From the NCBI GenBank assembly GCA_963681505.1, contig OY811979.1:6204910-6268909 (forward strand): a DNA stretch of 64,000 nt, read 5' to 3'. The notes under the pieces were generated by a model. That model ran no database searches, was not told the origin of the DNA, and saw only the letters and a program-made list of their open reading frames with translations. A program made the position numbers and the translations under genes. Origin of the DNA: Eunapius fragilis (taxonomy: Eukaryota; Porifera; Demospongiae; Spongillida; Spongillidae). Each line of letters begins with the position of its first letter. Position 1 is the first letter of the stretch. Below are positions 1-64,000 of this stretch, in pieces.

Positions 1-329
1 TGAATATTCACAACAGAAAGCTGTCTGATAGATATGAGGTGAAAAAAAGAATGATGAGAAAAGGAGACCACTCGTTAGCATCTTACAGCCGCTGTGGCTG
101 CACCTCTCAATTGTATCACGAATGAGGCTAATGGTCCCATGGTAATTGCAGAACTAGAGGAACAGCTACCAGGAACATTGGATCGTGGGGAGCATCTGAT
201 CAGATAAAGCAACAAATCAGAGATAAGTTGAATCGTAGATGCCAAGGCCATGGCATGTTCCATGTGTAACCACATTTTCTTAATCGCGCTGGACTACAGC
301 TGAAGTTTCTTAAGTGTGCAGATCATAGG

Positions 330-835
330 GTAGGGGGCATTATTGGAAATCTGCAGGGCCTGATTCAGAGAGCAATGGTTGATCGAAACATCCTGCCTGA
401 ACAGTAGGAAGCTCTTCAACAGGGAGCTGTGATAAATGCCAATCCTGGAGCCCCTCCACCAACCAATGCCGCTGTTCAGACACAGCAACTCAACACTGGT
501 GTTAATCCTGCATCAACCATGGAAGTGGTACCTGTCTCAGGACCAGACATAGGGCGTATGAAGTAGGTCATAATGGAACTCAAAGCTGATTTGAAAGAAA
601 GAGGTACTGAGGCCTAAGGCAAAACAAAATCCAGGGGCAGCTGATCGCAGTCCTACAAATGGAAGCAGAATTAAGAAGCCCACCTGTGACAATGAAAAAG
701 TCCTTTCCCATGTTTTCAGTGTACTTGCAAACCCATCTGAAAGTGATCACCGTGACTTTCTTCCATACCTCAAGACTGCCTGCAAAGACATCGAAAATGG
801 TAGTTCTTCAAGTACACTAATCCGAGTGCCATGGT
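330..835 (+). pseudogene. decayed coding relic, unidentified
   Basis: One plus-strand frame reads as protein-like sequence (QGLIQRAMVDRNILPEQ, then EALQQGAVINANPGAPPP) but is broken by in-frame TAG codons near 407 and 563. A second stretch near 650-830 reads KVLSHVFSVLANPSESDHRD before a TGA. The amino-acid composition and Pro/Gln-rich linker look like real coding sequence that has lost its frame. I do not recognise the family. It sits next to decayed transposons and could be part of one. The flanking bases 1-330 and 835-1028 show nothing else I can support. Confidence 0.35.
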
Positions 836-1028
836 GAACTCAGCATTGGAAAAGTGGATATGGGCCGAGAGAGAAACGCTGAACAAAATCAAGGATTTGC
901 TGATGATGATGATTTGTTTGAACAACTCACAATCATTCGCCCCAACCATGTTGAAATGCCTGTGTTTAGAATTCTTGATGATGACTAGCTAATTAACCAT
1001 GTGCTTGTAACACATACACATCCAAATT

Positions 1029-1843
1029 TTATTGTTGGCCCATGTAAGGTTCGAAAGTGTGACCCTCAACACACAAGTGGGCTTTGGCCATTGATCCTGC
1101 CACATCTTGTGGTGTAACACAGTCAAATCCTGCCTCCACGGCCTCACGCAAATTGGTGTTGCACAGATTTGATTGATGGGCTTGAAGGAAGCTATCCAAA
1201 AAGTTGAAAACCCATTGAACACCTCCAAAGTCAGGGGAATGTATGGGGTGAATGACAACATAATGACCAGCTGCCTTGACGAATTTAACTGCTGAACTGT
1301 GCCCATCAAGGTTATCCATTGTGATAACACGGGTTCCAGTCCCTTCAATAGCAGGTAGCAACAAGTGCTGCACTAAACTTGCAAACTTGTCCCCAGTAGT
1401 CTCCTTCTCGTACAGCATTCTGCTGATGACACCTTTGACAGAGTCCACAGCAATTACAGCAGTTAGGAGGCTATCAATGCCCTTGGATGGCCCACTGTCC
1501 CGGCAAGGTGTACCACGTAGGGAGTGTCCCCTGTGTCTGCAAGCTGCACTGGTGTATCTTCCAGTTTCATCTATATCTACAATGTAACTACGAACTGGAT
1601 GGTTTGGAGCATTAGCCCAAAATGCCACTCGGTTCGTTTCATTTCCATTCTTAGAGTATCTATAATGAAACTATGAACTGGATAGTTTGGAGCATTAGTC
1701 CAAAATGCCACTCGGTCCATTTCATTTCCTCTCTTAGAGTAGTACCTCATGGCCTTGTATGTCAAGGCGAGATTCTTGAGTTCTCGTGAAATGGTCGAGT
1801 GAGAAAAATCTGAACCTTTGCCACCTTTAGAAACAATTTGCAC
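1029..1843 (-). pseudogene. Tc1/IS630-type DDE transposase remnant
   Basis: This resembles the DDE_3 transposase domain of the IS630-Tc1-mariner superfamily, which cuts and pastes DNA. The lower 199 codons show the fold's order: a first catalytic Asp in VDIDETGRY, an RGHSLRGTP strand region, a second Asp in VITMDNLDGHS, and the signature HSPDFGGVQWVFNFL. In active relatives the last motif is usually SPDxNPIE, so the third acidic residue appears replaced by Gln (GGVQW). Upstream codons read SDFSHSTISRELKNLALTYK, a helix-turn-helix-like segment. The join between the parts is broken: the block encoding RVAFWTNAPNYPVHSFIID is present twice in tandem (about 1577-1735) in different frames. The loss of frame and probable loss of a catalytic residue point to an inactive copy. 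Confidence 0.75.
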
Positions 1844-1892
1844 TCACACAACTGAGCAGCAGGATAAATTGTCTTATAGAAAAAGAGACACA

Positions 1893-2144
1893 GTGCGTCT
1901 TTAGGGTTCATCTTCCTCTTGCATCCAGGCATTCTCTCTACGCGATCCACACTCTCACCAATTTGTCATAACGATGGTGCGTCTCTAGGGTTCATCTTCC
2001 TCTTGCATCCAGGCATTCTCTCTACGCGATCCACACTCTCACCAATTTGTCATAACGATGGTGCGTCTCTAGGGTTCATCTTCCTCTTGCATCCAGGCAT
2101 TCTCTCTACGCGATCCACACTCTCACCAATTTGTCATAACAATA
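1893..2144. repeat. 84-bp tandem triplication
   Basis: Three head-to-tail copies of an 84-bp unit start at 1893, 1977 and 2061, with very few differences. 84 is a multiple of three, so one frame stays open through all copies on either strand. The unit lies at the 5' side of the transposase relic (minus strand), and its reverse strand encodes a basic GCKRKMNP-like segment typical of the transposase N-terminus. I infer local duplication of the transposase start region. From 2145 to about 2750 I see no gene. Confidence 0.9.
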
Positions 2145-2749
2145 CACTGGTACTGGGTGAACGCGCTCCATTTCAGCACGCCCCTTGATAGTGCCACAAG
2201 AAGTGACCAAGTTGAACTTTTCGCCTGCAGTGAGCGAGATACTGTTTGTAATGTACACCTGTGCCTAATTACATGCTGTTCCTGCATTCATCCTCAAATT
2301 TCTAACGCCCAGCTGCTGGCTAAATTTCTTGATTCACCAACCACCCCTCCCACTTTTTGTCCGCTTTCTGGGTCCTCAAAATTTACTTCCTAACTTTTTG
2401 AGTACTCAATTTTTACTTTAATTGCAGGCATTTAGAGACGCATAGTATTAGTTCCTAACTTTTCTGCTCTAAAGGTAGAGTTTAGGTACAGTGGTAGTAA
2501 ACTACATGTAAGTTGAATGCAGAGAATTGTTCTGTCATATATAGTGTTACTAAGCTGACCATAGGGAAAGCATGCTGTTGCTAAGGCCAAGATGTAAACA
2601 TGTGTTCCTACAGATGCATTCAATGAGCGATCCTAACCAATCTTACGCTGGGCATTCAGGCCCAATAGCATTGCAGGGCCTTCTTTCCCCTACGACACCG
2701 CCCTTATCTGATTAAATCATCCCAAACTGTTGTTGATATGGTTCCAGCT

Positions 2750-4680
2750 TTTATTTTTTTTAAATTTTTTTTTGATTGATTGCATACATATAAACAGACA
2801 TATATATGCAAAAAGGCAAGTAGTGGCACGATGTGTACGTGCACTTACAAACTGCCTAAACATGGGAGGGATATAACATGCAAAAGGGTGAAAGGTCCAC
2901 AGATCTAAGTCGGGTACGAAAAACTGTAATGTTCAATGAAGTGACAACATCTTGGGGTAAGTGGTTCCATATAGGTATCACACGTCCAGTGAAAAAATGC
3001 GCTCGGAATGCATGATGGGGTAAATGTTTGGATCGCAGGATACAAGGATGACCACGGCCTAGCCTGTTAGGCGAAAAAACTCTCAAAAGGTAAATCAACC
3101 AGGTTATTGTAGATCTTGTAACACATGACAAGGTCGTAGAAGACTCTCCTGTACTCTAAGGACTGTAAACCCAGGTTCGCAAGGCGATCATCATAATCCA
3201 TATATGGTGTACCAGCACGTTTGATAATGGCACGAGTGAAAAATCTCTGAACACGTTCAATACATTGAATATCTTTATGGAACCAGGGATTGGTATTACT
3301 TTCCAGAAGGGGACGAACATACACCTTATAAAGACGCACAAGGAGAGACACATCATTAGAATGAAAGCATTTTAAGAGAAGACAGCTCCTATTGAAAGCC
3401 ATGGCAGCAATGTTTGAGCAATGCATACTTGGCGTAAGGTCTGAATTCAAACACACCCCAAGATCTCTTATAGATGATACAAATTGCAAAGGAATACCAG
3501 AAAGTGTATAGGGTGAAGTAGGCTCATAACCACGAGAACCAAAGGAAATGACAGAGCACTTGGAATAAGCAACAGTCAGTTGCCATGTCTTGGACCATGA
3601 ACAAAATTGATTTAAGGATTGTGTAAGTGGTGTATTTTGATTTTCAGTATAACCAAGATACAGTTTTGTGTCATCGGCAAAGATTTTAATGCCAGCTGGA
3701 GATTGGACATGGTTAGGAAGGTCATTAACATATATCAGAAACAAGAGAGGACCAAGGACAGAACCCTGAGGTACACCACTGGTGATGGATTTAGGAGATG
3801 ATACATCAAGTCCTACATATACACATTGTGTGCGGTCGTTTAAAAAGGCTCTTATCCATTGAAGTAAGTATGATTTAAAGCCATAAGCCTCAACCTTTAG
3901 CAATAATTTAGAATGGGAGACAGTGTCAAAGGCCTTAGCAATATCAGTATACACAACATCCACCTTCATGCCATTGTCAACATTCAATGTCCAATTGTTC
4001 AGAGTTATCAATAACTGAGTACAAGCAGAACGTCGAGCGAGGAAACCAAACTGATCCTGTGAGATGAGATTATGACTACGAAGGAAGGATATCATAGAAG
4101 AAGATATACAATACTTTCCATAACTTTACAAAGGATACACGTTTGTGAGATAGGTCTGTAGTTACTGGGCTGTTTTCGTGAACCCTTTTTAAAGACAGGA
4201 CATACAAATGCAGTCTTCCAAACTAAAGGTATATGTCCATCTACTCATAGACATCTCAAAAAGGAGTGATAATGGGAAAGCAATAGCTGGGGTTAAAGAC
4301 TTTAAGAAAAAAGCGGGAAACCCATCAGGAGTTTTAGAACATTTTGATGGCAATGATTTTAAAGTCTTAAGGACCTTGTCAAATGGGAAGAGAACAGAGT
4401 TTAGGGATTTATTTTCAGAGAGACGAGGCACAAATTCTGGGAGCAAACCGTCGTCAGCAGTAAAGACAGAAGCAAAATAATCATTAAGCACAGTACATTT
4501 ATCATGATTTGAGACAGCCAAATTGTCATTGGAGTCAATGAGAGGGGGTGTACACTGAGAGGTAGTAAGCTTGGAGTTTACATATGAATAGAAAGATGAT
4601 AAGCTTAAGTAGATCGCTCGAAAGACCGAACGGCAAAACCTGTTCACCCGGGCGTACAATTTTAACCCCCAGGTGGACAT
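2750..4680 (-). mobile_element. 5'-truncated non-LTR retrotransposon with RT pseudogene
   Basis: The minus strand encodes a reverse transcriptase of a LINE-type element (CR1/Jockey-like by eye). Codons in 4189-4680 give the fingers region (SLPSKCSKTPDGFPAFFLK). A frame break near 4100-4190 splits the NYRPIS block. Codons in 3067-4095 contain the palm motifs: Asp in TDIAKAFDTVSH, the SGVPQGSVLGPLLF block and the catalytic FADD. A further frame change near 3070-3130 leads into the conserved C-terminal tail ending at 2856 (FTGRVIPIWNHLPQDVV, then LRSVDLSPF). The T-rich tract at about 2752-2772 corresponds to an A-rich 3' end. No endonuclease domain is present, so the copy is 5' truncated, and it needs at least two frameshifts to read through. 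The gene is dead. Confidence 0.9.
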
Positions 4681-5310
4681 TCAGGACAATAGATATTATA
4701 AACGCTCGTTCTTGAAGTCGCCATCTTTAGCTGCTCACATTGGTGCCCATTTCCGGCCAGCATCCGCACTCGCAAGAATTATAAAACACGGCAAACCTAT
4801 TACAGTCAACAACCTCACAATGAATACTGTTTCTAGTTTAGTTTATACAGTAGCCCACCACTTAATTAAGGTCACACGCTTAGTACCTGTTTTGCCGTTG
4901 AATTCAGCGATAAGATCTGGTAAGCAAAATGCTATGCGCATGCGTAATATTAAGCAAACAACGTAACACGCCCACAAACACTAGTACGGGTTCGAAAAGA
5001 GTACCCAAACACCAACAGTGGTAGGCTCAGGGCAAGGATCGATCAGGAGAGGCCAGTAGATTATATATCTCCAGTGGAGAGCTAAACGACGAGAGGAATA
5101 CCTCCAACATTGAGACAATGTGTTAGAGTCCTCCCGCGTTCGGTACAATGCTGAACAAAAGCGGGTGTCAGCTTGTGACGGTAATTGAAGTGACTAAATC
5201 AGGAGACCAGTAGAAACTAGGTAGCAACCAGTACAATACCCACAGACCAACAGTGGTCGTCTCTGAAAGAGGAGAGGCCAGTCCCAACCATCATGACTTA
5301 AGCTAAAACA
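4681..5310. other. no gene seen
   Basis: Unique-looking sequence between the retroelement and a CA microsatellite. Short ORFs here have no protein-like composition or splice context. Confidence 0.4.
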
Positions 5311-5311
5311 A

Positions 5312-5360
<49 letters not shown>
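5311..5360. repeat. (AC)n microsatellite
   Basis: About 25 uninterrupted AC dinucleotides. The Cys/Val ORFs crossing it are artefacts of the repeat. Confidence 0.98.
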
Positions 5361-5362
<2 letters not shown>

Positions 5363-5548
5363 GCAAAGCTTGACAAAAACAACTTCGCTAGCCAAAAGTG
5401 GTGAACAAATATTAATATTCAAGGAGCTCTTTAGCGGGGGGGGGGGGAACTGCATAAGTGCTAGATTAAAGACACTATACAATAACTTCTCAGCACTTAT
5501 AGTATTTGCAGATATCATCAACGATAAGTAAATTAAAAAATAGAGGAA

Positions 5549-5795
5549 ACAAGTAAAGAAAAACATTCTTTAACAAGAAAGTTGGTGGGATAAAGGAATT
5601 GGTGGTGTAAAAAGAAAGAAAGGGAACAAGGTTTTGAGGAAAATGAAAATGAGACAGATCCTAGCACGTGTAAATGTAACTGAACCAAAGAAGTGCTATA
5701 TATATGATTTTTGTCTGATTTTTCCTTTCCCACCATTGCCTCCAATTCCTATATTCCACCAACTTTCTCGTTAGAGAATGTTCTTCTTTACTTGT
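5549..5795. mobile_element. foldback MITE, family A copy 1
   Basis: The ends are long imperfect inverted repeats. The left begins ACAAGTAAAGAAAAACATTC and runs into AAGAAAGTTGGTGG; the right is its complement, ending in TTCTTTACTTGT. The same terminal sequence bounds a second, better-preserved copy at 41247-41535. No ORF is carried, so this is a non-autonomous element. I could not define a target-site duplication with certainty. Confidence 0.85.
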
Positions 5796-5879
5796 AGCTA
5801 GTAGAATCAGGACACCTGGTAGGCCTCTAGAAATCCCTATAAGGGAATTTACTTGAGCATATAGCTGGGGCAGGAGGCT

Positions 5880-6300
5880 ACCCCCTCCCGCACCCACCCC
5901 AGCCACACCCAGGTCCATCCATGCCCCTCCCGGTCGTAATATCCAGTAGCTGCTTGTCTGAACGGACGCTGGAATAGCGGATGCACGAATCCAGCGTCTC
6001 CCGGGGAATGCAATTACACGTGACGTCACAACGGAGGTCCTCCTGTAGAACCGAGGCTATCGAAGGGGTGATGCAGCTGTTGGATATTTGGGCCTATGTA
6101 GGAGACTAGAGTTACGCCTCCCATTCTCCACCCCCACCGGCCCGTAGTCCGAGGGGATTCTGGTTAGTCGCTGATTGGTACCGTCGTAAGGATTGATCCG
6201 AGACGTTGAAGATAATGATGCTGGTATCTCCTCGGACGTAGCATTCTTGACCACGCTATGCAGTACAACCATTTATTTATCGTGGCAGGGAAGGGGTGGT
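5880..6300. other. GC-rich stretch, possible first-exon or promoter region
   Basis: Locally GC- and CpG-richer than its surroundings. The minus strand has a 71-codon frame starting at 6272 (MVVLHSVVKNATSEEIPASL) that could be a first coding exon, but no family is recognisable and no downstream exon could be linked. Treat as undetermined. Confidence 0.2.
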
Positions 6301-6664
6301 ACTACCCCTCAACCGATACTAATCTAATTAGTTTTACAGCAAACATGTTATGTTAATACTAATACAAGAACCGACTTACGCGTATGCTCAGAGATAACTT
6401 TCTGATGACTACCTACAGCGCATGCGCATTGCTTTATGCTATTATTCAGTCAGCAATTTAATCTTTGACTGCTCCATGCAATGCAATTATATGGCAACTA
6501 ATGCTGGATAATTTGATCCGGTCCGAGACCAAGGAAGAAATAAAATTCCAGAAGGTGTCATACATGGATGGGTGGAAGATTGGGAGCCATAGTAACCACA
6601 AGAGACCAATCACATGGTCATTGTGGGCATTCATGTGGCATATGGTTTCCACTACATGTAACCA

Positions 6665-6895
6665 GAAGTCTGGAGGACTGTGAGAGTGAGGGAGGAAAAT
6701 TAGGGCTTAGGGAAGGGAGGGGGGGGGGGGGCCTGAAGGCCCGCTATGCCCTTCAAATTTTCACCCCCTCTTCGAATCTGCCCTCAAATTGCACCCGTCC
6801 CTCCCTCCTGACACTGTTCATTGGGGCTCAATACCTGCCACACTCTTTAATAATGCCATCTTGGCTCTAAGGAGGCGCCTTCAGCGCCACACTCT
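6665..6895. repeat. hairpin-ended dispersed repeat, family B copy 1
   Basis: A roughly 230-bp repeat beginning with a small hairpin (AGTCTGGAGGACT), followed by G-rich and then pyrimidine-rich sequence, CACCCGTCCCTCCCT, and ending in a GGCGCCTTCAGCGCC hairpin. Other copies are at 7468-7690 and, inverted, 52290-52540. No coding potential. Class unknown; hairpins at both ends suggest a non-autonomous mobile element. Confidence 0.75.
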
Positions 6896-7062
6896 GTTTC
6901 CTAAGGCCACCTCACCATTCTCTCCAAAAACTAAGTGAGGAAACTTCTGCTCCTACACATACCAGATTGCCATGGTAACCCATATCCTCCCCCCTGTACT
7001 TAACTCTCTTACCAGGACCCATGTGTTCAGTGGGGTGGAGGATATGTACATGTGTCCATGTT

Positions 7063-7420
7063 CACATCACTATGCTGCTACATCTGTAATCCAAAACCAT
7101 GCACCAAGGACTTTTACATTATTTATACATGTACAATGGAACTAACCACAACAGCACAAGAATGAACAGTCTCCTGGATCTTGTCACTATGAGTAGACAG
7201 CTGTGCCACTGTGTGCAGATGGGAGAGATGTTGTATTACATGCTGAGAATTGAGCACTGCTGATGTGCAAATAAATGTAACCAACACATGGGATGCAGTG
7301 TATCAAACAACCAGTTTTTCATTTTTATTTTAATCAACACTATACCAGAACAAATAAAGAGTACTGACCAGGAATCGACCCTGTGGGATGACCAGCAATG
7401 TATCTGACATAATGATATGG
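7063..7420. repeat. dispersed repeat, family C copy 1
   Basis: About 350 bp shared at high identity with 14638-14975 (same order of blocks, for example CACCAAGGACTTTTACATT and CTGGATCTTGTCACTATGAG). Its reverse strand contains a GGGTCGATTCCTGG motif reminiscent of a tRNA B box next to an A/T-rich tract, so a SINE origin is possible but unproven. Confidence 0.75.
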
Positions 7421-7467
7421 ACATGCCACCTTCCAAGCCATCATCAGCATACACAATCACTGTAACC

Positions 7468-7690
7468 AGCAGTCCGGAGGACTGCGAGATGAGGGAGAAA
7501 AATTTAGGGTAGGGAGGGGGCGCAGAAGACCCGCTACACCCTTCAACTTTTCACCCCCTCTCCGAATCCGTCCTTAAATTGCACCCGTCCCTCCCTACCG
7601 ACACTGTTCATTCAAACTCAATACCCGCCACACTCTTTAATAATGCCATCTTGGCTCTAAGGAGGCGCCTGCGGCACCATACTTGGAGCC
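7468..7690. repeat. hairpin-ended dispersed repeat, family B copy 2
   Basis: Second copy of the repeat described at 6665-6895. It starts with the perfect hairpin CAGTCCGGAGGACTG and ends near GGAGGCGCCTGCGGCACC. Confidence 0.75.
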
Positions 7691-8030
7691 TTCGGCGCCA
7701 TACAACGTATCCCTGCCTATGCCAGCAAGGCTGCTTTCAACCCTGGAACACACAAGTTAACATAACTGACCACAAGTGTGGCCAACACATGTCATGTTGT
7801 TGAGGAAAACCTAGTGCCCCTGATCTATACCAGTATCTGATTATTAATGTGCAGGCTTGTAATACTGCAGGCAGTATCTATGAGATGTACTTGGACAGAG
7901 TGCCTAACCATGTACTTGATGGCACAAAAGACTATAAAGAGGTGAAAGAGGCCTGCTCTACTGTATGCTTTGATCCCTAATGTGACATCATTCACAAGTC
8001 TCCCTAATTACATCACACATTGCAGGTCAG

Positions 8031-9198
8031 CACTAAAGTGAAAACCATGATAGTTGAGTATAAAATTTTTTTCCTACTCGTCAATGTTTGAAATCATTTT
8101 TATTAATAATTCCCACTTTGGGAAGGTTTGAAGCCAAGGAGCACTCCAAGAGGAAATCCTAAAGCGGCAGGTTTGCAGCGGCAATCGTTGTTTCGTGCCA
8201 GAAAGCTGGAGCTGGCGAGCATAGCTCGAAGGACTGCTATCAGAAAGTGCAACCAAAGAACTATCGCGTTAGCCGAGTACATGCAGACGTTCATGCTAGG
8301 ACACTCGCATTGAGAATGTACTAGCTACATCGAGCTGAGCGAAGGGATTTCTACAAGAAATGCAAAGAGAAAGGTCAACATAATGCTTTTGATTTTAATG
8401 CAATCACCGTGAAAAGATGGCTTACTGCCTGATGAGTAGTTGGAGTTACAATATGAATACATGCATACATGTACATTTATAAATGTGTATACTTCAAACC
8501 TTCCCAAAGTGGTGGTCACTGTCTGCCAGCTCTTCGTGGCAGCCTGCGTGCTAATGGACTCTCCGTTTGGTTCTGAAAAGAACCGATTTCAACTTGCTTG
8601 ATCTCAATCATAACCACGATAACCACAATACTGTCAATAATTATAATGTTATTCATCCGAAAATGGCTAACTTTTGAGAGCCAACGTTCGAGGCAAACAT
8701 TTTAGCAGCAGAGTAAACGAAACTTCTCGGTAAACTAGCGTTTCAGATACAGATACCTGTCTTCAATGCATTGTTTAGGTCCGGTTGCCTAAACTCAAAG
8801 CAATACGCGACAATCAGCTAGATGCGTTTCCCTATAAAACAACACATTTGCAGCCGCGGTCCTCGAACCGTTTAGCACATTCAACTTTCGGCCCGACCAA
8901 GTAGTGTAGTTATATATGGGGTAGTTATACGGCAATGTTTAGCCTGATCTGTTTCCGAATAGGGGAGAAATCAGCTAAAAATGTTTTTTCAGGACGAGGA
9001 ACACAAATTCCCCAAAATAGAAAGTAAGGTGTCACGTGATAAGCTACAATTTCAAGCTCTTTTGGAAAACTAGTTTGCCAACGAAACTGCATTATTAGAA
9101 TTTTTATAGTTCAGGTCATTATTGATAAAAATGATTTCAAACATTGACGAGTAGGAAAAAATTTTATACTCAACTATCACGGTGTCCACTTTATAGTG
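8031..9198. mobile_element. terminal-inverted-repeat DNA element (outer element)
   Basis: Long terminal inverted repeats face each other. The left arm (about 8031-8110) carries TGATAGTTGAGTATAAAA and CCTACTCGTCAATGTTTGAA; the right arm (about 9118-9198) is their complement. The outermost bases also pair (CACTAAAGTG versus CACTATAAAGTGG). Total length is about 1.17 kb. No intact transposase is present, so it is non-autonomous. It contains a second element at 8113-8512. Confidence 0.85.
8113..8512. mobile_element. nested TIR element inside 8031-9198
   Basis: A 21-bp perfect terminal inverted repeat (CCACTTTGGGAAGGTTTGAA, plus one base) lies at 8113-8133 and 8492-8512, immediately inside the left arm of the outer element. 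Between the ends is a 61-codon plus-strand ORF (8128-8313), basic and Arg/Lys-rich (KPRSTPRGNPKAAGLQRQSL), which I cannot assign. Confidence 0.8.
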
Positions 9199-9359
9199 GA
9201 CAATGCCTAATACATGTATGGTAAAGTGTCCTCCTGCAAATACTGACAATAAGACACATTCATTGGGGATTTGTTGGGTGTTCTTAGTCCTAAGCCTTGT
9301 TCATATATTTTTGTATCTCATGTTTTCATAATTGCAGAATACATTATGATGAAGCAGTA

Positions 9360-9500
9360 CTGCTGGCTGTTATGTATTTCTTACAACAAATGCACTGCAG
9401 GTTAATCCCCATCCATGGGTGTGATCATTCCCCTTCATATCTCTCCCCTCTTCCTCACCTATTTGCTCTTCCTCCTCTCCCTAACCCTCACCTTCCTCCT
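9360..9500 (+). repeat. dispersed repeat, family D copy 1
   Basis: The block GTTATGTATTTCTTACAACA, then AATGCACTGCAGGTTAATCC and a pyrimidine-rich tail, recurs at 14985-15118 in the same orientation and at about 10205-10340 inverted. The inverted pair flanks 0.7 kb. Confidence 0.8.
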
Positions 9501-9862
9501 CTCTCCCTCAAGCCCCTCACTTCCTTCCCCTCTGCCTCACCTGATCTCCTCTTCTGGTATGATGGTTGTAGAACAGCCACAACAGGCACACTTTGTTCCA
9601 TTGTCAGATCCAGCAGCATTCATTGGTCAGACTGACTCAAAAGCAGTGCAACATAGGGAGAGTAGATATTGGGGGTGGACATAATCATGTGTGAATCAAC
9701 CAATGTACTTAACACATTTCAAAAGTGCTTACTACAAAAATCCTATTTAATGGCCTGACCATTTGAAGCTCCTTCCTGGACCAAAAGTGACCCACATCCC
9801 TTCAGCACAGTCTTCAAAGCTTTGAGATCCCAGTCGTAGTGCTGCGAGGAGCTATCTGCAAG

Positions 9863-9985
9863 GTTGTGTGGTGCATGTGTGTGTGGTGCATGTGTGTGTG
9901 TGTGTGTGGGGGGGGGGGTGGTGCATGTATGCATGCATGTATGTGTGTGTGTGGTTCATGTGTGTGGTGCATGTGTGTGATGAAA
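9863..9985. repeat. (GT)n/GTGCATGT-rich microsatellite
   Basis: Imperfect GT repeats with GTGCATGT interruptions and a G10 run near 9909. Confidence 0.95.
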
Positions 9986-10204
9986 AATGTCTTCACATAG
10001 CCTATGCACAACAGATGTACTGTACAATCATGTACTACACAGAGGTAGGTCAAAATGTCCAGAGAGTATTCCCACGTGAATTAAATAAGAATTAATCACC
10101 AAATGCTGCAGTGACTAACTATAATAACAGATAAACTTGCAGTTACAACTTTTAGAGTTTCAAAACTAAAAAAAGAAATAGGACTAAATAGGATTTTTAA
10201 CTTA

Positions 10205-10340
10205 GAGGGAGAGGGGAGGTGGGGGTTAGGGAGAGGAGAAAGAGGGAATAGGTGAGGAAGAGGGGAGAGATATGAAGGGGAATGATCACACTCATGGGGA
10301 TTAACCTGCAGTGCATTTGTTGTAAGAAATACATAACCAT
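10205..10340 (-). repeat. dispersed repeat, family D copy 2 (inverted)
   Basis: Reverse complement of the 9360-9500 block, lying inside the dynein intron region. Confidence 0.8.
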
Positions 10341-11399
10341 GTACCCTTGTAACTCTTTATGTCCAATAGCACTTTACATCTTAATGTTTCGACTTACTTG
10401 AACCCTTCTGCAAAGAGGATGACCTCTGCAATCTGCTCATGGTCAGGTGATGGCGACTGGTCGGTGTTTGAGGTTGTCGGGGAGCTTCTGGTGTCCTCCA
10501 TAACCCTTGCCTGCTGGGTTGGTGGTGATGAACATGCCAGTGTTTGGGTTCAGGTCAACCTGCAGGCGGGTACAAATAAATAATCCCTAAGTTGGCACAT
10601 CAGGTTTGTCACATTTAAGGTCTTGGATTACTGTATCTGATGAGTTACTTGAAAACATTTCCTATGTGAAATGCACCTAGAAACAGACCACGCACCCCTC
10701 TCCCAATATACATGAAGGAAGCCTTCTTCCTTGGTAAAGCACACCTCTCTCCTCTCCCCTGTCCCCCATCAACAGGACCCTCTCCCTCAATCTAACCAAA
10801 CCAGTCCTTCCACATAACCTCATTCCTAAATGCCCTTCAATACTCCCTCACCTCACACAAGCACCAACATCACAAGGTAGACAAAATAGCCAATGTCTCC
10901 ATATTCCATTCCCCCTCCAAAAAGCCCATGCAGCAGGTTCCCAGACCCAACCGACTGTTTCCTACCTGTTTTCCAAGGAGCTCGCAGTTGGTGGAACAGC
11001 TCCTGAGCACAGCCTGGATGGTCTGGATCTGCATGGAGACAGCAGAGAGCAGTGTAAAGCAGCCCCCACTCACCACACTTGACCAGACCAATGAATCTGA
11101 ATAATGGCGAATGGTTGTGTACTTACCCCTGGCTTATGGGAAAGCATAGTATAGTGGGGCTTTTGTCAAAGGTTAGTGGGTCAAGCCTGCCTCTGTGTCT
11201 GCAACCCCCTAAACAAACTAAATTGTCCTTTTGTCTGGTTCTAGGTATTGTATTGCTATAACATAAATGGTGTTTTACAGAAAGCAGACATTCAGTCTCA
11301 TAGCCAGCCTATTGATAACCTGAACTTTTCACTGACCCACCCACCACTCCACATGTACATCAAATTGTACCTCTGCACTGATTTTCAGGTCATACATCA

Positions 11400-11700
11400 A
11401 TGTCACGTGACACCCTTCGGGCTTCTACCATGACCAACCACCCAAGCCACTGACCGCGTCGTGCTGTGGCATATCTGGTCGAACCAATGGGTGACTCAAC
11501 TGTTACCCTTGGTCCCAGATCGGTTCAGCGGTTGAAGGGCCAACCACTCTTCATGACCTTGTCATGGTAGTGGCAAGTCTGGTCACATCCAGGAGTACCC
11601 TGCGCTACCCTTTGGTCCCAGGCCAGCTCGACAGGGGGGCCTGCACCCCCTGTCATATGTCTGACTGGTTCACCCCTTACGGGCAAACCAGTTAACCTGT
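11400..11700 (+). repeat. dispersed repeat, family E copy 1
   Basis: Shares ordered motifs with 44310-44500, for example TACATCAATG, then CACCCTTCGGG(C/T)TTCTACC at the left and CCCCTTxxGGGCAAACxA at the right. The copies are diverged. Origin unknown. Confidence 0.5.
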
Positions 11701-11820
11701 TAACCAGCTAACATAAGGAGAATGGAAGCATGGGACATGGCTTTGATGCATGATATATGATAGTGAAGCTGTGAGCATGTGAAAGAAGGAGCATTCATGT
11801 AGCATTAACGTGTTTATGTC

Positions 11821-13938
11821 GTGTTCTCTAGGGTGCATACATACACATGTTCTCTTGGGTACATACATACACATGTTCTCTAGGATGCATACATACACAT
11901 GTTCTCTAGGGTGCATACATACACATGTTCTCTAGGGTGCATACATACACATATTCTCTAGGGTGCATACATACACATGTTCTCTAGGGTGCATACATAC
12001 ACATGTTCTCTGGGGTACATACATGCATGTACACGTGTTCTCTAGGGTGCATACATACACATGTTCTCTGGGGTACATACATACACATGTTCTCTAGGGT
12101 GCATACATACACATGTTCTCTAGGGTGCATACATACACATGTTCTCTAGGGTGCATACATACACATGTTCTCTAGGGTGCATACATACACATGTTCTCTG
12201 GGGTACATACATGCATGTACACGTGTTCTCTAGGGTGCATACATACACATGTTCTCTGGGGTACATACATACACATGTTCTCTAGGGTGCATACATCATA
12301 CACATGTTCTCTAGGGTGCATACATACACATGTTCTCTAGGGTGCATACATACACATGTTCTCTAGGGTGCATACATACACATGTTCTCTAGGATGCATA
12401 CATACACATGTTCTCTAGGGTGCATACATACACATGTTCTCTAGGGTGCATACATACACATGTTCTCTAGGGTACATACATACACATGTTCTCTAGGGTG
12501 CATACATACACATGTTCTCTAGGGTGCATACATACACATGTTCTCTAGGGTGCATACATACACATGTTCTCTAGGGTGCATACATACACATGTTCTCTAG
12601 GGTACATACATACACATGATCTCTAGGGTGCATACATACACGTGTTCTCTAGGGTACATACATACACATGTTCTCTGGTGCATACATACACCGTAACACG
12701 TGTTCTCTAGGGTGCATACATACATGTTCTCTAGGGTGCATACATACACATGTTCTCTAGGGTGCATACACACGTTCTCTAGGGTGCATACATACACATG
12801 TTCTCTAGGGTACATACATACACATGTTCTCTAGGGTGCATACATACACATGTTCTCTAGGGTACATACATACACATGTTCTCTAGGGTGCATACATACA
12901 CATGTTCTCTAGGGTGCATACATACATGTTCTCTAGGGTGCATACATACACATGTTCTCTAGGGTGCATACATACACATGTTCTCTAGGGTGCATACATA
13001 CACATGTTCTCTAAAGGGTGCATACATACACATGTTCTCTAGGGCACATACATACACATGTTTTCTAGGGTGCATACATACATGTGTTCTCTAGGGTGCA
13101 TACATACACATGTTCTCTAGGGTGCATACATACACATGTTCTCTAGGGTGCATACATACACATGTTCTCTAGGATGCATACATACACATGTTCTCTAGGG
13201 TGCATACATACACATGTTCTCTAGGGAGCATACATACACATGTTCTCTAGGGTGCATACATACACATGTTCTCTAGGGCACATACATACACATGTTCTCT
13301 AGGGTGCATACATACACATGTTCTCTAGGGTGCATACATACACATGTTCTCTAGGGTGCATACATACACATGTTCTCTAGGGTACATACATACACATGTT
13401 CTCTAGGATGCATACATACACATGTTCTCTAGGGTGCATACATACACATGTTCTCTAGGGAGCATACATACACATGTTCTCTAGGGTGCATACATACACA
13501 TGTTCTCTGGGGTACATACATGCATGTACACGTGTTCTCTAGGGTGCATACATACACATGTTCTCTGGGGTACATACATACACATGTTCTCTAGGGTGCA
13601 TACATACACATTTCTCTAGGGTGCATACATACACATGTTCTCTAGGGTGCATACATACACATGTTCTCTAGGGTGCATACATACACATGTTCTCTAGGGT
13701 GGTTCTCTAGGGTGCATACATACACATGTTCTCTAGGGTGCATACATACACATGTTCTCTAGGGTACATACATACACATGTTCTCTAGGGTGCATACATA
13801 CACATGTTCTCTAGTGTGCATACATACACATGTTCTCTAGGGTGCATACAAACACATGTTCTCTAGGGTGCATACATACACATGTTCTCTAGGGTGCATA
13901 CATACACATGTTCTCTAGGGTGCATACATACACGTGTT
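11821..13938. repeat. 26-bp minisatellite, about 80 units
   Basis: Head-to-tail array of TGCATACATACACATGTTCT plus CTAGGG (26 bp). Variants include GGGTACATACATAC and a recurrent block carrying TGGGGTACATACATGCATGT and CACGTGTTCTC. 26 is not a multiple of three, so apparent ORFs cycle through frames and are not genes. Confidence 0.98.
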
Positions 13939-14588
13939 ATCATGAGGATCAAATAGCCCTGATTCACTGATTCAGTCATTCTTGTACCATCAGGACCACA
14001 GGGGTTTTCCCTTAAGTCCAAAGGTCACATTCCTACATATAACAGAACAAGTGTATGAGGTAATAACAAATGATATCATCAGTATTACTTCAGATGTCCA
14101 AGTTGCTTAATTAATTTTCACTGAACAACTGAAATCAGAAGTCAATTCACATGCACACACACATGTACACACCCCCCACATGCACACCATGCACAAACAT
14201 ACATATCCCCCAATTACAGCACTCTTGTACTCAGCATTTCCCAGCTAATGGATGTGACATACCAAAGCCCCAAGGCAAGCATGAGCCAGAAATGCAACAA
14301 CTTTATGTATGTGTGTGTATGTATGACCCATAGAGGTCTCATGATTGAAGACATGTACACACATCTAGCTGAATACACGTGCACAACAGTCACACACATT
14401 ACATGTATTCACACAAACACACAACTTGCTATTTGAACAGTCATCTTGATGTTCATCTTGGCTACAACCACTTCTGATGTAGCCTCCTTCTTCATGGCTC
14501 AAATGTCTGGTTAGCCCTGTGAGATGCACAATCAAGATAAGCAGAGACACACATTGAACATATGCCATGCACTGAACATGCATTATGC

Positions 14589-14593
<5 letters not shown>

Positions 14594-14622
<29 letters not shown>
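14594..14622. repeat. (CA)n microsatellite
   Basis: A short CA tract directly upstream of family C copy 2. Confidence 0.95.
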
Positions 14623-14627
<5 letters not shown>

Positions 14628-14637
14628 CATGTACACC

Positions 14638-14975
14638 ACACATCACTATGCTGCAACATCTGTAGTCCAAAACCATGCACCAAGGACTTTTACATTATTT
14701 ATATATGTACAATGGAACTAACCACAACAGCACAAGAATGAACAGTCTCCTGGATCTTGTCACTATGAGTAGACAGCTGTGCCACTGTGTGCAGATGGGA
14801 GAGATGTTGTATTACATGCTGAGAATTGAACACTGCTGATGTGCAAATAAAACACAGGATGCAGTCTATCAAAGATAATCGAAAACCATTTTTTTTTTTA
14901 ATCAACACTCTATCAAAACAAATAGAACTGATCAAGAATCAAACCCAGTGGAATCTAGCATGACCAGCAATGTAA
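14638..14975. repeat. dispersed repeat, family C copy 2
   Basis: High-identity copy of 7063-7420, followed directly by family D copy 3. Confidence 0.75.
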
Positions 14976-14984
14976 ATACTGCTA

Positions 14985-15118
14985 GCTGTTATGTATTTCT
15001 TACAACAAATGCACTGCAGGTTAATCCCCATGGGTGTGATCATTCCCCTTCATATCTCTACCCTCTTCCTCACCTATTTGCTCTTCCTCCTCTCCCTAAC
15101 CCTCACCTTCCTCATGAT
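14985..15118 (+). repeat. dispersed repeat, family D copy 3
   Basis: Same block as 9360-9500. Its pyrimidine-rich tail runs straight into the 22-bp minisatellite. Confidence 0.75.
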
Positions 15119-16175
15119 CACCCTCCTCTGTACTCATGGTCATCCTTCTCTGTACTCACGGTCACCCTTCTCTGCACTCATGGTCACCCTTCTCTACACT
15201 CATGGTCACCCTTCTCTACACTCATGGTCACCCTTCTCTGTATTCACGGTCACCCTTCTCTGCATTCATGGTCACCCTTCTCTACACTCATGGTCACCCT
15301 TCCCTACACCCATGTTCACCCTTTTCTACACTGAAGGTCACCCTTCTCTGCACTCATGGTCAACCTTCTCTGCACTCATGGTCACCCTTCTCTGCACTCA
15401 TGGTCACCCTTCTCTACACTCATGGTCACCCTTCTCTGCACTCATGGTCACCCTTCTCTGCACTCATGGTCACCCTTCTCTGCACTCATGGTCACCCTTC
15501 TCTGCACTCATGGTCAACCTTCTCTGCAGTCATGATCACCCTTCTCTGCACTCATGATCACCCTTCTCTGTACTCATGGTCACCCTTCTCTGCACTCATG
15601 GTCACCCTTCTCTGTACTCATGGTCACCCTTCTCTACACCCATGCTCACCCTTCTCTGCACTCATGGTCAACCTTCTCTGCACTCATGGTCACCCTTCTC
15701 TGCACTCATGGTCAACCTTCTCTGCACTCATGACTATCCTTCTCTGCACTCATGGTCAACCTTCTCTGCACTCATCTACACCCTTCTCTGCACTCATGGT
15801 CACCCTTCTCTGCACTCATGGTCAACCTTCTCTGCACTCATGGTCACCCTTCTCTGCACTCATGGTCACCCTTCTCTGCACTCATGGTCAACCTTCTCTG
15901 CACTCATGGTCAACCTTCTCTGCACTCATGACTATCCTTCTCTGCACTCATGGTCACCCTTCTCTGCACTCATCTACACCCTTCTCTGCACTCATGGTCA
16001 CCCTTCTCTGCACTCATGGTCAACCTTCTCTGCACTCATGGTCACCCTTCTCTGCACTCATGGTCAACCTTCTCTGCACTCATGACTATCCTTCTCTGCA
16101 CTCATGGTCACCCTTCTCTGCACTCATCTACACCCTTCTCTGCACTCATGGTCACCCTTCTCTGCACTCATGGTC
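15112..16175. repeat. 22-bp minisatellite (array 1), about 48 units
   Basis: Unit CCCTTCTCTGCACTCATGGT plus CA. 22 is not divisible by three, but the unit has no stop in any plus-strand phase, so all three plus frames stay open for hundreds of codons (up to 385). The resulting HGHPSLHSWSPFSALMVTLL peptides are a by-product of the unit and show no evidence of selection. Related arrays lie at 49458-49660, 51776-52283 and 52545-52960. Confidence 0.98.
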
Positions 16176-16498
16176 ACATGAACGGCAATGCAGTATGATT
16201 GTTCCCAACCTCCTGTGCAAAATACATATATTTTTTGCCCTTGCTTCAATGAAATTGTGTTCAATGTCTCACAACACCAACAGAATATATTAACTACAGT
16301 TGTATAGCATTCAGTTATGTGCTGACCTTGTCTACTTTGAGCTGCAGTGTGCTACAATAGCCCAGTCACTGGAGAACAAATAAAATGAAGTAATTAATAG
16401 CACATGGAAATCTGACACAATATACCACCATACAAGAACACCCACACATGCACATATTCACACACATATATAGATAACACACACACACATAAATCATC

Positions 16499-16515
16499 TC
16501 CCCCCCCCCCCCCCC
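16499..16515. repeat. poly(C) run
   Basis: A run of about 16 C. One of many long C/G homopolymers in this window. Confidence 0.95.
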
Positions 16516-16851
16516 TCCCCACCCGGCCCATGTGAGATTAAAATTAGGCACATGCGATAAAGAATAATAACTATGCAGCTATCTAATGAACTATGCTGGG
16601 TCCAGGGATCGCCAAATACAGTACTTTCGTGTGAGCCTTGAAACATTTCCACCACATCAAACCGTCATCTTTACGTTCTAAGTGGTGCATGGAGCTAGTG
16701 ATGAACTCCAGTATCTCATGGAACTTTGCACTATCCACAAGAGCGGGTGTAGCAGATTGGCTGTAAATGCTTTAACCAATAACTCGTTAGCTTTGGCTAG
16801 TTTCTCACCTCTCGTAGCTCCTTGACCCTGCATGTGGGGGAGTACCCTACG

Positions 16852-16971
16852 ATGGAGGCTCATGCATGCTTGGAACATCATGACATCTTACAGCAGACAA
16901 CACAGCTGTTATTCCTGCTACTTCTGAGGTCTGGGAATGTGAAGAACCCTGGACCTGGGAGTGTGTGGTGA
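16852..16971 (+). CDS. short ORF with degenerate 2A-like ribosome-skipping motif
   Basis: An ATG at 16852 opens a 39-codon ORF (MEAHACLEHHDILQQTTQLL, then FLLLLRSGNVKNPGP). The hydrophobic Leu run followed by RSGxV and NPGP is the form of 2A-like peptides, D(V/I)ExNPGP, known at the N-terminus of some non-LTR retrotransposon ORFs and of some innate-immune proteins in invertebrates. Here Asp is Asn and one residue is missing between V and NPGP, so skipping activity is doubtful. The frame stops at 16971, just before a minisatellite. It is probably the 5' end of a dead retroelement ORF. The opposite strand has an unrelated 67-codon frame. Confidence 0.5.
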   Translation: MEAHACLEHHDILQQTTQLLFLLLLRSGNVKNPGPGSVW

Positions 16972-16997
16972 TGGGTGTGGTCAAGTTTCATTGGTGC

Positions 16998-17572
16998 CAT
17001 GAGAGGAAGGGGGTACCATGAGAGGAAGGGGGTACCATGAGAGGAAAGGGGTACCATGAGAGGAAGGGGGTAACATGAGAGGAAGGGGGTCCATGAGAGG
17101 AAGGGGGTACCATGAGAGGAAGGGGGTACCATGAGAGGAAGGGGGTAACATGAGAGGAAGGGGGTACCATGAGAGGAAAGGGGGTACCATGAGAGGAAAG
17201 GGAGTACCATGAGAGGAAGGGGGTACCATGAGAGGAAGGGGGTACCATGAGAGGAAAGGGGTACCATGAGAGGAAGGGGGTAACATGAGAGGAAGGGGGT
17301 CCATGAGAGGAAGGGGGTACCATGAGAGGAAGGGGGTACCATGAGAGGAAGGGGGTACCATGAGAGGAAGGGGGTACCATGAGAGGAAAGGGGGTACCAT
17401 GAGAGGAAAGGGAGTACCATGAGAGGAAGGGGGTACCATGAGAGGAAGGGGGTACCATGAGAGGAAGGGGGTACCATGAGAGGAAGGGGGTACCATGAGA
17501 GGAAAGGGGGTACCATGAGAGGAAAGGGAGTACCATGAGAGGAAGGGGGTACCATGAGAGGAAGGGGGTACC
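16998..17572. repeat. 19-bp minisatellite with higher-order period
   Basis: Unit TACCATGAGAGGAAGGGGG (19 bp; 20-bp variants with AAAGG). Marker variants (TAACATGAG, GGGGGTCCATGAG, AAAGGGAGTACC) recur 210 bp apart, giving a higher-order repeat of about 11 units. The Pro/Leu/Ser-rich ORFs on the minus strand are repeat artefacts. Confidence 0.97.
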
Positions 17573-17726
17573 CACCCACCTGCCCCAGGTGCACGTCCTC
17601 AGGCCATGTCCACCCTGTCATCCCCACACTTCTGGGTCGATGGACCACATGGAAGAAGGTGGCGTAGTCAGGCTTGCAGGGCTGAACTCCCTAGTAATGA
17701 TCTCTGCAGAACATAGAAAGAGGAAG

Positions 17727-17893
17727 GGTGAGAGGGGGTAGGAGGGGGAGAGGGGGTAGGAGGGGGAGAGGGGGTAGGAGGGGGAGAGGGGGTAGGAGGG
17801 GGAGAGGGGTTAGGAGGGGGAGAGGGGGTAGGAGGGGTAGGAGGGGGAGAGGAGGTAGGGGGGAGTGGGGAGGGTATGAGGAGGGGGAGAGTG
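17727..17893. repeat. 18-bp G-rich minisatellite
   Basis: Repeats of GAGGGGGTAGGAGGGGGA with about nine units. Several G-tracts per unit could form G-quadruplexes on the plus strand. Confidence 0.95.
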
Positions 17894-18189
17894 GATACAG
17901 GGGCAAGCATTACTGGAACAGCCATACCTGAAGGATGCAATGTGTATGGATGTGTTTGATTTTGAGAGTTGCTAATGTAAGTAACTGTGGCTGTGCATAA
18001 AGTATGTCTCGCTTTTATTCACCATTATGGACCCCACCTCCTCCCTCCCTTGTCTTACATTATCATATACTGATGTATACATCATCACACTCTTTAGTGT
18101 GATGTAATTTATGAACAGCCCCTATGGCAATTATTATTAAATGGTTTGGTCATGATGTTATACCACACCTCCCTCCATCCCATCTCTAG

Positions 18190-18333
18190 GTCCACAGCCT
18201 CATTGCAACTGTGTCAATCACTCACTTGCAAGTGTCTAGACGCCTCGACCAACAGCAGAGGTCATCCATCCACCATCCCAGGAGGCAGGCCCTGCCCCCT
18301 CCTATGAGGAAGGAGAGGTACACTCTGACCCCT
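18190..18333 (+). other. possible exon, unrecognised
   Basis: After a CATCTCTAG acceptor-like site one frame is open (VHSLIATVSITHLQVSRRLD), with a GAG/GTACAC donor-like site near 18316. Basic composition, no recognised domain. The rest of 17950-20600 shows no gene I can support, apart from a small CA tract near 18450-18485 and a short hairpin at about 19561-19594. Confidence 0.2.
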
Positions 18334-20613
18334 TAGCACCACCTGTTTCCCATTCAGCAATCCACAACTTTCCTCTAAGGGAGGGCTAAGCTAAACTTAG
18401 CATGAACTAATGTGTACACTGCATGTACGACATAATCCAAATAACAAAACAATACACACACACACCCTCACACACACACACACACTTTTGACTCCTACAC
18501 CCCACACAACTGATTCCTACACCCTCACATACAATTATACATCCTCACACAACTGCCCCTTACATGGAGTCTTCTACTGGCCTCTGGGAGGTTAGAATCA
18601 CTTACAATAGACGTATAATAGACCTGTTATGATGTATCAGGGGTTTTATTTGTGGAAGGCGGGGATATAGTCCTAACAGACACATGCGCTTCCCTCCCCT
18701 GAACAGACATTTAGTCCCCTCCGGAGCTAGCAATACCCCTGACTGAAAGTGAACTCTTGTGTAGCAAACTGAGAACCTTTGTCTTTACCTCACTGGTATA
18801 CTGTGACAAGTCCCAAGCCATGCACGCACTCACATACCTATAATTAGTGCTGCGTCCAGTGTGCACACCATCAACACTAGCTCATCACATCCATAGGAAG
18901 TCCTGAAAAAAAAAACTACTCAAATTGCTCAAATTGTACATGAAATGCAGCTGACATACATGCTGCCATATCTTGTAACTGTTGTTGGCCATCAACTTGT
19001 TTAAGCCACCTTCACATTATGTAAGGGGTTAAATCTACCAGTGGTGGTGCACAATATGCTTAAACTGATTCTAACACTTCCTTTATGTCCAGACCTTCAG
19101 ACAGCTGTGGACAGATATGACCTCACCTGATAGCCTCTACCATATTGGATATCAGGTGGGTGGGGATGGTGTTGTGCCACATTCCTTATCATGTGCCAAA
19201 ATAGTCACTGAAACCACATCAGACCATCACAAGTTCCAAGTGGGCATTAAAAAGAGGTGTAATGAGGAACACAGTAAAAATCCTGTTCCACCCCTTTGGA
19301 ACATGCATGGATTTATGATGGCAACCAAGTCAACAAGCAAGTATAGCCGTTTAGGATCAAAGTACGTCTAAGCCATACGACAAGTAGACAAGTAGACCTA
19401 TGTATGCTGGGTTATGGATATGCCTGTGCTAGCCTGCATACAAACACATGCAAAAAACATCATACATGTATGTAACTACGTCTCATGGAACTATGAGCAA
19501 CACAAACTGAACAAATAGATTTGCCATCTCTTGTAGCCCACAACAGGTGCTCGCGTATAAGCGTCTTAAAAGTGATGTCGCTTTTAAGACGCTTAGAGAC
19601 AAAAGGAGGTGATACGAGGGTTAATGAGAAAGTTGTTGGTATCCACATGTAGGATTGACTAATGGTGGTGTACAAAGGATGGAAAAAAGAGTGATAGAAC
19701 TTTGACTGGTAATAACAGTGCAAGCCTGGAGGTCTATTTCCAGCCAGATATCAATTCAATTCCTATGCTCACGTATTGGGGTGAACTTAAATTTCGTTCA
19801 TAATTCCTAAGACTTGTTACTACAACCCAGAACGCATGGTTCAACATACAAGTCGATGCTATGACTTGATCTACATAAGTCTGTTCAGACATTTGTTGAT
19901 ACTGTTCAAAGTGCACCAGCTTGTGCCTACCACTTATTGTTGTGCCACATATGGGAAGCCACCCAGGGGCAAGAAATGAACAGACAGGTGTTGGACCTCT
20001 GCATTATAAGCAGAGACAAATATTTCTCTTCCAAGGCCTTTGGTGATGTTATTTGACCAGTCACCCTTTAGTCATGTATTCATGTTTACACAACAACTTG
20101 ACGGAATCCAAGATGAAGTGAGAGGAGATGGACATTTCATACTGGATCATGCGGCCACCACCAATCATTGGGATTACGTGCCATACTGCACACGTAAGGC
20201 TTGGTTCTATTTAGCAGAGCACAGGGAGGCCAGGTGCTTATAGCTAGTTGTGACGTGAGGCGTACAAGACAGAATGAGGGGAATATAAGAGACAACGTTG
20301 GTCATATTTTCTCTTCTTCCTGGCACGAAAATAGCAGCAAATGCATTTGGAAAGTAGTGGTGAGTCAACAGATTTAGCTATTGAAATCAGGCTACATGTA
20401 CCTGTATTATGGTTAGGAGGTTATTTCGAATGAAACGTAATTACTTCGTGACGTCACGTGGGTAATTCCATTTATAGATACAATTTAGCTTTCTTTCTGC
20501 ACTGTTGCCCGTTGGAGGCTAACGTCACCGTTGAAAGCTATTTCACAGTGTAAGTTAATTAAGATAGTATTTGTATGTGACTTACATGCACGGCAATTAC
20601 GCGTTCGAACTTA

Positions 20614-21310
20614 GCTGGTTCACAATATGACGCAAGTGCCCGCGATACGTCACGATGCGACCAACGTACAATTTCTGACAACACTGCGATATCGCATCGC
20701 GTCGCATCGTGACGTATCGCTTCCTGTCGCAAGCACACGCAGAGATTAGAAGGAAAAAAAATCCTATTCCTGCGACAAACCACACCTACTAACACAAACA
20801 ATCAAGGCTGTTAGAAATTTTCTCTGCTTGTGGGATCGTGGGGATGTCTCGAAGCGTTTTAAAGACACTAAAATGTAGCAGAACAGGTAAAGAGAATATT
20901 ACGCACGATGTCGATGTCGCATCATGGAAATAGATGGAAGGTCGAAGGCTATGCAAGGGGCTACCACCTCCTTGTCTTGTACCCTGCTCTGACATTTACT
21001 AACAGCTACCCCCCTCGCCCTGTAATGTACTCACGCCTACCCCCTTCTGTTGGCTACCATATATCATGTACTCATGTTCATGTACTTCTTCGAATCCTTC
21101 TTCGAAGAAGCAACCCTCACTTCAGCGCAGCCTGTCATCTGAAGAGTCCATCCTTCACACGTGATTAATTAAACGGAATAAGCCGGACAACGTGTATCGC
21201 TGAATCGCAATATTGTGAACTGCTTTAACGGATGACACTAGCGATGCGAACGAAACTTGCGACGCGATGAGAACCGTTGCGATTTGGTTGCGTCATATTA
21301 TGAACCAGGC
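20614..21310. mobile_element. PIF/Harbinger-like non-autonomous transposon
   Basis: Terminal inverted repeats GCTGGTTCACAATATGACGC (20614-) and the complement of GCCTGGTTCATAATATGACG (ending 21310) differ by only a couple of positions and are flanked by TTA on both sides (20611-20613, 21311-21313). A 3-bp TTA/TWA duplication is typical of PIF/Harbinger elements. Internally there is a 20-bp perfect inverted repeat (GCGATACGTCACGATGCGAC at 20642 and its complement at 20701-20720). The element is CpG-rich and has no intact transposase. Confidence 0.8.
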
Positions 21311-21489
21311 TTAACTGCAGGCAAAAGGAATTACGGCATTGCTCCCAATTGCGGCAGCTTTCGTTCGATTGTATTAGTATCAAAGCTCAGGATTGGCGAG
21401 AGACAGACCGGGCTCTGGCCTGTGACCAGAAGGTCAGGGCAGAGCCCAGCCTGCAGGCCAGATAAATTAATTGATAATCCCTGTTAGAA

Positions 21490-21623
21490 CCCCCCCCCCC
21501 CCCCCCAGTGTCGTACCCAGATTGTCTATGACGTAAGCGATTATCGCTGTAAACACTACGTCCGTAGTGTTTACAGCGTCATAGACGGTCTGGGTACGAG
21601 ACTACCCCCCCCCCCCCCCCCCC
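21490..21623. repeat. poly(C)-flanked palindrome, TCGTACCCAGA family copy 1
   Basis: The inverted repeat 21508-21602 has outer arms GTCGTACCCAGA / TCTGGGTACGAGAC and a perfect inner hairpin GCTGTAAACACTACG / CGTAGTGTTTACAGC. It is bounded by a 17-C run on the left and a 19-C run on the right. Confidence 0.9.
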
Positions 21624-22158
21624 GCCCGCCACTAACGCGCAAGATCGAGTACTTTTTTAAAAATCACCGTAACTCAGTAACCATTTACGCTAGCGCTTAC
21701 CTTTTGTAGCACTACCATTCCTTTCCAGGAAAATGACCTGTGCGGCATCGCACTGACATGAACAGAGATAACATATAAGGGGATTGGAAGCAGAGGCAAT
21801 TAGCACTGATTATCACGGCGCATCCTTGGTAGAACCATTGAAGTGCTAGGCAATGCATGTGCTCTTTTTCTCATGTCCATCTAGGCAGATAAACAAGCTG
21901 CACAATAGTATACAATATCATCTCAAGAGGAAAAAAAACTCGAGGAAACGATTGTCAAACACAAAGCACTGATAAAAAAAAGAACATACAGAATGCATGC
22001 AATAAATCACACTAAAGTGTTTTCCTCAGGGCTTTTGACTTTTGGGTCGTCTTTTTCTGGGCCACCTTGTACCTCTCAACCCACGCACTAGCCATGAAAA
22101 ACCTCGAATAACTATCCATAGATCAATGATCATTTTAAGGATAGTGGTAGTTATTTCG

Positions 22159-22511
22159 TCACTCCACGAAGCAGTCAATATTGACTGGATTGCCTATGCA
22201 GAGTTTTACTGAACCAAAGAACTGAACAACCTTCAACACATCCTCCACATTCTTTACTATAAGAGGCAAGTTAAAGAACAAGGAAGAAAGGCCGGGGTGT
22301 ATTCTTTTCCTAGCAATCATAGCAGCCCATTGCAGCTGTTCATTGAAAGTCAATGAAACAGTGACACCAGGATTGCCATCAACCAAAACATCAACTTTGC
22401 TCAATGTCAGTGGGACACTGCAAAGCATAACCCACTGTGGTGGCAGTGGAAGCAGAGACAGCCGGTGTGAAAGAGAAGTGAGAGATGGTACACTGCACTT
22501 CATGAATTTGG
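22159..22511 (-). pseudogene. downstream half of a split coding exon, unrecognised
   Basis: The minus strand reads KFMKCSVPSLTSLSHRLSLL, PLPPQWVMLCSVPLTLSKVD and on to NPVNIDCFVE before a stop at 22159. The composition is protein-like throughout. The in-frame sequence upstream of 22511 is Gly-rich translation of an inserted element and is not part of the gene. The missing N-terminal part is at 23059-23320. I do not recognise the family. Confidence 0.5.
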
Positions 22512-23058
22512 CATAGGCGGCGCTGACGCTACGGCAAGTACGGCGAACGCCGTAGCACTTTTTATGAACAGTGCGCGCCGCCATACCACTTTTTCTAAAC
22601 AGTAGTGGGTGTGTAAGACAGCCCCGGATCCAGCATAGGCTTGGGGGGGCGGCCGCCCCCCCCCCCCCCCCCCCATTCATATGAAATGCTGCCCTCTGGG
22701 ACCAATCGCCGCCCGCCCCCCCCCCCCCCCCCCCCCCCCCCCGCTCCACTCTCCACGTACTATCACGCACGCGCGCACAAACGAAGATCATCGTACGGCA
22801 AGCAGCCCCCCCCCCCCACTTTCGTATCGGACCTGAAGCAGACAGCACCGCCCTCTCCCACCCGCTTTTCGCATCGGGCGTAAAGCGGATAGCACCCCCC
22901 CGCCCGCTTTTCGTATCAGGCCCAAAACGGACAGCACCCCCCCCCCCCCCCGCGCGCTTTTCGTATCGGGTCTAAAAGTCTAAAACGTACAGCACCCCCC
23001 CCCCCCCCCCTCCCCCCCGGTCCGCCGTATCACTTTTTTTATTGCTCCGCCGCCACTG
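22512..23058. mobile_element. CAGTGGCGG-type TIR element inserted in an exon
   Basis: On the minus strand it begins CAGTGGCGGCGG (at 23058). The other end (22512, plus strand) is CATAGGCGGCG, which matches the same terminus at 9 of 11 positions. It is flanked by TTTGG on both sides. Inside are four or five copies of a C-rich unit (CGCTTTTCGTATCGGG, then GGACAGCACCCCC) and poly(C) runs of up to about 27. The terminus resembles many metazoan hAT-derived non-autonomous elements, but the 5-bp duplication is shorter than the usual 8, so the class is uncertain. Confidence 0.7.
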
Positions 23059-23320
23059 TTTGGCTAGTGGAAACGACACTGTGAGAGGAGAAGACTCAGA
23101 AGGCGGTGTATCGCTACAGTCAGAGAGTGTATCTCTGATTGGACAAGGTGACAAATAGAGCCCAGTAGACGCTTGCACAGAAACAAGGGAACGTGGGATG
23201 GAGACCATGAGTGTCACAGGCTTTCTCTTTTGCTGGTCTGTATATTTTCGAACTCTTCCAAGTCGAAACTTTAACCCACCCATGCCTGATATCTGCTTGT
23301 ATTGGAATATGCATAGGTGT
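23059..23320 (-). pseudogene. upstream half of the split coding exon
   Basis: The minus strand reads RKYTDQQKRKPVTLMVSIPR, SLVSVQASTGLYLSPCPIRD and SESSPLTVSFPLAK up to the element border at 23059. A possible acceptor (ACAAGCAG) lies near 23300. Removing the 22512-23058 element and one copy of the shared bases joins PLAK directly to FMKCSVP in frame, so both halves belong to one ancestral exon. Confidence 0.5.
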
Positions 23321-24116
23321 TGAATTATTATCACTGACCTAACAAAATAAGTTTTAGGCGTCACTTTTTAACGCGTGTATAGTAACCACGCAACGCTCTT
23401 GGGGCTATACCCAGTGTACCAAGCCACAGTTCAGGGCTAGTAGTATTGGAAAAAGTGTATGAAGGAAAGTCTTGTCGTGCAACCGACCATCGAAACATCC
23501 CGGGCAAACAAATCGGTTAAAAAACACATAATAATATCCTACTCAAGCAAGGATTAGTTTTAAAGCTTAAAACTTTCATCAAACCACAATACTACATCCG
23601 TAAGATACTTATAGCGTAAAGAATAGGCTAAGCTTTTACCAGGTTGCGAGCGGTTACCCGGGCAAAAAAAAAATCCATCCTTTCACTACTTTCAAGCGGA
23701 AAACTAACGACTATGGATTAGGTAAACGCAATAAGAATTCAAAAGCCAAAAGAGTATTCATAGAACTATTCGTTGGCCGCATTATTGCAAGATTTTGGCT
23801 TGTAAGAGATTCGAACGAAAATCAGAGTCCTTCTCCAAAAAAATCCACCCGTTTAGAGGTGTGATTATCACTACCTCGGATGTCCCGAGCATAAGTATAG
23901 CGCACGTGATGTGCTTCCAATCCCCTTATCTATTATCTCTGACATGAATTACTTGTGACACGGTCATACACTAGTAACTTACCTGGTTCGGGACAGCCAT
24001 TTCTTTCGAACCGCTCGTCTCCAACCGCGGAAATTCGGTGCACATTTAGTAATAATATCCTTCAACACAGGCAACGTGTTATTTGCAGCATTTACCTTAT
24101 ACTTGGTGGTGGTTAA

Positions 24117-24477
24117 CAGGGGCGGCGGAAGGTATAGGGGGGGGGGGGGGGGGGGGGGGGCTTCCAAAAGCGAGGATAATTAGTGGAATTTGAATGGGGG
24201 CATTTGTTCACATATCCCTTTCGTCCGCCGGGGGCAGGCTGGCAGGGGGGGGGGATAAGAAATTCCATCGAGCTGTTGTCTATGGCAATAGATCTAAACT
24301 TTTCAGTCTGGATGTCGTAATATAAATTGATAACGGTATATACCCTAGCGATCTCGCGGGCGAAGAATAACAATTATACTGTTGTTTGGTTAGGAGGGGC
24401 TGAGCCCCCCCCCCCCCCCCATGTCATTATTGAGGGGGCTCGAGACCCCCCAGCCCCCCCCCCCTCCGCCGCCACTG
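24117..24477. mobile_element. CAGTGGCGG-type TIR element, second copy
   Basis: Ends are CAGGGGCGGCGGAAGG at 24117 and the complement of CAGTGGCGGCGGAGGGGG at 24477. The flanks resemble each other (TGGTTAA left, TGGTAAA right). It holds G runs of 23 and 10 and C runs near 24405 and 24456. No coding sequence. Confidence 0.7.
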
Positions 24478-24497
24478 TGGTAAACATCGTCCAAATC

Positions 24498-24678
24498 ATG
24501 AAACCCTTTCGGTCAACCATTTTGAAATGGGATAGTATATTATACGTTAGTTGAATAGTCTCGTACCCAGACTTATAAATGGACGTATTTACCATTTATA
24601 CGTCTGGGTACGAGACTATTCAACTAACGTACTACCATAAATAAACAACTTCAAAATGGCTGACCAAAAGGGTTTCAT
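24498..24678. repeat. long inverted repeat, TCGTACCCAGA family copy 2
   Basis: Arms of about 80 bp. The outer parts (ATGAAACCCTTTCGGTCAAC and its complement) are imperfect; the inner 39-bp arms around ACGTTAGTTGAATAGTCTCG and TACCCAGAC are nearly perfect. A further half copy of the motif lies at 24679-24711 (TTATACGTCTGGGTACC). Confidence 0.9.
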
Positions 24679-24896
24679 ATTTATACGTCTGGGTACCACT
24701 ACGAGACTAGTTCCATGCAGCAATGTTATGCCTGACCTTGTAAATGTAAACAATGCAGCCTGCATATGACTAGTCGTCTGACCTTGGTTATGAGAACTAG
24801 AGACACGATTCGGACTCGGGCCTATGTCATAACTAATGAACTTCAATTGTTTTAATGAATGTCATTAAAACATTCATCATTCCCTGGCATTGCAAT

Positions 24897-25127
24897 TGGG
24901 CTATTCCATAAAAATAATCGTACACCCCTATGAATAATGTCAGGGGGGGGGGGAGGTGGTGGCCAGGGGTGTTGAAAAGTCTGTCCTGGGGTGGTAGAGA
25001 TACAACAGATGCTAGTGCAGGGGGTGGTTCTATGCATTGCCCAGGAGGGGAGGGGGGGGGGGGGGGGGGTCACGTTTGCAATTTTAGGCATCCATAGGGT
25101 GTATGGGTTAAATAATGGAATAGCCCA
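24897..25127. mobile_element. MITE with TGGGCTATTCCAT ends
   Basis: Left end TGGGCTATTCCATAAAAATA, right end the complement of TGGGCTATTCCATTATTTAA; both are followed inward by TACACCC(C)TATG. Length 231 bp, with G10 and G18-type runs inside. No ORF. Confidence 0.8.
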
Positions 25128-26029
25128 TTACATTGTCCATTGAAGATGCATTTGTTGGAAGACCACACCATCCCATGGACAAGGCATACCTATGTGGGTT
25201 TTGGCTTGTTAGTGCTAGATTCAATACCTTGCAGAAGATCTACGAGGCTATGCACGACAAGGTGCAATGCCTGCTGAGCATAATAGTAGTTAAGAAACAT
25301 AACATTTTAATCTCACAACAAAAAGTGGGAGCGAAACCTCCTCTAGCCAAATGAGCAAAACCCATAATTCTTTCATAACTACAAGTCTATACGTGTACGA
25401 CATTCAACTTTAAACGTATCTACAACTGTGGAGAAAAAATGTGACAATTGTTCTATACCATACGCTGTCAGTACCTTCTGTCTTGTTTGGTTTCCTGATC
25501 ATAGAATTTGTCCTATAGGGAGAAAAAACGCTTCAAAATGGAGATGTCCGTCATAAGTAAGTCTCTTTTCTTCGCGAGCTGTGCCATACAAAAGAAGCTA
25601 TGTGATTTGGGCCATAAATAGAACAACCGTTGTTAATTTATTGTATGGCTTAAATGGCAATAACCTTGTCGTGTTTACAAGTTATCGGTGGTTGGCAAGG
25701 CTCGTTGCTAGGGCATACATAATCATTTCAATATTTCGGGGCACGAGGCTACTGTCACGTATTGAATGGTGTGAGGTAAGGGACCCTTTATTTACGTGGT
25801 GCGACTATCATAGCATATTTTTGTAGCTAACATCACATGTTATTATAACTAACGCATCATCAACCACGCACATACAAACCCATAAGCATGGGCGTCCTCA
25901 GGGGGGGGCCCATGATGGCCTCTCAAACCCATAAGCATGGGCGTCCCCAGGGGGGGGGGGGGCCATGGCCTCTCCCTTCGGGACTTAATGGCGTCCCCCC
26001 CTTCTTGTTTACATACATGCACACCCAGT

Positions 26030-26215
26030 AGCTGACCCCCCCCCCCCCCCGCCCCTACTGGTTGAATCGGCCGAAAGCGGACAGCACACCCCCCCCCCCC
26101 CCCCCCCACTGGTTGAATCGGCCATAAGCGGACAACGTATTCGCGGCTGTCAAATGGCGCCCCCTTGCCCTATCCTGGCCCCCCCCCCCCCCCCCCCCCC
26201 CCCTTCCAGAAAAGC
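26030..26215. repeat. poly(C) cluster with GGTTGAATCGGCC units
   Basis: Two copies of ACTGGTTGAATCGGCC(G/A)(A/T)AAGCGGACA separated by C runs, plus a roughly 30-C run ending near 26203. The unit is related to the CGTATCGGGxxTAAAGCGGACAGCACC unit at 22.8-23.0 kb. Confidence 0.85.
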
Positions 26216-26343
26216 TGGGGGTGCCCATGATAGGGATAAAAACAAAGGCAGTCAGCCATCGGTCTTTTAACTGGCGAGCAGGTATACACGTGCTTGTAGT
26301 AGCAGGCTCATCCGGATCCATTGCAGAGCGCAAAATGATGTTT

Positions 26344-26461
<118 letters not shown>

Positions 26462-26629
26462 AAAAGATGTATAGTTGTGTGGTGTCAATATGCTTTGTGT
26501 CAGTGGTTTCATTTCTTGTCCTGTTATTTGGTTTATAGAGTACTACTTCATCTCTTCCTGTTTGGTGACTACTGGTTGCTCTGTTCAGTCTGGAGTCTTG
26601 ACTGCTGTTTTGTTTGTTTCTATCTCTAC

Positions 26630-27270
26630 TGGCTTATAAGAGGTTAGAACACGTATAGTGATGTCTCAAGGGATGGGGTAGGAGGGTGGTTATTGTGGTA
26701 TTGCTATGAGGTAAATCAGGCTAAGTATAGGTTAGACACTGATACCTTTGGGGGAAGACCTGTGGATCAACATTGTATGAAGTAGAATGTGTAAGTACCT
26801 TTGTAATGTTTGCTTGGTTCGAACCATATAAAATAGACCTTACACCTGTGATGATAGATGCATGCATGTGTCGTATTATACCAATTCTATTAACTGAACA
26901 GCCTTGAACTAGGCGTACTATATCGGGTGTCACTATTATTGAGAGATATGATATTTGATACACCTGATCTAAGGCACTTTTAGTAGTCCATCCATTTCAA
27001 GGCTGTATGTGTATTTTGAGGCTGTACCCTGTATGCCTCAGCTGTTAGGGATGGTAAGGTTGTTTAAATGTGGGCGGCCATGTGATATTGTAAGTGTACT
27101 CTCATTCCAAGTTTGTGATGTGATCTAACAGTGATTTAACTACACTTGCCTACTGGCTTCTAAGAGGTTAGAACACGTATAGTGATGTCTCAGGGGATGG
27201 GGGAGGGGGGTGGTTATAGTGGTATTGCTATGAGGTATATCAGGCTAATTATAGGTTTGACACTGAAACC
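26630..27270. repeat. direct duplication about 521 bp apart
   Basis: A roughly 120-bp block (AAGAGGTTAGAACACGTATA, then GTGATGTCTCA and TATTGCTATGAGGTA) occurs at 26630-26750 and 27150-27270. A second block (GATATTTGATACACCTGAT) occurs near 26947 and 27673. Apart from this, 26470-28900 contains no gene I can support. Confidence 0.85.
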
Positions 27271-29613
27271 TTTGGGATCCTCTTTGATGCATGACAATTG
27301 ACATGAGCATCACAAACTTCAGCTAAGAACATGTGTTTCTGCATGCAGCTTACCAGAATATAGAAATGTATATGTCATGTTTGTCATCATTTACTTATTC
27401 AAATGTGGTTCAGAAGCCTACCACATGTTTGAATATATAGAAATAACACTATTTGGAGTTTGTGTTTGTGAACAGTACTGAAAACAGTATTTATAGGAGA
27501 TACAAGAATGCAAACCTATAATAATATACATGTATATGTTAAAATTATGATTGATCCTTGTTCAGAGTCTACCACTGTTGGTCTTTGGGTTACTACTGGT
27601 CTGCCGGCTTAGCCCTTTTGCTGTTACTAAAGAAGGATATTATTATTGAAGGGGATTATTGCTGGGATGTGATGTGATATTTGATACACCTGATTTAAGA
27701 CACTTAGTAGTAGTTCATCTGTTTTTACGGAAATGGAAACGTTTACTTGCCTTGTACTATTCTTAATATTTACAAGGGGGGAAGGGATGTTGCATGTATA
27801 TGTGGTGTGAGGTCAGAAAAAATTCCCCAAGTCCGGGTACATTCAAAATCCCAAGGCCTTCAATACATGTATATGCTCAAAGTCCACCGGGTGTTACTAA
27901 TGGTGCCATGACACATAAGCTTGCCAACTGTGCTGTAGAGAGTGAGAGCGTGTAGGGAGTGTACTTATGTTGGCTGGCTTTTTTAACTGTTGATCAATCC
28001 TTATTATTTTATTAGGGGACCTAAAAGTTACCACGTAATAGATTGGTAGTCTTGTGCTATTTGTATGTATATATGAATATCATGTGGACTTATGAACATA
28101 CTGCTCGTTATGCCATTTAGCTACCAGGCCCTAGTGTACGAGAAGCTAAAATGTACTTTGTGGATTTATAGCTAACTTTTCCACTTGAGCATCCTTTTGT
28201 TAACCTTGAAGTATTATTATTAGTTAGACAGACAAGGTTGGCTTTAATATTTTTTATTTGCAATGTGCGTTGGTTAAAAGAAATAGAATTCCTGTTTATA
28301 ATAATAGGCATATAGGATTGGGGCAATGCCCGACCTCTGTTGGTGCAGGCTTAGTGTCCTCCCATTGATTAATAGTCCTGCTAGTTTAGTTTCTGTGTAC
28401 ACACAATGGGAGGAAATGCCTTCTGTTCTGACTGAAGGTAGATCTAACCCTTATCACATAGTTTGCCTTAACAGGCATACTGTTGTGTTTTGTACTTAGA
28501 AGTGTTTTGAATGTGCTCTATCAAAGAGTTTTTACACATTCCAAATTGGATGATGCACCACAGAGTTTACATGTACAAAATACAACATACATAGTGGCCT
28601 ATAGTGGTCTAAGGGTTAAGGGTACCTCCATGTCAACTAAACCGCCATTTTAGTAAGCATTGCATTACTACAGCATTACAAAGATATCTTGTCCTACTGA
28701 AATTTCCAACTTTCAATTATATTAGTATTCATTATCCAAAGTGAATTTGAAAGTGAAACTGTGTCTATAAGTACGATATGTAAATTTAAAGGGGTGTTGA
28801 CAAAAGTTGTGTTGATCAAATATACAATTGCTTGCTTGCAATTTAGTCTTGTAGATTTGCCTAAGGATTATTAATACCACTGTAGCCACATATATATAGA
28901 ACCTGGTATTGCATAAAGTGTTGCTCTCTGTAGTGATATCCATCCATGTGTGTGTGTGTGTATTTGGCTATAAATATATGTTACTGAAATCCATAATGAT
29001 ATGGCTTACATGCATTTTCATATTTAGTTATTGCCTTCCTCTATCCTTTCCATTCCTCCCTCAAGGTTTCCCACTTCCTCTTTGGGGATGTCTCTTCACT
29101 AATTCATTCATGGACAGCCATTCTTACGTTTTGTCTAGCACAACAGATATACTTTTCTATGGTAAGTGACAACTGATTGGCTTTTAGACACATACACACA
29201 CATGCATACCACACATCCATACACCAACACTTGTGGGAGTGAAAAGAGACCAAGTGTTTGTTATGGATGACATGTGTGCGCACATATGCTGTGCATGCTG
29301 GAGAGATGGGATGGTGTGTGCGTGTGTGTGTAAATGGGGGTGAATCTGTGACCTTTTTAATCGGTAGGTATTTTGAGTACCAGCTGATATAAGTTGCACA
29401 GATCATTTGTTATTTGGCTTTATATACTGTATGCCTTAATTTATAACATCTCCTTAGTACTCCTTGCAGGCCAGACAAATAACCACCACCTCATAAGCCC
29501 AGCTTATCTTTGGCTGGTAATGAATGAAAGTGGACTGCTGCCAAACTGGCACAGGAAGGTAGGAACCTGACTCAACCTGCCAGAATATGGCTGAGGTATT
29601 GCATGCATTGTAA

Positions 29614-29617
<4 letters not shown>

Positions 29618-29689
<72 letters not shown>
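29618..29689. repeat. (GT)n microsatellite
   Basis: About 36 GT units. The region 28900-29600 has only short frames around GT/CA-rich DNA. Confidence 0.98.
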
Positions 29690-30586
29690 TATCAGGAAAG
29701 GAAGTAGTGTTTAAGGACTGCACAGGATCGAATCAAGAAGTAGGCTGTCTTCAATGAGGACCAGTTAAGGTACAGGCTGGGAAAATGTTTTTAGGTCCTG
29801 TTGCAGCAAGGAATTATTAATAATATAACTAGTCTGATTATCACACACAAACATCATGGTGTTTAGGTATGTGAGGAGGTCAACAGTTGGTTTCAAAAAA
29901 CCATCATTTGTTTTAAAATTATTACGGTTGGAGCTATTATGGAACCATCATTAATTATTTTAGTATAACATTAAGTACAAAACACTGTTTAATTTGATAA
30001 TGGACTATTTAATAGTCCGTTATTAACACAAATACATAGTGCATGGGTGATATAGCGTTTTGAAGTTTGATTTGTTTGTATTCAATATTATAAAAGACCA
30101 ATCATTTTTCAAAGTCTCATCAATGTCATATTGTAGTTAATAAATCAAGTTATTAATTAAAGTTGTCGTATTTGATTTTATCTTTTGAACTGCTAAAGAT
30201 AAGCAAATTTTGACAATGCCACTCATTTTATTTTACTAAAGTGATTATTTGTGTGTTTATAAATTCATTTATTATATTCACAATTACATAAGCCTGGCAT
30301 TTGGGCATGTGTACCCTAAGTCGACAACAGAACTGGTCTCTACCCAACATGCTGTATCTAGTTCAGCCTATAAACATATAGCAGCTATGCCAAATTAGAT
30401 ATGAGTTCCTCTGTTAACTCTTCTCCTGTCGATCAGTCCCCCAAAGCTTCCCAAATCTATTATCAATATATCATAGGCAGTTGTAACCCCTTCTCCTAAA
30501 CCCAGAAACAATCACATCAGAGCAGCGCCTCACGTGTGACCCTGTTAATTGTTGTCAGTCCCAATTCTTTTTTTCTTGCTATAATC

Positions 30587-31369
30587 AAGGAGGAGCAAGG
30601 TCTTCAGGATGTCGACAGTACTCAGTCCAACTACCAGAATATACAGGCAAGCATATCACGCAGGCTGCAAGAAGCAGAACGAAATGGCACCCAGTTATGT
30701 TAGGCGATCAAGGAGATCATTTGTATGCATTATCTGGTAGCACCAAAAAGCCGTATCAGAGCAGTATTGATAGCCATAGATCTGAGGTTGAAGCACGCCT
30801 GTTGTCAGTCACAACTGCAGCATCCAGACGTATTCTCAACCCAACTATGCAGCCTGGTCTCAAAACAGCCCTATCAGGATGTGAGCATAGGTCTACAGAC
30901 TGTTCCTCTGGTACTTTCATCAGCACCCCAAAATGGACACGAAAGTTATGCAAATGAATCCATAACCCAGAACTACATAAGCCTGGCATTTGGGCATGTG
31001 TCCCCTAAGCCGACAACAGTACTGGACTCAAACGCACATGCTATGTCCCATTTGGCCAGCAACTATGCTGTACTATATTCTGCTACTACCATCACATCAC
31101 TTCACGGATCCGTAGGTGCATCAATTACACCCATAGCAAAGCTGCACTTGACTGGAGAAAATGTGGAAGGCAGGAAGATAATAATAGGGTGAGAGGCATT
31201 CATTGCAGAGAGACTCAAAGACAAATAAGTTAACTATGACTCTCTGAGCTTTGGTGCAATGTAGGAATTTGAAAGGATGCAAAAACAAAGAAAACTGTTA
31301 AAGCAGGGAGGAAGGAAATCCATGAACCGTGAAGCGGACAACACACAGAATCACAAGAAGCAAAAGTAG
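30587..31369 (+). CDS. candidate multi-exon gene, unrecognised
   Basis: An exon-like stretch after a TAATCAAG acceptor reads EEQGLQDVDSTQSNYQNIQA and SISRRLQEAERNG, then loses frame near 30700. A long open frame to 31188 reads LQTVPLVLSSAPQNGHESYA and ITQNYISLAFGHVSPKPTTV, ending GENVEGRKIII at a GG/GTGAGA donor (phase 2). An acceptor at 31275 would join MQKQRKLLKQGGRKSMNREA and a stop at 31369. An AAATAAA-like signal lies near 31508. Ser/Thr/Gln-rich with a basic C-terminus; no domain recognised. The break near 30700 may be an intron, a frameshift or a sign of decay. A block of about 80 bp near 30967 is repeated at 30281. Confidence 0.35.
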
Positions 31370-32164
31370 CACTTGTATCACATGACCACAACTTTTTCTG
31401 CTATCATCACATCATTTTATGTGTGTATGCTATTTTTTACTTTGGGAGAGGTGGGAAATCTTTTTTCGTAAATTCCATGTATTAACCTTATTAAATTATG
31501 AATTTGAAATAAATCTACTACTATGGCCTGTGTGATGAGGTGGCATAGGTGATGAGGTGGCCAGCATTCATTAAAATTTAGCAGAACAGTGAAAGAAGCA
31601 TTGTCTGAAAGAAGGGAGATGTTGATTTGATGTAAACCAGAGCTGGTTTGTGCAGTGGAAGATGGAATTTAATAATCACACTTTAAAAAAGCATTAAAAT
31701 GTAAAACAAGAATATACTTCATCTTGCTTCTGCATTTTAGGAAACCGCCATTTGATTTTGGATGGCATAGTGCCACGAAACGCTACTTCAGGAGGTATAT
31801 ATTGTATTGCGTAATTAATTTTGTTATCACCATGTATTAATATTCTCAACCCAACTCTCTTAGTTTTCTTGCCACCACCTCTGCTGTTGCATTATATGTA
31901 AAGGCATAGGTCTGGGTCCAGCTTGCAGGCTTAGAACACTTTCCATGCAATTGTGCATTTTATTATGAAGTGCTACGTTATAATATCATGAAAAATTTTT
32001 TTGCACAATTATATAAACACATTACCCTTAGACAAAATAGTTTTGTGAAATTAACCACATCAAAATCCACAGAAGCAAATTAAGGTTTCATACACGCAAA
32101 TATAAAAGAGCAAAGAGCTATTCTGGCACGAACCCATACCATTATAAATATATTCATTCATTTG

Positions 32165-33450
32165 CTGTTCCACCCCTATCAGTTAAAATGGATGCTGTAC
32201 CTGGACGATTAAATCAAACAAGTTTCTTTATTAAAAGACCAATATGGTTAATGTTCAGAAATATGTAGTGCAAATAATTCTAAAGTAACTGACAAGTGTA
32301 TCTGATTCCTAACGTCTATAGAATAGACGTAAATGTGGGCTGTTGTGATACACAAAGATTTGCAACCTTACGGTACCGAGTTCGATTCCTGCACTTGTCA
32401 AGTTTTTTTTCGCCATGTTACAGAACATACAGCGTTATATTTCGTTATAAATCGTACTATTCCGTTATTAATCGTACTATTTAGTTTTTATTATATATAT
32501 TTTTTGCATGTTACGAACAAAAGGACTTTCATTATAAATCTTACAATGTCGTTATGAGTCGAATATTCTTTGCATTACACGAAAAGGCACTTACATTATA
32601 TAAATCGTACCTTCTGTGTTATTCCACGAAAAAGACGAAAAAGCACTGTCGTTCTATTTTGTGTTTTATCAATACATTTCGACCTATTCACGGAAAAGTA
32701 CTGTTTTCGCGTGTTATATATCGATATGCAGTTATAGATTAAGTTGCAGCTATAGTTCTTCTCCATTTTACAATCCACACTTAATTGACAAGATGCCACG
32801 ATATACAAACAGAAGTGCGCGAGTATAATTAGTAACTGCCGCGGATATGTTCTTTATTCATGAAATTGCTGTTCCATCCCTATCAGTATAAATGGATGCT
32901 GTACCTGGACGATTAAATGAAACAAGTTACTTTATAAAAAGACCAGGAGTATTTAATGGTCATGTATGTGGTGCAAATTAATCATTCTTAAGTAGCTGCA
33001 TGAGAACTGTATCTGATTTATAACTTCAAGAGGATATACATTAATGTGGGCTGTTGTGATACACAAAGATTTGCAACCTAACAGTACCGAGTTCGATTCC
33101 TGCATTTGTCCATTTTTTTCCCGCCATTTAAAGAACATAAATGCAGCGTTATATATCGTACTATTTCGTTAAAAGTCGTTTTTATTTTAATTTTTTTTTG
33201 CATTAAACGAAAAAGCTATTTCATTATAAATCTTACAATGTCGTTATTAGTAGTGTTGTATTCTTCATTTTCTTTCCATTACACGAAAAGGCACGTACAT
33301 TATAAATCGTGTGTTATAATCATTTTATTCCACTCCTATGAACAAAGACGAAAAAGCACTGTCGTACTATTTTGTGTTTAATCAATACATTTCGACCTCT
33401 ATGAACATTAACGGAAAAGTTCTATAATTTATATATCGATATGCAGCGCT
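32165..33450. repeat. tandem segmental duplication, unit about 700 bp
   Basis: The order of blocks at 32165-32735 (CTGTTCC, CCCTATCAG, GGATGCTGTACCTGGACGAT, GCTGTTGTGATACACAAAGA, CGAGTTCGATTCCTGCA, CGAAAAAGCACTGTCGT, CAATACATTTCGACCT) recurs at 32870-33450 with substitutions and indels. The DNA is A/T-rich with many TAAATCGTAC-type motifs. No convincing coding sequence, although GAGTTCGATTCCTGC resembles a tRNA T-loop. 31370-32160 shows no gene. Confidence 0.85.
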
Positions 33451-33745
33451 AGTTGTTGTATTGTATTCATAACTATATATCGCTAAAAAAGTCCTAGTTA
33501 TTTAGATTAGAATACGTACGTGACATATACGTGACATAAATTGCGTGCTTTCAATCTATAACGATCGACTTTTTTCATTTTAGTAAAGTATCGTTGTGTT
33601 TCATATATTGCGCTATGACACATTTACGAAATTACACGATCGCGTATTGTCATTTAAACGATGGATCGTGTTAATTCGCTGAGCGCAAGTGATTCACGAT
33701 GCCAAAATCGTGAAACGAAATGAATCGATCTTGCACGGATTTTTT

Positions 33746-34417
33746 GCTGGGTTTGGCCACATACATGCACAAGACAGTCATTGACTCACCCACATATTTA
33801 GACAACTGCACACATGCTTTAGCTCATTATAAAACCCAGGCTATTTTATTCTACCTCACGAGTACACTGGTCATTAAATAAAATCTGAATGCCAAAGGCA
33901 GTGCACATACACAGAATATAGCACACATGAATATGGGCTGTATTGTAGCCTTGTTTGACATCACACTGCACTTATTCAGCACATGCATACTGACCAAAAC
34001 GACATGTCTGCAATGTGTATACCCTTCACACTCTCCCCACTTGTGACAATCATTGTTCACATTGTAACAGCATTATATTTTGTTTTCAGCTACACCAACC
34101 AACCTGTAACCTTTTGTAGTTGATGTGACAAAACGATTATTATTCCTCGAAAATAGATCACCTAGCATCCTGCATGTCATCTATTGTTATTTGAAACCAT
34201 TTATTGGGAAGGTCACTACTTTCACCCTTACTTCTATCCTCGTGCATGATTTTTTATATAATGAGCTCTTCATATCAATTCCATTTCAATCTGAAATGTC
34301 ACTAGTGCATTTATTGAAGCACAGATTTGAGCATTGCTCTCCGAACATGCAGTGCTAAACCAAGCAATAGATTTTTATTTGCACTTATTTTTGCACACTG
34401 CTGCACGCCCTGATCTA
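33746..34417 (+). repeat. 0.7-kb dispersed repeat, family F copy 1
   Basis: Nearly the whole block reappears as reverse complement at 62164-62872, including CCACATACATGCACAAGACA, AAATAAAATCTGAATGCCAA and TTTGAGCATTGCTCTC-type motifs. No intact ORF. I infer a mobile element of unknown class. Confidence 0.85.
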
Positions 34418-34639
34418 GTGCATACTTCTTCTCTTGGTAACTGAGTTTTTATTGCTATTTAATGCCCTTTCAAGCAACACCTGCCTTGTATCATGACTTG
34501 GTTCAAAGAGACAAAACCTGAGTAACATCAGAGTGCTCAGTAATTTACTCACTTATTTCACCACAGTACTTGCTATAGTATACAGTATTACATGCATGGA
34601 CACACCGTTTAATCTTTGACTTCTTATTGTTTAGCACTT

Positions 34640-35678
34640 CACATTGAAACGCATATACAATCGATCGCGCGCACAGACACATTTACCGCGCAATATGACA
34701 AATTGTATAGAGTCCGGCTAAGAATACGGACACACCTTAAAAATAATTTACCTGCCAATTACAAAAATCATATAGCCCACCCTTAACAGTTAACACATAA
34801 CCTACAATAATAATGCTGATAATTAGATATACGGAACAAATGGCGGTCTTAATTTATTTGCGAAACGCTAATGTTCTAACTATTTGGAATATGGCGTCGA
34901 AAATTTTGATGCCCCATAACTTATGCTCCGTTAACATTTTGACAAAAACAAAAGCACATTTGAAATCGCCACACTGTCACCTATCCAACCATGGTATTAC
35001 TATTTGTTTTTGAAACATAGGATTTCCTACATCCTATGTTTCAAAAACAAATAGTAATACCATGGTTGGATAGGTGACAGTGTGGCGATTTCAAATGTGC
35101 TTTTGTTTTTGTCAAAATGTTAACGGAGCATAAGTTATGGGGCATCAAAATTTTCGACGCCATATTCCAAATAGTTAGAACATTAGCGTTTCGCAAATAA
35201 ATTAAGACCGCCATTTGTTCCGTATATCTAATTATCAGCATTATTATTGTAGGTTATGTGTTAACTGTTAAGGGTGGGCTATATGATTTTTGTAATTGGC
35301 AGGTAAATTATTTTTAAGGTGTGTCCGTATTCTTAGCCGGACTCTACATAATATGTTGTATACACCACCAGGAAAGTTAATTTTGTATCAAATATGTAAC
35401 ACATATTTGAAACATTCATCTCCGCAAGCGTATACATAATTGCATCAGATATGTGTATTTGTAACATATTAGCAAAACATATTTGATACATATCTGCTTG
35501 CTAAGATCGATGTTTCAAATATGTTTTTTGCTATGATACAATTATGAGTTATGATACAAATTTGAACTTTCCTGGGTGTGTATATAATGCGCGGTAAATG
35601 TGTCTGCGCGCGCGATCGATTGTATATGCGTTTCAATGTGTCTGCGCGCGCGATCGATTGTATATGCGTTTCAATGTG
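34640..35678. mobile_element. giant palindrome element with nested MITE
   Basis: The core arms 34708-35023 and 35031-35346 (316 bp each) appear perfectly complementary around a 7-nt spacer; their translations are identical. Pairing continues outward: 34640-34692 (ACATTGAAACGCATATACAA and on to CGCGC) pairs with 35585-35640. The right arm is interrupted by a separate MITE (35360-35585). A 38-bp piece of the right end is then repeated directly at 35641-35678. No transposase is encoded. Confidence 0.92.
35360..35585. mobile_element. MITE nested in the right arm of the palindrome
   Basis: Ends are CACCACCAGGAAAGTTAA on the left and the complement of CACACCCAGGAAAGTTCAA on the right, each next to TATA (possible 4-bp duplication). 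The interior is A/T-rich with repeated AACATATTTGA-type words. Confidence 0.75.
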
Positions 35679-36295
35679 TGGGCGCGTGTTGTTGTCCTTG
35701 TGTTATGTATGTACGCTATTTGTGTCTGCGCGTAAGAAGTTACGTTGCTGACGGACAACAGCTACTGCTTGGCATGTCCGAGTTCATTAGATTATACTAC
35801 CTCATGCACTGTAAGGGTTAAGCCCATCTGTAGGCGCTTTCTCAACTATGGATTGTATATAGTAAGGGGGCGTCTCCAAACTATTTTGGAAAAGATAACG
35901 TCATTTTGTCAACCAAATAATTATTAAGATACAACTGGTTATAATATAACACGTATACACACACATAATGCATAAAACGAGCCGCTTGAGACATGACAAT
36001 GTGCATTTTCCAGGGGTCTCCTGTGTAAGAATACACAATGGTCAGCAAATGAATAGGTAAACAATTTAAGGCACAAATATACACACACTCAAGCACACAC
36101 ACACAATTGTACCTTGATCTCCTTCAGGTACCAGCAGAGATGAGGCCAACCAGCTCATTCGGTCCTCGCTCAACTGCTCGTGGTCATTGACCACGGGGCG
36201 GTTGGATTCGAAGTCTCAGCAGCGCACGTCGCGGGCGCCAATGGGGCTTCGTCAGCTGTTAGTGTATAGGGCTGTAGTCGACTGTAATCCAATAT

Positions 36296-36515
36296 AGCCA
36301 TGAGAGGAAACCTTGGTAGGGGGACTTGGTGGTTAGCCATGAGAGGATACCTAGTTAGGGGGACTTGGTGGTTAGCCATGAGAGGATACCTAGTTAGGGG
36401 GACTTGGTGGTTAGCCATGAGAGGATACCTAGGTAGGGGGACTTGGTGGTTAGCCATGAGAGGATACCTAGTTAGGGGGACTTGGTGGTTAGCCATGAGA
36501 GGATACGTAGGCATT
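36296..36515. repeat. 39-bp minisatellite, about six units
   Basis: Unit AGCCATGAGAGGATACCTAG plus TTAGGGGGACTTGGTGGTT. 39 is 13 codons, so frames stay open on both strands (MRGYLVRGTWWLA on plus). The ATGAGAGGA core resembles the 19-bp array at 17 kb. Confidence 0.95.
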
Positions 36516-36620
36516 ACTAACCACTGCAAAGTTAGTAGCCATGTTTCGATGTTGTGATAAGAGTTAGCTGGTGGTTCATATGTGTGTGCTGGGATGGTCC
36601 TCTCTTCTGTCTTTGTGTAG

Positions 36621-36824
36621 GTTTCAACTTTGGCCACAACCAACCAAGTCCTGAACATCACCAGTACACAAATCTACACCAATAATGCAACCATTGGCTG
36701 CTCATTCAACCAGCCCTTCTACTGTGTGGTGTGCTGTAATAATGATCGCTTTGTTCCTCCAGACTCATGCCTTTTTAGTGCATTTTTTCTATCACATGTG
36801 TATAACACGATAGTAAATTGTTAA
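36621..36824 (+). CDS. possible extracellular-domain exon
   Basis: After a TTTGTGTAG acceptor the frame reads VSTLATTNQVLNITSTQIYT, NNATIGCSFNQPFYCVVCC and so on to a stop at 36824. Cys-rich with two N-glycosylation sequons (NIT, NAT), as expected for a secreted or receptor ectodomain. No donor was identified and the domain type is not clear. Confidence 0.35.
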   Translation, partial: VSTLATTNQVLNITSTQIYTNNATIGCSFNQPFYCVVCCNNDRFVPPDSCLFSAFFLSHVYNTIVNC

Positions 36825-37030
36825 GGCCCATAACTGTCCACTGGAAAGGGTAGCCTAAATATCAATCCAAAACTGATGCTAATATCCATAGGTGGTACTG
36901 TTTTGGGGCACTTCAGAGCCAGACGGCAAATGCCCAACTTGTCCACATAACAAATTACACCTCGATGGCACTAAATAGAATTATTAAATTTCTATATTCG
37001 CATTTTGACAACACACCTTACACACTATTC

Positions 37031-37163
37031 TATGTATGTATGTATGTATGTATGTATGTATGTATGTATGTATGTATGTATGTATGTATGTATGTATGTA
37101 TGTATGTATGTATGTATGTATGTATGTATGTATGTATGTATGTATGTATGTATGTATGTGTGT
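37031..37163. repeat. (TATG)n microsatellite
   Basis: About 30 TATG units ending in GTGTGTGT. Confidence 0.98.
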
Positions 37164-37196
37164 GTGTGTCTCAACTAAACATCAGTGTAGTATAAC

Positions 37197-37390
37197 AATG
37201 GTGGTGGAAGTGGTGGTGGTGGTGATGGTGGTGGTGATGGTGGTTGTGATGGTGGTGGTGGTGATGGTGGTGGTGATGGTGGTAGTGGTGGTGGTGGTGA
37301 TGGTGGTAGTGGTGGTGATGATGGTAGTGGTGGTGGTGGTGATGATGGTGGTGGTGGTGGTGGTGTTGATGGTCTTGGTGGTGGCGGTAA
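37197..37390. repeat. GGT/GAT trinucleotide-rich tract
   Basis: Imperfect GGTGGTGAT repeats. The poly-His, poly-Pro and poly-Val frames are artefacts. Confidence 0.95.
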
Positions 37391-37744
37391 GCCATTTTCT
37401 GTTTCCATCACCTGTGGATGTGATCAGCTCATTTACCCATCCATAAATAACCCCACACCATAAAAATCATGTCAGCTATGCATACCTCATGTGGTCCAAC
37501 TTTAGCATATAGTGATTCAAAATCCATTTCATTGAAGATGATGTCAGGCTGAAAAATAGTTGAGTTGCATAATTATAAGTCATTGATTTGCAAGGCCTTA
37601 ACTGATATCAATTCAATGGCCCTTTGCATACATGTTCCATGGAAAAACCATAGCGATTATTAATTAACGATTATCGGCATTCTTTTGATGTCAGAGGGTC
37701 AGTACTTAGTATTGTAATATATCACCATCTGAACATCTATTGAC

Positions 37745-38130
37745 CACTTGGAGCGTAACAATTAAAACATTGGCAAATCTTTTGGCGAAGAGAAGATATT
37801 TTCAGAGCTGCAAGTTGATGAAGATGTTTTTCCCGACCCATACAGCATTGTGGAGGGTGCCATGGGTGGATGATGTAAACAAATGGCCAGATTTACAATT
37901 CGGCGATTTATATACGTACCTAGGCTACGACGGTAGGACGACCCGCGTAGGAACAACTGCGTTAGAGCAAAAACACGCCAACGCACACACCACACACGTA
38001 CGCATGCACGCATACATCATCCACCCATGCACCTCCACAATGCCGTATGGGTATGGAAACACATCTTCATCAGCAGCTTCTGAAAATGTCTTCTTTGTGC
38101 CAAATAATCCGTACCACTAATTCACCGGTG
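37745..38130. mobile_element. foldback element
   Basis: Arms 37790-37880 and 38015-38115 are inverted copies (ATTTTCAGAGCTGC, TTGATGAAGATGT, CCCATACxGCATTGTGGAGG, CATGGGTGGATGATGTA). The centre carries CACACACGTACGCATGCACG-like DNA. No coding function; the 126-codon frame across it is a by-product. Confidence 0.75.
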
Positions 38131-38392
38131 GTTTGGCCGCGCACGTGACGTTCAACGTTTATACGAAAGAGTATAATGTAGCAGCGAGTTCATACCATGA
38201 CAGATGTCACAGATGAATGATGGAATTTAACCATCACCACCACCCCCTTAACCATCACCACCACCAGCACCACCACCACAGCCACAACCACCACTGGAAT
38301 GACCACAGGTATCCAAGACAAAGTATTTTCTATATGTAAAAATAGAATACATACAATGATGTTCTCACTTCCTGATATCATATGATACTCAC

Positions 38393-38644
38393 CTACCACC
38401 AGCATGAAGGAAGCACTGTTGTTGCCCAGGATGTTACTGACAACACATGTGTAGTTGCCCTCATCCCCAGACCTTACATCGCTCAGTCTCAGATTGGAGG
38501 GAGTCACCAACAGTGAGCTGTTACCCAGAGGAGCTCCATCCTTCAACCACATGACCTCAGGGGGCGGGGCTCCACTTCCATTGCACACCACTTCCACCTG
38601 GCTACCCACCTGAACAGGATTGGCTGGTCCTTTGATCTCCACAC
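38393..38644 (-). CDS. immunoglobulin (I-set/C2) domain exon
   Basis: A 252-bp minus-strand exon lies between a CTTCCCAG acceptor and a G/GTGAGT donor. Both introns are phase 1, the usual arrangement for an Ig-domain exon. It encodes about 84 residues: VEIKGPANPVQVGSQVEVVC with the first Cys, the core Trp in VMWLKDGAPLG, then SGDEGNYTCVVSN, the conserved DxGxYxC motif with the second Cys. Sequons NSS and NNS suggest glycosylation. It must be one domain of a larger adhesion or receptor protein, whose other exons I could not assign. Confidence 0.9.
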
Positions 38645-38737
38645 CTGGGAAGGCTGAACACAGGGAGGTCTGTGTCATTGAACAGGATTAAAAGATTTAA
38701 CTTACTGCAGTAAACCTGTCTGTCACATCAATGCTAA

Positions 38738-39040
38738 ATGCACATGTTTTTCAAGAAGCGAGTGTGACAGCAGGTTCGGCTGCTTATGGCTGCCCAGATC
38801 CGCAAGCACAGGGTTAACGATGGAAGGTGCAGTGAACTAGGCTGGGTTTGTATTCCTCTTGTAGTGGAGACATATGGATGTTGGGGTACTGAGGCTATTC
38901 AGGCCCTATCAAGACTTGCCACACGTTTGTCCACCAGGCAGGGTCTCCCCAAGTCGCTAGTGTGTAATGAACTATTTGGTAGACTAAGTTTAGCCCTTGT
39001 GAGAGCAAACTCTCGAGCCATCCTATCCCGCTCCCTATAA
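38738..39040 (+). pseudogene. LINE ORF2 C-terminal fragment, copy 1
   Basis: Reads CSELGWVCIPLVVETYGCWG and later LFGRLSLALVRANSRAILSR before a stop. This is the conserved tail downstream of the reverse transcriptase in many invertebrate non-LTR elements. There is a frame break near 38785. Confidence 0.75.
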
Positions 39041-39122
39041 ACTGTGCATGTTGATGCTGTAGTTAGATTTTGTTTTGTGCATACTGTATCATATATCTGT
39101 TACTGTGTATTAAGAATAATAA

Positions 39123-39510
39123 TTGAGGCGAGGAAACATCAAGCTAATGATCCCAAATGTTCGGAACTTGGATGGGTATGTGTCCCCATGGTGGTAGAAT
39201 CGTATGGAGCTTGGGGCGATGAGGCCTCTTCTATCATTTCATCAATTGCCTCCAGACTCGCCATCTCTACATGCAAGTCCAAGTCAGTTGTGCTGAATGA
39301 CATTTATGGCCGGCTTAATGTCCATCTAGTTCGTGCCAATGCTACAGCCATCCTCTGTAGGATTATCCCACTGTCATAGAGCTAGATCCGTTTGTGTGTG
39401 TAATGTGTTTAATAATTGTATTTACATTATAAATAAAAAAAATAAAAAAATAAAAAATAAAAAAATAATTGTATGAATTTGTGGTATTAAAAAATAATAA
39501 TAATAATAAA
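39123..39510 (+). mobile_element. LINE 3' end, copy 2, with A-rich tail
   Basis: The 5'-truncated coding end (KCSELGWVCVPMVVESYGAW to LVRANATAILCRIIPLS, stop at 39379) is followed by about 50 bp of 3' UTR and an (A)nT-rich tail near 39430-39510. It is diverged from the adjacent copy 1, so these are two related elements or an old duplication. Confidence 0.8.
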
Positions 39511-39668
39511 ATGGAGTAACAAGCATACACAACTTCACATAATCGCAGAGCACAGTTACAAAAGCTTCTGAACCAACAACTCAGAGTCTGGATTCAGAGA
39601 AGAAGCAGTTGCGATACCAAGTATCCTTTCTAAAATAAGAAAAACTTTTTCACAACCCTTTGTGTATT

Positions 39669-42600
39669 TCATATTGTATATAAAAAGGTTGATACGAGAG
39701 CTGGTATGGATTCTGGCATTAGGACTTCAATGACTGTTCTTTCAGCTGTGATGTAGAGATGACCTTCGCAATCCACTAATGCAGGTTGTGTAGGTAAGGC
39801 TTCTTCACATATTTTCTATTGAAGGTTATAAATATTTTGTTAATAGCTAAGTATTGGTTTTATTTCAATACATATTTAATCTTAATAAATCCAATTTTAA
39901 ATAATGGTCATTTCAACCATTAACTACATTAATTGTCTTATAAGTGCACCATACCTCTTTGACTTTGCATACACATTTCCTGTACTTCAAAGAGTTGTCA
40001 TTATCACCTTTGTATACCAAGTAAATCAATGTTTGGAAAGCGTATAGATGTTCACAGTGCCGTTCTGTATACAAGAAGGGAAAAGATGATTATTTATGTA
40101 AGGCACATTCATGTGTGAGATAACCTTTGCCGCCCGGTATTTGCTCGGAGGCAGCCAAGTTAAAAATTTTCAAAACGCATTTTCTCCATCTTTCTATCAT
40201 CTCAAGTTTGTGTTCCATTAGTGTGTCCATTTCATGACATATCTGCAATGGAAATTCATTCAAACTGTATCATGCATTATAGATACCTCATCACACAAAC
40301 TTACACCTTCCATACTGGTGAGTACAGGATATGTTTGTATTACAGTTTTGACAGAAACACCTTCACTTTTTATCCAGTCTCTTCTGTTTTTGAAAGTCTG
40401 CTCCATGATGGTCAGAAGAGTGCTAATTTTTGGGTGTTTTCGTTGCATTTTTTTCTGCATAAATTTGATATGTCTATCTACTGAATGAATATCTTCAGTA
40501 GATGCATTTTCCCCATCGTAAGAATCTTTATCCTTTAATGCAGGCATGTTTTCTTTAAATTGAGTCTTGTAAGGAACTGAGTGTGGTAATCTTTTTATTT
40601 GCTGTAATATTCCAATAGAAAAATAGTCCTAGATATATAAATAAATAAATAAATCAATGATCATCACATACATAAATTGTAATAATAAACTTACACCATA
40701 TCCATAATTTGACAAAAATGGCCATTTTTCAAAGACTTGGCTGGATATTTTCCTTAAATCATCCATTGTGGGGTTAGGCTTTGTTTCAACCGTTTTCTTA
40801 GCAATTTCTCTCATCATGTTGAATCTTAGATACACGTTCATGTCCTGATTTTTAAGACCGGCCATGATGTCACTATCAAATTTACATGGTAGCTCAACTG
40901 CATCAGTTTCCTAGGAAAATATATATGCATGATTTGACCCCTCCAATGAGCCCATGCCTCAAAATTATAACAATAATCCACTAAAACACCAAATACTACC
41001 CGACATTGTATAGTAAACCCACATGGCATGTCTCTTGAATCATCAGAAGTGCAAGCACGTTTAAACCCCTAAGTAAGATATGAGTGATATTGCCACACAT
41101 TGTATGTTAAACTTACAGCATTCCCACAAGGCATGTCTCTTGTTTCCTCAGAAACATCAGTAGTGCAAGCACGTTTGAATCCCTAAGTGTAAGAGATATG
41201 AGTGTGCGGTGCTGAAGTTCATTTCCAATGCAGGGACCCATACGGTACAAGTAATAAAAACATTCTCTACACGAGAAGGTTGGTGGTACATAGGAATCAA
41301 AGGTGAGATGGTGGTGTAAAAAGCAAGGGAACAAGGCTTTTGATTGAAAAGGAAAAATGAAATAGACCTATATTAGCCGCATGTTGTCATATTTTAATGT
41401 GCGTGCTAATATAGGTCTATTTCATTTTTCCTTTTCAATCAAAAGCCTTGTTCCCTTGCTTTTTACACCACCATCTCACCTTTGATTCCTATATACCACC
41501 AACCTTCTCGTGTAGAGAATGTTTTTATTACTTGTTTCCTAAATTTTTCTGGTGCATTTGGTATTGTACTTAGTTCTTGAAACGCATAGAATAAGGTAGC
41601 ATAAACGTCAACTTGCGCGATCATGACAGGTTTATATTAGAATATGCAATTCTGTTGAGGTGTGTACCAAATATTACACTAGTCCCCAGACTATCTCCAT
41701 TGAGGAGCAAAGGATTGATAAAGGTTAAAAACGAAGCCATATAATACAAAGAATAAATGCACTCTAAGTAAACTGATCTCACGCTATAATCAGATAAACC
41801 ATGCACCACAATACATGACCAAATTGACGTAAGCAACTTTGGCGTTATACACACATTTCAAACAGCGCATATTACTGTAAAACGGAGAGACGCAGTATCT
41901 CTACCGCTGTAACTAAACTATTCCTTCCATTTTAGCGATATACCATATGCATGTCAGCCAATTGCCTGATCGGTTAGGCGTCTAACAGATACCTGAAGAT
42001 AACATGCGGACACATCCTGAAGCGATTGGTACACATGGCGTGCTTTACAAACGTTCCTGTCGTGAGTTATACTCTCCGGAAGGAAGAAGAAGAAGACGAC
42101 GACGAAGGAGAAATTTTAGGTGGGACTGGGTACGGACGATGGGGACGAGTATTTTTGTTCTCTAAAAGTACACCGTCTTATGACATATGTATAACGGAGA
42201 ACTGTTCTCCTTTTTGATATTGCTCGATTGCCACTAAAAGCGAAGTGACCCGACTCTTGGCTGTCCCGCTAGACGCGAGTGACGTTTTTTTAATGACATT
42301 CATGATACTGCAGGATTCCTATATGGAACCTACTCGCGTAGGTTCCGATTAACACATACCCACACCAAAGTATTTTTTTGAAATGTACTACTAAACGTGC
42401 ATGCAAAGTACCTCTTTATTCGCTCGTATGCTGCGTAGCAGTGTAAGTATAGGGCCTTCTTTTTCCAATGGCAATAAAGCACGAAGGGTGACAAAGCCAG
42501 AGTTGCCTTGAGTTTCAATAATTTCCAACATCGCCTTTCCATCAATCTCATCATAGATTAACGACCTTATAGATACGGGATTGGAAACGCTGTACATTGC

Positions 42601-45600
42601 ACGATTCTATCATCGTTTCACGTATGCATGACGTCATGTTTGATGTAGGAGGTGGAACACTCTCACGGCTGTTCCGTACGTGACAATAGGTTTTGAAATT
42701 AGATCGTAAGGATTGAATTACGGTATGTCCAAAAAAATGGTCGCCATAGAGCTCATTAACTGACACTTAACTTCGGAGATTGCCTGCACTTGGCCTTTGG
42801 TACCAATGCAAAACCCAATAAGGAATTTATGTTTAGTAAACATCTGAAATATTAAAGGACTATTTGCGCAATCGAATACAATTACGACTACGATGTACTT
42901 GTGGCCACGCATGCAGGCTCTTCTCAACATAACTAAAAATGCCATGAGTTCGATTTCATACTGTAAAAAATTGCTCTTATTAAATGAGCTGTAAAATGCT
43001 CAGAAGAAAGAGATAGGATCAGTGAATCTTTTGATGAATTCGGCTTCGTGCTACGCGCCTGCAACTAGGCGTAAGAACTCTTACAAAACCGTGAATAATT
43101 TACACACTGCGAGCAATCTACAGCCACAATGGAACCTAAGCACAAGTGTCAATTGGATTATTTGTGCTGGTTATGTGGTTGCAGGCCATCTAAACAAGCA
43201 ACAATTTCATAAGAGCTACTGTACATGTCAACCTTTGATATTGACACACAACAGGACAGTCCTGAGATCCAACACCCATGCAAGTTATTCACGTTCAAGT
43301 GATGAGTGATATGGATGATGAAACATGTAACAGTTGCGTCACGAAGCCAAACACTTTTACAAATGTTTGTTAGAGCCACATGACTGGTACAACCATGCCA
43401 TCAGTACCTGTAAGGTAGTGTGCAATAAAAAAAAACTTTCACAATTCAGTCCTTCCTCCTTCACCATAGAGTATGTTGTGTCCTCTTTTACGTGGCTCAA
43501 TGGTGCAAAACTGAAGCATGTGGCAGTACCACGGCCAGGCCAGTTGATATTGTACAACATATTAAGGGTATAGCACCACAAAAGTTGCATACAAAATTGC
43601 CATCTACACAGATGTAATCTGAAAATAATGAGTTAATGTGTCTAGGACAACCAATCCAATTCCCCTGCAACAAGTTTCTATGTGCCACATGCCTTCCATT
43701 TGACTGCTGCATTGTGTTATTCTACACCACCACACTGAACAGCAAGAATCTTCAAGAATAATTAGATAATCCTGCATGATGGGGTGGAGTGTTGCATGTC
43801 ATGTTCATGTGACAGAAGCCTCAAAGCTATCTAATATGTTGTACTGATGTAACCAGCCAAGAGAGGCAACTTGTCAGCAAGGTAGTGCAAAGGGTGTTTG
43901 ATGCTTCCAAGGAGAGCTTCATTCATATAAATTCTGCTGAAATTCTCCCAATGCCATTCACTGTATGACAGTACAGTACACAACACAAGTACCATACAAA
44001 AACTTGGTGTGTGCATACATGTTTATTTAAGTGGTTGTTTAGGTACTAAACTTGGTTTAATGTTTTGGTAAATGAGTAATACTCTACACCCCCTAGCCTC
44101 AAGCTTAAAGTCTCACCTCCATTTAGTCAACCCAATCGAATACACTCTGATCCCAAACATATATTGACACCTGATAAGGTTCCAGGTCAAAAAGGACGGT
44201 GGCAAGCTGTTTACAGCTAATTGCTAGCTGCATTGCATACTCATCCCGACTCCACAATGCAGTGGCTGTACTTTGTACATGTATTGCTGTGTTCTTGTTT
44301 ATACATCAATGGCAGGCGGCACCCTTCGGGTTTCTACCCCTGACCTAGCCACCATACCTCAACCAGTGTCATGGGGTGAGCTGAGTAAAGGGGACCAGCA
44401 TCACCTCTTGGTTCCAGTCAGGCTCAGGGCAAGGAGTCAGCACCCGTATGCACCCAACTAGATGGTTGTTGCCTGCCCCTTTTGGGCAAACAATCAACTC
44501 AAACATAATTGGAATAAAACCAAAAGCAAGCTATAGCACGGGGGAGCATTCAGACAGCATTAATGTAATTTTTGTGAGTTATTCCTAATAAGCCAGGCCA
44601 TCAAGTGAGGACCATGCACATGTTGGAATGGGAATCTACATATCACTGTGTTCTAATGGGGGAGCAAGGTGCTTAACCATGCATGCTAAATTCAATTCGT
44701 CAAAACGCACCTACACTGCATGGAATCAGAAATACTATTGCTTGGCTTAAAAACATTTTGCAAGACCATTACCTTAACATTTCATCACACATGTCAGCTG
44801 CAGTACCACCGCCTAATAAAAGAAGAAGGAATACATAACACTCTCATATCCACAGGAGGCGCGTCATTAGAGAACCCAAAATGGCGCTATATTTCAACCG
44901 ACTATAATGGACAGACGAAGCCGCGTAGCAACGTAAAAGCTACTTGAAACGCAAGATCAAACCCTTTACTTTGTTCAAGGCGTTTCCTATCGAAAAATAT
45001 AAGAGCAATTTTTAGAAAACATAAGCACCGTTGACCGCACCCGTTAATACCTCGTGAGCGTTTGGCCGTGTGGCACGTGTTCGCCAAGGTATCATTGCTA
45101 GACATTAGCACTGTCGGGTGGAGAAGTCCTTACTGCATATGTAGGTAGCGCTTTATGTGAAAAATCCGACGATATCTTCATGTACACAGGCCTCTCTTAA
45201 CCTATAGTTGTTGCTATGGAAGTAATGAGCCCTGTTGCTAGGTACTTAAAATTCATAGTGGGCGAGGACCTGTTGTCCAAATTTCAATGTAATGTAACAG
45301 CCGTGCTCTAGCTTTCTTCCTGGTTTCGAAACCGTCAGTGAAGTACATTGTCTAGTACACCTTTCGTATTTGCGCTTTGATGCTAGGCGACCTTGTCGAT
45401 ACATGACCTGCACGATACAACCATAAAAATATACATACGAGTGATACGACCAAGAAGAACGCGATCATTTATGTGCATAGTGGGCCGTATATCTTTAGAA
45501 CCAATATGTGTAGAAGACTTTAACATACACCACGCAACCCATCGACCTTTCTAGATTGGTAAAATACTAACCAAAAGCCATAGTTTTGCACCATGTCACA

Positions 45601-46235
45601 ACAACAGCCTGCGAGCTGCTGGAGGTTCAAAACGCGCAAATTTGAGTTTGAAGCTCTGAATCTCTTTTTGTGTAACAACTACAAGTTTGCAACGAACCCT
45701 ACGCAACACTACCATCTCTGCCTTTGCTGTGTAACGAGGTTTCAACGCTTAAAGCTATTCTGTGTCGCCACAGTAATCAGCGCAAAAATTTCACTTCCTA
45801 TTCGCATGACCTGACACAGCCGTTTAACCATCGTATAAAGCACAAGGTTTAAAATCCGAATCATTTGAACGTGCTTTCTGATTACACAAGTTTCCATACT
45901 ACTTTTTATATCGTCAACTGCTTTCTTGTACCTTTGCTGTCTCTGTTCAGGACAGTTTCTTCACCTCCCCTTGACAAGAGCCCGCGCTTTTTTAATTAGA
46001 TTCATGCGAAACGATGATGGAACATCCGTACGTAATACTAGCGTATATAGCGTTTCCAATCCCGTATCTATAAGGTCATTAATCTATGATCTCATGAACT
46101 ATTCATGCATAAACAATTGCGACCAAAATATTATAAGAATTGCCACTGTTTAAAAAATGATTTACCTTCAAAATCTTTGACATACTTTTCGTAACCGTTG
46201 AGTCTCAACCATTCGCTAACACCAGCAATATTCAT
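39669..46235 (-). CDS. SAM-domain protein gene (SAMD3-like family), multi-exon
   Basis: Exons by eye: 46166-46235 (start, MNIAGVSEWLRLNGYEKYVK, first SAM helices); 42412-42549 (EIDGKAMLEIIETQGNSGFV to LLRSIRANKE, remaining SAM helices); 41117-41182 (66 bp, FKRACTTDVSEETRDMPC); 40695-40910 (DMNVYLRFNMMREIAKKTVE, then FEKWPFLSNYGYG); 40305-40601 (QIKRLPHSVPYKTQFKENMP to YPVLTSMEG); 40125-40242 (ICHEMDTLMEHKLEMIERWR); 39955-40064 (RHCEHLYAFQTLIYLVYK); 39669-39802 (LPTQPALVDCEGHLYITAER to FLYTI, stop). Most internal boundaries are phase 0, several with GGT/GTAAGT. The layout (SAM, central domain, MxxTFxxRR segment, short C-terminal domain) matches uncharacterised SAMD3-like proteins; function unknown. 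The exon 1-2 join and the donor of the 39955 exon are uncertain (a phase-1 donor near 39994 is an alternative). Confidence 0.75.
41033..41080 (-). pseudogene. decayed duplicate of the 66-bp SAM-gene exon
   Basis: GFKRACTSDDSRDMPCG follows a TTACTTAG acceptor, clearly copied from the exon at 41117-41182, but about 9 bp are lost inside and the donor (GCT/GTAAGT) is deleted. It is therefore unlikely to be spliced. Confidence 0.7.
41247..41535. mobile_element. foldback MITE, family A copy 2 (near-perfect palindrome)
   Basis: 289 bp whose two halves are almost exact complements from ACAAGTAATAAAAACATTCT at the left to the matching right end, centred near 41390. Same ends as the copy at 5549-5795. 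It lies in an intron of the SAM-domain gene. Confidence 0.92.
42550..46165 (-). other. large intron 1 of the SAM-domain gene
   Basis: No exon is confidently visible. Family E copy 2 is at 44310-44500. Short frames at 42026 and 45593 (plus) look non-coding or unsupported. An inverted repeat pairs about 42550-42650 with about 45990-46092 (GCGTTTCCAATCCCGTATCT, ATAAGGTC). 41540-42400 likewise shows no gene. Confidence 0.5.
44310..44500 (+). repeat. dispersed repeat, family E copy 2
   Basis: Diverged partner of 11400-11700, sharing CACCCTTCGGGTTTCTACC and CCCCTTTTGGGCAAAC. Confidence 0.5.
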
Positions 46236-46857
46236 TTTCACGCCTTCGTACGATGTGCAATGCGTTCGTGATACGTCCGTAATTTCTACCGAAATACATG
46301 CCGTAATTCAATTTGACTATGATATTATTTTGTTCGAGACATTTTAATGGAATGCTAACTGAAACGACTGTCTAACCATAGGTAAGTAATGGGCTGTCCT
46401 TCTATAGCTCTGGCCTTTGACACTTTTACATAGGGGGGAATATTTATCACCAGTGTTATGTATGATAGTATATATGTATTTTGATGGATGTGTGTTTACA
46501 TGTCTGTAGACATACCCTAGCTAGCATGCTACATCACCAGTGGTTGCCGGGTAAATCATTATTACCCAGTCGGGATTTAACAACCAGAACGATCAATATG
46601 CCCAATGTGGGTCATATTGACAGCCAGTATGCGAAGTGTGCATTAAATGGGTAATTTAGCACCCAGTCCTTTTTGTACAGGCAGCACAATTTCCTAGATG
46701 CTTGTCTTCAACAAACCAGACAGCTTCTTTAGTGCACACCTTATATAACTCTAATATATTGAGAGGGCAGCTTTGAGATAGAGCTAGAGGACAGTGCCCT
46801 GCTATTAGTATCAAAATGTACTCATACACCTCTAGAACATCATGATGGACCAGTTCT

Positions 46858-46945
46858 AATTGCTAGAATCTGGAGGTGTGGGCTCTTCATATGCAGGTCT
46901 TTGTGTGTGTTTGATGCCATCTACGTAGGTAAGACGATGCATGAC
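46858..46945 (-). CDS. possible terminal exon, unrecognised gene
   Basis: After a strong CCTTCCCTACAG acceptor the minus strand reads VMHRLTYVDGIKHTQRPAYE and EPTPPDSSN before a stop, giving 29 plausible C-terminal residues. Upstream exons would lie in the repeat-rich 47-48.5 kb region or outside the window and were not found. Confidence 0.4.
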
Positions 46946-47249
46946 CTGTAGGGAAGGGTATAGCACAGTAAGCTGAGGAATGAGAGAATTCAAAGACAAC
47001 TTTAGGTGGGCATGTGGGGTGACATAGGATAGAGAAACTGAGCATGTGTGTACATGTGAACAAAACAGATAGTGAAAGATATAACACAATTCTCTCTCTA
47101 GCTCCCACACTCATTCTCCCTCCTCCTCCATCCTCCCTTCCTTCCCCTACTCCCTCCCTCCCTTTCTCTTCCCCTTCCCCTCTTCCTTTCGTCCTTCATT
47201 CCCTATTGCACTTATGCAGTATCTGATTGATCTTGTGCATATATTTTTA

Positions 47250-47580
47250 TGATTGTCTGTGTGTGTGTGGTGTGTGTGTGTCTATGCATGTAATGTGTGT
47301 CTATGCGTGTGGCATGTGTATGTGTGTGTGGTGTGTGTGGTGTATGTGTGTGTGTGGTGTATGTGTGTGTGGTGTGTTGTGTATGTGTGTGTGGTGTGGT
47401 GTGTATGTGTGTGTGTGGTGTATGCGTGTGCGGTATATATGCGTGTGTGGTGTATGTGTGTGTGGTGTATGTGTGTGTGGTGTATGTGTGTGTGGTGTAT
47501 GTGTGTGTGGTGTATGTGTGTGTGGTGTATGTGTGTGTGGTGTATGTGTGTGTGGTGTATGTGTGTGTGGTGTATGCTTC
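47250..47580. repeat. GTGTGTGTGGTGTAT minisatellite
   Basis: A GT-rich 15-bp unit, most regular from 47440 to 47575. The CVVYV and HTHTP frames are artefacts. A pyrimidine-rich stretch precedes it at 47100-47210. Confidence 0.97.
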
Positions 47581-47699
47581 ACAAACACACACACATTTAC
47601 ACACATGAGGCTTCTACAACTAAAACATATATTTAGCAGATTAACCCCTCCTTTCCATTTGCACACAGATCTTGGTGATATACACGCATACACATAAGC

Positions 47700-47852
47700 A
47701 CACAATACCTACTGCTATTTTATTTTGAAGCTCATATATGGAGGATGGAGGTCGACCTGTGTACACTGTGGGTAGATTGATTGAGAGAAGCAGTGCCTGG
47801 TTATACCAGTACATGTATGCTTCAAATTGAACCCACACTGACTTTGTGATAT

Positions 47853-47898
<46 letters not shown>

Positions 47899-47916
47899 AC
47901 GCACACACACACAGAC

Positions 47917-47962
<46 letters not shown>

Positions 47963-48387
47963 ACTGTTATTTTGTTGGGTATCATACAATCTTTTGATGC
48001 CCGCATATGGAGATTGACCTGTGGATAAGCAGTGCCTAACTGTAGTATGTGTATGCCAAATCCAGTATGCTTGCAAATTGAACCCACACTGACTTTGTGA
48101 TTTAATACGCACACATAAACACATGCACACACATGCGCACACACACACACAGGTACTTATTTTGACCTGTTGGGTATCATACAAGCGTTTGATGCCCATG
48201 CATGGAGGTTGACGTGTGGGTGTTGAGCTATACCTAGCTGTGGTAGCCAAATCCAGTATGCTTGCAAATTTAACCCCCACTGACATCGTGTTGTTACACG
48301 CACACACAACACACACTCACACACGCACGCACACACACACACACACACACACGCAGGGCAACACACACACAAATACACATACACACA

Positions 48388-48418
<31 letters not shown>

Positions 48419-48420
48419 GC
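47700..48420. repeat. tandem units of about 190-240 bp, each with an internal (CA)n
   Basis: Three diverged copies of a unit that reads GAACCCACACTGACTTTGTG, then (CA)n, a TATTTTGTTGGGTATCATAC-like block, GATGCCC(G/A)xATATGGAG and TTGACCTGTGG. Boundaries are near 47957 and 48150. Each copy carries its own CA microsatellite. Confidence 0.85.
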
Positions 48421-48684
48421 CTTGTCACATAGCTTCGTTGATACACCTACATGCCTGGGGCAGACTTAATTTCTTTACTCCTGCTAAAAATAATATAGGC
48501 CTAAATTATAATTCATTAATTTTGTCAAGGCCACTAGGGCCTTCCTTAAAAATCACACCCATTTGTCATGGCAGTTTTTTAAAAATGCAAATAAAAATAA
48601 ACAAAGGTGCACATGTATAAAAAGAACACTTAAGGTTGTGCCTCTCACAATTTAGAACCTGGATAAAGACAGTGAATAGTTAGC

Positions 48685-49405
48685 TACTCCTTGTAAGAAC
48701 CCAAATCTCATGCACTAGTGGAGTATAATGGTGGTCTTGAAAAAGCTATTCTTAGGGATAGTGAGCTTCTAAGTGAAGTAATTGTAAGTCTCATCCATTG
48801 CTATCTCAAAAGGTTATGGCATGTTGTATTAACATTAAAAAGCTGTGCATGCAACATTTGTAGAGCATAGTCGGGCGGTGTTTGGTCGGGCTTGTCACCC
48901 TACTACCTGACCAAACGCGGTAGTAGGGCCCGCACATCTAAGTACAGCACGGATCTGCACAAAACCATTCACTTCACATGTAAAGCATGCAACTGTGTGT
49001 ACAGTAGTATAGTGTCTATTGTTTTAATCTGATGTATAAAAAGGCTTATTTGAAGGCTTCCTTATCTGTCTAGCCATGTACATGTGTTGCAACTATGAAT
49101 ATAATTGCAGTTGCAAGGGCTGAGAACTATAGGTGAAATGAAAATAACTGCAACCTTATCCTTCTCCCATATAGCTACTCCTTGTATGAACCCAAATCTC
49201 ATGCACTTATGGAGCTTCTAAGTGAAGTAAATGATGCTTTTTGTAAGTCTCATCCATTGCTAGCTCAAAAGGTTGTTACTAGATCTGCCCATGCAGCAGT
49301 AAGTAAGATTGGGGCAGAGGCATTGGTTTCTAAAGCACATGTATCAATTCATGATACATGCAAAAGTGGGAATCGGCAGGACAAATGTTGCATTTGACAT
49401 AGCAT
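48685..49405 (+). pseudogene. duplicated exon-like segment, unrecognised
   Basis: At 49170-49400 a frame reads YEPKSHALMELLSEVNDAFC and KSHPLLAQKVVTRSAHAAV. A decayed copy of the same DNA (CCCAAATCTCATGCAC, GAGCTTCTAAGTGAAGTAA, TCTCATCCATTGCTA) lies at 48685-48815. The family is unknown. Confidence 0.35.
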
Positions 49406-49457
49406 TGTACTGGCAATTTGTCAGCACAAGTGACAAAGTTATTTCAAGCCCTGCTTC

Positions 49458-49660
49458 TCTGCATTCATGGTCACCCTTCTCTGCACTCAACTACACCCTT
49501 CTCCACAGTCATGGTCACCCTTCTCTACCGTCATGGTCACTCTTCTCTTCACTCTCCTCTGCACTCATGGTCACCCTTCTCTGCACTCATGGTCATCCTT
49601 CTCTGCACTCATGGTCACCCTTCTCTGCACTCATGGTCACCCTTCTCTATACTCATTGGA
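49458..49660. repeat. 22-bp minisatellite (array 2)
   Basis: About nine units of the CTGCACTCATGGTCACCCTT family. It abuts, and truncates, the 3' end of the hAT transposase. Confidence 0.95.
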
Positions 49661-51763
49661 AAACAGCTGTTCAACCCTACTAGTTGTAAATGGGAGACTA
49701 AAAATCAGATGGCACAAGCAGACAACGTTTTGCCAATTGCTGGAGTCTGGACATTTTTCAAGTTTATACCAAATCTTACGATACGTTTCTGTGCCAATGG
49801 GAAGAAACATTCGTGCATGCTCCACAGCCTCTTGTATTTCATCCTGACACACTGCTACACACACCCCTTTAGCCTCTAGTGGAAAACGAAAGATAGAAAT
49901 AATGTGTTCTACTGCTGCTTTTACTGAAGCCAAACTTTCATCATTCTCTGTTCCATTACTGCTCTGCTGCTACATGTAGTTCTGAGTATCTATAAAAACC
50001 AGAATTGACCTTAAGAGGGTAATATCGGACCATTCAAGACGCTGCTTAATACAATCTTCAAGCATCTGGAGGTCAGCTAAAACGTGTGTTTTACACTGCT
50101 CAAGACTTCCTTCAAAGTTCTGTAAAATTATGCCTTGGTACTCCTTGTTACCATCATCATCCTTCAACCTGCTCTTGACTAACTGCAATGTGGGCCACTC
50201 AGTAGGATCTGTCTGTGCCAATGACCGGAGAGTGGTCAAAGATTGCTGATTGTCCACATCACTGTTTTGCAGAGTCAAGCTAAGAAGTGACACTGGTTTC
50301 AGAGCATCTGTATACATTGCACAGCCAATCCATGTCTTTTCTGCCTTCCACTTCACTAGGTAGCCTTTCAGCTTGGCTCTATCAGTGGTCTTGATAGATT
50401 TGTCATCAATTAAAGCCTGCAGATGGACAATGTGCTCCGTATCTGTCTACTACATGTTGTATAGCCTTCCTCTTGTGAGAAATCCACCTAGTTCCATGGC
50501 ATCGAGTTGGAAGGTTACCTCCTTTAGGGAAATCAAAAACATGCTGAAGGTTCTTAACAATATTGGCAAGGTCAGTAGACTTTTTGGGCGATTTCTCATA
50601 AAGATAATATAGACGAAGCAGCATTTCTTCAATGTATGTAAACAAAGGGCTACAAAATGCATTGTTGCATGACAATTCCAAACGATGCGCAAAACACCAC
50701 GCCCAAAACAGCCATGGTAAAGCACGTTGTAATTGTCCCCTAACACCATTGCAGTCAGATATGTTAACAGAGGCTCCATCTGAACTACCTCCAACTAATA
50801 CAGGCTTTTTCACATTAAGAACACTAGCCTGATCAAGTAGATCTGTCACACCAAGTGGCTGCAGGGCATGTTTAAGTGATCCTATTAGTCCAGTGGCATC
50901 TGCTCTGTTTGGACTGTGGACAGAGCAATATCTAGTGACTGAAGTAATTTCTCTTGTGTCATCATTCTTGCAATTATTCAATAGTACAACCATTTCATCT
51001 AAAACATTGCCAGCATCAGTTGAACCATCCATCATTATGCTATAAAAGAAACATTTTCGGATTGCAAGGCTTTTAAGAAACACTTCACGCTGTGCTTGAG
51101 CTATATAGCTAGTAAATGCCTTAGCAGAGTCAGGTGTGCTATGCTCAAAACCCAAGTCAACACTATGTCGAGCTTCTAATTCCAGCAGCGATGGATATTT
51201 GGCAAAAGGAAGACTTTCCTTAGCCATAACAAAACAGAGATCAAACTTCCGTCGCATTCGTGAACGTGTTTTGTCATCCATTTGCCACAAAGACGCTACA
51301 ATTGGAGAAACCATTGTGGCAGGCTGACCCTTCGCTTTGGCATGGTCAGCTTGCAACCGCATCATAGCTGCCCTGTGGACATCGCTAGAGGCATTGTCAA
51401 CGACGTTACTGACCTTTTGGTTGGTGGAGCCGGTTATCCATGTGGTGGTGAAATTCTTTAATGACTGGATGTTAGCTTCATACTTCTTGCAAACATCGCA
51501 ATACAGATATTGCACTGGTCCAGGTGACAGCGAAGCCAAGTCAACGTTTGATGCTCTTTGTCGAACTTGCGTTGCCAATTTTCGAAAGTGCTCTTCGATA
51601 CCTGCTTCCTTTTAGATGCACTTCCACATTCATCTGCTTCTTGATCTTCACTAAAACATGCGTCTCGTTTGCGGTCGGCCATTGTGTCCGATTAATTAAC
51701 CAAATGATCGGACAATTAGCTAAAACGCCCCGCCAAATGTCTGATGTCCGACCGTTATAATTG
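49637..51763 (-). pseudogene. hAT transposase, ZNF862/C17orf113-like, broken
   Basis: The minus strand starts at 51682 (MADRKRDACFSEDQEADECG), shifts frame near 51510 and continues with a C-x2-C zinc-finger-like motif (YLYCDVCKKYEA), the conserved Asp residues in SIMMDGSTDAG and GGSSDGASVN, and the hAT C/H motif WAWCFAHRLELSCN. Another shift occurs near 50445 (into HIVHLQALIDDKSIKTTDRA) and an in-frame TAG near 49970. The dimerisation domain is recognisable as HLIFSLPFTTSRVEQLFS, with the catalytic Glu. Immediately after this the frame enters the 22-bp minisatellite, so the last part is lost. The upstream terminal repeat begins CAGTGACAATTATAACGGTC at 51763. The copy cannot make a full transposase. 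Confidence 0.85.
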
Positions 51764-51775
51764 TCACTGTATGGT

Positions 51776-52283
51776 GTCCTCTGCACTCATCTACACCCTT
51801 CTCTACAGTCATGGTCACCCTTCTCTACACTCATGGTCACCCTTCTCTGCACTCATGGTCACCCTTTTCTACACTCATGGTCACCCTTCGCTGCACTCAT
51901 GGTCATCCTTTTCTGCACTCATGGTCACCCTTCGCTGCACTCATGGTCACCCTTCTCTGCACTCATTGTCACCCTTCTCGGCTCTCATGGTCACCCTTAT
52001 CCCCACTCTTGGTCACCCTTATCTATACACATGATCACCCATCTCCCCATTCATGGTGTCCTCTGCACTCATCTACACCCTTCTCTACAGTCATGGTCAC
52101 CCTTCTCTACACTCATGGTCACCCTTCTCTTCACCCTCCTCTGTACTCATGGTCACCCTTCTCTGCACTCATGGTCACCCTTCTCTGCATTCATAGTCAC
52201 CCTTCTCTGCACTCATGGTCACCCTTCTCTACACTCATGGTCACCCTTCTCTGCACTCATGGTCACCCTTCGCTGCACTCATA
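51776..52283. repeat. 22-bp minisatellite (array 3)
   Basis: About 22 units, starting right outside the hAT terminal repeat. The opening block GTGTCCTCTGCACTCATCTA is repeated inside at about 52055. Confidence 0.96.
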
Positions 52284-52289
52284 GGACAA

Positions 52290-52540
52290 ATGGTATGGTG
52301 CCAAAGGCGCCAAGTACGGCGCTGAAGGCGCCCTCATTCACCAAGATGGCGTTTATTAAGGAAGAGGGGAGTTAGTAAGTTTCAATGAAGAGTGTCGGGA
52401 GGGAGGGACGGGTGCAATTCGAGAGCGGATTTGGAGAGGGGGTGAAAAGTTGGGTCGGCGTAGCGGGCCTTCGGGCCCCCCCTACCCTGCCCTAACCTCT
52501 AATTTTTCCTTCTCAAGCTCACAGTCCTTCGGACTGTTTA
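52290..52540 (-). repeat. hairpin-ended dispersed repeat, family B copy 3 (inverted)
   Basis: Reverse orientation of the copies at 6.7 and 7.5 kb. It begins near the GGCGCCAAGTACGGCG hairpin region and ends with CAGTCCTTCGGACTG. It splits the 22-bp minisatellite into arrays 3 and 4. Confidence 0.8.
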
Positions 52541-52544
52541 TAAT

Positions 52545-52960
52545 AGTCACCCTTCTCGGCACTCATGGTCACCCTTCTCTTCACCCTCTTCTGCACTCAT
52601 GGTCACCCTTCTCTGCACTCATAGTCACCCTTCTCTGCATTCATAGTCACCCTTTTCTGCACACATGGTCACCCTTCTCTGTACTCATGGTCACCCTTCG
52701 CTGCACTCATGGTCACCCTTCTCAGCACTCATGGTCACCCTTCTCTGCACTCATGGTCACCGTTCTCTGTACTCATGGTCACCCTTCTCTGCACTCATGG
52801 TCACCCTTCTCTGCACTCATGGTCACCCTTCTCTGCACTCTTGGTCACCCCTCTCTCTTATCTTCACCCAGGGTCACCCTTCTTTCTTCTCTTCACACGT
52901 GGTCACCCATCTCTCTTCTCTGCACTCATGGTCACCCTTTGTACTCATGGTCACTCTCAC
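52545..52960. repeat. 22-bp minisatellite (array 4)
   Basis: About 18 units continuing array 3 after the inserted family B repeat, degrading into CTCTCTTCTCT-rich sequence. Confidence 0.96.
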
Positions 52961-53215
52961 TCCTCTCACCACCCTCCCTCCCTCTCTCCACCCTCCGCCT
53001 ATCCACTCTCTCCACCTATCTCTCACTGTGATATTATTACCTTAGAATCCCAGGGCAGGGTATGTAGTGATATAGAGAAATGGTGGCTTGGTAACAACCG
53101 GATGTTTCAATGTCCAATTTGCATGGAGCTTGCATCCTCATCAAGAATACCTTTTCAAGTCATGTTCCTTTCTTAGCACTTCTTGAAGGGTGTTTGACTC
53201 TGCAAGCCTGAGAAA

Positions 53216-55960
53216 ATGTCTGATGCAGAAGATAAGAAGAAAGTGGAAGTGGAAGAGGCTGAGAAGAAAGTGGCTGAGGCTAAGAATGAAGTGGCTGAGG
53301 CTGAGAAGAAAGTGGCTGTGGCTGAGAAGAAAGTGGCTGAGGCTGAGAAGAAAGTGGCTGTGGCTAAGGATGAAGTGGCTGATGCTGAGAAGAAAGTGGC
53401 TGAGGCTAAGGATGAAGTGGCTAAGGAAGAAGCCAAAAAATGTGCAGAGAGAGCCCAAAAATATGCAGATTATGCCATGGACTGTTTTGGTAATGCCATA
53501 GTTGGTTTAAGGATCGCCCAAAATGTTCTAAGCAGTGTAGTAAATGGTAAGTGTCCCGTTCCCTTGATTGACAATCCATCCATTCACACCCATCCCTTCC
53601 ATCTCTAACTGCCTTCATACATGACCATGTAATTGACACACACTTTCACCCCTAGACCTAGAAGCTAAGCGAGCAGCATTGAGACAACTTGAATCTCATC
53701 AAGGTACACTTTTTTTGTGCTATGAATTCCGACACTTATTTAAGCAGTACATAAGTCTAGTGTGGTCATCATCCAGTGTGGTCATGATCATCACATCTTA
53801 CCACATCATCTAGTGTGGTCATCATCTGTCATCTAGTGTGGTCACCATCCATCCATCCATGCCAGGGTCAATCTTAACCATTTCATCACACATGTGTCTG
53901 AGTTTCAGAAACAAAATATATCCATGAACTAAACATACTAACATATGTAAGAATATAAATTATTAACTCTTGACTTCAATGATTTCATGCGTTATGAGTT
54001 GACCACAATTCTAACCACTTATGTAAACAGTGCCTATTATCTTTTTCTGCGTAAGAGCCTTTGTGACCTTTTTATTTACATACGCAGCTGGCGTCTATAG
54101 CTACCTTCCTATCTTTCAAATTCAGCGTAGGAACAGAAAACTAAGTGCCAATATCAATTTGAAACTGACAATTTAAAACGAACACTTTTTTCTCATTTTT
54201 TCTTGAAGCAATATGAAGTACCTTGTCTTGGTGTCCTATGCTCAAGATTGCTAGATGGAATGCCAAGTTGTTATTGAACTGCATTGCGCTGAAGTACGAA
54301 TGTAAAGGACTCTTAAGAATCCTTACAAAGGCGATAATTATCCACAATGCCTGCGTGTACAAACAATGAATTTCTTTAGTGCTAGCTTCCTACGTACAAT
54401 GTTCAGTGCACACAAGGACGACTGTGATTGGCTTGCATGTGGTGCAATGACCGACGGAAGGGCGGGGGGGGGGGGGGGGGGGGGGGGGAAGGGAATATGC
54501 AGCTAAAGCCATCAAAATAGTGAAACGTATTATAACTAGGCACCTATGCCTCCAACCCCCTATCTTTAAACGGTCTTTGAATGATGTTTAATAAATGTTA
54601 TGTAATATAAATTTGTATTACATAAACATCATTCAAAGACCGTTTAAAGATGGGGGTTGGAGGTGGAGGCATAGGTTCCTAGTTATAATACGTGTCACTA
54701 TTTTGATGGCTTTAGCTGCATATTCCCTTCCCCCCCCCCCCCCCCCCCGCTCTTCCGTCGGTCATTGCACCACATGCAAGCCAATCACAGTCGTCCTTGT
54801 GTGCACTGAACATTGTACGTATGAAGCTAGCACTAAAGAAATTCATTGTTTGTACACGCAGGCATTGTGGATAATTATCGCCTTTGTAAGGATTCTTAAG
54901 AGTCCTTTACATTCGTACTTCAGCGCAATGCAGTTCAATAACACCTTGGCATTCCATCTAGCAATCTTGAGCATAGGACACCAAGACAAGGTACTTCATA
55001 TTGCTTCAAGAAAAAATGAGAAAAAAGTGTTCGTTTTAAATTGGTAGTAAAATCTAGGCTTCAAATTGATATTGGCACTTAGTTTTCTGTTCCTACGCTG
55101 AATTTGAAAGATAGGAAGGCAGCTATAGATGTCAGCTGCGCATGTAAATAAAAAGGTCACAAAGGCTCTTACGCAGAAAAAGATAATAGGCACTGTTTAC
55201 ATAAGTGGTTAGAATTGTGGTCAACTCATAACGCATGAAATCATTGAAGTCAAGAGTTAATAATTTATATTCTTACATAAGTTAGTATGTTTAGTTCATG
55301 GATATATTTTGTTTCTGAAACTCAGACACATGTGTGATGAAATGGTTAAGATTGACCCGCCATTAACCTCAGAATCATCACTCAATCACCACCCAATCAC
55401 GCAATCACCCAATCACCACCCAATCACCACCCAATCACTCAATCACCACCCAATCACCCAATCACCACCCAATCACCCAATCACCACCCAATCACTCAAT
55501 CACCACCCAATCACCCAATCACCACCCAATCACCCAATCACCACCCAATCACCCAATCAGCACCCAATCATCCAATCACCACCCAATCATCCAATCACCA
55601 CCCAATCATCCAATCAATCAACTAATCATGCAATCAATCATCCAATCAATCTATATGTAGTTACAATGTTCATATGTAGTATTGGACACATGGGTGAGGG
55701 AATGCAATTGTATATTTTTACTTAGGCACTTCTGCTGCTAAGAGACCAATCACTGATGGAGGTATGTTAATATATAGCTTGTTATGATTTAGTCAAAAAT
55801 AATCTAGTTTGTAGGATTGATATTATTGTCTACCTTTAATTGACTAGGACTTCAGGGCGACATGGCACGGGTGTTTGGGAGTGGACATTTAGATGTCGAA
55901 TTACATATTTACGTAACAATGATTTTCTTAGCTCATGAACGCACTAACATACATGTATGA
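53216..55960 (+). CDS. small gene with Ala/Lys/Glu heptad coiled coil
   Basis: Exon 1 (53216-53546) starts MSDAEDKKKVEVEEAEKKVA and contains about eight seven-residue repeats of the type VAEAEKK, each encoded by a 21-bp DNA repeat. The pattern predicts a highly charged single helix or coiled coil. It is followed by KKCAERAQKYADYAMDCFGN and AIVGLRIAQNVLSSVVNG. Exon 2 (53656-53703) adds LEAKRAALRQLESHQ, exon 3 (55726-55761) TSAAKRPITDG, and exon 4 (55848-55960) LQGDMARVFGSGHLDVELHI before a stop. Every junction is phase 1 with GT-AG borders, which strongly supports a real gene. No signal peptide; family unknown. Intron 2 contains a 1.5-kb foldback element and a tandem array. Confidence 0.6.
53755..53860. 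repeat. short tandem repeat CATCTAGTGTGGTCAT
   Basis: Imperfect repeats of TAGTGTGGTCATCATC, also found in a longer array at 56150-56380. Confidence 0.85.
53865..55358. mobile_element. 1.5-kb foldback element with 4-bp target duplication
   Basis: A near-complete palindrome centred near 54611. It starts GGGTCAATCTTAACCATTTC and ends with the complement. Arms of about 700 bp contain matching poly(G) (54463-54488) and poly(C) (54731-54749) runs. GCCA directly precedes and directly follows the element, consistent with a 4-bp target duplication. The mirror-image frames (54141-54362 minus, 54835-55047 plus) encode the same peptide because of the palindrome and are probably not genes. Confidence 0.9.
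55374..55640. repeat. CACCCAATC tandem array
   Basis: Imperfect repeats of ATCACCCAATCACCACCCA directly after the foldback element, inside the same intron. Confidence 0.95.
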
Positions 55961-56149
55961 GTGTGCAAAGTTGCAACATTTATGAAAAAATTAGTTATTC
56001 AGTGGTGTATATTTCGTAAACCATTAACGTTATTAACTCAATAAATGGTACATGTCACTTTCATATCAAGACCAACATATATGAGAAGTTGGAGCGAAAT
56101 TGGAAGACATGAGGTACAAAACTGAGTGACAATAGATGGAATGACCCTA

Positions 56150-56380
56150 TGGTAATCATCCAGCATCGTCATCATCCAGTGTGGTCATCATCTAGTGTGT
56201 CATCATCTCCTGTGGTCATCATCTAGTGTGGTCATCATCTAGTGTGGTCATCATCCAGTGTGGGTGTGGTCATCATCCAGTGTGGTCACCGTGTGGTCAT
56301 CATCTTGTGTGGTATCATCTAATGTGGTCACTGTCTAGAGTGGTTATCATCTAGTGTGGCTATCTAGATCTAGTGTGATT
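56150..56380. repeat. TAGTGTGGTCATCATC tandem array
   Basis: About a dozen imperfect units, the same family as 53755-53860. A CATC-rich patch follows near 56580-56610. No gene is seen from 55960 to 56670. Confidence 0.9.
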
Positions 56381-56675
56381 ATCATGATACTCCAAAGCAT
56401 ACACACATCCTGAGGGTACAGCTGGACGCGAAATTGCGTCTGCCGGCAGAACGCGCCTTAATTACGTGACGCAAAATTGAGTCGACCGGCGTTAAATTGT
56501 TAAGTGTGTTCATCTTTTGAGTTAGTGTGTTCAATATCTGACATGTGTGATCATCATCTAGCATAACTCACTACAGCACAATCCATCCATCCGTCCATCC
56601 ATCCATCATCTAGTGTTCTGTTTATCGAGTTGTCTGTATTTCAGGGAGTCCGCATTTCTAGGTGTTTTGATCAGC

Positions 56676-57222
56676 TTGCTCCCTTCCCTTCCCTTTCCTT
56701 CCCTTCCCTTCCCTTCCCTTCCTCCTTCCTTCCTTCCCTTCCCTTCCTTCCCTTCCCTTCCCTTCCCTTCCCTTCCCTTCCCTTCCCTTCCTTCCCTTCC
56801 CTTCCTTCCCTTCCCTTCCCTTCCCTTCCCTTCCCTTCCCTTCCTTCCCCTTCCCTTCCCTTCCCTTCCCTTCCCTTCCCTTCCCTTCCCTTCCCTTCCC
56901 TTCCTTCCCTTCCTCCCTTCCCTTCCCTTCCCTTCCCTTCCCTTCCCTTCCCTTCCCTTCCCTTCCCTTCCCTTCCCTTCCCTTCCCTTCCCTTCCCTTC
57001 CCTTCCCTTCCCTTCCCTTCCCTTCCTTCCCTTCCCTTCCCTTCCCTTCCCTTCCCTTCCCTTCCCTTCCTTCCCTTCCCTTCCCTTCCTTCCCTTCCCT
57101 TCCTTCCCTTCCCTTCCCTTCCCTTCCTTCCCTTCCCTTCCCTTCCCTTCCCTTCCCTTCCCTTCCCTTCCCTTCCCTTCCCTTCCCTTCCCTTCCCTTC
57201 CCTTCCCTCCTTCCCTTCCCTT
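56676..57222. repeat. (CCCTT)n satellite tract
   Basis: More than 500 bp of almost pure CCCTT with occasional CCTT slips; polypurine/polypyrimidine, open in several frames. It ends at the assembly gap. Confidence 0.98.
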
Positions 57223-57422
57223 NNNNNNNNNNNNNNNNNNNNNNNNNNNNNNNNNNNNNNNNNNNNNNNNNNNNNNNNNNNNNNNNNNNNNNNNNNNNNN
57301 NNNNNNNNNNNNNNNNNNNNNNNNNNNNNNNNNNNNNNNNNNNNNNNNNNNNNNNNNNNNNNNNNNNNNNNNNNNNNNNNNNNNNNNNNNNNNNNNNNNN
57401 NNNNNNNNNNNNNNNNNNNNNN
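57223..57422. other. assembly gap (200 N)
   Basis: Exactly 200 N, a common placeholder length. The true size of the CCCTT tract is unknown. Confidence 0.99.
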
Positions 57423-57649
57423 TATTACTAAGTGTACACGCTCGCACCATTAATTACTCCATACCTTTTTCTCTGTGCATCATTATTCAGTTTGCAGCCT
57501 AAAGGGATTGGGATTATTATTCAGTGTGTCTAAATACACACACACACAGTATACTCACCGTGCTAAACAACTCTGGTGCAGTCGTAGATTATTTAGGGGT
57601 TTGGGGGTGCACCCGTTTCGAACCCGAACCCCAATTTATAAAGGGAATG

Positions 57650-57770
57650 ATACCATGCGACGGGAATAATCCGCTGCAACGGGAATGAAGTAATGCGACG
57701 GGAATGATACGTTGCGACACGGGAATAATCTATTGCGACGGGAATTATCAGTTGCAACGGGAATATTTTT
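57650..57770. repeat. imperfect repeats of GCGACGGGAATRAT, about 21 bp
   Basis: About six units (TGCGACGGGAATAATC, TGCAACGGGAATGAAG, TTGCGACACGGGAATAATC and so on). A related word, GGGACGGGAACG, is tandem at 58640-58750. Minus-strand frames here and at 57961-58263 are unassigned. 58850-60000 contains no gene I can support. Confidence 0.75.
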
Positions 57771-60009
57771 CCCCCCTCACCCTGGAATCGGAACTTGCGC
57801 TCCCCCTTTCCGTAACAGGATGGCTTTATGTAATAGCCTTCAGGAAAAGCAGTGGGGGAGACGCGCAGCTGGTCATTGACCATTGTGGTATGAACCAAAT
57901 ACGAAAAGAAGTCATATCGCGCCCAATAGTAGCTTAACTGCCATCTTGTATATAGCCAGTTTAGCGTACAGAAGTCCCATTTGGCATCTTGCACCTCGTA
58001 GATCCGAGCACAAATGATCGCACAATGCCAGCTCCTTGCCTGTGCAGGTTATTAATCAAACTAATAAGCACTGATTGCATGAAGCTGCCGCAGGTTAACA
58101 GTTTCACTCGGCCCTCAATGTGAAATTGCACCCTAGCCAGCAATATTTTCCCCACCCTTTCTACTGTAATAAGCAACACCTCACCCCTTTCACCAGTTGG
58201 GCTTTCTGGATCTGCCCAGTTCCCAACTAAATGAGCAGTTTGCTGTTTGGCCTTATTACACATATATTCTGATTCAAATTTGCCCTGACAATAAAGACAT
58301 TTTTATCCATCATTTGAACTATTTCATTAAATTTTTGCTGTGCATTACACAGGACAGAAAAGATGTATGTGATGTGCACAATTAGTTTAATGTGAGTGAA
58401 ATCTTTCTTTATAAGTGCAAGCAATAGGGATTATCAAACTGTGGGTGATGGGTATATATTGATTTTGTTTATTTTAATGGACATGACATGCCCACCCCCC
58501 ACCCCCCTGCAGTAAAGTACATAACACTGACATTTTATCAAACAGAAACAATAATGCAACAAAAAAAAAATCTTGTTCACATGATAGGAGGAAACGCATC
58601 GTCACTTCTTGCGTGGCCTCCCCCTTTTCTTTCGGGACGGAAACGTTCGTCTGGGTTAGCCACGGGACGGGAACGTTTGGGACGGTCATGGTAGTAGTTT
58701 CCATGGGACGGGAACGATCGTTTGGGACGGTCACGGGACGGGAACGGATTTTAGATGTAATCCTAAATAGGCCTACCAGAAAAAGGTTGACTGATGATGA
58801 GTGGGCTACTACTGTTAAAGGTAAGGCTCCCATGAGACTTTCCACATAAAATAGGTGATGATTATAGGGTGTGGGGGTGGTTTTGGTAGGTAGAGGAAAT
58901 AAAATAAAATCCACATCGAATGTACACATGCACACAAGTTGTGACATGTGACCAAGCCCTTAGAATTAAGCATCTTGTTAGAAGCGGGTCGCGTTTTTTT
59001 AATGACTTCATAATCGGGGTCAAATCCTATAGAGGCTATGCGATGGAACTATGAATAATTAATGCCATTTAACTGGTTGTACCCATGGTGCTCATGTACT
59101 CATATGTATTAGAGAGAATTAGCCATCATTTCATTCCTAATTTGCTCCTGCGTGCCAAGAAAGCTGTTCTGGGCCCTTCTCACCTGGAACAAGATAGCGG
59201 CAGCCAGACACTTTTACCCATGCATTAACGCCATGTGTCTGTTAACGGTTGTACCTGTTTTGATCGTAGCATATCTATTTGGATCGAACCTTATAAGCCT
59301 CATTACTAACAAGTGTGCCTTAGCCTTTGTCCTACAGATTTTGAACATACCGTTATAGATATGGTCATGTGATCGCATAACCTCTATATGAGAGTTACTA
59401 ACGTAACTCTCGATACACGGACACATTATAATAGCACATCTCTAAGCATTTTGTGACAGGTAACTGCACCACCATGCCTACTGGCCAGTGGCAGTTATTG
59501 AGGTCATCTCCAAATAACAGGCAGATACTCTTGATCTTAGAAGTATCTAGACCTTATCACCACTTGAATCTCATTAGGGTCAAAATGCAAATCAAGACCC
59601 ATTGATGGTATCCCTTAAACAAGATCAAGCTGGCAATGAAAAACTGGCAGAATAAAAGTCAAAGAGCGTTGCAGTGTGTAGATGGTTCTTGCATGGTGGA
59701 GGCTAGGGAAAAGAAAACAAGCTCATATACCTAGCCTTGAACTTCCTACAAACTGGGTGAACATGACAAGCTCAACAACAGAAGCTCAATGCTGTCTTCT
59801 ACAACACCCACCATTGCAGTAAAATACACAATTCATTTATTTCAGCAGCATCGAAACGAAATGAAGTCCTGTTTCCAATCTATTATTCATATCAGCCAGC
59901 CCCTATTATACTATCTAACGCTCGAGTTTTGAACTTGTCATTGCAAACCTACACCATCATCAAATGTTAAACAATGCACATACAACACAATAAAAGTGTC
60001 CAAACAGTG

Positions 60010-61572
60010 TTACCTTCCTATACCTGGTGCACCTTGAGTACCCAAAATCCATATATTATCACTCTTGTCTTCATTGTTTTGCTGAATTCCATATTTTTCC
60101 AAATTCCCTATATCGTATTCACTGGTAAACTGAAATGATTGCAAATTTTCCTCCAGTACTGCAAATATTATCCGCACGTTAAATGCAATATCCGGAAAAG
60201 CAGCCTCAAATGAGTTAAGTAAGTTGAAGAAATATGTAACCTTAAATGTATGTTTAGTTGCTCTGGTTATTTGGACAATATAGATAATTTTATCTTTCGT
60301 GTGACAATAAACTGCATCATATCCGCCTTGATTCCATTTCAATGGTTTCAACCACAACGATGTTGAATTCGATAGTTTTTGCTTTATGTCGTCTTTTGTA
60401 GGTCTAAATCGTTCAACACCACACACAGGCAATGTGAAGCTTATAGGTGAACCTTTTACAGTACAGTTCAAATCACAGTTCCTAATGTGGGCAAAAAACC
60501 AAAGCTCTAATAGCCAACCATCCAAAGCAGGATTACTGTCATGTTTGACAGCTTCATATAATGCTGATATCAATTTTGGACCGGCGAGTAAGGCATATTC
60601 TGTAGCTGCATACTCACTGACTATACATTTGTTATATCTCAATCCATTCTTATATAAACTAATGATCCTGTGAACTGCTGCAGGTACAGTAATACCAGAA
60701 GTAGAACTAAGATACAATTGCATATTCGGGCATTCCTGCAAGGCTGTATTTATAACATCTTCAACCTGAGAGCTGCTGTAAGAAAACATAAAGCGGCAAC
60801 ATCCACCAGCAATAAAATACTTTGATTGTATCAGAAGATCATGTGTCGAATCAGTTTCTGTCCCCATAATTTCTAAATTTTTATGTACACTGTCAAAAAG
60901 TGTAGGAATACTGAGAGCAGATCTATACTCAGCTTCAGTCCAAGATGTAACCATGAAGGGAGGATGTATAACTGCCAATTCTAGGTCATCACTTTTAAAT
61001 TTGTATGTTGCTGCCAATGAGGTTGTAAAAATCAATCTGTGAGTATCTAACTTCTTTTCCAACCAATCAATGCACAAGTCTGCTATGACTCTGAAATGTG
61101 AATTCAATTGTGTACAACCCAGACCATCCACAACCAATAAGTGAATTTTACTTTGCTGTTTTTCCACTTCTGACATTAAGCCATCAAAGCAAGACTGAAA
61201 ATTTAACCGAACAATTTTAGATGAATATTTTATACCATTCTCAAAGCGCAAAACGTAATAGTGACCAACACTAGTAATGTGGAGCCACGTAATAATCCAT
61301 TTTGAAATGAGTCTCATAGTATAAACAAAAGTTGCAATCGATTTGCCTGTTCCAGGAGGACCTCTAACATAGCAAATTTTTGTGTCACGACCATGAAGGC
61401 AACTATCATAAAGTTTAAAAAGCTCATCCACTACATCACGAAAAAAGAAAACTACATCTGGATTATCACGATTGCACAATCCACTGCCAGAAATATAATC
61501 AGCTTTGATGGTCAAGTACCGTAAATTTTCTTGTGTTGTAACTTCCAAATCTTTAAGTTCTGTTGCATTCAT
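60010..61572 (-). CDS. P-loop NTPase-nuclease protein, Crinkler/RHS (CR)-like
   Basis: A single 520-codon ORF. The N-terminal half is a P-loop NTPase: Walker A YVRGPPGTGKS (about residues 68-78), Walker B SKIHLLVVDG (141-150) and a sensor-like RLIFTTSL (179-186). The C-terminal third looks like a PD-(D/E)XK (REase-type) nuclease: Glu in DGWLLELWFFA (about 356), Asp in NQGGYDAVYC (about 419), and the strand IIYIVQITRATKHTF (429-443), whose QxT...H pattern is typical of the nuclease in Crinkler and retrotransposon-hotspot (RHS) proteins. In that class the NTPase-nuclease pair acts as an intracellular effector or a transposon-linked protein; its role in animals is not established. The ORF ends WILGTQGAPGIGR, itself like the start of a second P-loop, next to donor-like CAG/GTATAG and AAG/GTAACA sites, so it may continue in another exon. 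The frame is intact, which suggests selection or recent arrival. Confidence 0.7.
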   Translation of the reverse strand: MNATELKDLEVTTQENLRYLTIKADYISGSGLCNRDNPDVVFFFRDVVDELFKLYDSCLHGRDTKICYVRGPPGTGKSIATFVYTMRLISKWIITWLHITSVGHYYVLRFENGIKYSSKIVRLNFQSCFDGLMSEVEKQQSKIHLLVVDGLGCTQLNSHFRVIADLCIDWLEKKLDTHRLIFTTSLAATYKFKSDDLELAVIHPPFMVTSWTEAEYRSALSIPTLFDSVHKNLEIMGTETDSTHDLLIQSKYFIAGGCCRFMFSYSSSQVEDVINTALQECPNMQLYLSSTSGITVPAAVHRIISLYKNGLRYNKCIVSEYAATEYALLAGPKLISALYEAVKHDSNPALDGWLLELWFFAHIRNCDLNCTVKGSPISFTLPVCGVERFRPTKDDIKQKLSNSTSLWLKPLKWNQGGYDAVYCHTKDKIIYIVQITRATKHTFKVTYFFNLLNSFEAAFPDIAFNVRIIFAVLEENLQSFQFTSEYDIGNLEKYGIQQNNEDKSDNIWILGTQGAPGIGR

Positions 61573-62163
61573 TCTAGTCCATTCTATACATGTATAAGGG
61601 ATGAGGGTGTATGTTTCATCAACGTGTGGTCTTATTAGTAATTACCCTGAGCAACACATGATATATCAGTGCTTATGATACGATTTGACTTTTGACCTGA
61701 TGGAAATATTGGTCAGACGGTTTATAATTTTGGCTGGACATGTATCTAACTGTTAATTTTTAGTACACTATCAAATACATGCTATTGAATTCATGCATAG
61801 ATACACCTTTACCACTAAACAACCTGGAAGCTACCCCTATCATAAATGTCAAAGTATGGGAATTAAGTTGCCACTTGTAGGTGAAGTGGCTTGTGACAAA
61901 GTGGGGTCATTCTATAGCAATGACCCCTTGTTTAAAACACTGCATCCTCTCAGATTTAGATGAAGTTATCACACCAATTATCACGTTTCATGAATAGATA
62001 ATGGAGTTTCAACCATTCTGACCTCTCAATGTTTGTACCTTCCTTTCTGTTTAACGAAAGGCCTAAACATATATTTAAGGTATCATTTTAAAGCTCATAG
62101 TGTGCCCAATCTCAAAAAAGGGATAGGTAGGTATTTAAAATGCCACCATTCCCCACTTTGATC

Positions 62164-62872
62164 AGGGCATGCAGCAGTGTGCAAAATAAGTGCAAATAAA
62201 AATCAATTGCTTGGCTTAGCACTGCATGTTTGGAGAGCAATGCTCCTAAAATCTGTGCTTCAATAAATGCACTAGTGACATTTCAGATTGAAATGGAATT
62301 GATATGAAGAGCTCAGGGCCATATTTATATAAAACATCATACACAAGGATAAAGTAAGGGTGAAAGTAGTGACCTTCCCAATACAGTGTTTCCAATAACA
62401 ATAGATGACATACAGGATGATAGGTGATGTTGGGCAACAGTCCGTATATATATTTTCGAGGAATAATAATCGTTTTGTTGTTGTTGTCACATCAACTATA
62501 AAGTTTACAGGTTGGTTGGTGTAGCTGAAAACAAAATATAATGCTGTTACAATGTGAACAATGATTGTCACAAGTGGGGAGGGTGTGGAGGGTATACACA
62601 TTGCCGACATGTCGTTTTGGTCAGTATGCATGTGCTGAATAAGATATGTCATAGTGCAATGTGATGTCAAACATGGCTATAATACAGCCCATATTCATGT
62701 GTGCTATATTCTGTGTATGTGCACTGCCTTTGGCATTCAGATTTTATTTAATGACCAGTGTACTCGTGAGGTAAAATAAAATAGCCTGGGTTTTATAATG
62801 AGCTAAAGCATGTGTATAGTTGTCTAAATATGTGGGTGAGCCAATGACTGTCTTGTGCATGTATGTGGCCAA
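62164..62872 (-). repeat. 0.7-kb dispersed repeat, family F copy 2
   Basis: Reverse complement of 33746-34417 with few differences, lying just upstream of the NTPase-nuclease gene. 61573-62160 has no feature I can name. Confidence 0.85.
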
Positions 62873-63439
62873 AGGTAGGCAACAATGAGTGAGTGTAGGG
62901 ATTCATAACACCCCTGCCTTGAGCAGATAATATAAGCCCTATCAATCTTTTTAGTAAAATTGGATCGCAAATAACAGACTATACGTATCTGACATCTTGT
63001 TTCAAATGTGGCACTGTAAGGCACCAGGTGTTAATAAATTCATGAATATGACTGAATAGTGTTAATTGTAAACGGAACAGAGGTGCATGACCAGATATAT
63101 GACCCTCAGTTATGTGTTCAAGAACTTGCACACGTGGACTTGCGCGTGCACTACATGTAGCTAATGAACTTGTGCGCATTTGTACGCTCATATGCGCACG
63201 AGCTGGCCAGACCTGATGCTAGCATTTAAACTTTTAATAGGTGGGCTGGAAGAAAGTTTAATACAAGTGGGCTTGACGCAAATGACGGTTATATTTGGAA
63301 TCTTGAAGGTAGAAAGCAAGTGTATACAGTGTACATGACTGTTGCTCCGAGAAAAGAAAAACATGCAATTAGCATGCATGCAGTCGTTATATCACAAACA
63401 CTCGTGTTCAATACTTCACGCAGACATCATTACCGCAAA

Positions 63440-63508
63440 TGCAAAATCACACAAGGTGAAAAATTGATCGGAAAATGTCCGATGTCCGACTGTTATCCAA
63501 AACACTGA
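63440..63508. mobile_element. terminal inverted repeat related to the 51.7-kb hAT element
   Basis: AAATGTCCGATGTCCGACTG, then TTATCCAAAACACTG, matches the hAT end at 51690-51763 (AAATGTCTGATGTCCGACCG, TTATAATTGTCACTG) and ends in the same CACTG. The partner end of this element was not found. Confidence 0.6.
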
Positions 63509-63679
63509 AAACTGGAATGAATGGTTCACAATTCTAATTCTACATTTGCTTTTAATACTAGGGTCATTCTATATCGATTCAACACACATAAGTTTCATTT
63601 TTGGAAGCATTTTTGTGGAAGAGTGCAGGCTATTACCCTGTGTATATTTATGTATTATACTAACTTTTAAATATCAATT

Positions 63680-64000
63680 GTTCGTAAGTTATTAGGTGTG
63701 AAAAAGTTGACCACATATGTAAACTATGCTAATTATCTTTGCGAGCGTTATAGCAGTAGCGATGGTTATTTTTCCGTGCGTACAGAACGTCATGACTATC
63801 ACGCTGTTTAATAAAAAAAGGAACTTCATAATTGAGCACAACAAAAAATATGCTTTTCGAGCGTAATAGTTGTCACCATTTAAAAAGACACACTTTTTTT
63901 TTGGTTTTTATTTTATTTTAATGAAAGGCTATCTGTTTGCTTGTTGTGTTTCCAATCGCAAGACGGAACGCCAAGCCATTACTAAACTACATCGCATCAA
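63680..64000. mobile_element. partial arm related to the 53.9-kb foldback element
   Basis: Ordered similarity to 53990-54300: GTTGACCACA, TATGTAAAC, AATTATCTTT, then CAATCGCAAGACGGAACGCC against GATTGCTAGATGGAATGCC. Divergent copy, cut by the end of the window. Confidence 0.55.

What the first reader, a model, noticed from the sequence alone, without database searches (positions are those of the whole stretch)
60010..61572. Intact NTPase-nuclease (Crinkler/RHS-like) protein in an animal genome
Walker A (GPPGTGKS), Walker B (LLVVDG) and a downstream E...D...QxT...H nuclease signature occur in one uninterrupted 520-codon frame. This is the architecture of CR-type effectors, known mainly from oomycetes, fungi and trypanosomes. 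Nearly all other mobile-type genes in the window are broken, so an intact frame stands out. The C-terminus ends in a second P-loop-like start (GAPGIGR) beside plausible splice donors, hinting at a longer or tandem-NTPase protein.
Basis: partly seen in the sequence, partly recalled or inferred. Interest (0 to 1): 0.85.

Follow-up and report, generated by a model that had tools for sequence, protein, structure and literature searches.

The report
Animal gene resembling Crinkler nuclease proteins
An animal chromosome carries an uninterrupted gene, one of a small and reshuffled family, whose protein looks like an energy-driven switch joined to a DNA-cutting enzyme, the same layout as proteins that microbes and selfish genes use as weapons; the resemblance rests on conserved motifs and still needs a structure and a functional test.

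Summary
The minus-strand frame 60010-61572 (520 codons; 543 stop to stop) is real and far longer than chance. The assembly (219 Mb, Wnt loci, so an animal) holds 14 family loci, 9 on contig C9. Five loci, three distinct lineages 29-35% identical, keep full-length open frames and share those residues. No relative was found in viral, phage, plasmid or prokaryote collections. Profile and PDB searches give only sub-threshold STAND/AAA/ORC-Cdc6-like hits to the ATPase half and nothing convincing for the nuclease half; AlphaFold without an alignment failed. The Crinkler/RHS-type reading therefore rests on motifs and their order, not on a profile or fold match. The spliced tandem-NTPase idea is not supported. 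New here: a close copy is a mosaic, retroelement sequence lies beside some copies, and the window copy differs from close copies with a modest, model-dependent excess of replacement changes. It looks like a recombining conflict gene in an animal. Animal precedent exists (Tribolium Medea1): new member of a known kind.

The parts
60010..61572 (-). intact 520-codon frame, proposed NTPase-nuclease gene (or its main exon)
60868..61395 (-). P-loop NTPase region, residues about 60-235
   Evidence: sub-threshold nSTAND_NTPase5 (E 3e-4), AAA_16; paralogs likewise; ORC/Cdc6-like weak hits
61339..61362 (-). Walker A GPPGTGKS (71-78)
   Evidence: GPPGxGKS invariant in 3 lineages
61123..61137 (-). Walker B LVVDG (146-150)
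   Evidence: D149 and G150 invariant
60916..60945 (-). conserved SWT..EYRSA block (210-219)
60784..60825 (-). conserved SK..AGG..RFMF block (250-263); likeness to a STAND GxP element is recalled, not tested
60073..60540 (-). proposed REase-like (PD-(D/E)XK) nuclease region, residues about 345-500
   Evidence: motif order E-D-QxT-H conserved; no profile or fold confirmation
60493..60513 (-). LLELWFF with E356
60307..60354 (-). W407..P410..QGGYDAVY with D419
60250..60276 (-). VQITRATKH (Q434, T436, H441)
60013..60033 (-). GAPGIGR tail: not a Walker A; kept in near copies C and I, not in the two diverged intact paralogs
59836..59841 (-). AATAAA after the stop (offset 171), possible 3' end signal, also in copies C and I
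59415..61640 (-). segment of about 2.25 kb shared with copies C, D and I at 94.9-95.8% DNA identity
59415..59654 (-). dispersed repeat of about 240 bp inside the shared segment; its end coincides with the end of the homology

Best explanation
The frame is the main exon of an animal gene for a Crinkler/RHS-type (CR-type) NTPase-nuclease. Shown here: an intact frame; a P-loop NTPase motif set followed by an invariant E...D...QxT...H set; a small multicopy family with three intact lineages; mosaic exchange between close copies; retroelement sequence beside some other copies. Inferred: the second half folds as a PD-(D/E)XK nuclease; the STAND/ORC-like NTPase acts as a nucleotide-controlled switch that licenses or positions it; the protein cuts DNA inside the cell that makes it. 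Most likely use: an intracellular conflict protein, either defending the genome against invading or mobile DNA or acting for itself as a selfish element. It turns over by duplication, gene conversion and pseudogenisation, as trypanosome RHS genes do. Nothing found here suggests a secreted virulence effector: no header domain was detected, though secretion signals were not tested.
For: Frame length. Motif residues invariant in three full-length lineages at 29-35% identity; E, D, QxT and H also present in the 224-codon frame of locus J, whose twin K is 99.8% identical. The more sensible weak profile hits are nSTAND_NTPase5, NPHP3_N, AAA_16 and Orc1/Cdc6, which agrees with the CDC6/ORC1-STAND class that I recall for CR NTPases. 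Family of 14 loci, 5 with full-length open frames. Copy I is a mosaic of A-like and C-like blocks: 23 runs in 95 informative sites, 0 of 20000 permutations as low. Excess replacement changes A vs I: 54.5 N to 7.5 S, neutral mean 45.4 N, P 0.004 at kappa 2.56 and 0.023 at kappa 1. A retroelement-like ORF abuts the frame of copy I, and RNaseH/integrase ORFs lie beside the C23 fragment. Reported CR architecture NTPase + REase (PMC5289972; PMC11342252) and RHS mosaic behaviour (PMC7563717), all seen as passages. Failure to predict the REase domain in a CRN by ordinary tools is also reported and blamed on sequence diversity (PMC11064341, passages).
Against: No profile, solved structure or model confirms the nuclease fold: no relevant Pfam family for 4 nuclease-half segments (best hits Ribosomal_L22e 0.074 and Viral_Beta_CD 0.32), PDB only noise or weak NTPase-side hits, AlphaFold mean pLDDT 35.6 and 36.2. 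Even the NTPase hits are all below curated cut-offs. Crinkler header PF20147 and RHSP PF07999: 0 matches in the genome, with silent controls. No expression data. The two diverged intact paralogs have no Met before the P-loop, so the gene model is incomplete. The replacement excess is modest, depends on kappa (A vs C: P 0.18 at kappa 1), compares with broken copies, is absent between C and I (P 0.29), and the pairs overlap. The 100% identity of A and B over at least 14 kb ends at an N gap and may be an assembly artefact.
Confidence: 0.62

Rival explanations
1. A Medea-like selfish element: the protein kills cells or embryos that lack a linked antidote or a resistant copy, by cutting DNA, and so drives its own spread.
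For: CR-NTPase8 + CR-REase7 is reported for Tribolium Medea1 (PMC11342252 passages) and a related nuclease class for Spok killers (PMC12693581 passages). 9 of 14 loci lie on C9, three of these being near-identical twins of others there; replacement excess; 9 of 14 loci broken or partial.
Against: No antidote gene or domain was looked for or identified; no population data; membership in the REase7/NTPase8 clades was not tested.
Confidence: 0.15
2. A STAND-type immune sensor with a nuclease effector (NLR/Avs-like), built by the animal against viruses or mobile DNA.
For: nSTAND-class weak hits and DG Walker B; replacement excess and gene conversion.
Against: No sensor repeats found by Pfam in the frame; the nuclease-like half lies after the NTPase; PADLOC best E 0.015.
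Confidence: 0.15
3. A decaying mobile-element passenger: the frame is intact only because the copy is young, and has no current function.
For: 9 of 14 loci are broken or partial; close copies differ with no sign of purifying selection; retroelement neighbours of some copies.
Against: Three lineages at 29-35% identity keep 516-606-codon open frames and the motif residues, which argues for long-term selection on the family.
Confidence: 0.2
4. An unrelated AAA/STAND ATPase whose C-terminal half is not a nuclease; the E-D-QxT-H pattern is coincidental.
For: No profile or fold support for the nuclease half.
Against: QGGYDAVY is the longest run of invariant columns in the three-lineage alignment and VQ.T....H follows it; both patterns recur in an NTPase-less 224-codon frame at locus J (there EGGYDAVY).
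Confidence: 0.1

Closest known systems
CR (Crinkler-RHS-type) proteins with NTPase + REase C-termini (Zhang et al. 2016, not held here; seen through PMC5289972 passages)
   Same: P-loop NTPase followed by a REase-like active-site set in one protein; multicopy and recombining
   Different: No Crinkler (Ubl) header found; no sequence match to the curated Pfam models; host is an animal and no parasitic role is indicated
Tribolium Medea1-type mobile CR-like elements (PMC11342252 passages)
   Same: Reported NTPase + REase architecture in an animal genome, mobile-element association
   Different: Clade membership (CR-NTPase8/CR-REase7) not tested; no killing phenotype or antidote known here
Trypanosoma RHS (retrotransposon hot spot) family (PMC7563717 passages)
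   Same: ATP/GTP-binding motif, many pseudogenes, mosaic genes by gene conversion, retroelement association
   Different: 14 loci instead of hundreds; PF07999 gives no match; retroelement sequence here lies beside some copies, no common insertion point is shown
STAND NTPase immune proteins (NLR, Avs; recalled)
   Same: weak nSTAND/NPHP3_N similarity of the NTPase
   Different: no sensor repeats detected in the frame, nuclease-like part on the C-terminal side

Membership tests
CR (Crinkler-RHS-type) NTPase-REase proteins | P-loop NTPase with Walker A and B | tested here: met
   GPPGxGKS and DG invariant in 3 of 3 full-length lineages
CR (Crinkler-RHS-type) NTPase-REase proteins | NTPase of the CDC6/ORC1-STAND clade (recalled definition) | tested here: inconclusive
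   only sub-threshold nSTAND, NPHP3_N, AAA_16 and Orc1/Cdc6 hits
CR (Crinkler-RHS-type) NTPase-REase proteins | C-terminal REase-superfamily (PD-(D/E)XK) domain | tested here: inconclusive
   E...D...QxT...H invariant in 3 of 3 lineages but no relevant Pfam hit and no usable model
CR (Crinkler-RHS-type) NTPase-REase proteins | N-terminal header domain (Ubl 'Crinkler' or other) | tested here: inconclusive
   no PF20147 match in P0001 (E up to 10) or in the genome (control silent); possible upstream exons are unknown; other header types not tested
Trypanosoma RHS (PF07999) | match to the RHSP profile | tested here: not met
   no match in P0001 (E up to 10); 0 in the genome at E<=10 (its control was silent, so absence from the genome is not shown)
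Medea1-type elements | CR-NTPase8 + CR-REase7, with E on the first strand and H three residues after the active-site E | not tested
   no reference sequences held; feature read in PMC11342252 passages
Medea1-type elements | maternal-effect killing | not testable with these tools
   needs crosses
STAND immune receptors (NLR/Avs) | sensor repeats after the NTPase (recalled definition) | tested here: inconclusive
   none of the 6 Pfam families listed for the 520 aa is a repeat family, but further exons are not excluded

The most novel reading that the evidence does not exclude
A self-encoded, Medea-like DNA-cutting selfish gene family in an early-branching animal, concentrated on one chromosome, diversifying by gene conversion under positive selection: an endogenous killer or allorecognition nuclease rather than a parasite's effector.
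Probability: 0.12. Interest if true: 0.85.

Novelty: new member of a known kind. Interest (0 to 1): 0.52.

Why it matters
CR-type NTPase-nucleases link transposon enzymes, pathogen effectors, gene drives and reproductive killers. An intact, recombining family in a chromosome-level animal genome would let one test whether such proteins serve the animal (genome defence) or themselves (selfish killing), without a parasite in the picture.

Tried and rejected
Tandem NTPase via a spliced GAPGIGR: not supported. Relatives outside the genome: none in viral contigs (600 pattern stretches, 0 confirmed), genome contigs (593, 0 confirmed), plasmids or phages. Structure: two single-sequence AlphaFold runs failed; fold search was therefore not run, since a low-confidence model gives meaningless matches. 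PDB sequence searches: noise or weak ORC/Cdc6-like hits. Codon-position differences between the diverged paralogs are near saturation and were not used as proof of selection. The 3' flank diverges less (2.1%) than the coding part; because of mosaicism I do not use it as a neutral yardstick. Literature: Zhang et al. 2016 is not held. Searches for CR proteins in animals showed listings only: 8 papers; 1; 10 of 1,775 listed, none with the word crinkler; 15 of 22 listed; none that I could identify from title or abstract start describes such a family in a sponge or other non-insect animal. This is a limited search of open papers. Passages were also seen of PMC6131194 and PMC8195603, not used as evidence.

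Full report
OBSERVATION. The reported frame is real and lies on the minus strand: ATG at 61572, TAA at 60010-60012, 520 aa, within a 543-codon stop-to-stop frame. In 500 first-order Markov shuffles of 4 kb around it the longest frame averaged 105 codons, maximum 190.

THE GENOME AND THE FAMILY. The window is G000:C9:6204910-6268909 of a 219-Mb, 24-contig assembly. Seven Wnt matches at about three loci show that it is an animal; three Wnt loci would fit a sponge (recalled), but the species is not established. Searches with three different family members give the same 14 loci, neighbouring pieces counted as one: nine on C9, two on C23, one each on C1, C15 and C19 (one search adds one weak piece, E 0.004, about 5 kb from one of the C23 loci). 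These are lower bounds, as the tool says. Four pairs are nearly identical: A (window) and B 100% over 14,060 bp, C and D 100% over 14,552 bp, G and H 99.7% over 17,954 bp, J and K 99.8% over 9,621 bp; each alignment reaches an end of a fetched stretch on at least one side, so true lengths may be greater. A/B homology ends at the 200-N gap (57223-57422), so part of this duplication may be an assembly artefact. Full-length open frames exist at 5 of 14 loci: A/B (543 codons), C15 (516) and G/H (606), that is three distinct lineages. The other nine are broken or partial.

CONSERVATION. The three full-length lineages are 29-35% identical to each other, yet share GPPGxGKS, the DG of Walker B, SWT..EY.SA, SK..AGG..RFMF, LLE..FF, W..P.K..QGGYDAVY and VQ.T....H.FK..YF. 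The E, D, QxT and H set also occurs in a separate 224-codon frame at J that lacks the NTPase. Such a pattern at this divergence argues for long-term selection on the family.

WHAT THE DOMAINS ARE. For the first half, Pfam offers nSTAND_NTPase5 (E 3e-4 for P0001, 1.4e-4 for P0003), NPHP3_N, AAA_16 and other AAA families, all below their cut-offs. NCBIfam and PDB point weakly to Orc1/Cdc6 (E 0.13; E 0.49-1.8, beside mitoribosomal mS29). That fits the CDC6/ORC1-STAND class which I recall, and did not read here, as the class of CR NTPases. For the second half there is no relevant hit: 4 segments from four family members gave only Ribosomal_L22e (0.074) and Viral_Beta_CD (0.32) at E up to 10. AlphaFold without an alignment gave mean pLDDT 35.6 for the whole protein and 36.2 for residues 318-505. 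The nuclease assignment therefore rests on the conserved E...D...QxT...H order. A paper on Phytophthora CRNs also failed to predict an expected REase domain and blamed sequence diversity (PMC11064341, passages). The curated Crinkler header (PF20147) and RHSP (PF07999) models found nothing in the genome, but the controls were silent too.

THE C-TERMINUS AND THE START. The 'second P-loop' is not supported. GAPGIGR lacks the K-S/T of a Walker A; the two diverged intact paralogs do not share it; and where the window copy has AG|GTAACA, copies C and I have AGATAAC. An AATAAA lies at offset 171 after the last codon and is also in C and I. A CAG|GTATAG donor-like site is kept in A, C and I, so a further exon is not excluded. 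On the other side, the C15 and G frames have no Met before the P-loop, and C15 has a good acceptor-like site just upstream. This suggests that in those paralogs the frame is not the first exon; the true start of the window gene is uncertain.

HOW IT EVOLVES. The window copy shares with C, D and I only a segment of about 2,246 bp around the gene at 94.9-95.8% DNA identity, window 59415-61640, apart from other repeated pieces elsewhere in the flanks. The last 240 bp of it (59415-59654) are a dispersed repeat: of 41 listed matches, five are full-length matches in CR copies, one is in the truncated copy E and 35 are elsewhere (40 of 118 candidates were scored). The homology ends exactly at the repeat's end, which suggests repeat-mediated rearrangement. 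For the 5' flank 61573-62159 only the twin B is listed (40 of 83 candidates scored; the roughly 70 bp shared with C, D and I are not listed there, so the list is not complete); 62160-62600 is another dispersed repeat. Copies C/D, E and I are broken (TGA, truncation, frameshift). In copy I an opposite-strand ORF abuts and slightly overlaps the start of the CR frame; it has a weak aspartic-protease hit (Spuma_A9PTase, E 2.7e-4, 21.6 bits against a cut-off of 21) and looks like retroelement polyprotein by eye. The C23 fragment lies on the same strand as ORFs with RT_RNaseH and integrase domains; the gag- and protease-like look of the ORFs on its other side is by eye, without Pfam hits.

MOSAICISM AND SELECTION. 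Of 108 two-state sites among A, C and I, 63 join C with I, 32 join A with I and 13 join A with C. Many of the A-like sites of I lie at codons 298-395: 23 runs in 95 sites, 0 of 20000 permutations as low. This is gene conversion or recombination. Replacement changes exceed neutral simulation for A vs I (54.5 N, 7.5 S; P 0.004 at the observed kappa 2.56, 0.023 at kappa 1), A vs E (41.5 N, 4.5 S in the first 325 codons; P 0.003 and 0.015) and, weakly, A vs C (67 N, 14 S; P 0.039 and 0.18), but not for C vs I (30 N, 8 S; P 0.29 and 0.53) (kappa 4 gives smaller P). The comparisons overlap, are not corrected for number, and involve broken copies, so this is a lead to diversifying selection, not proof.

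MECHANISM. Most likely: nucleotide binding and hydrolysis by a STAND/ORC-like switch controls a DNA nuclease in the same chain. PMC5289972 (passages) reports the view that in CR proteins toxicity lies in the REase and that the NTPase regulates it. Whether the animal uses it for genome defence or the gene serves itself cannot be told. Medea1 in Tribolium (PMC11342252, passages) and Spok killers (PMC12693581, passages) are selfish precedents; trypanosome RHS genes (PMC7563717, passages) show similar mosaic turnover. I do not file it as a Crinkler effector, because the header was not found and the nuclease fold is unconfirmed; it works like one on present evidence.

NOVELTY. The architecture has an animal precedent, so I call it a new member of a known kind. 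What would raise the interest is confirmation of the nuclease fold and evidence of drive or defence.

Noticed in passing
window 59415-59654: Dispersed repeat of about 240 bp; listed copies 76-97% identical, on 17 of 24 contigs. Just beyond it lies a palindrome-like GAGAGTTAC/GTAACTCTC at 59390-59411.
   Followed up: partly
window 62160-62600: Another dispersed repeat, sharply bounded at 62160, up to 99% identical elsewhere (C5, C23); a further copy at G000:C9:6238923-6239324 falls inside the window at about 34014-34415.
   Followed up: partly
window 57223-57422: 200-N gap in a CCCT-rich tract; the 100% identity with the copy at C9:7.308 Mb ends there, which hints at a scaffolding problem.
   Followed up: partly
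window 1032-1670 (minus): 213-codon frame resembling a DDE transposase of the Tc1/IS630 kind by eye; no Pfam hit at E<=0.01.
   Followed up: no
window 3070-4125 (minus): 352-codon open frame with an RVT_1 reverse transcriptase domain, E 8.6e-23, so not every mobile-type frame in the window is short.
   Followed up: partly
window 38193-38687 (minus): Frame with an immunoglobulin I-set domain, E 2.2e-15, probably an exon running on into intron sequence.
   Followed up: no
window 15111-16177, 49454-49656, 51779-52282, 52581-52856: Much the same 22-bp tandem unit (CTCATGGTCACCCTTCTCTGCA and close variants) recurs in several separate arrays and stays open in several frames.
   Followed up: no
L036:5137-5649 (minus), G000 C23: Family fragment with SKHYFAGGSCRYMF beside RNaseH and integrase ORFs of a Ty3/gypsy-like element, with gag/protease-like ORFs (by eye) on the other side.
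   Followed up: partly
L034:5054-5725, and its twin K on C19 (L035): Nuclease half alone in a 224-codon open frame, 47% identical to the C15 protein, on a duplicated segment of at least 9.6 kb shared by C9 and C19.
   Followed up: partly
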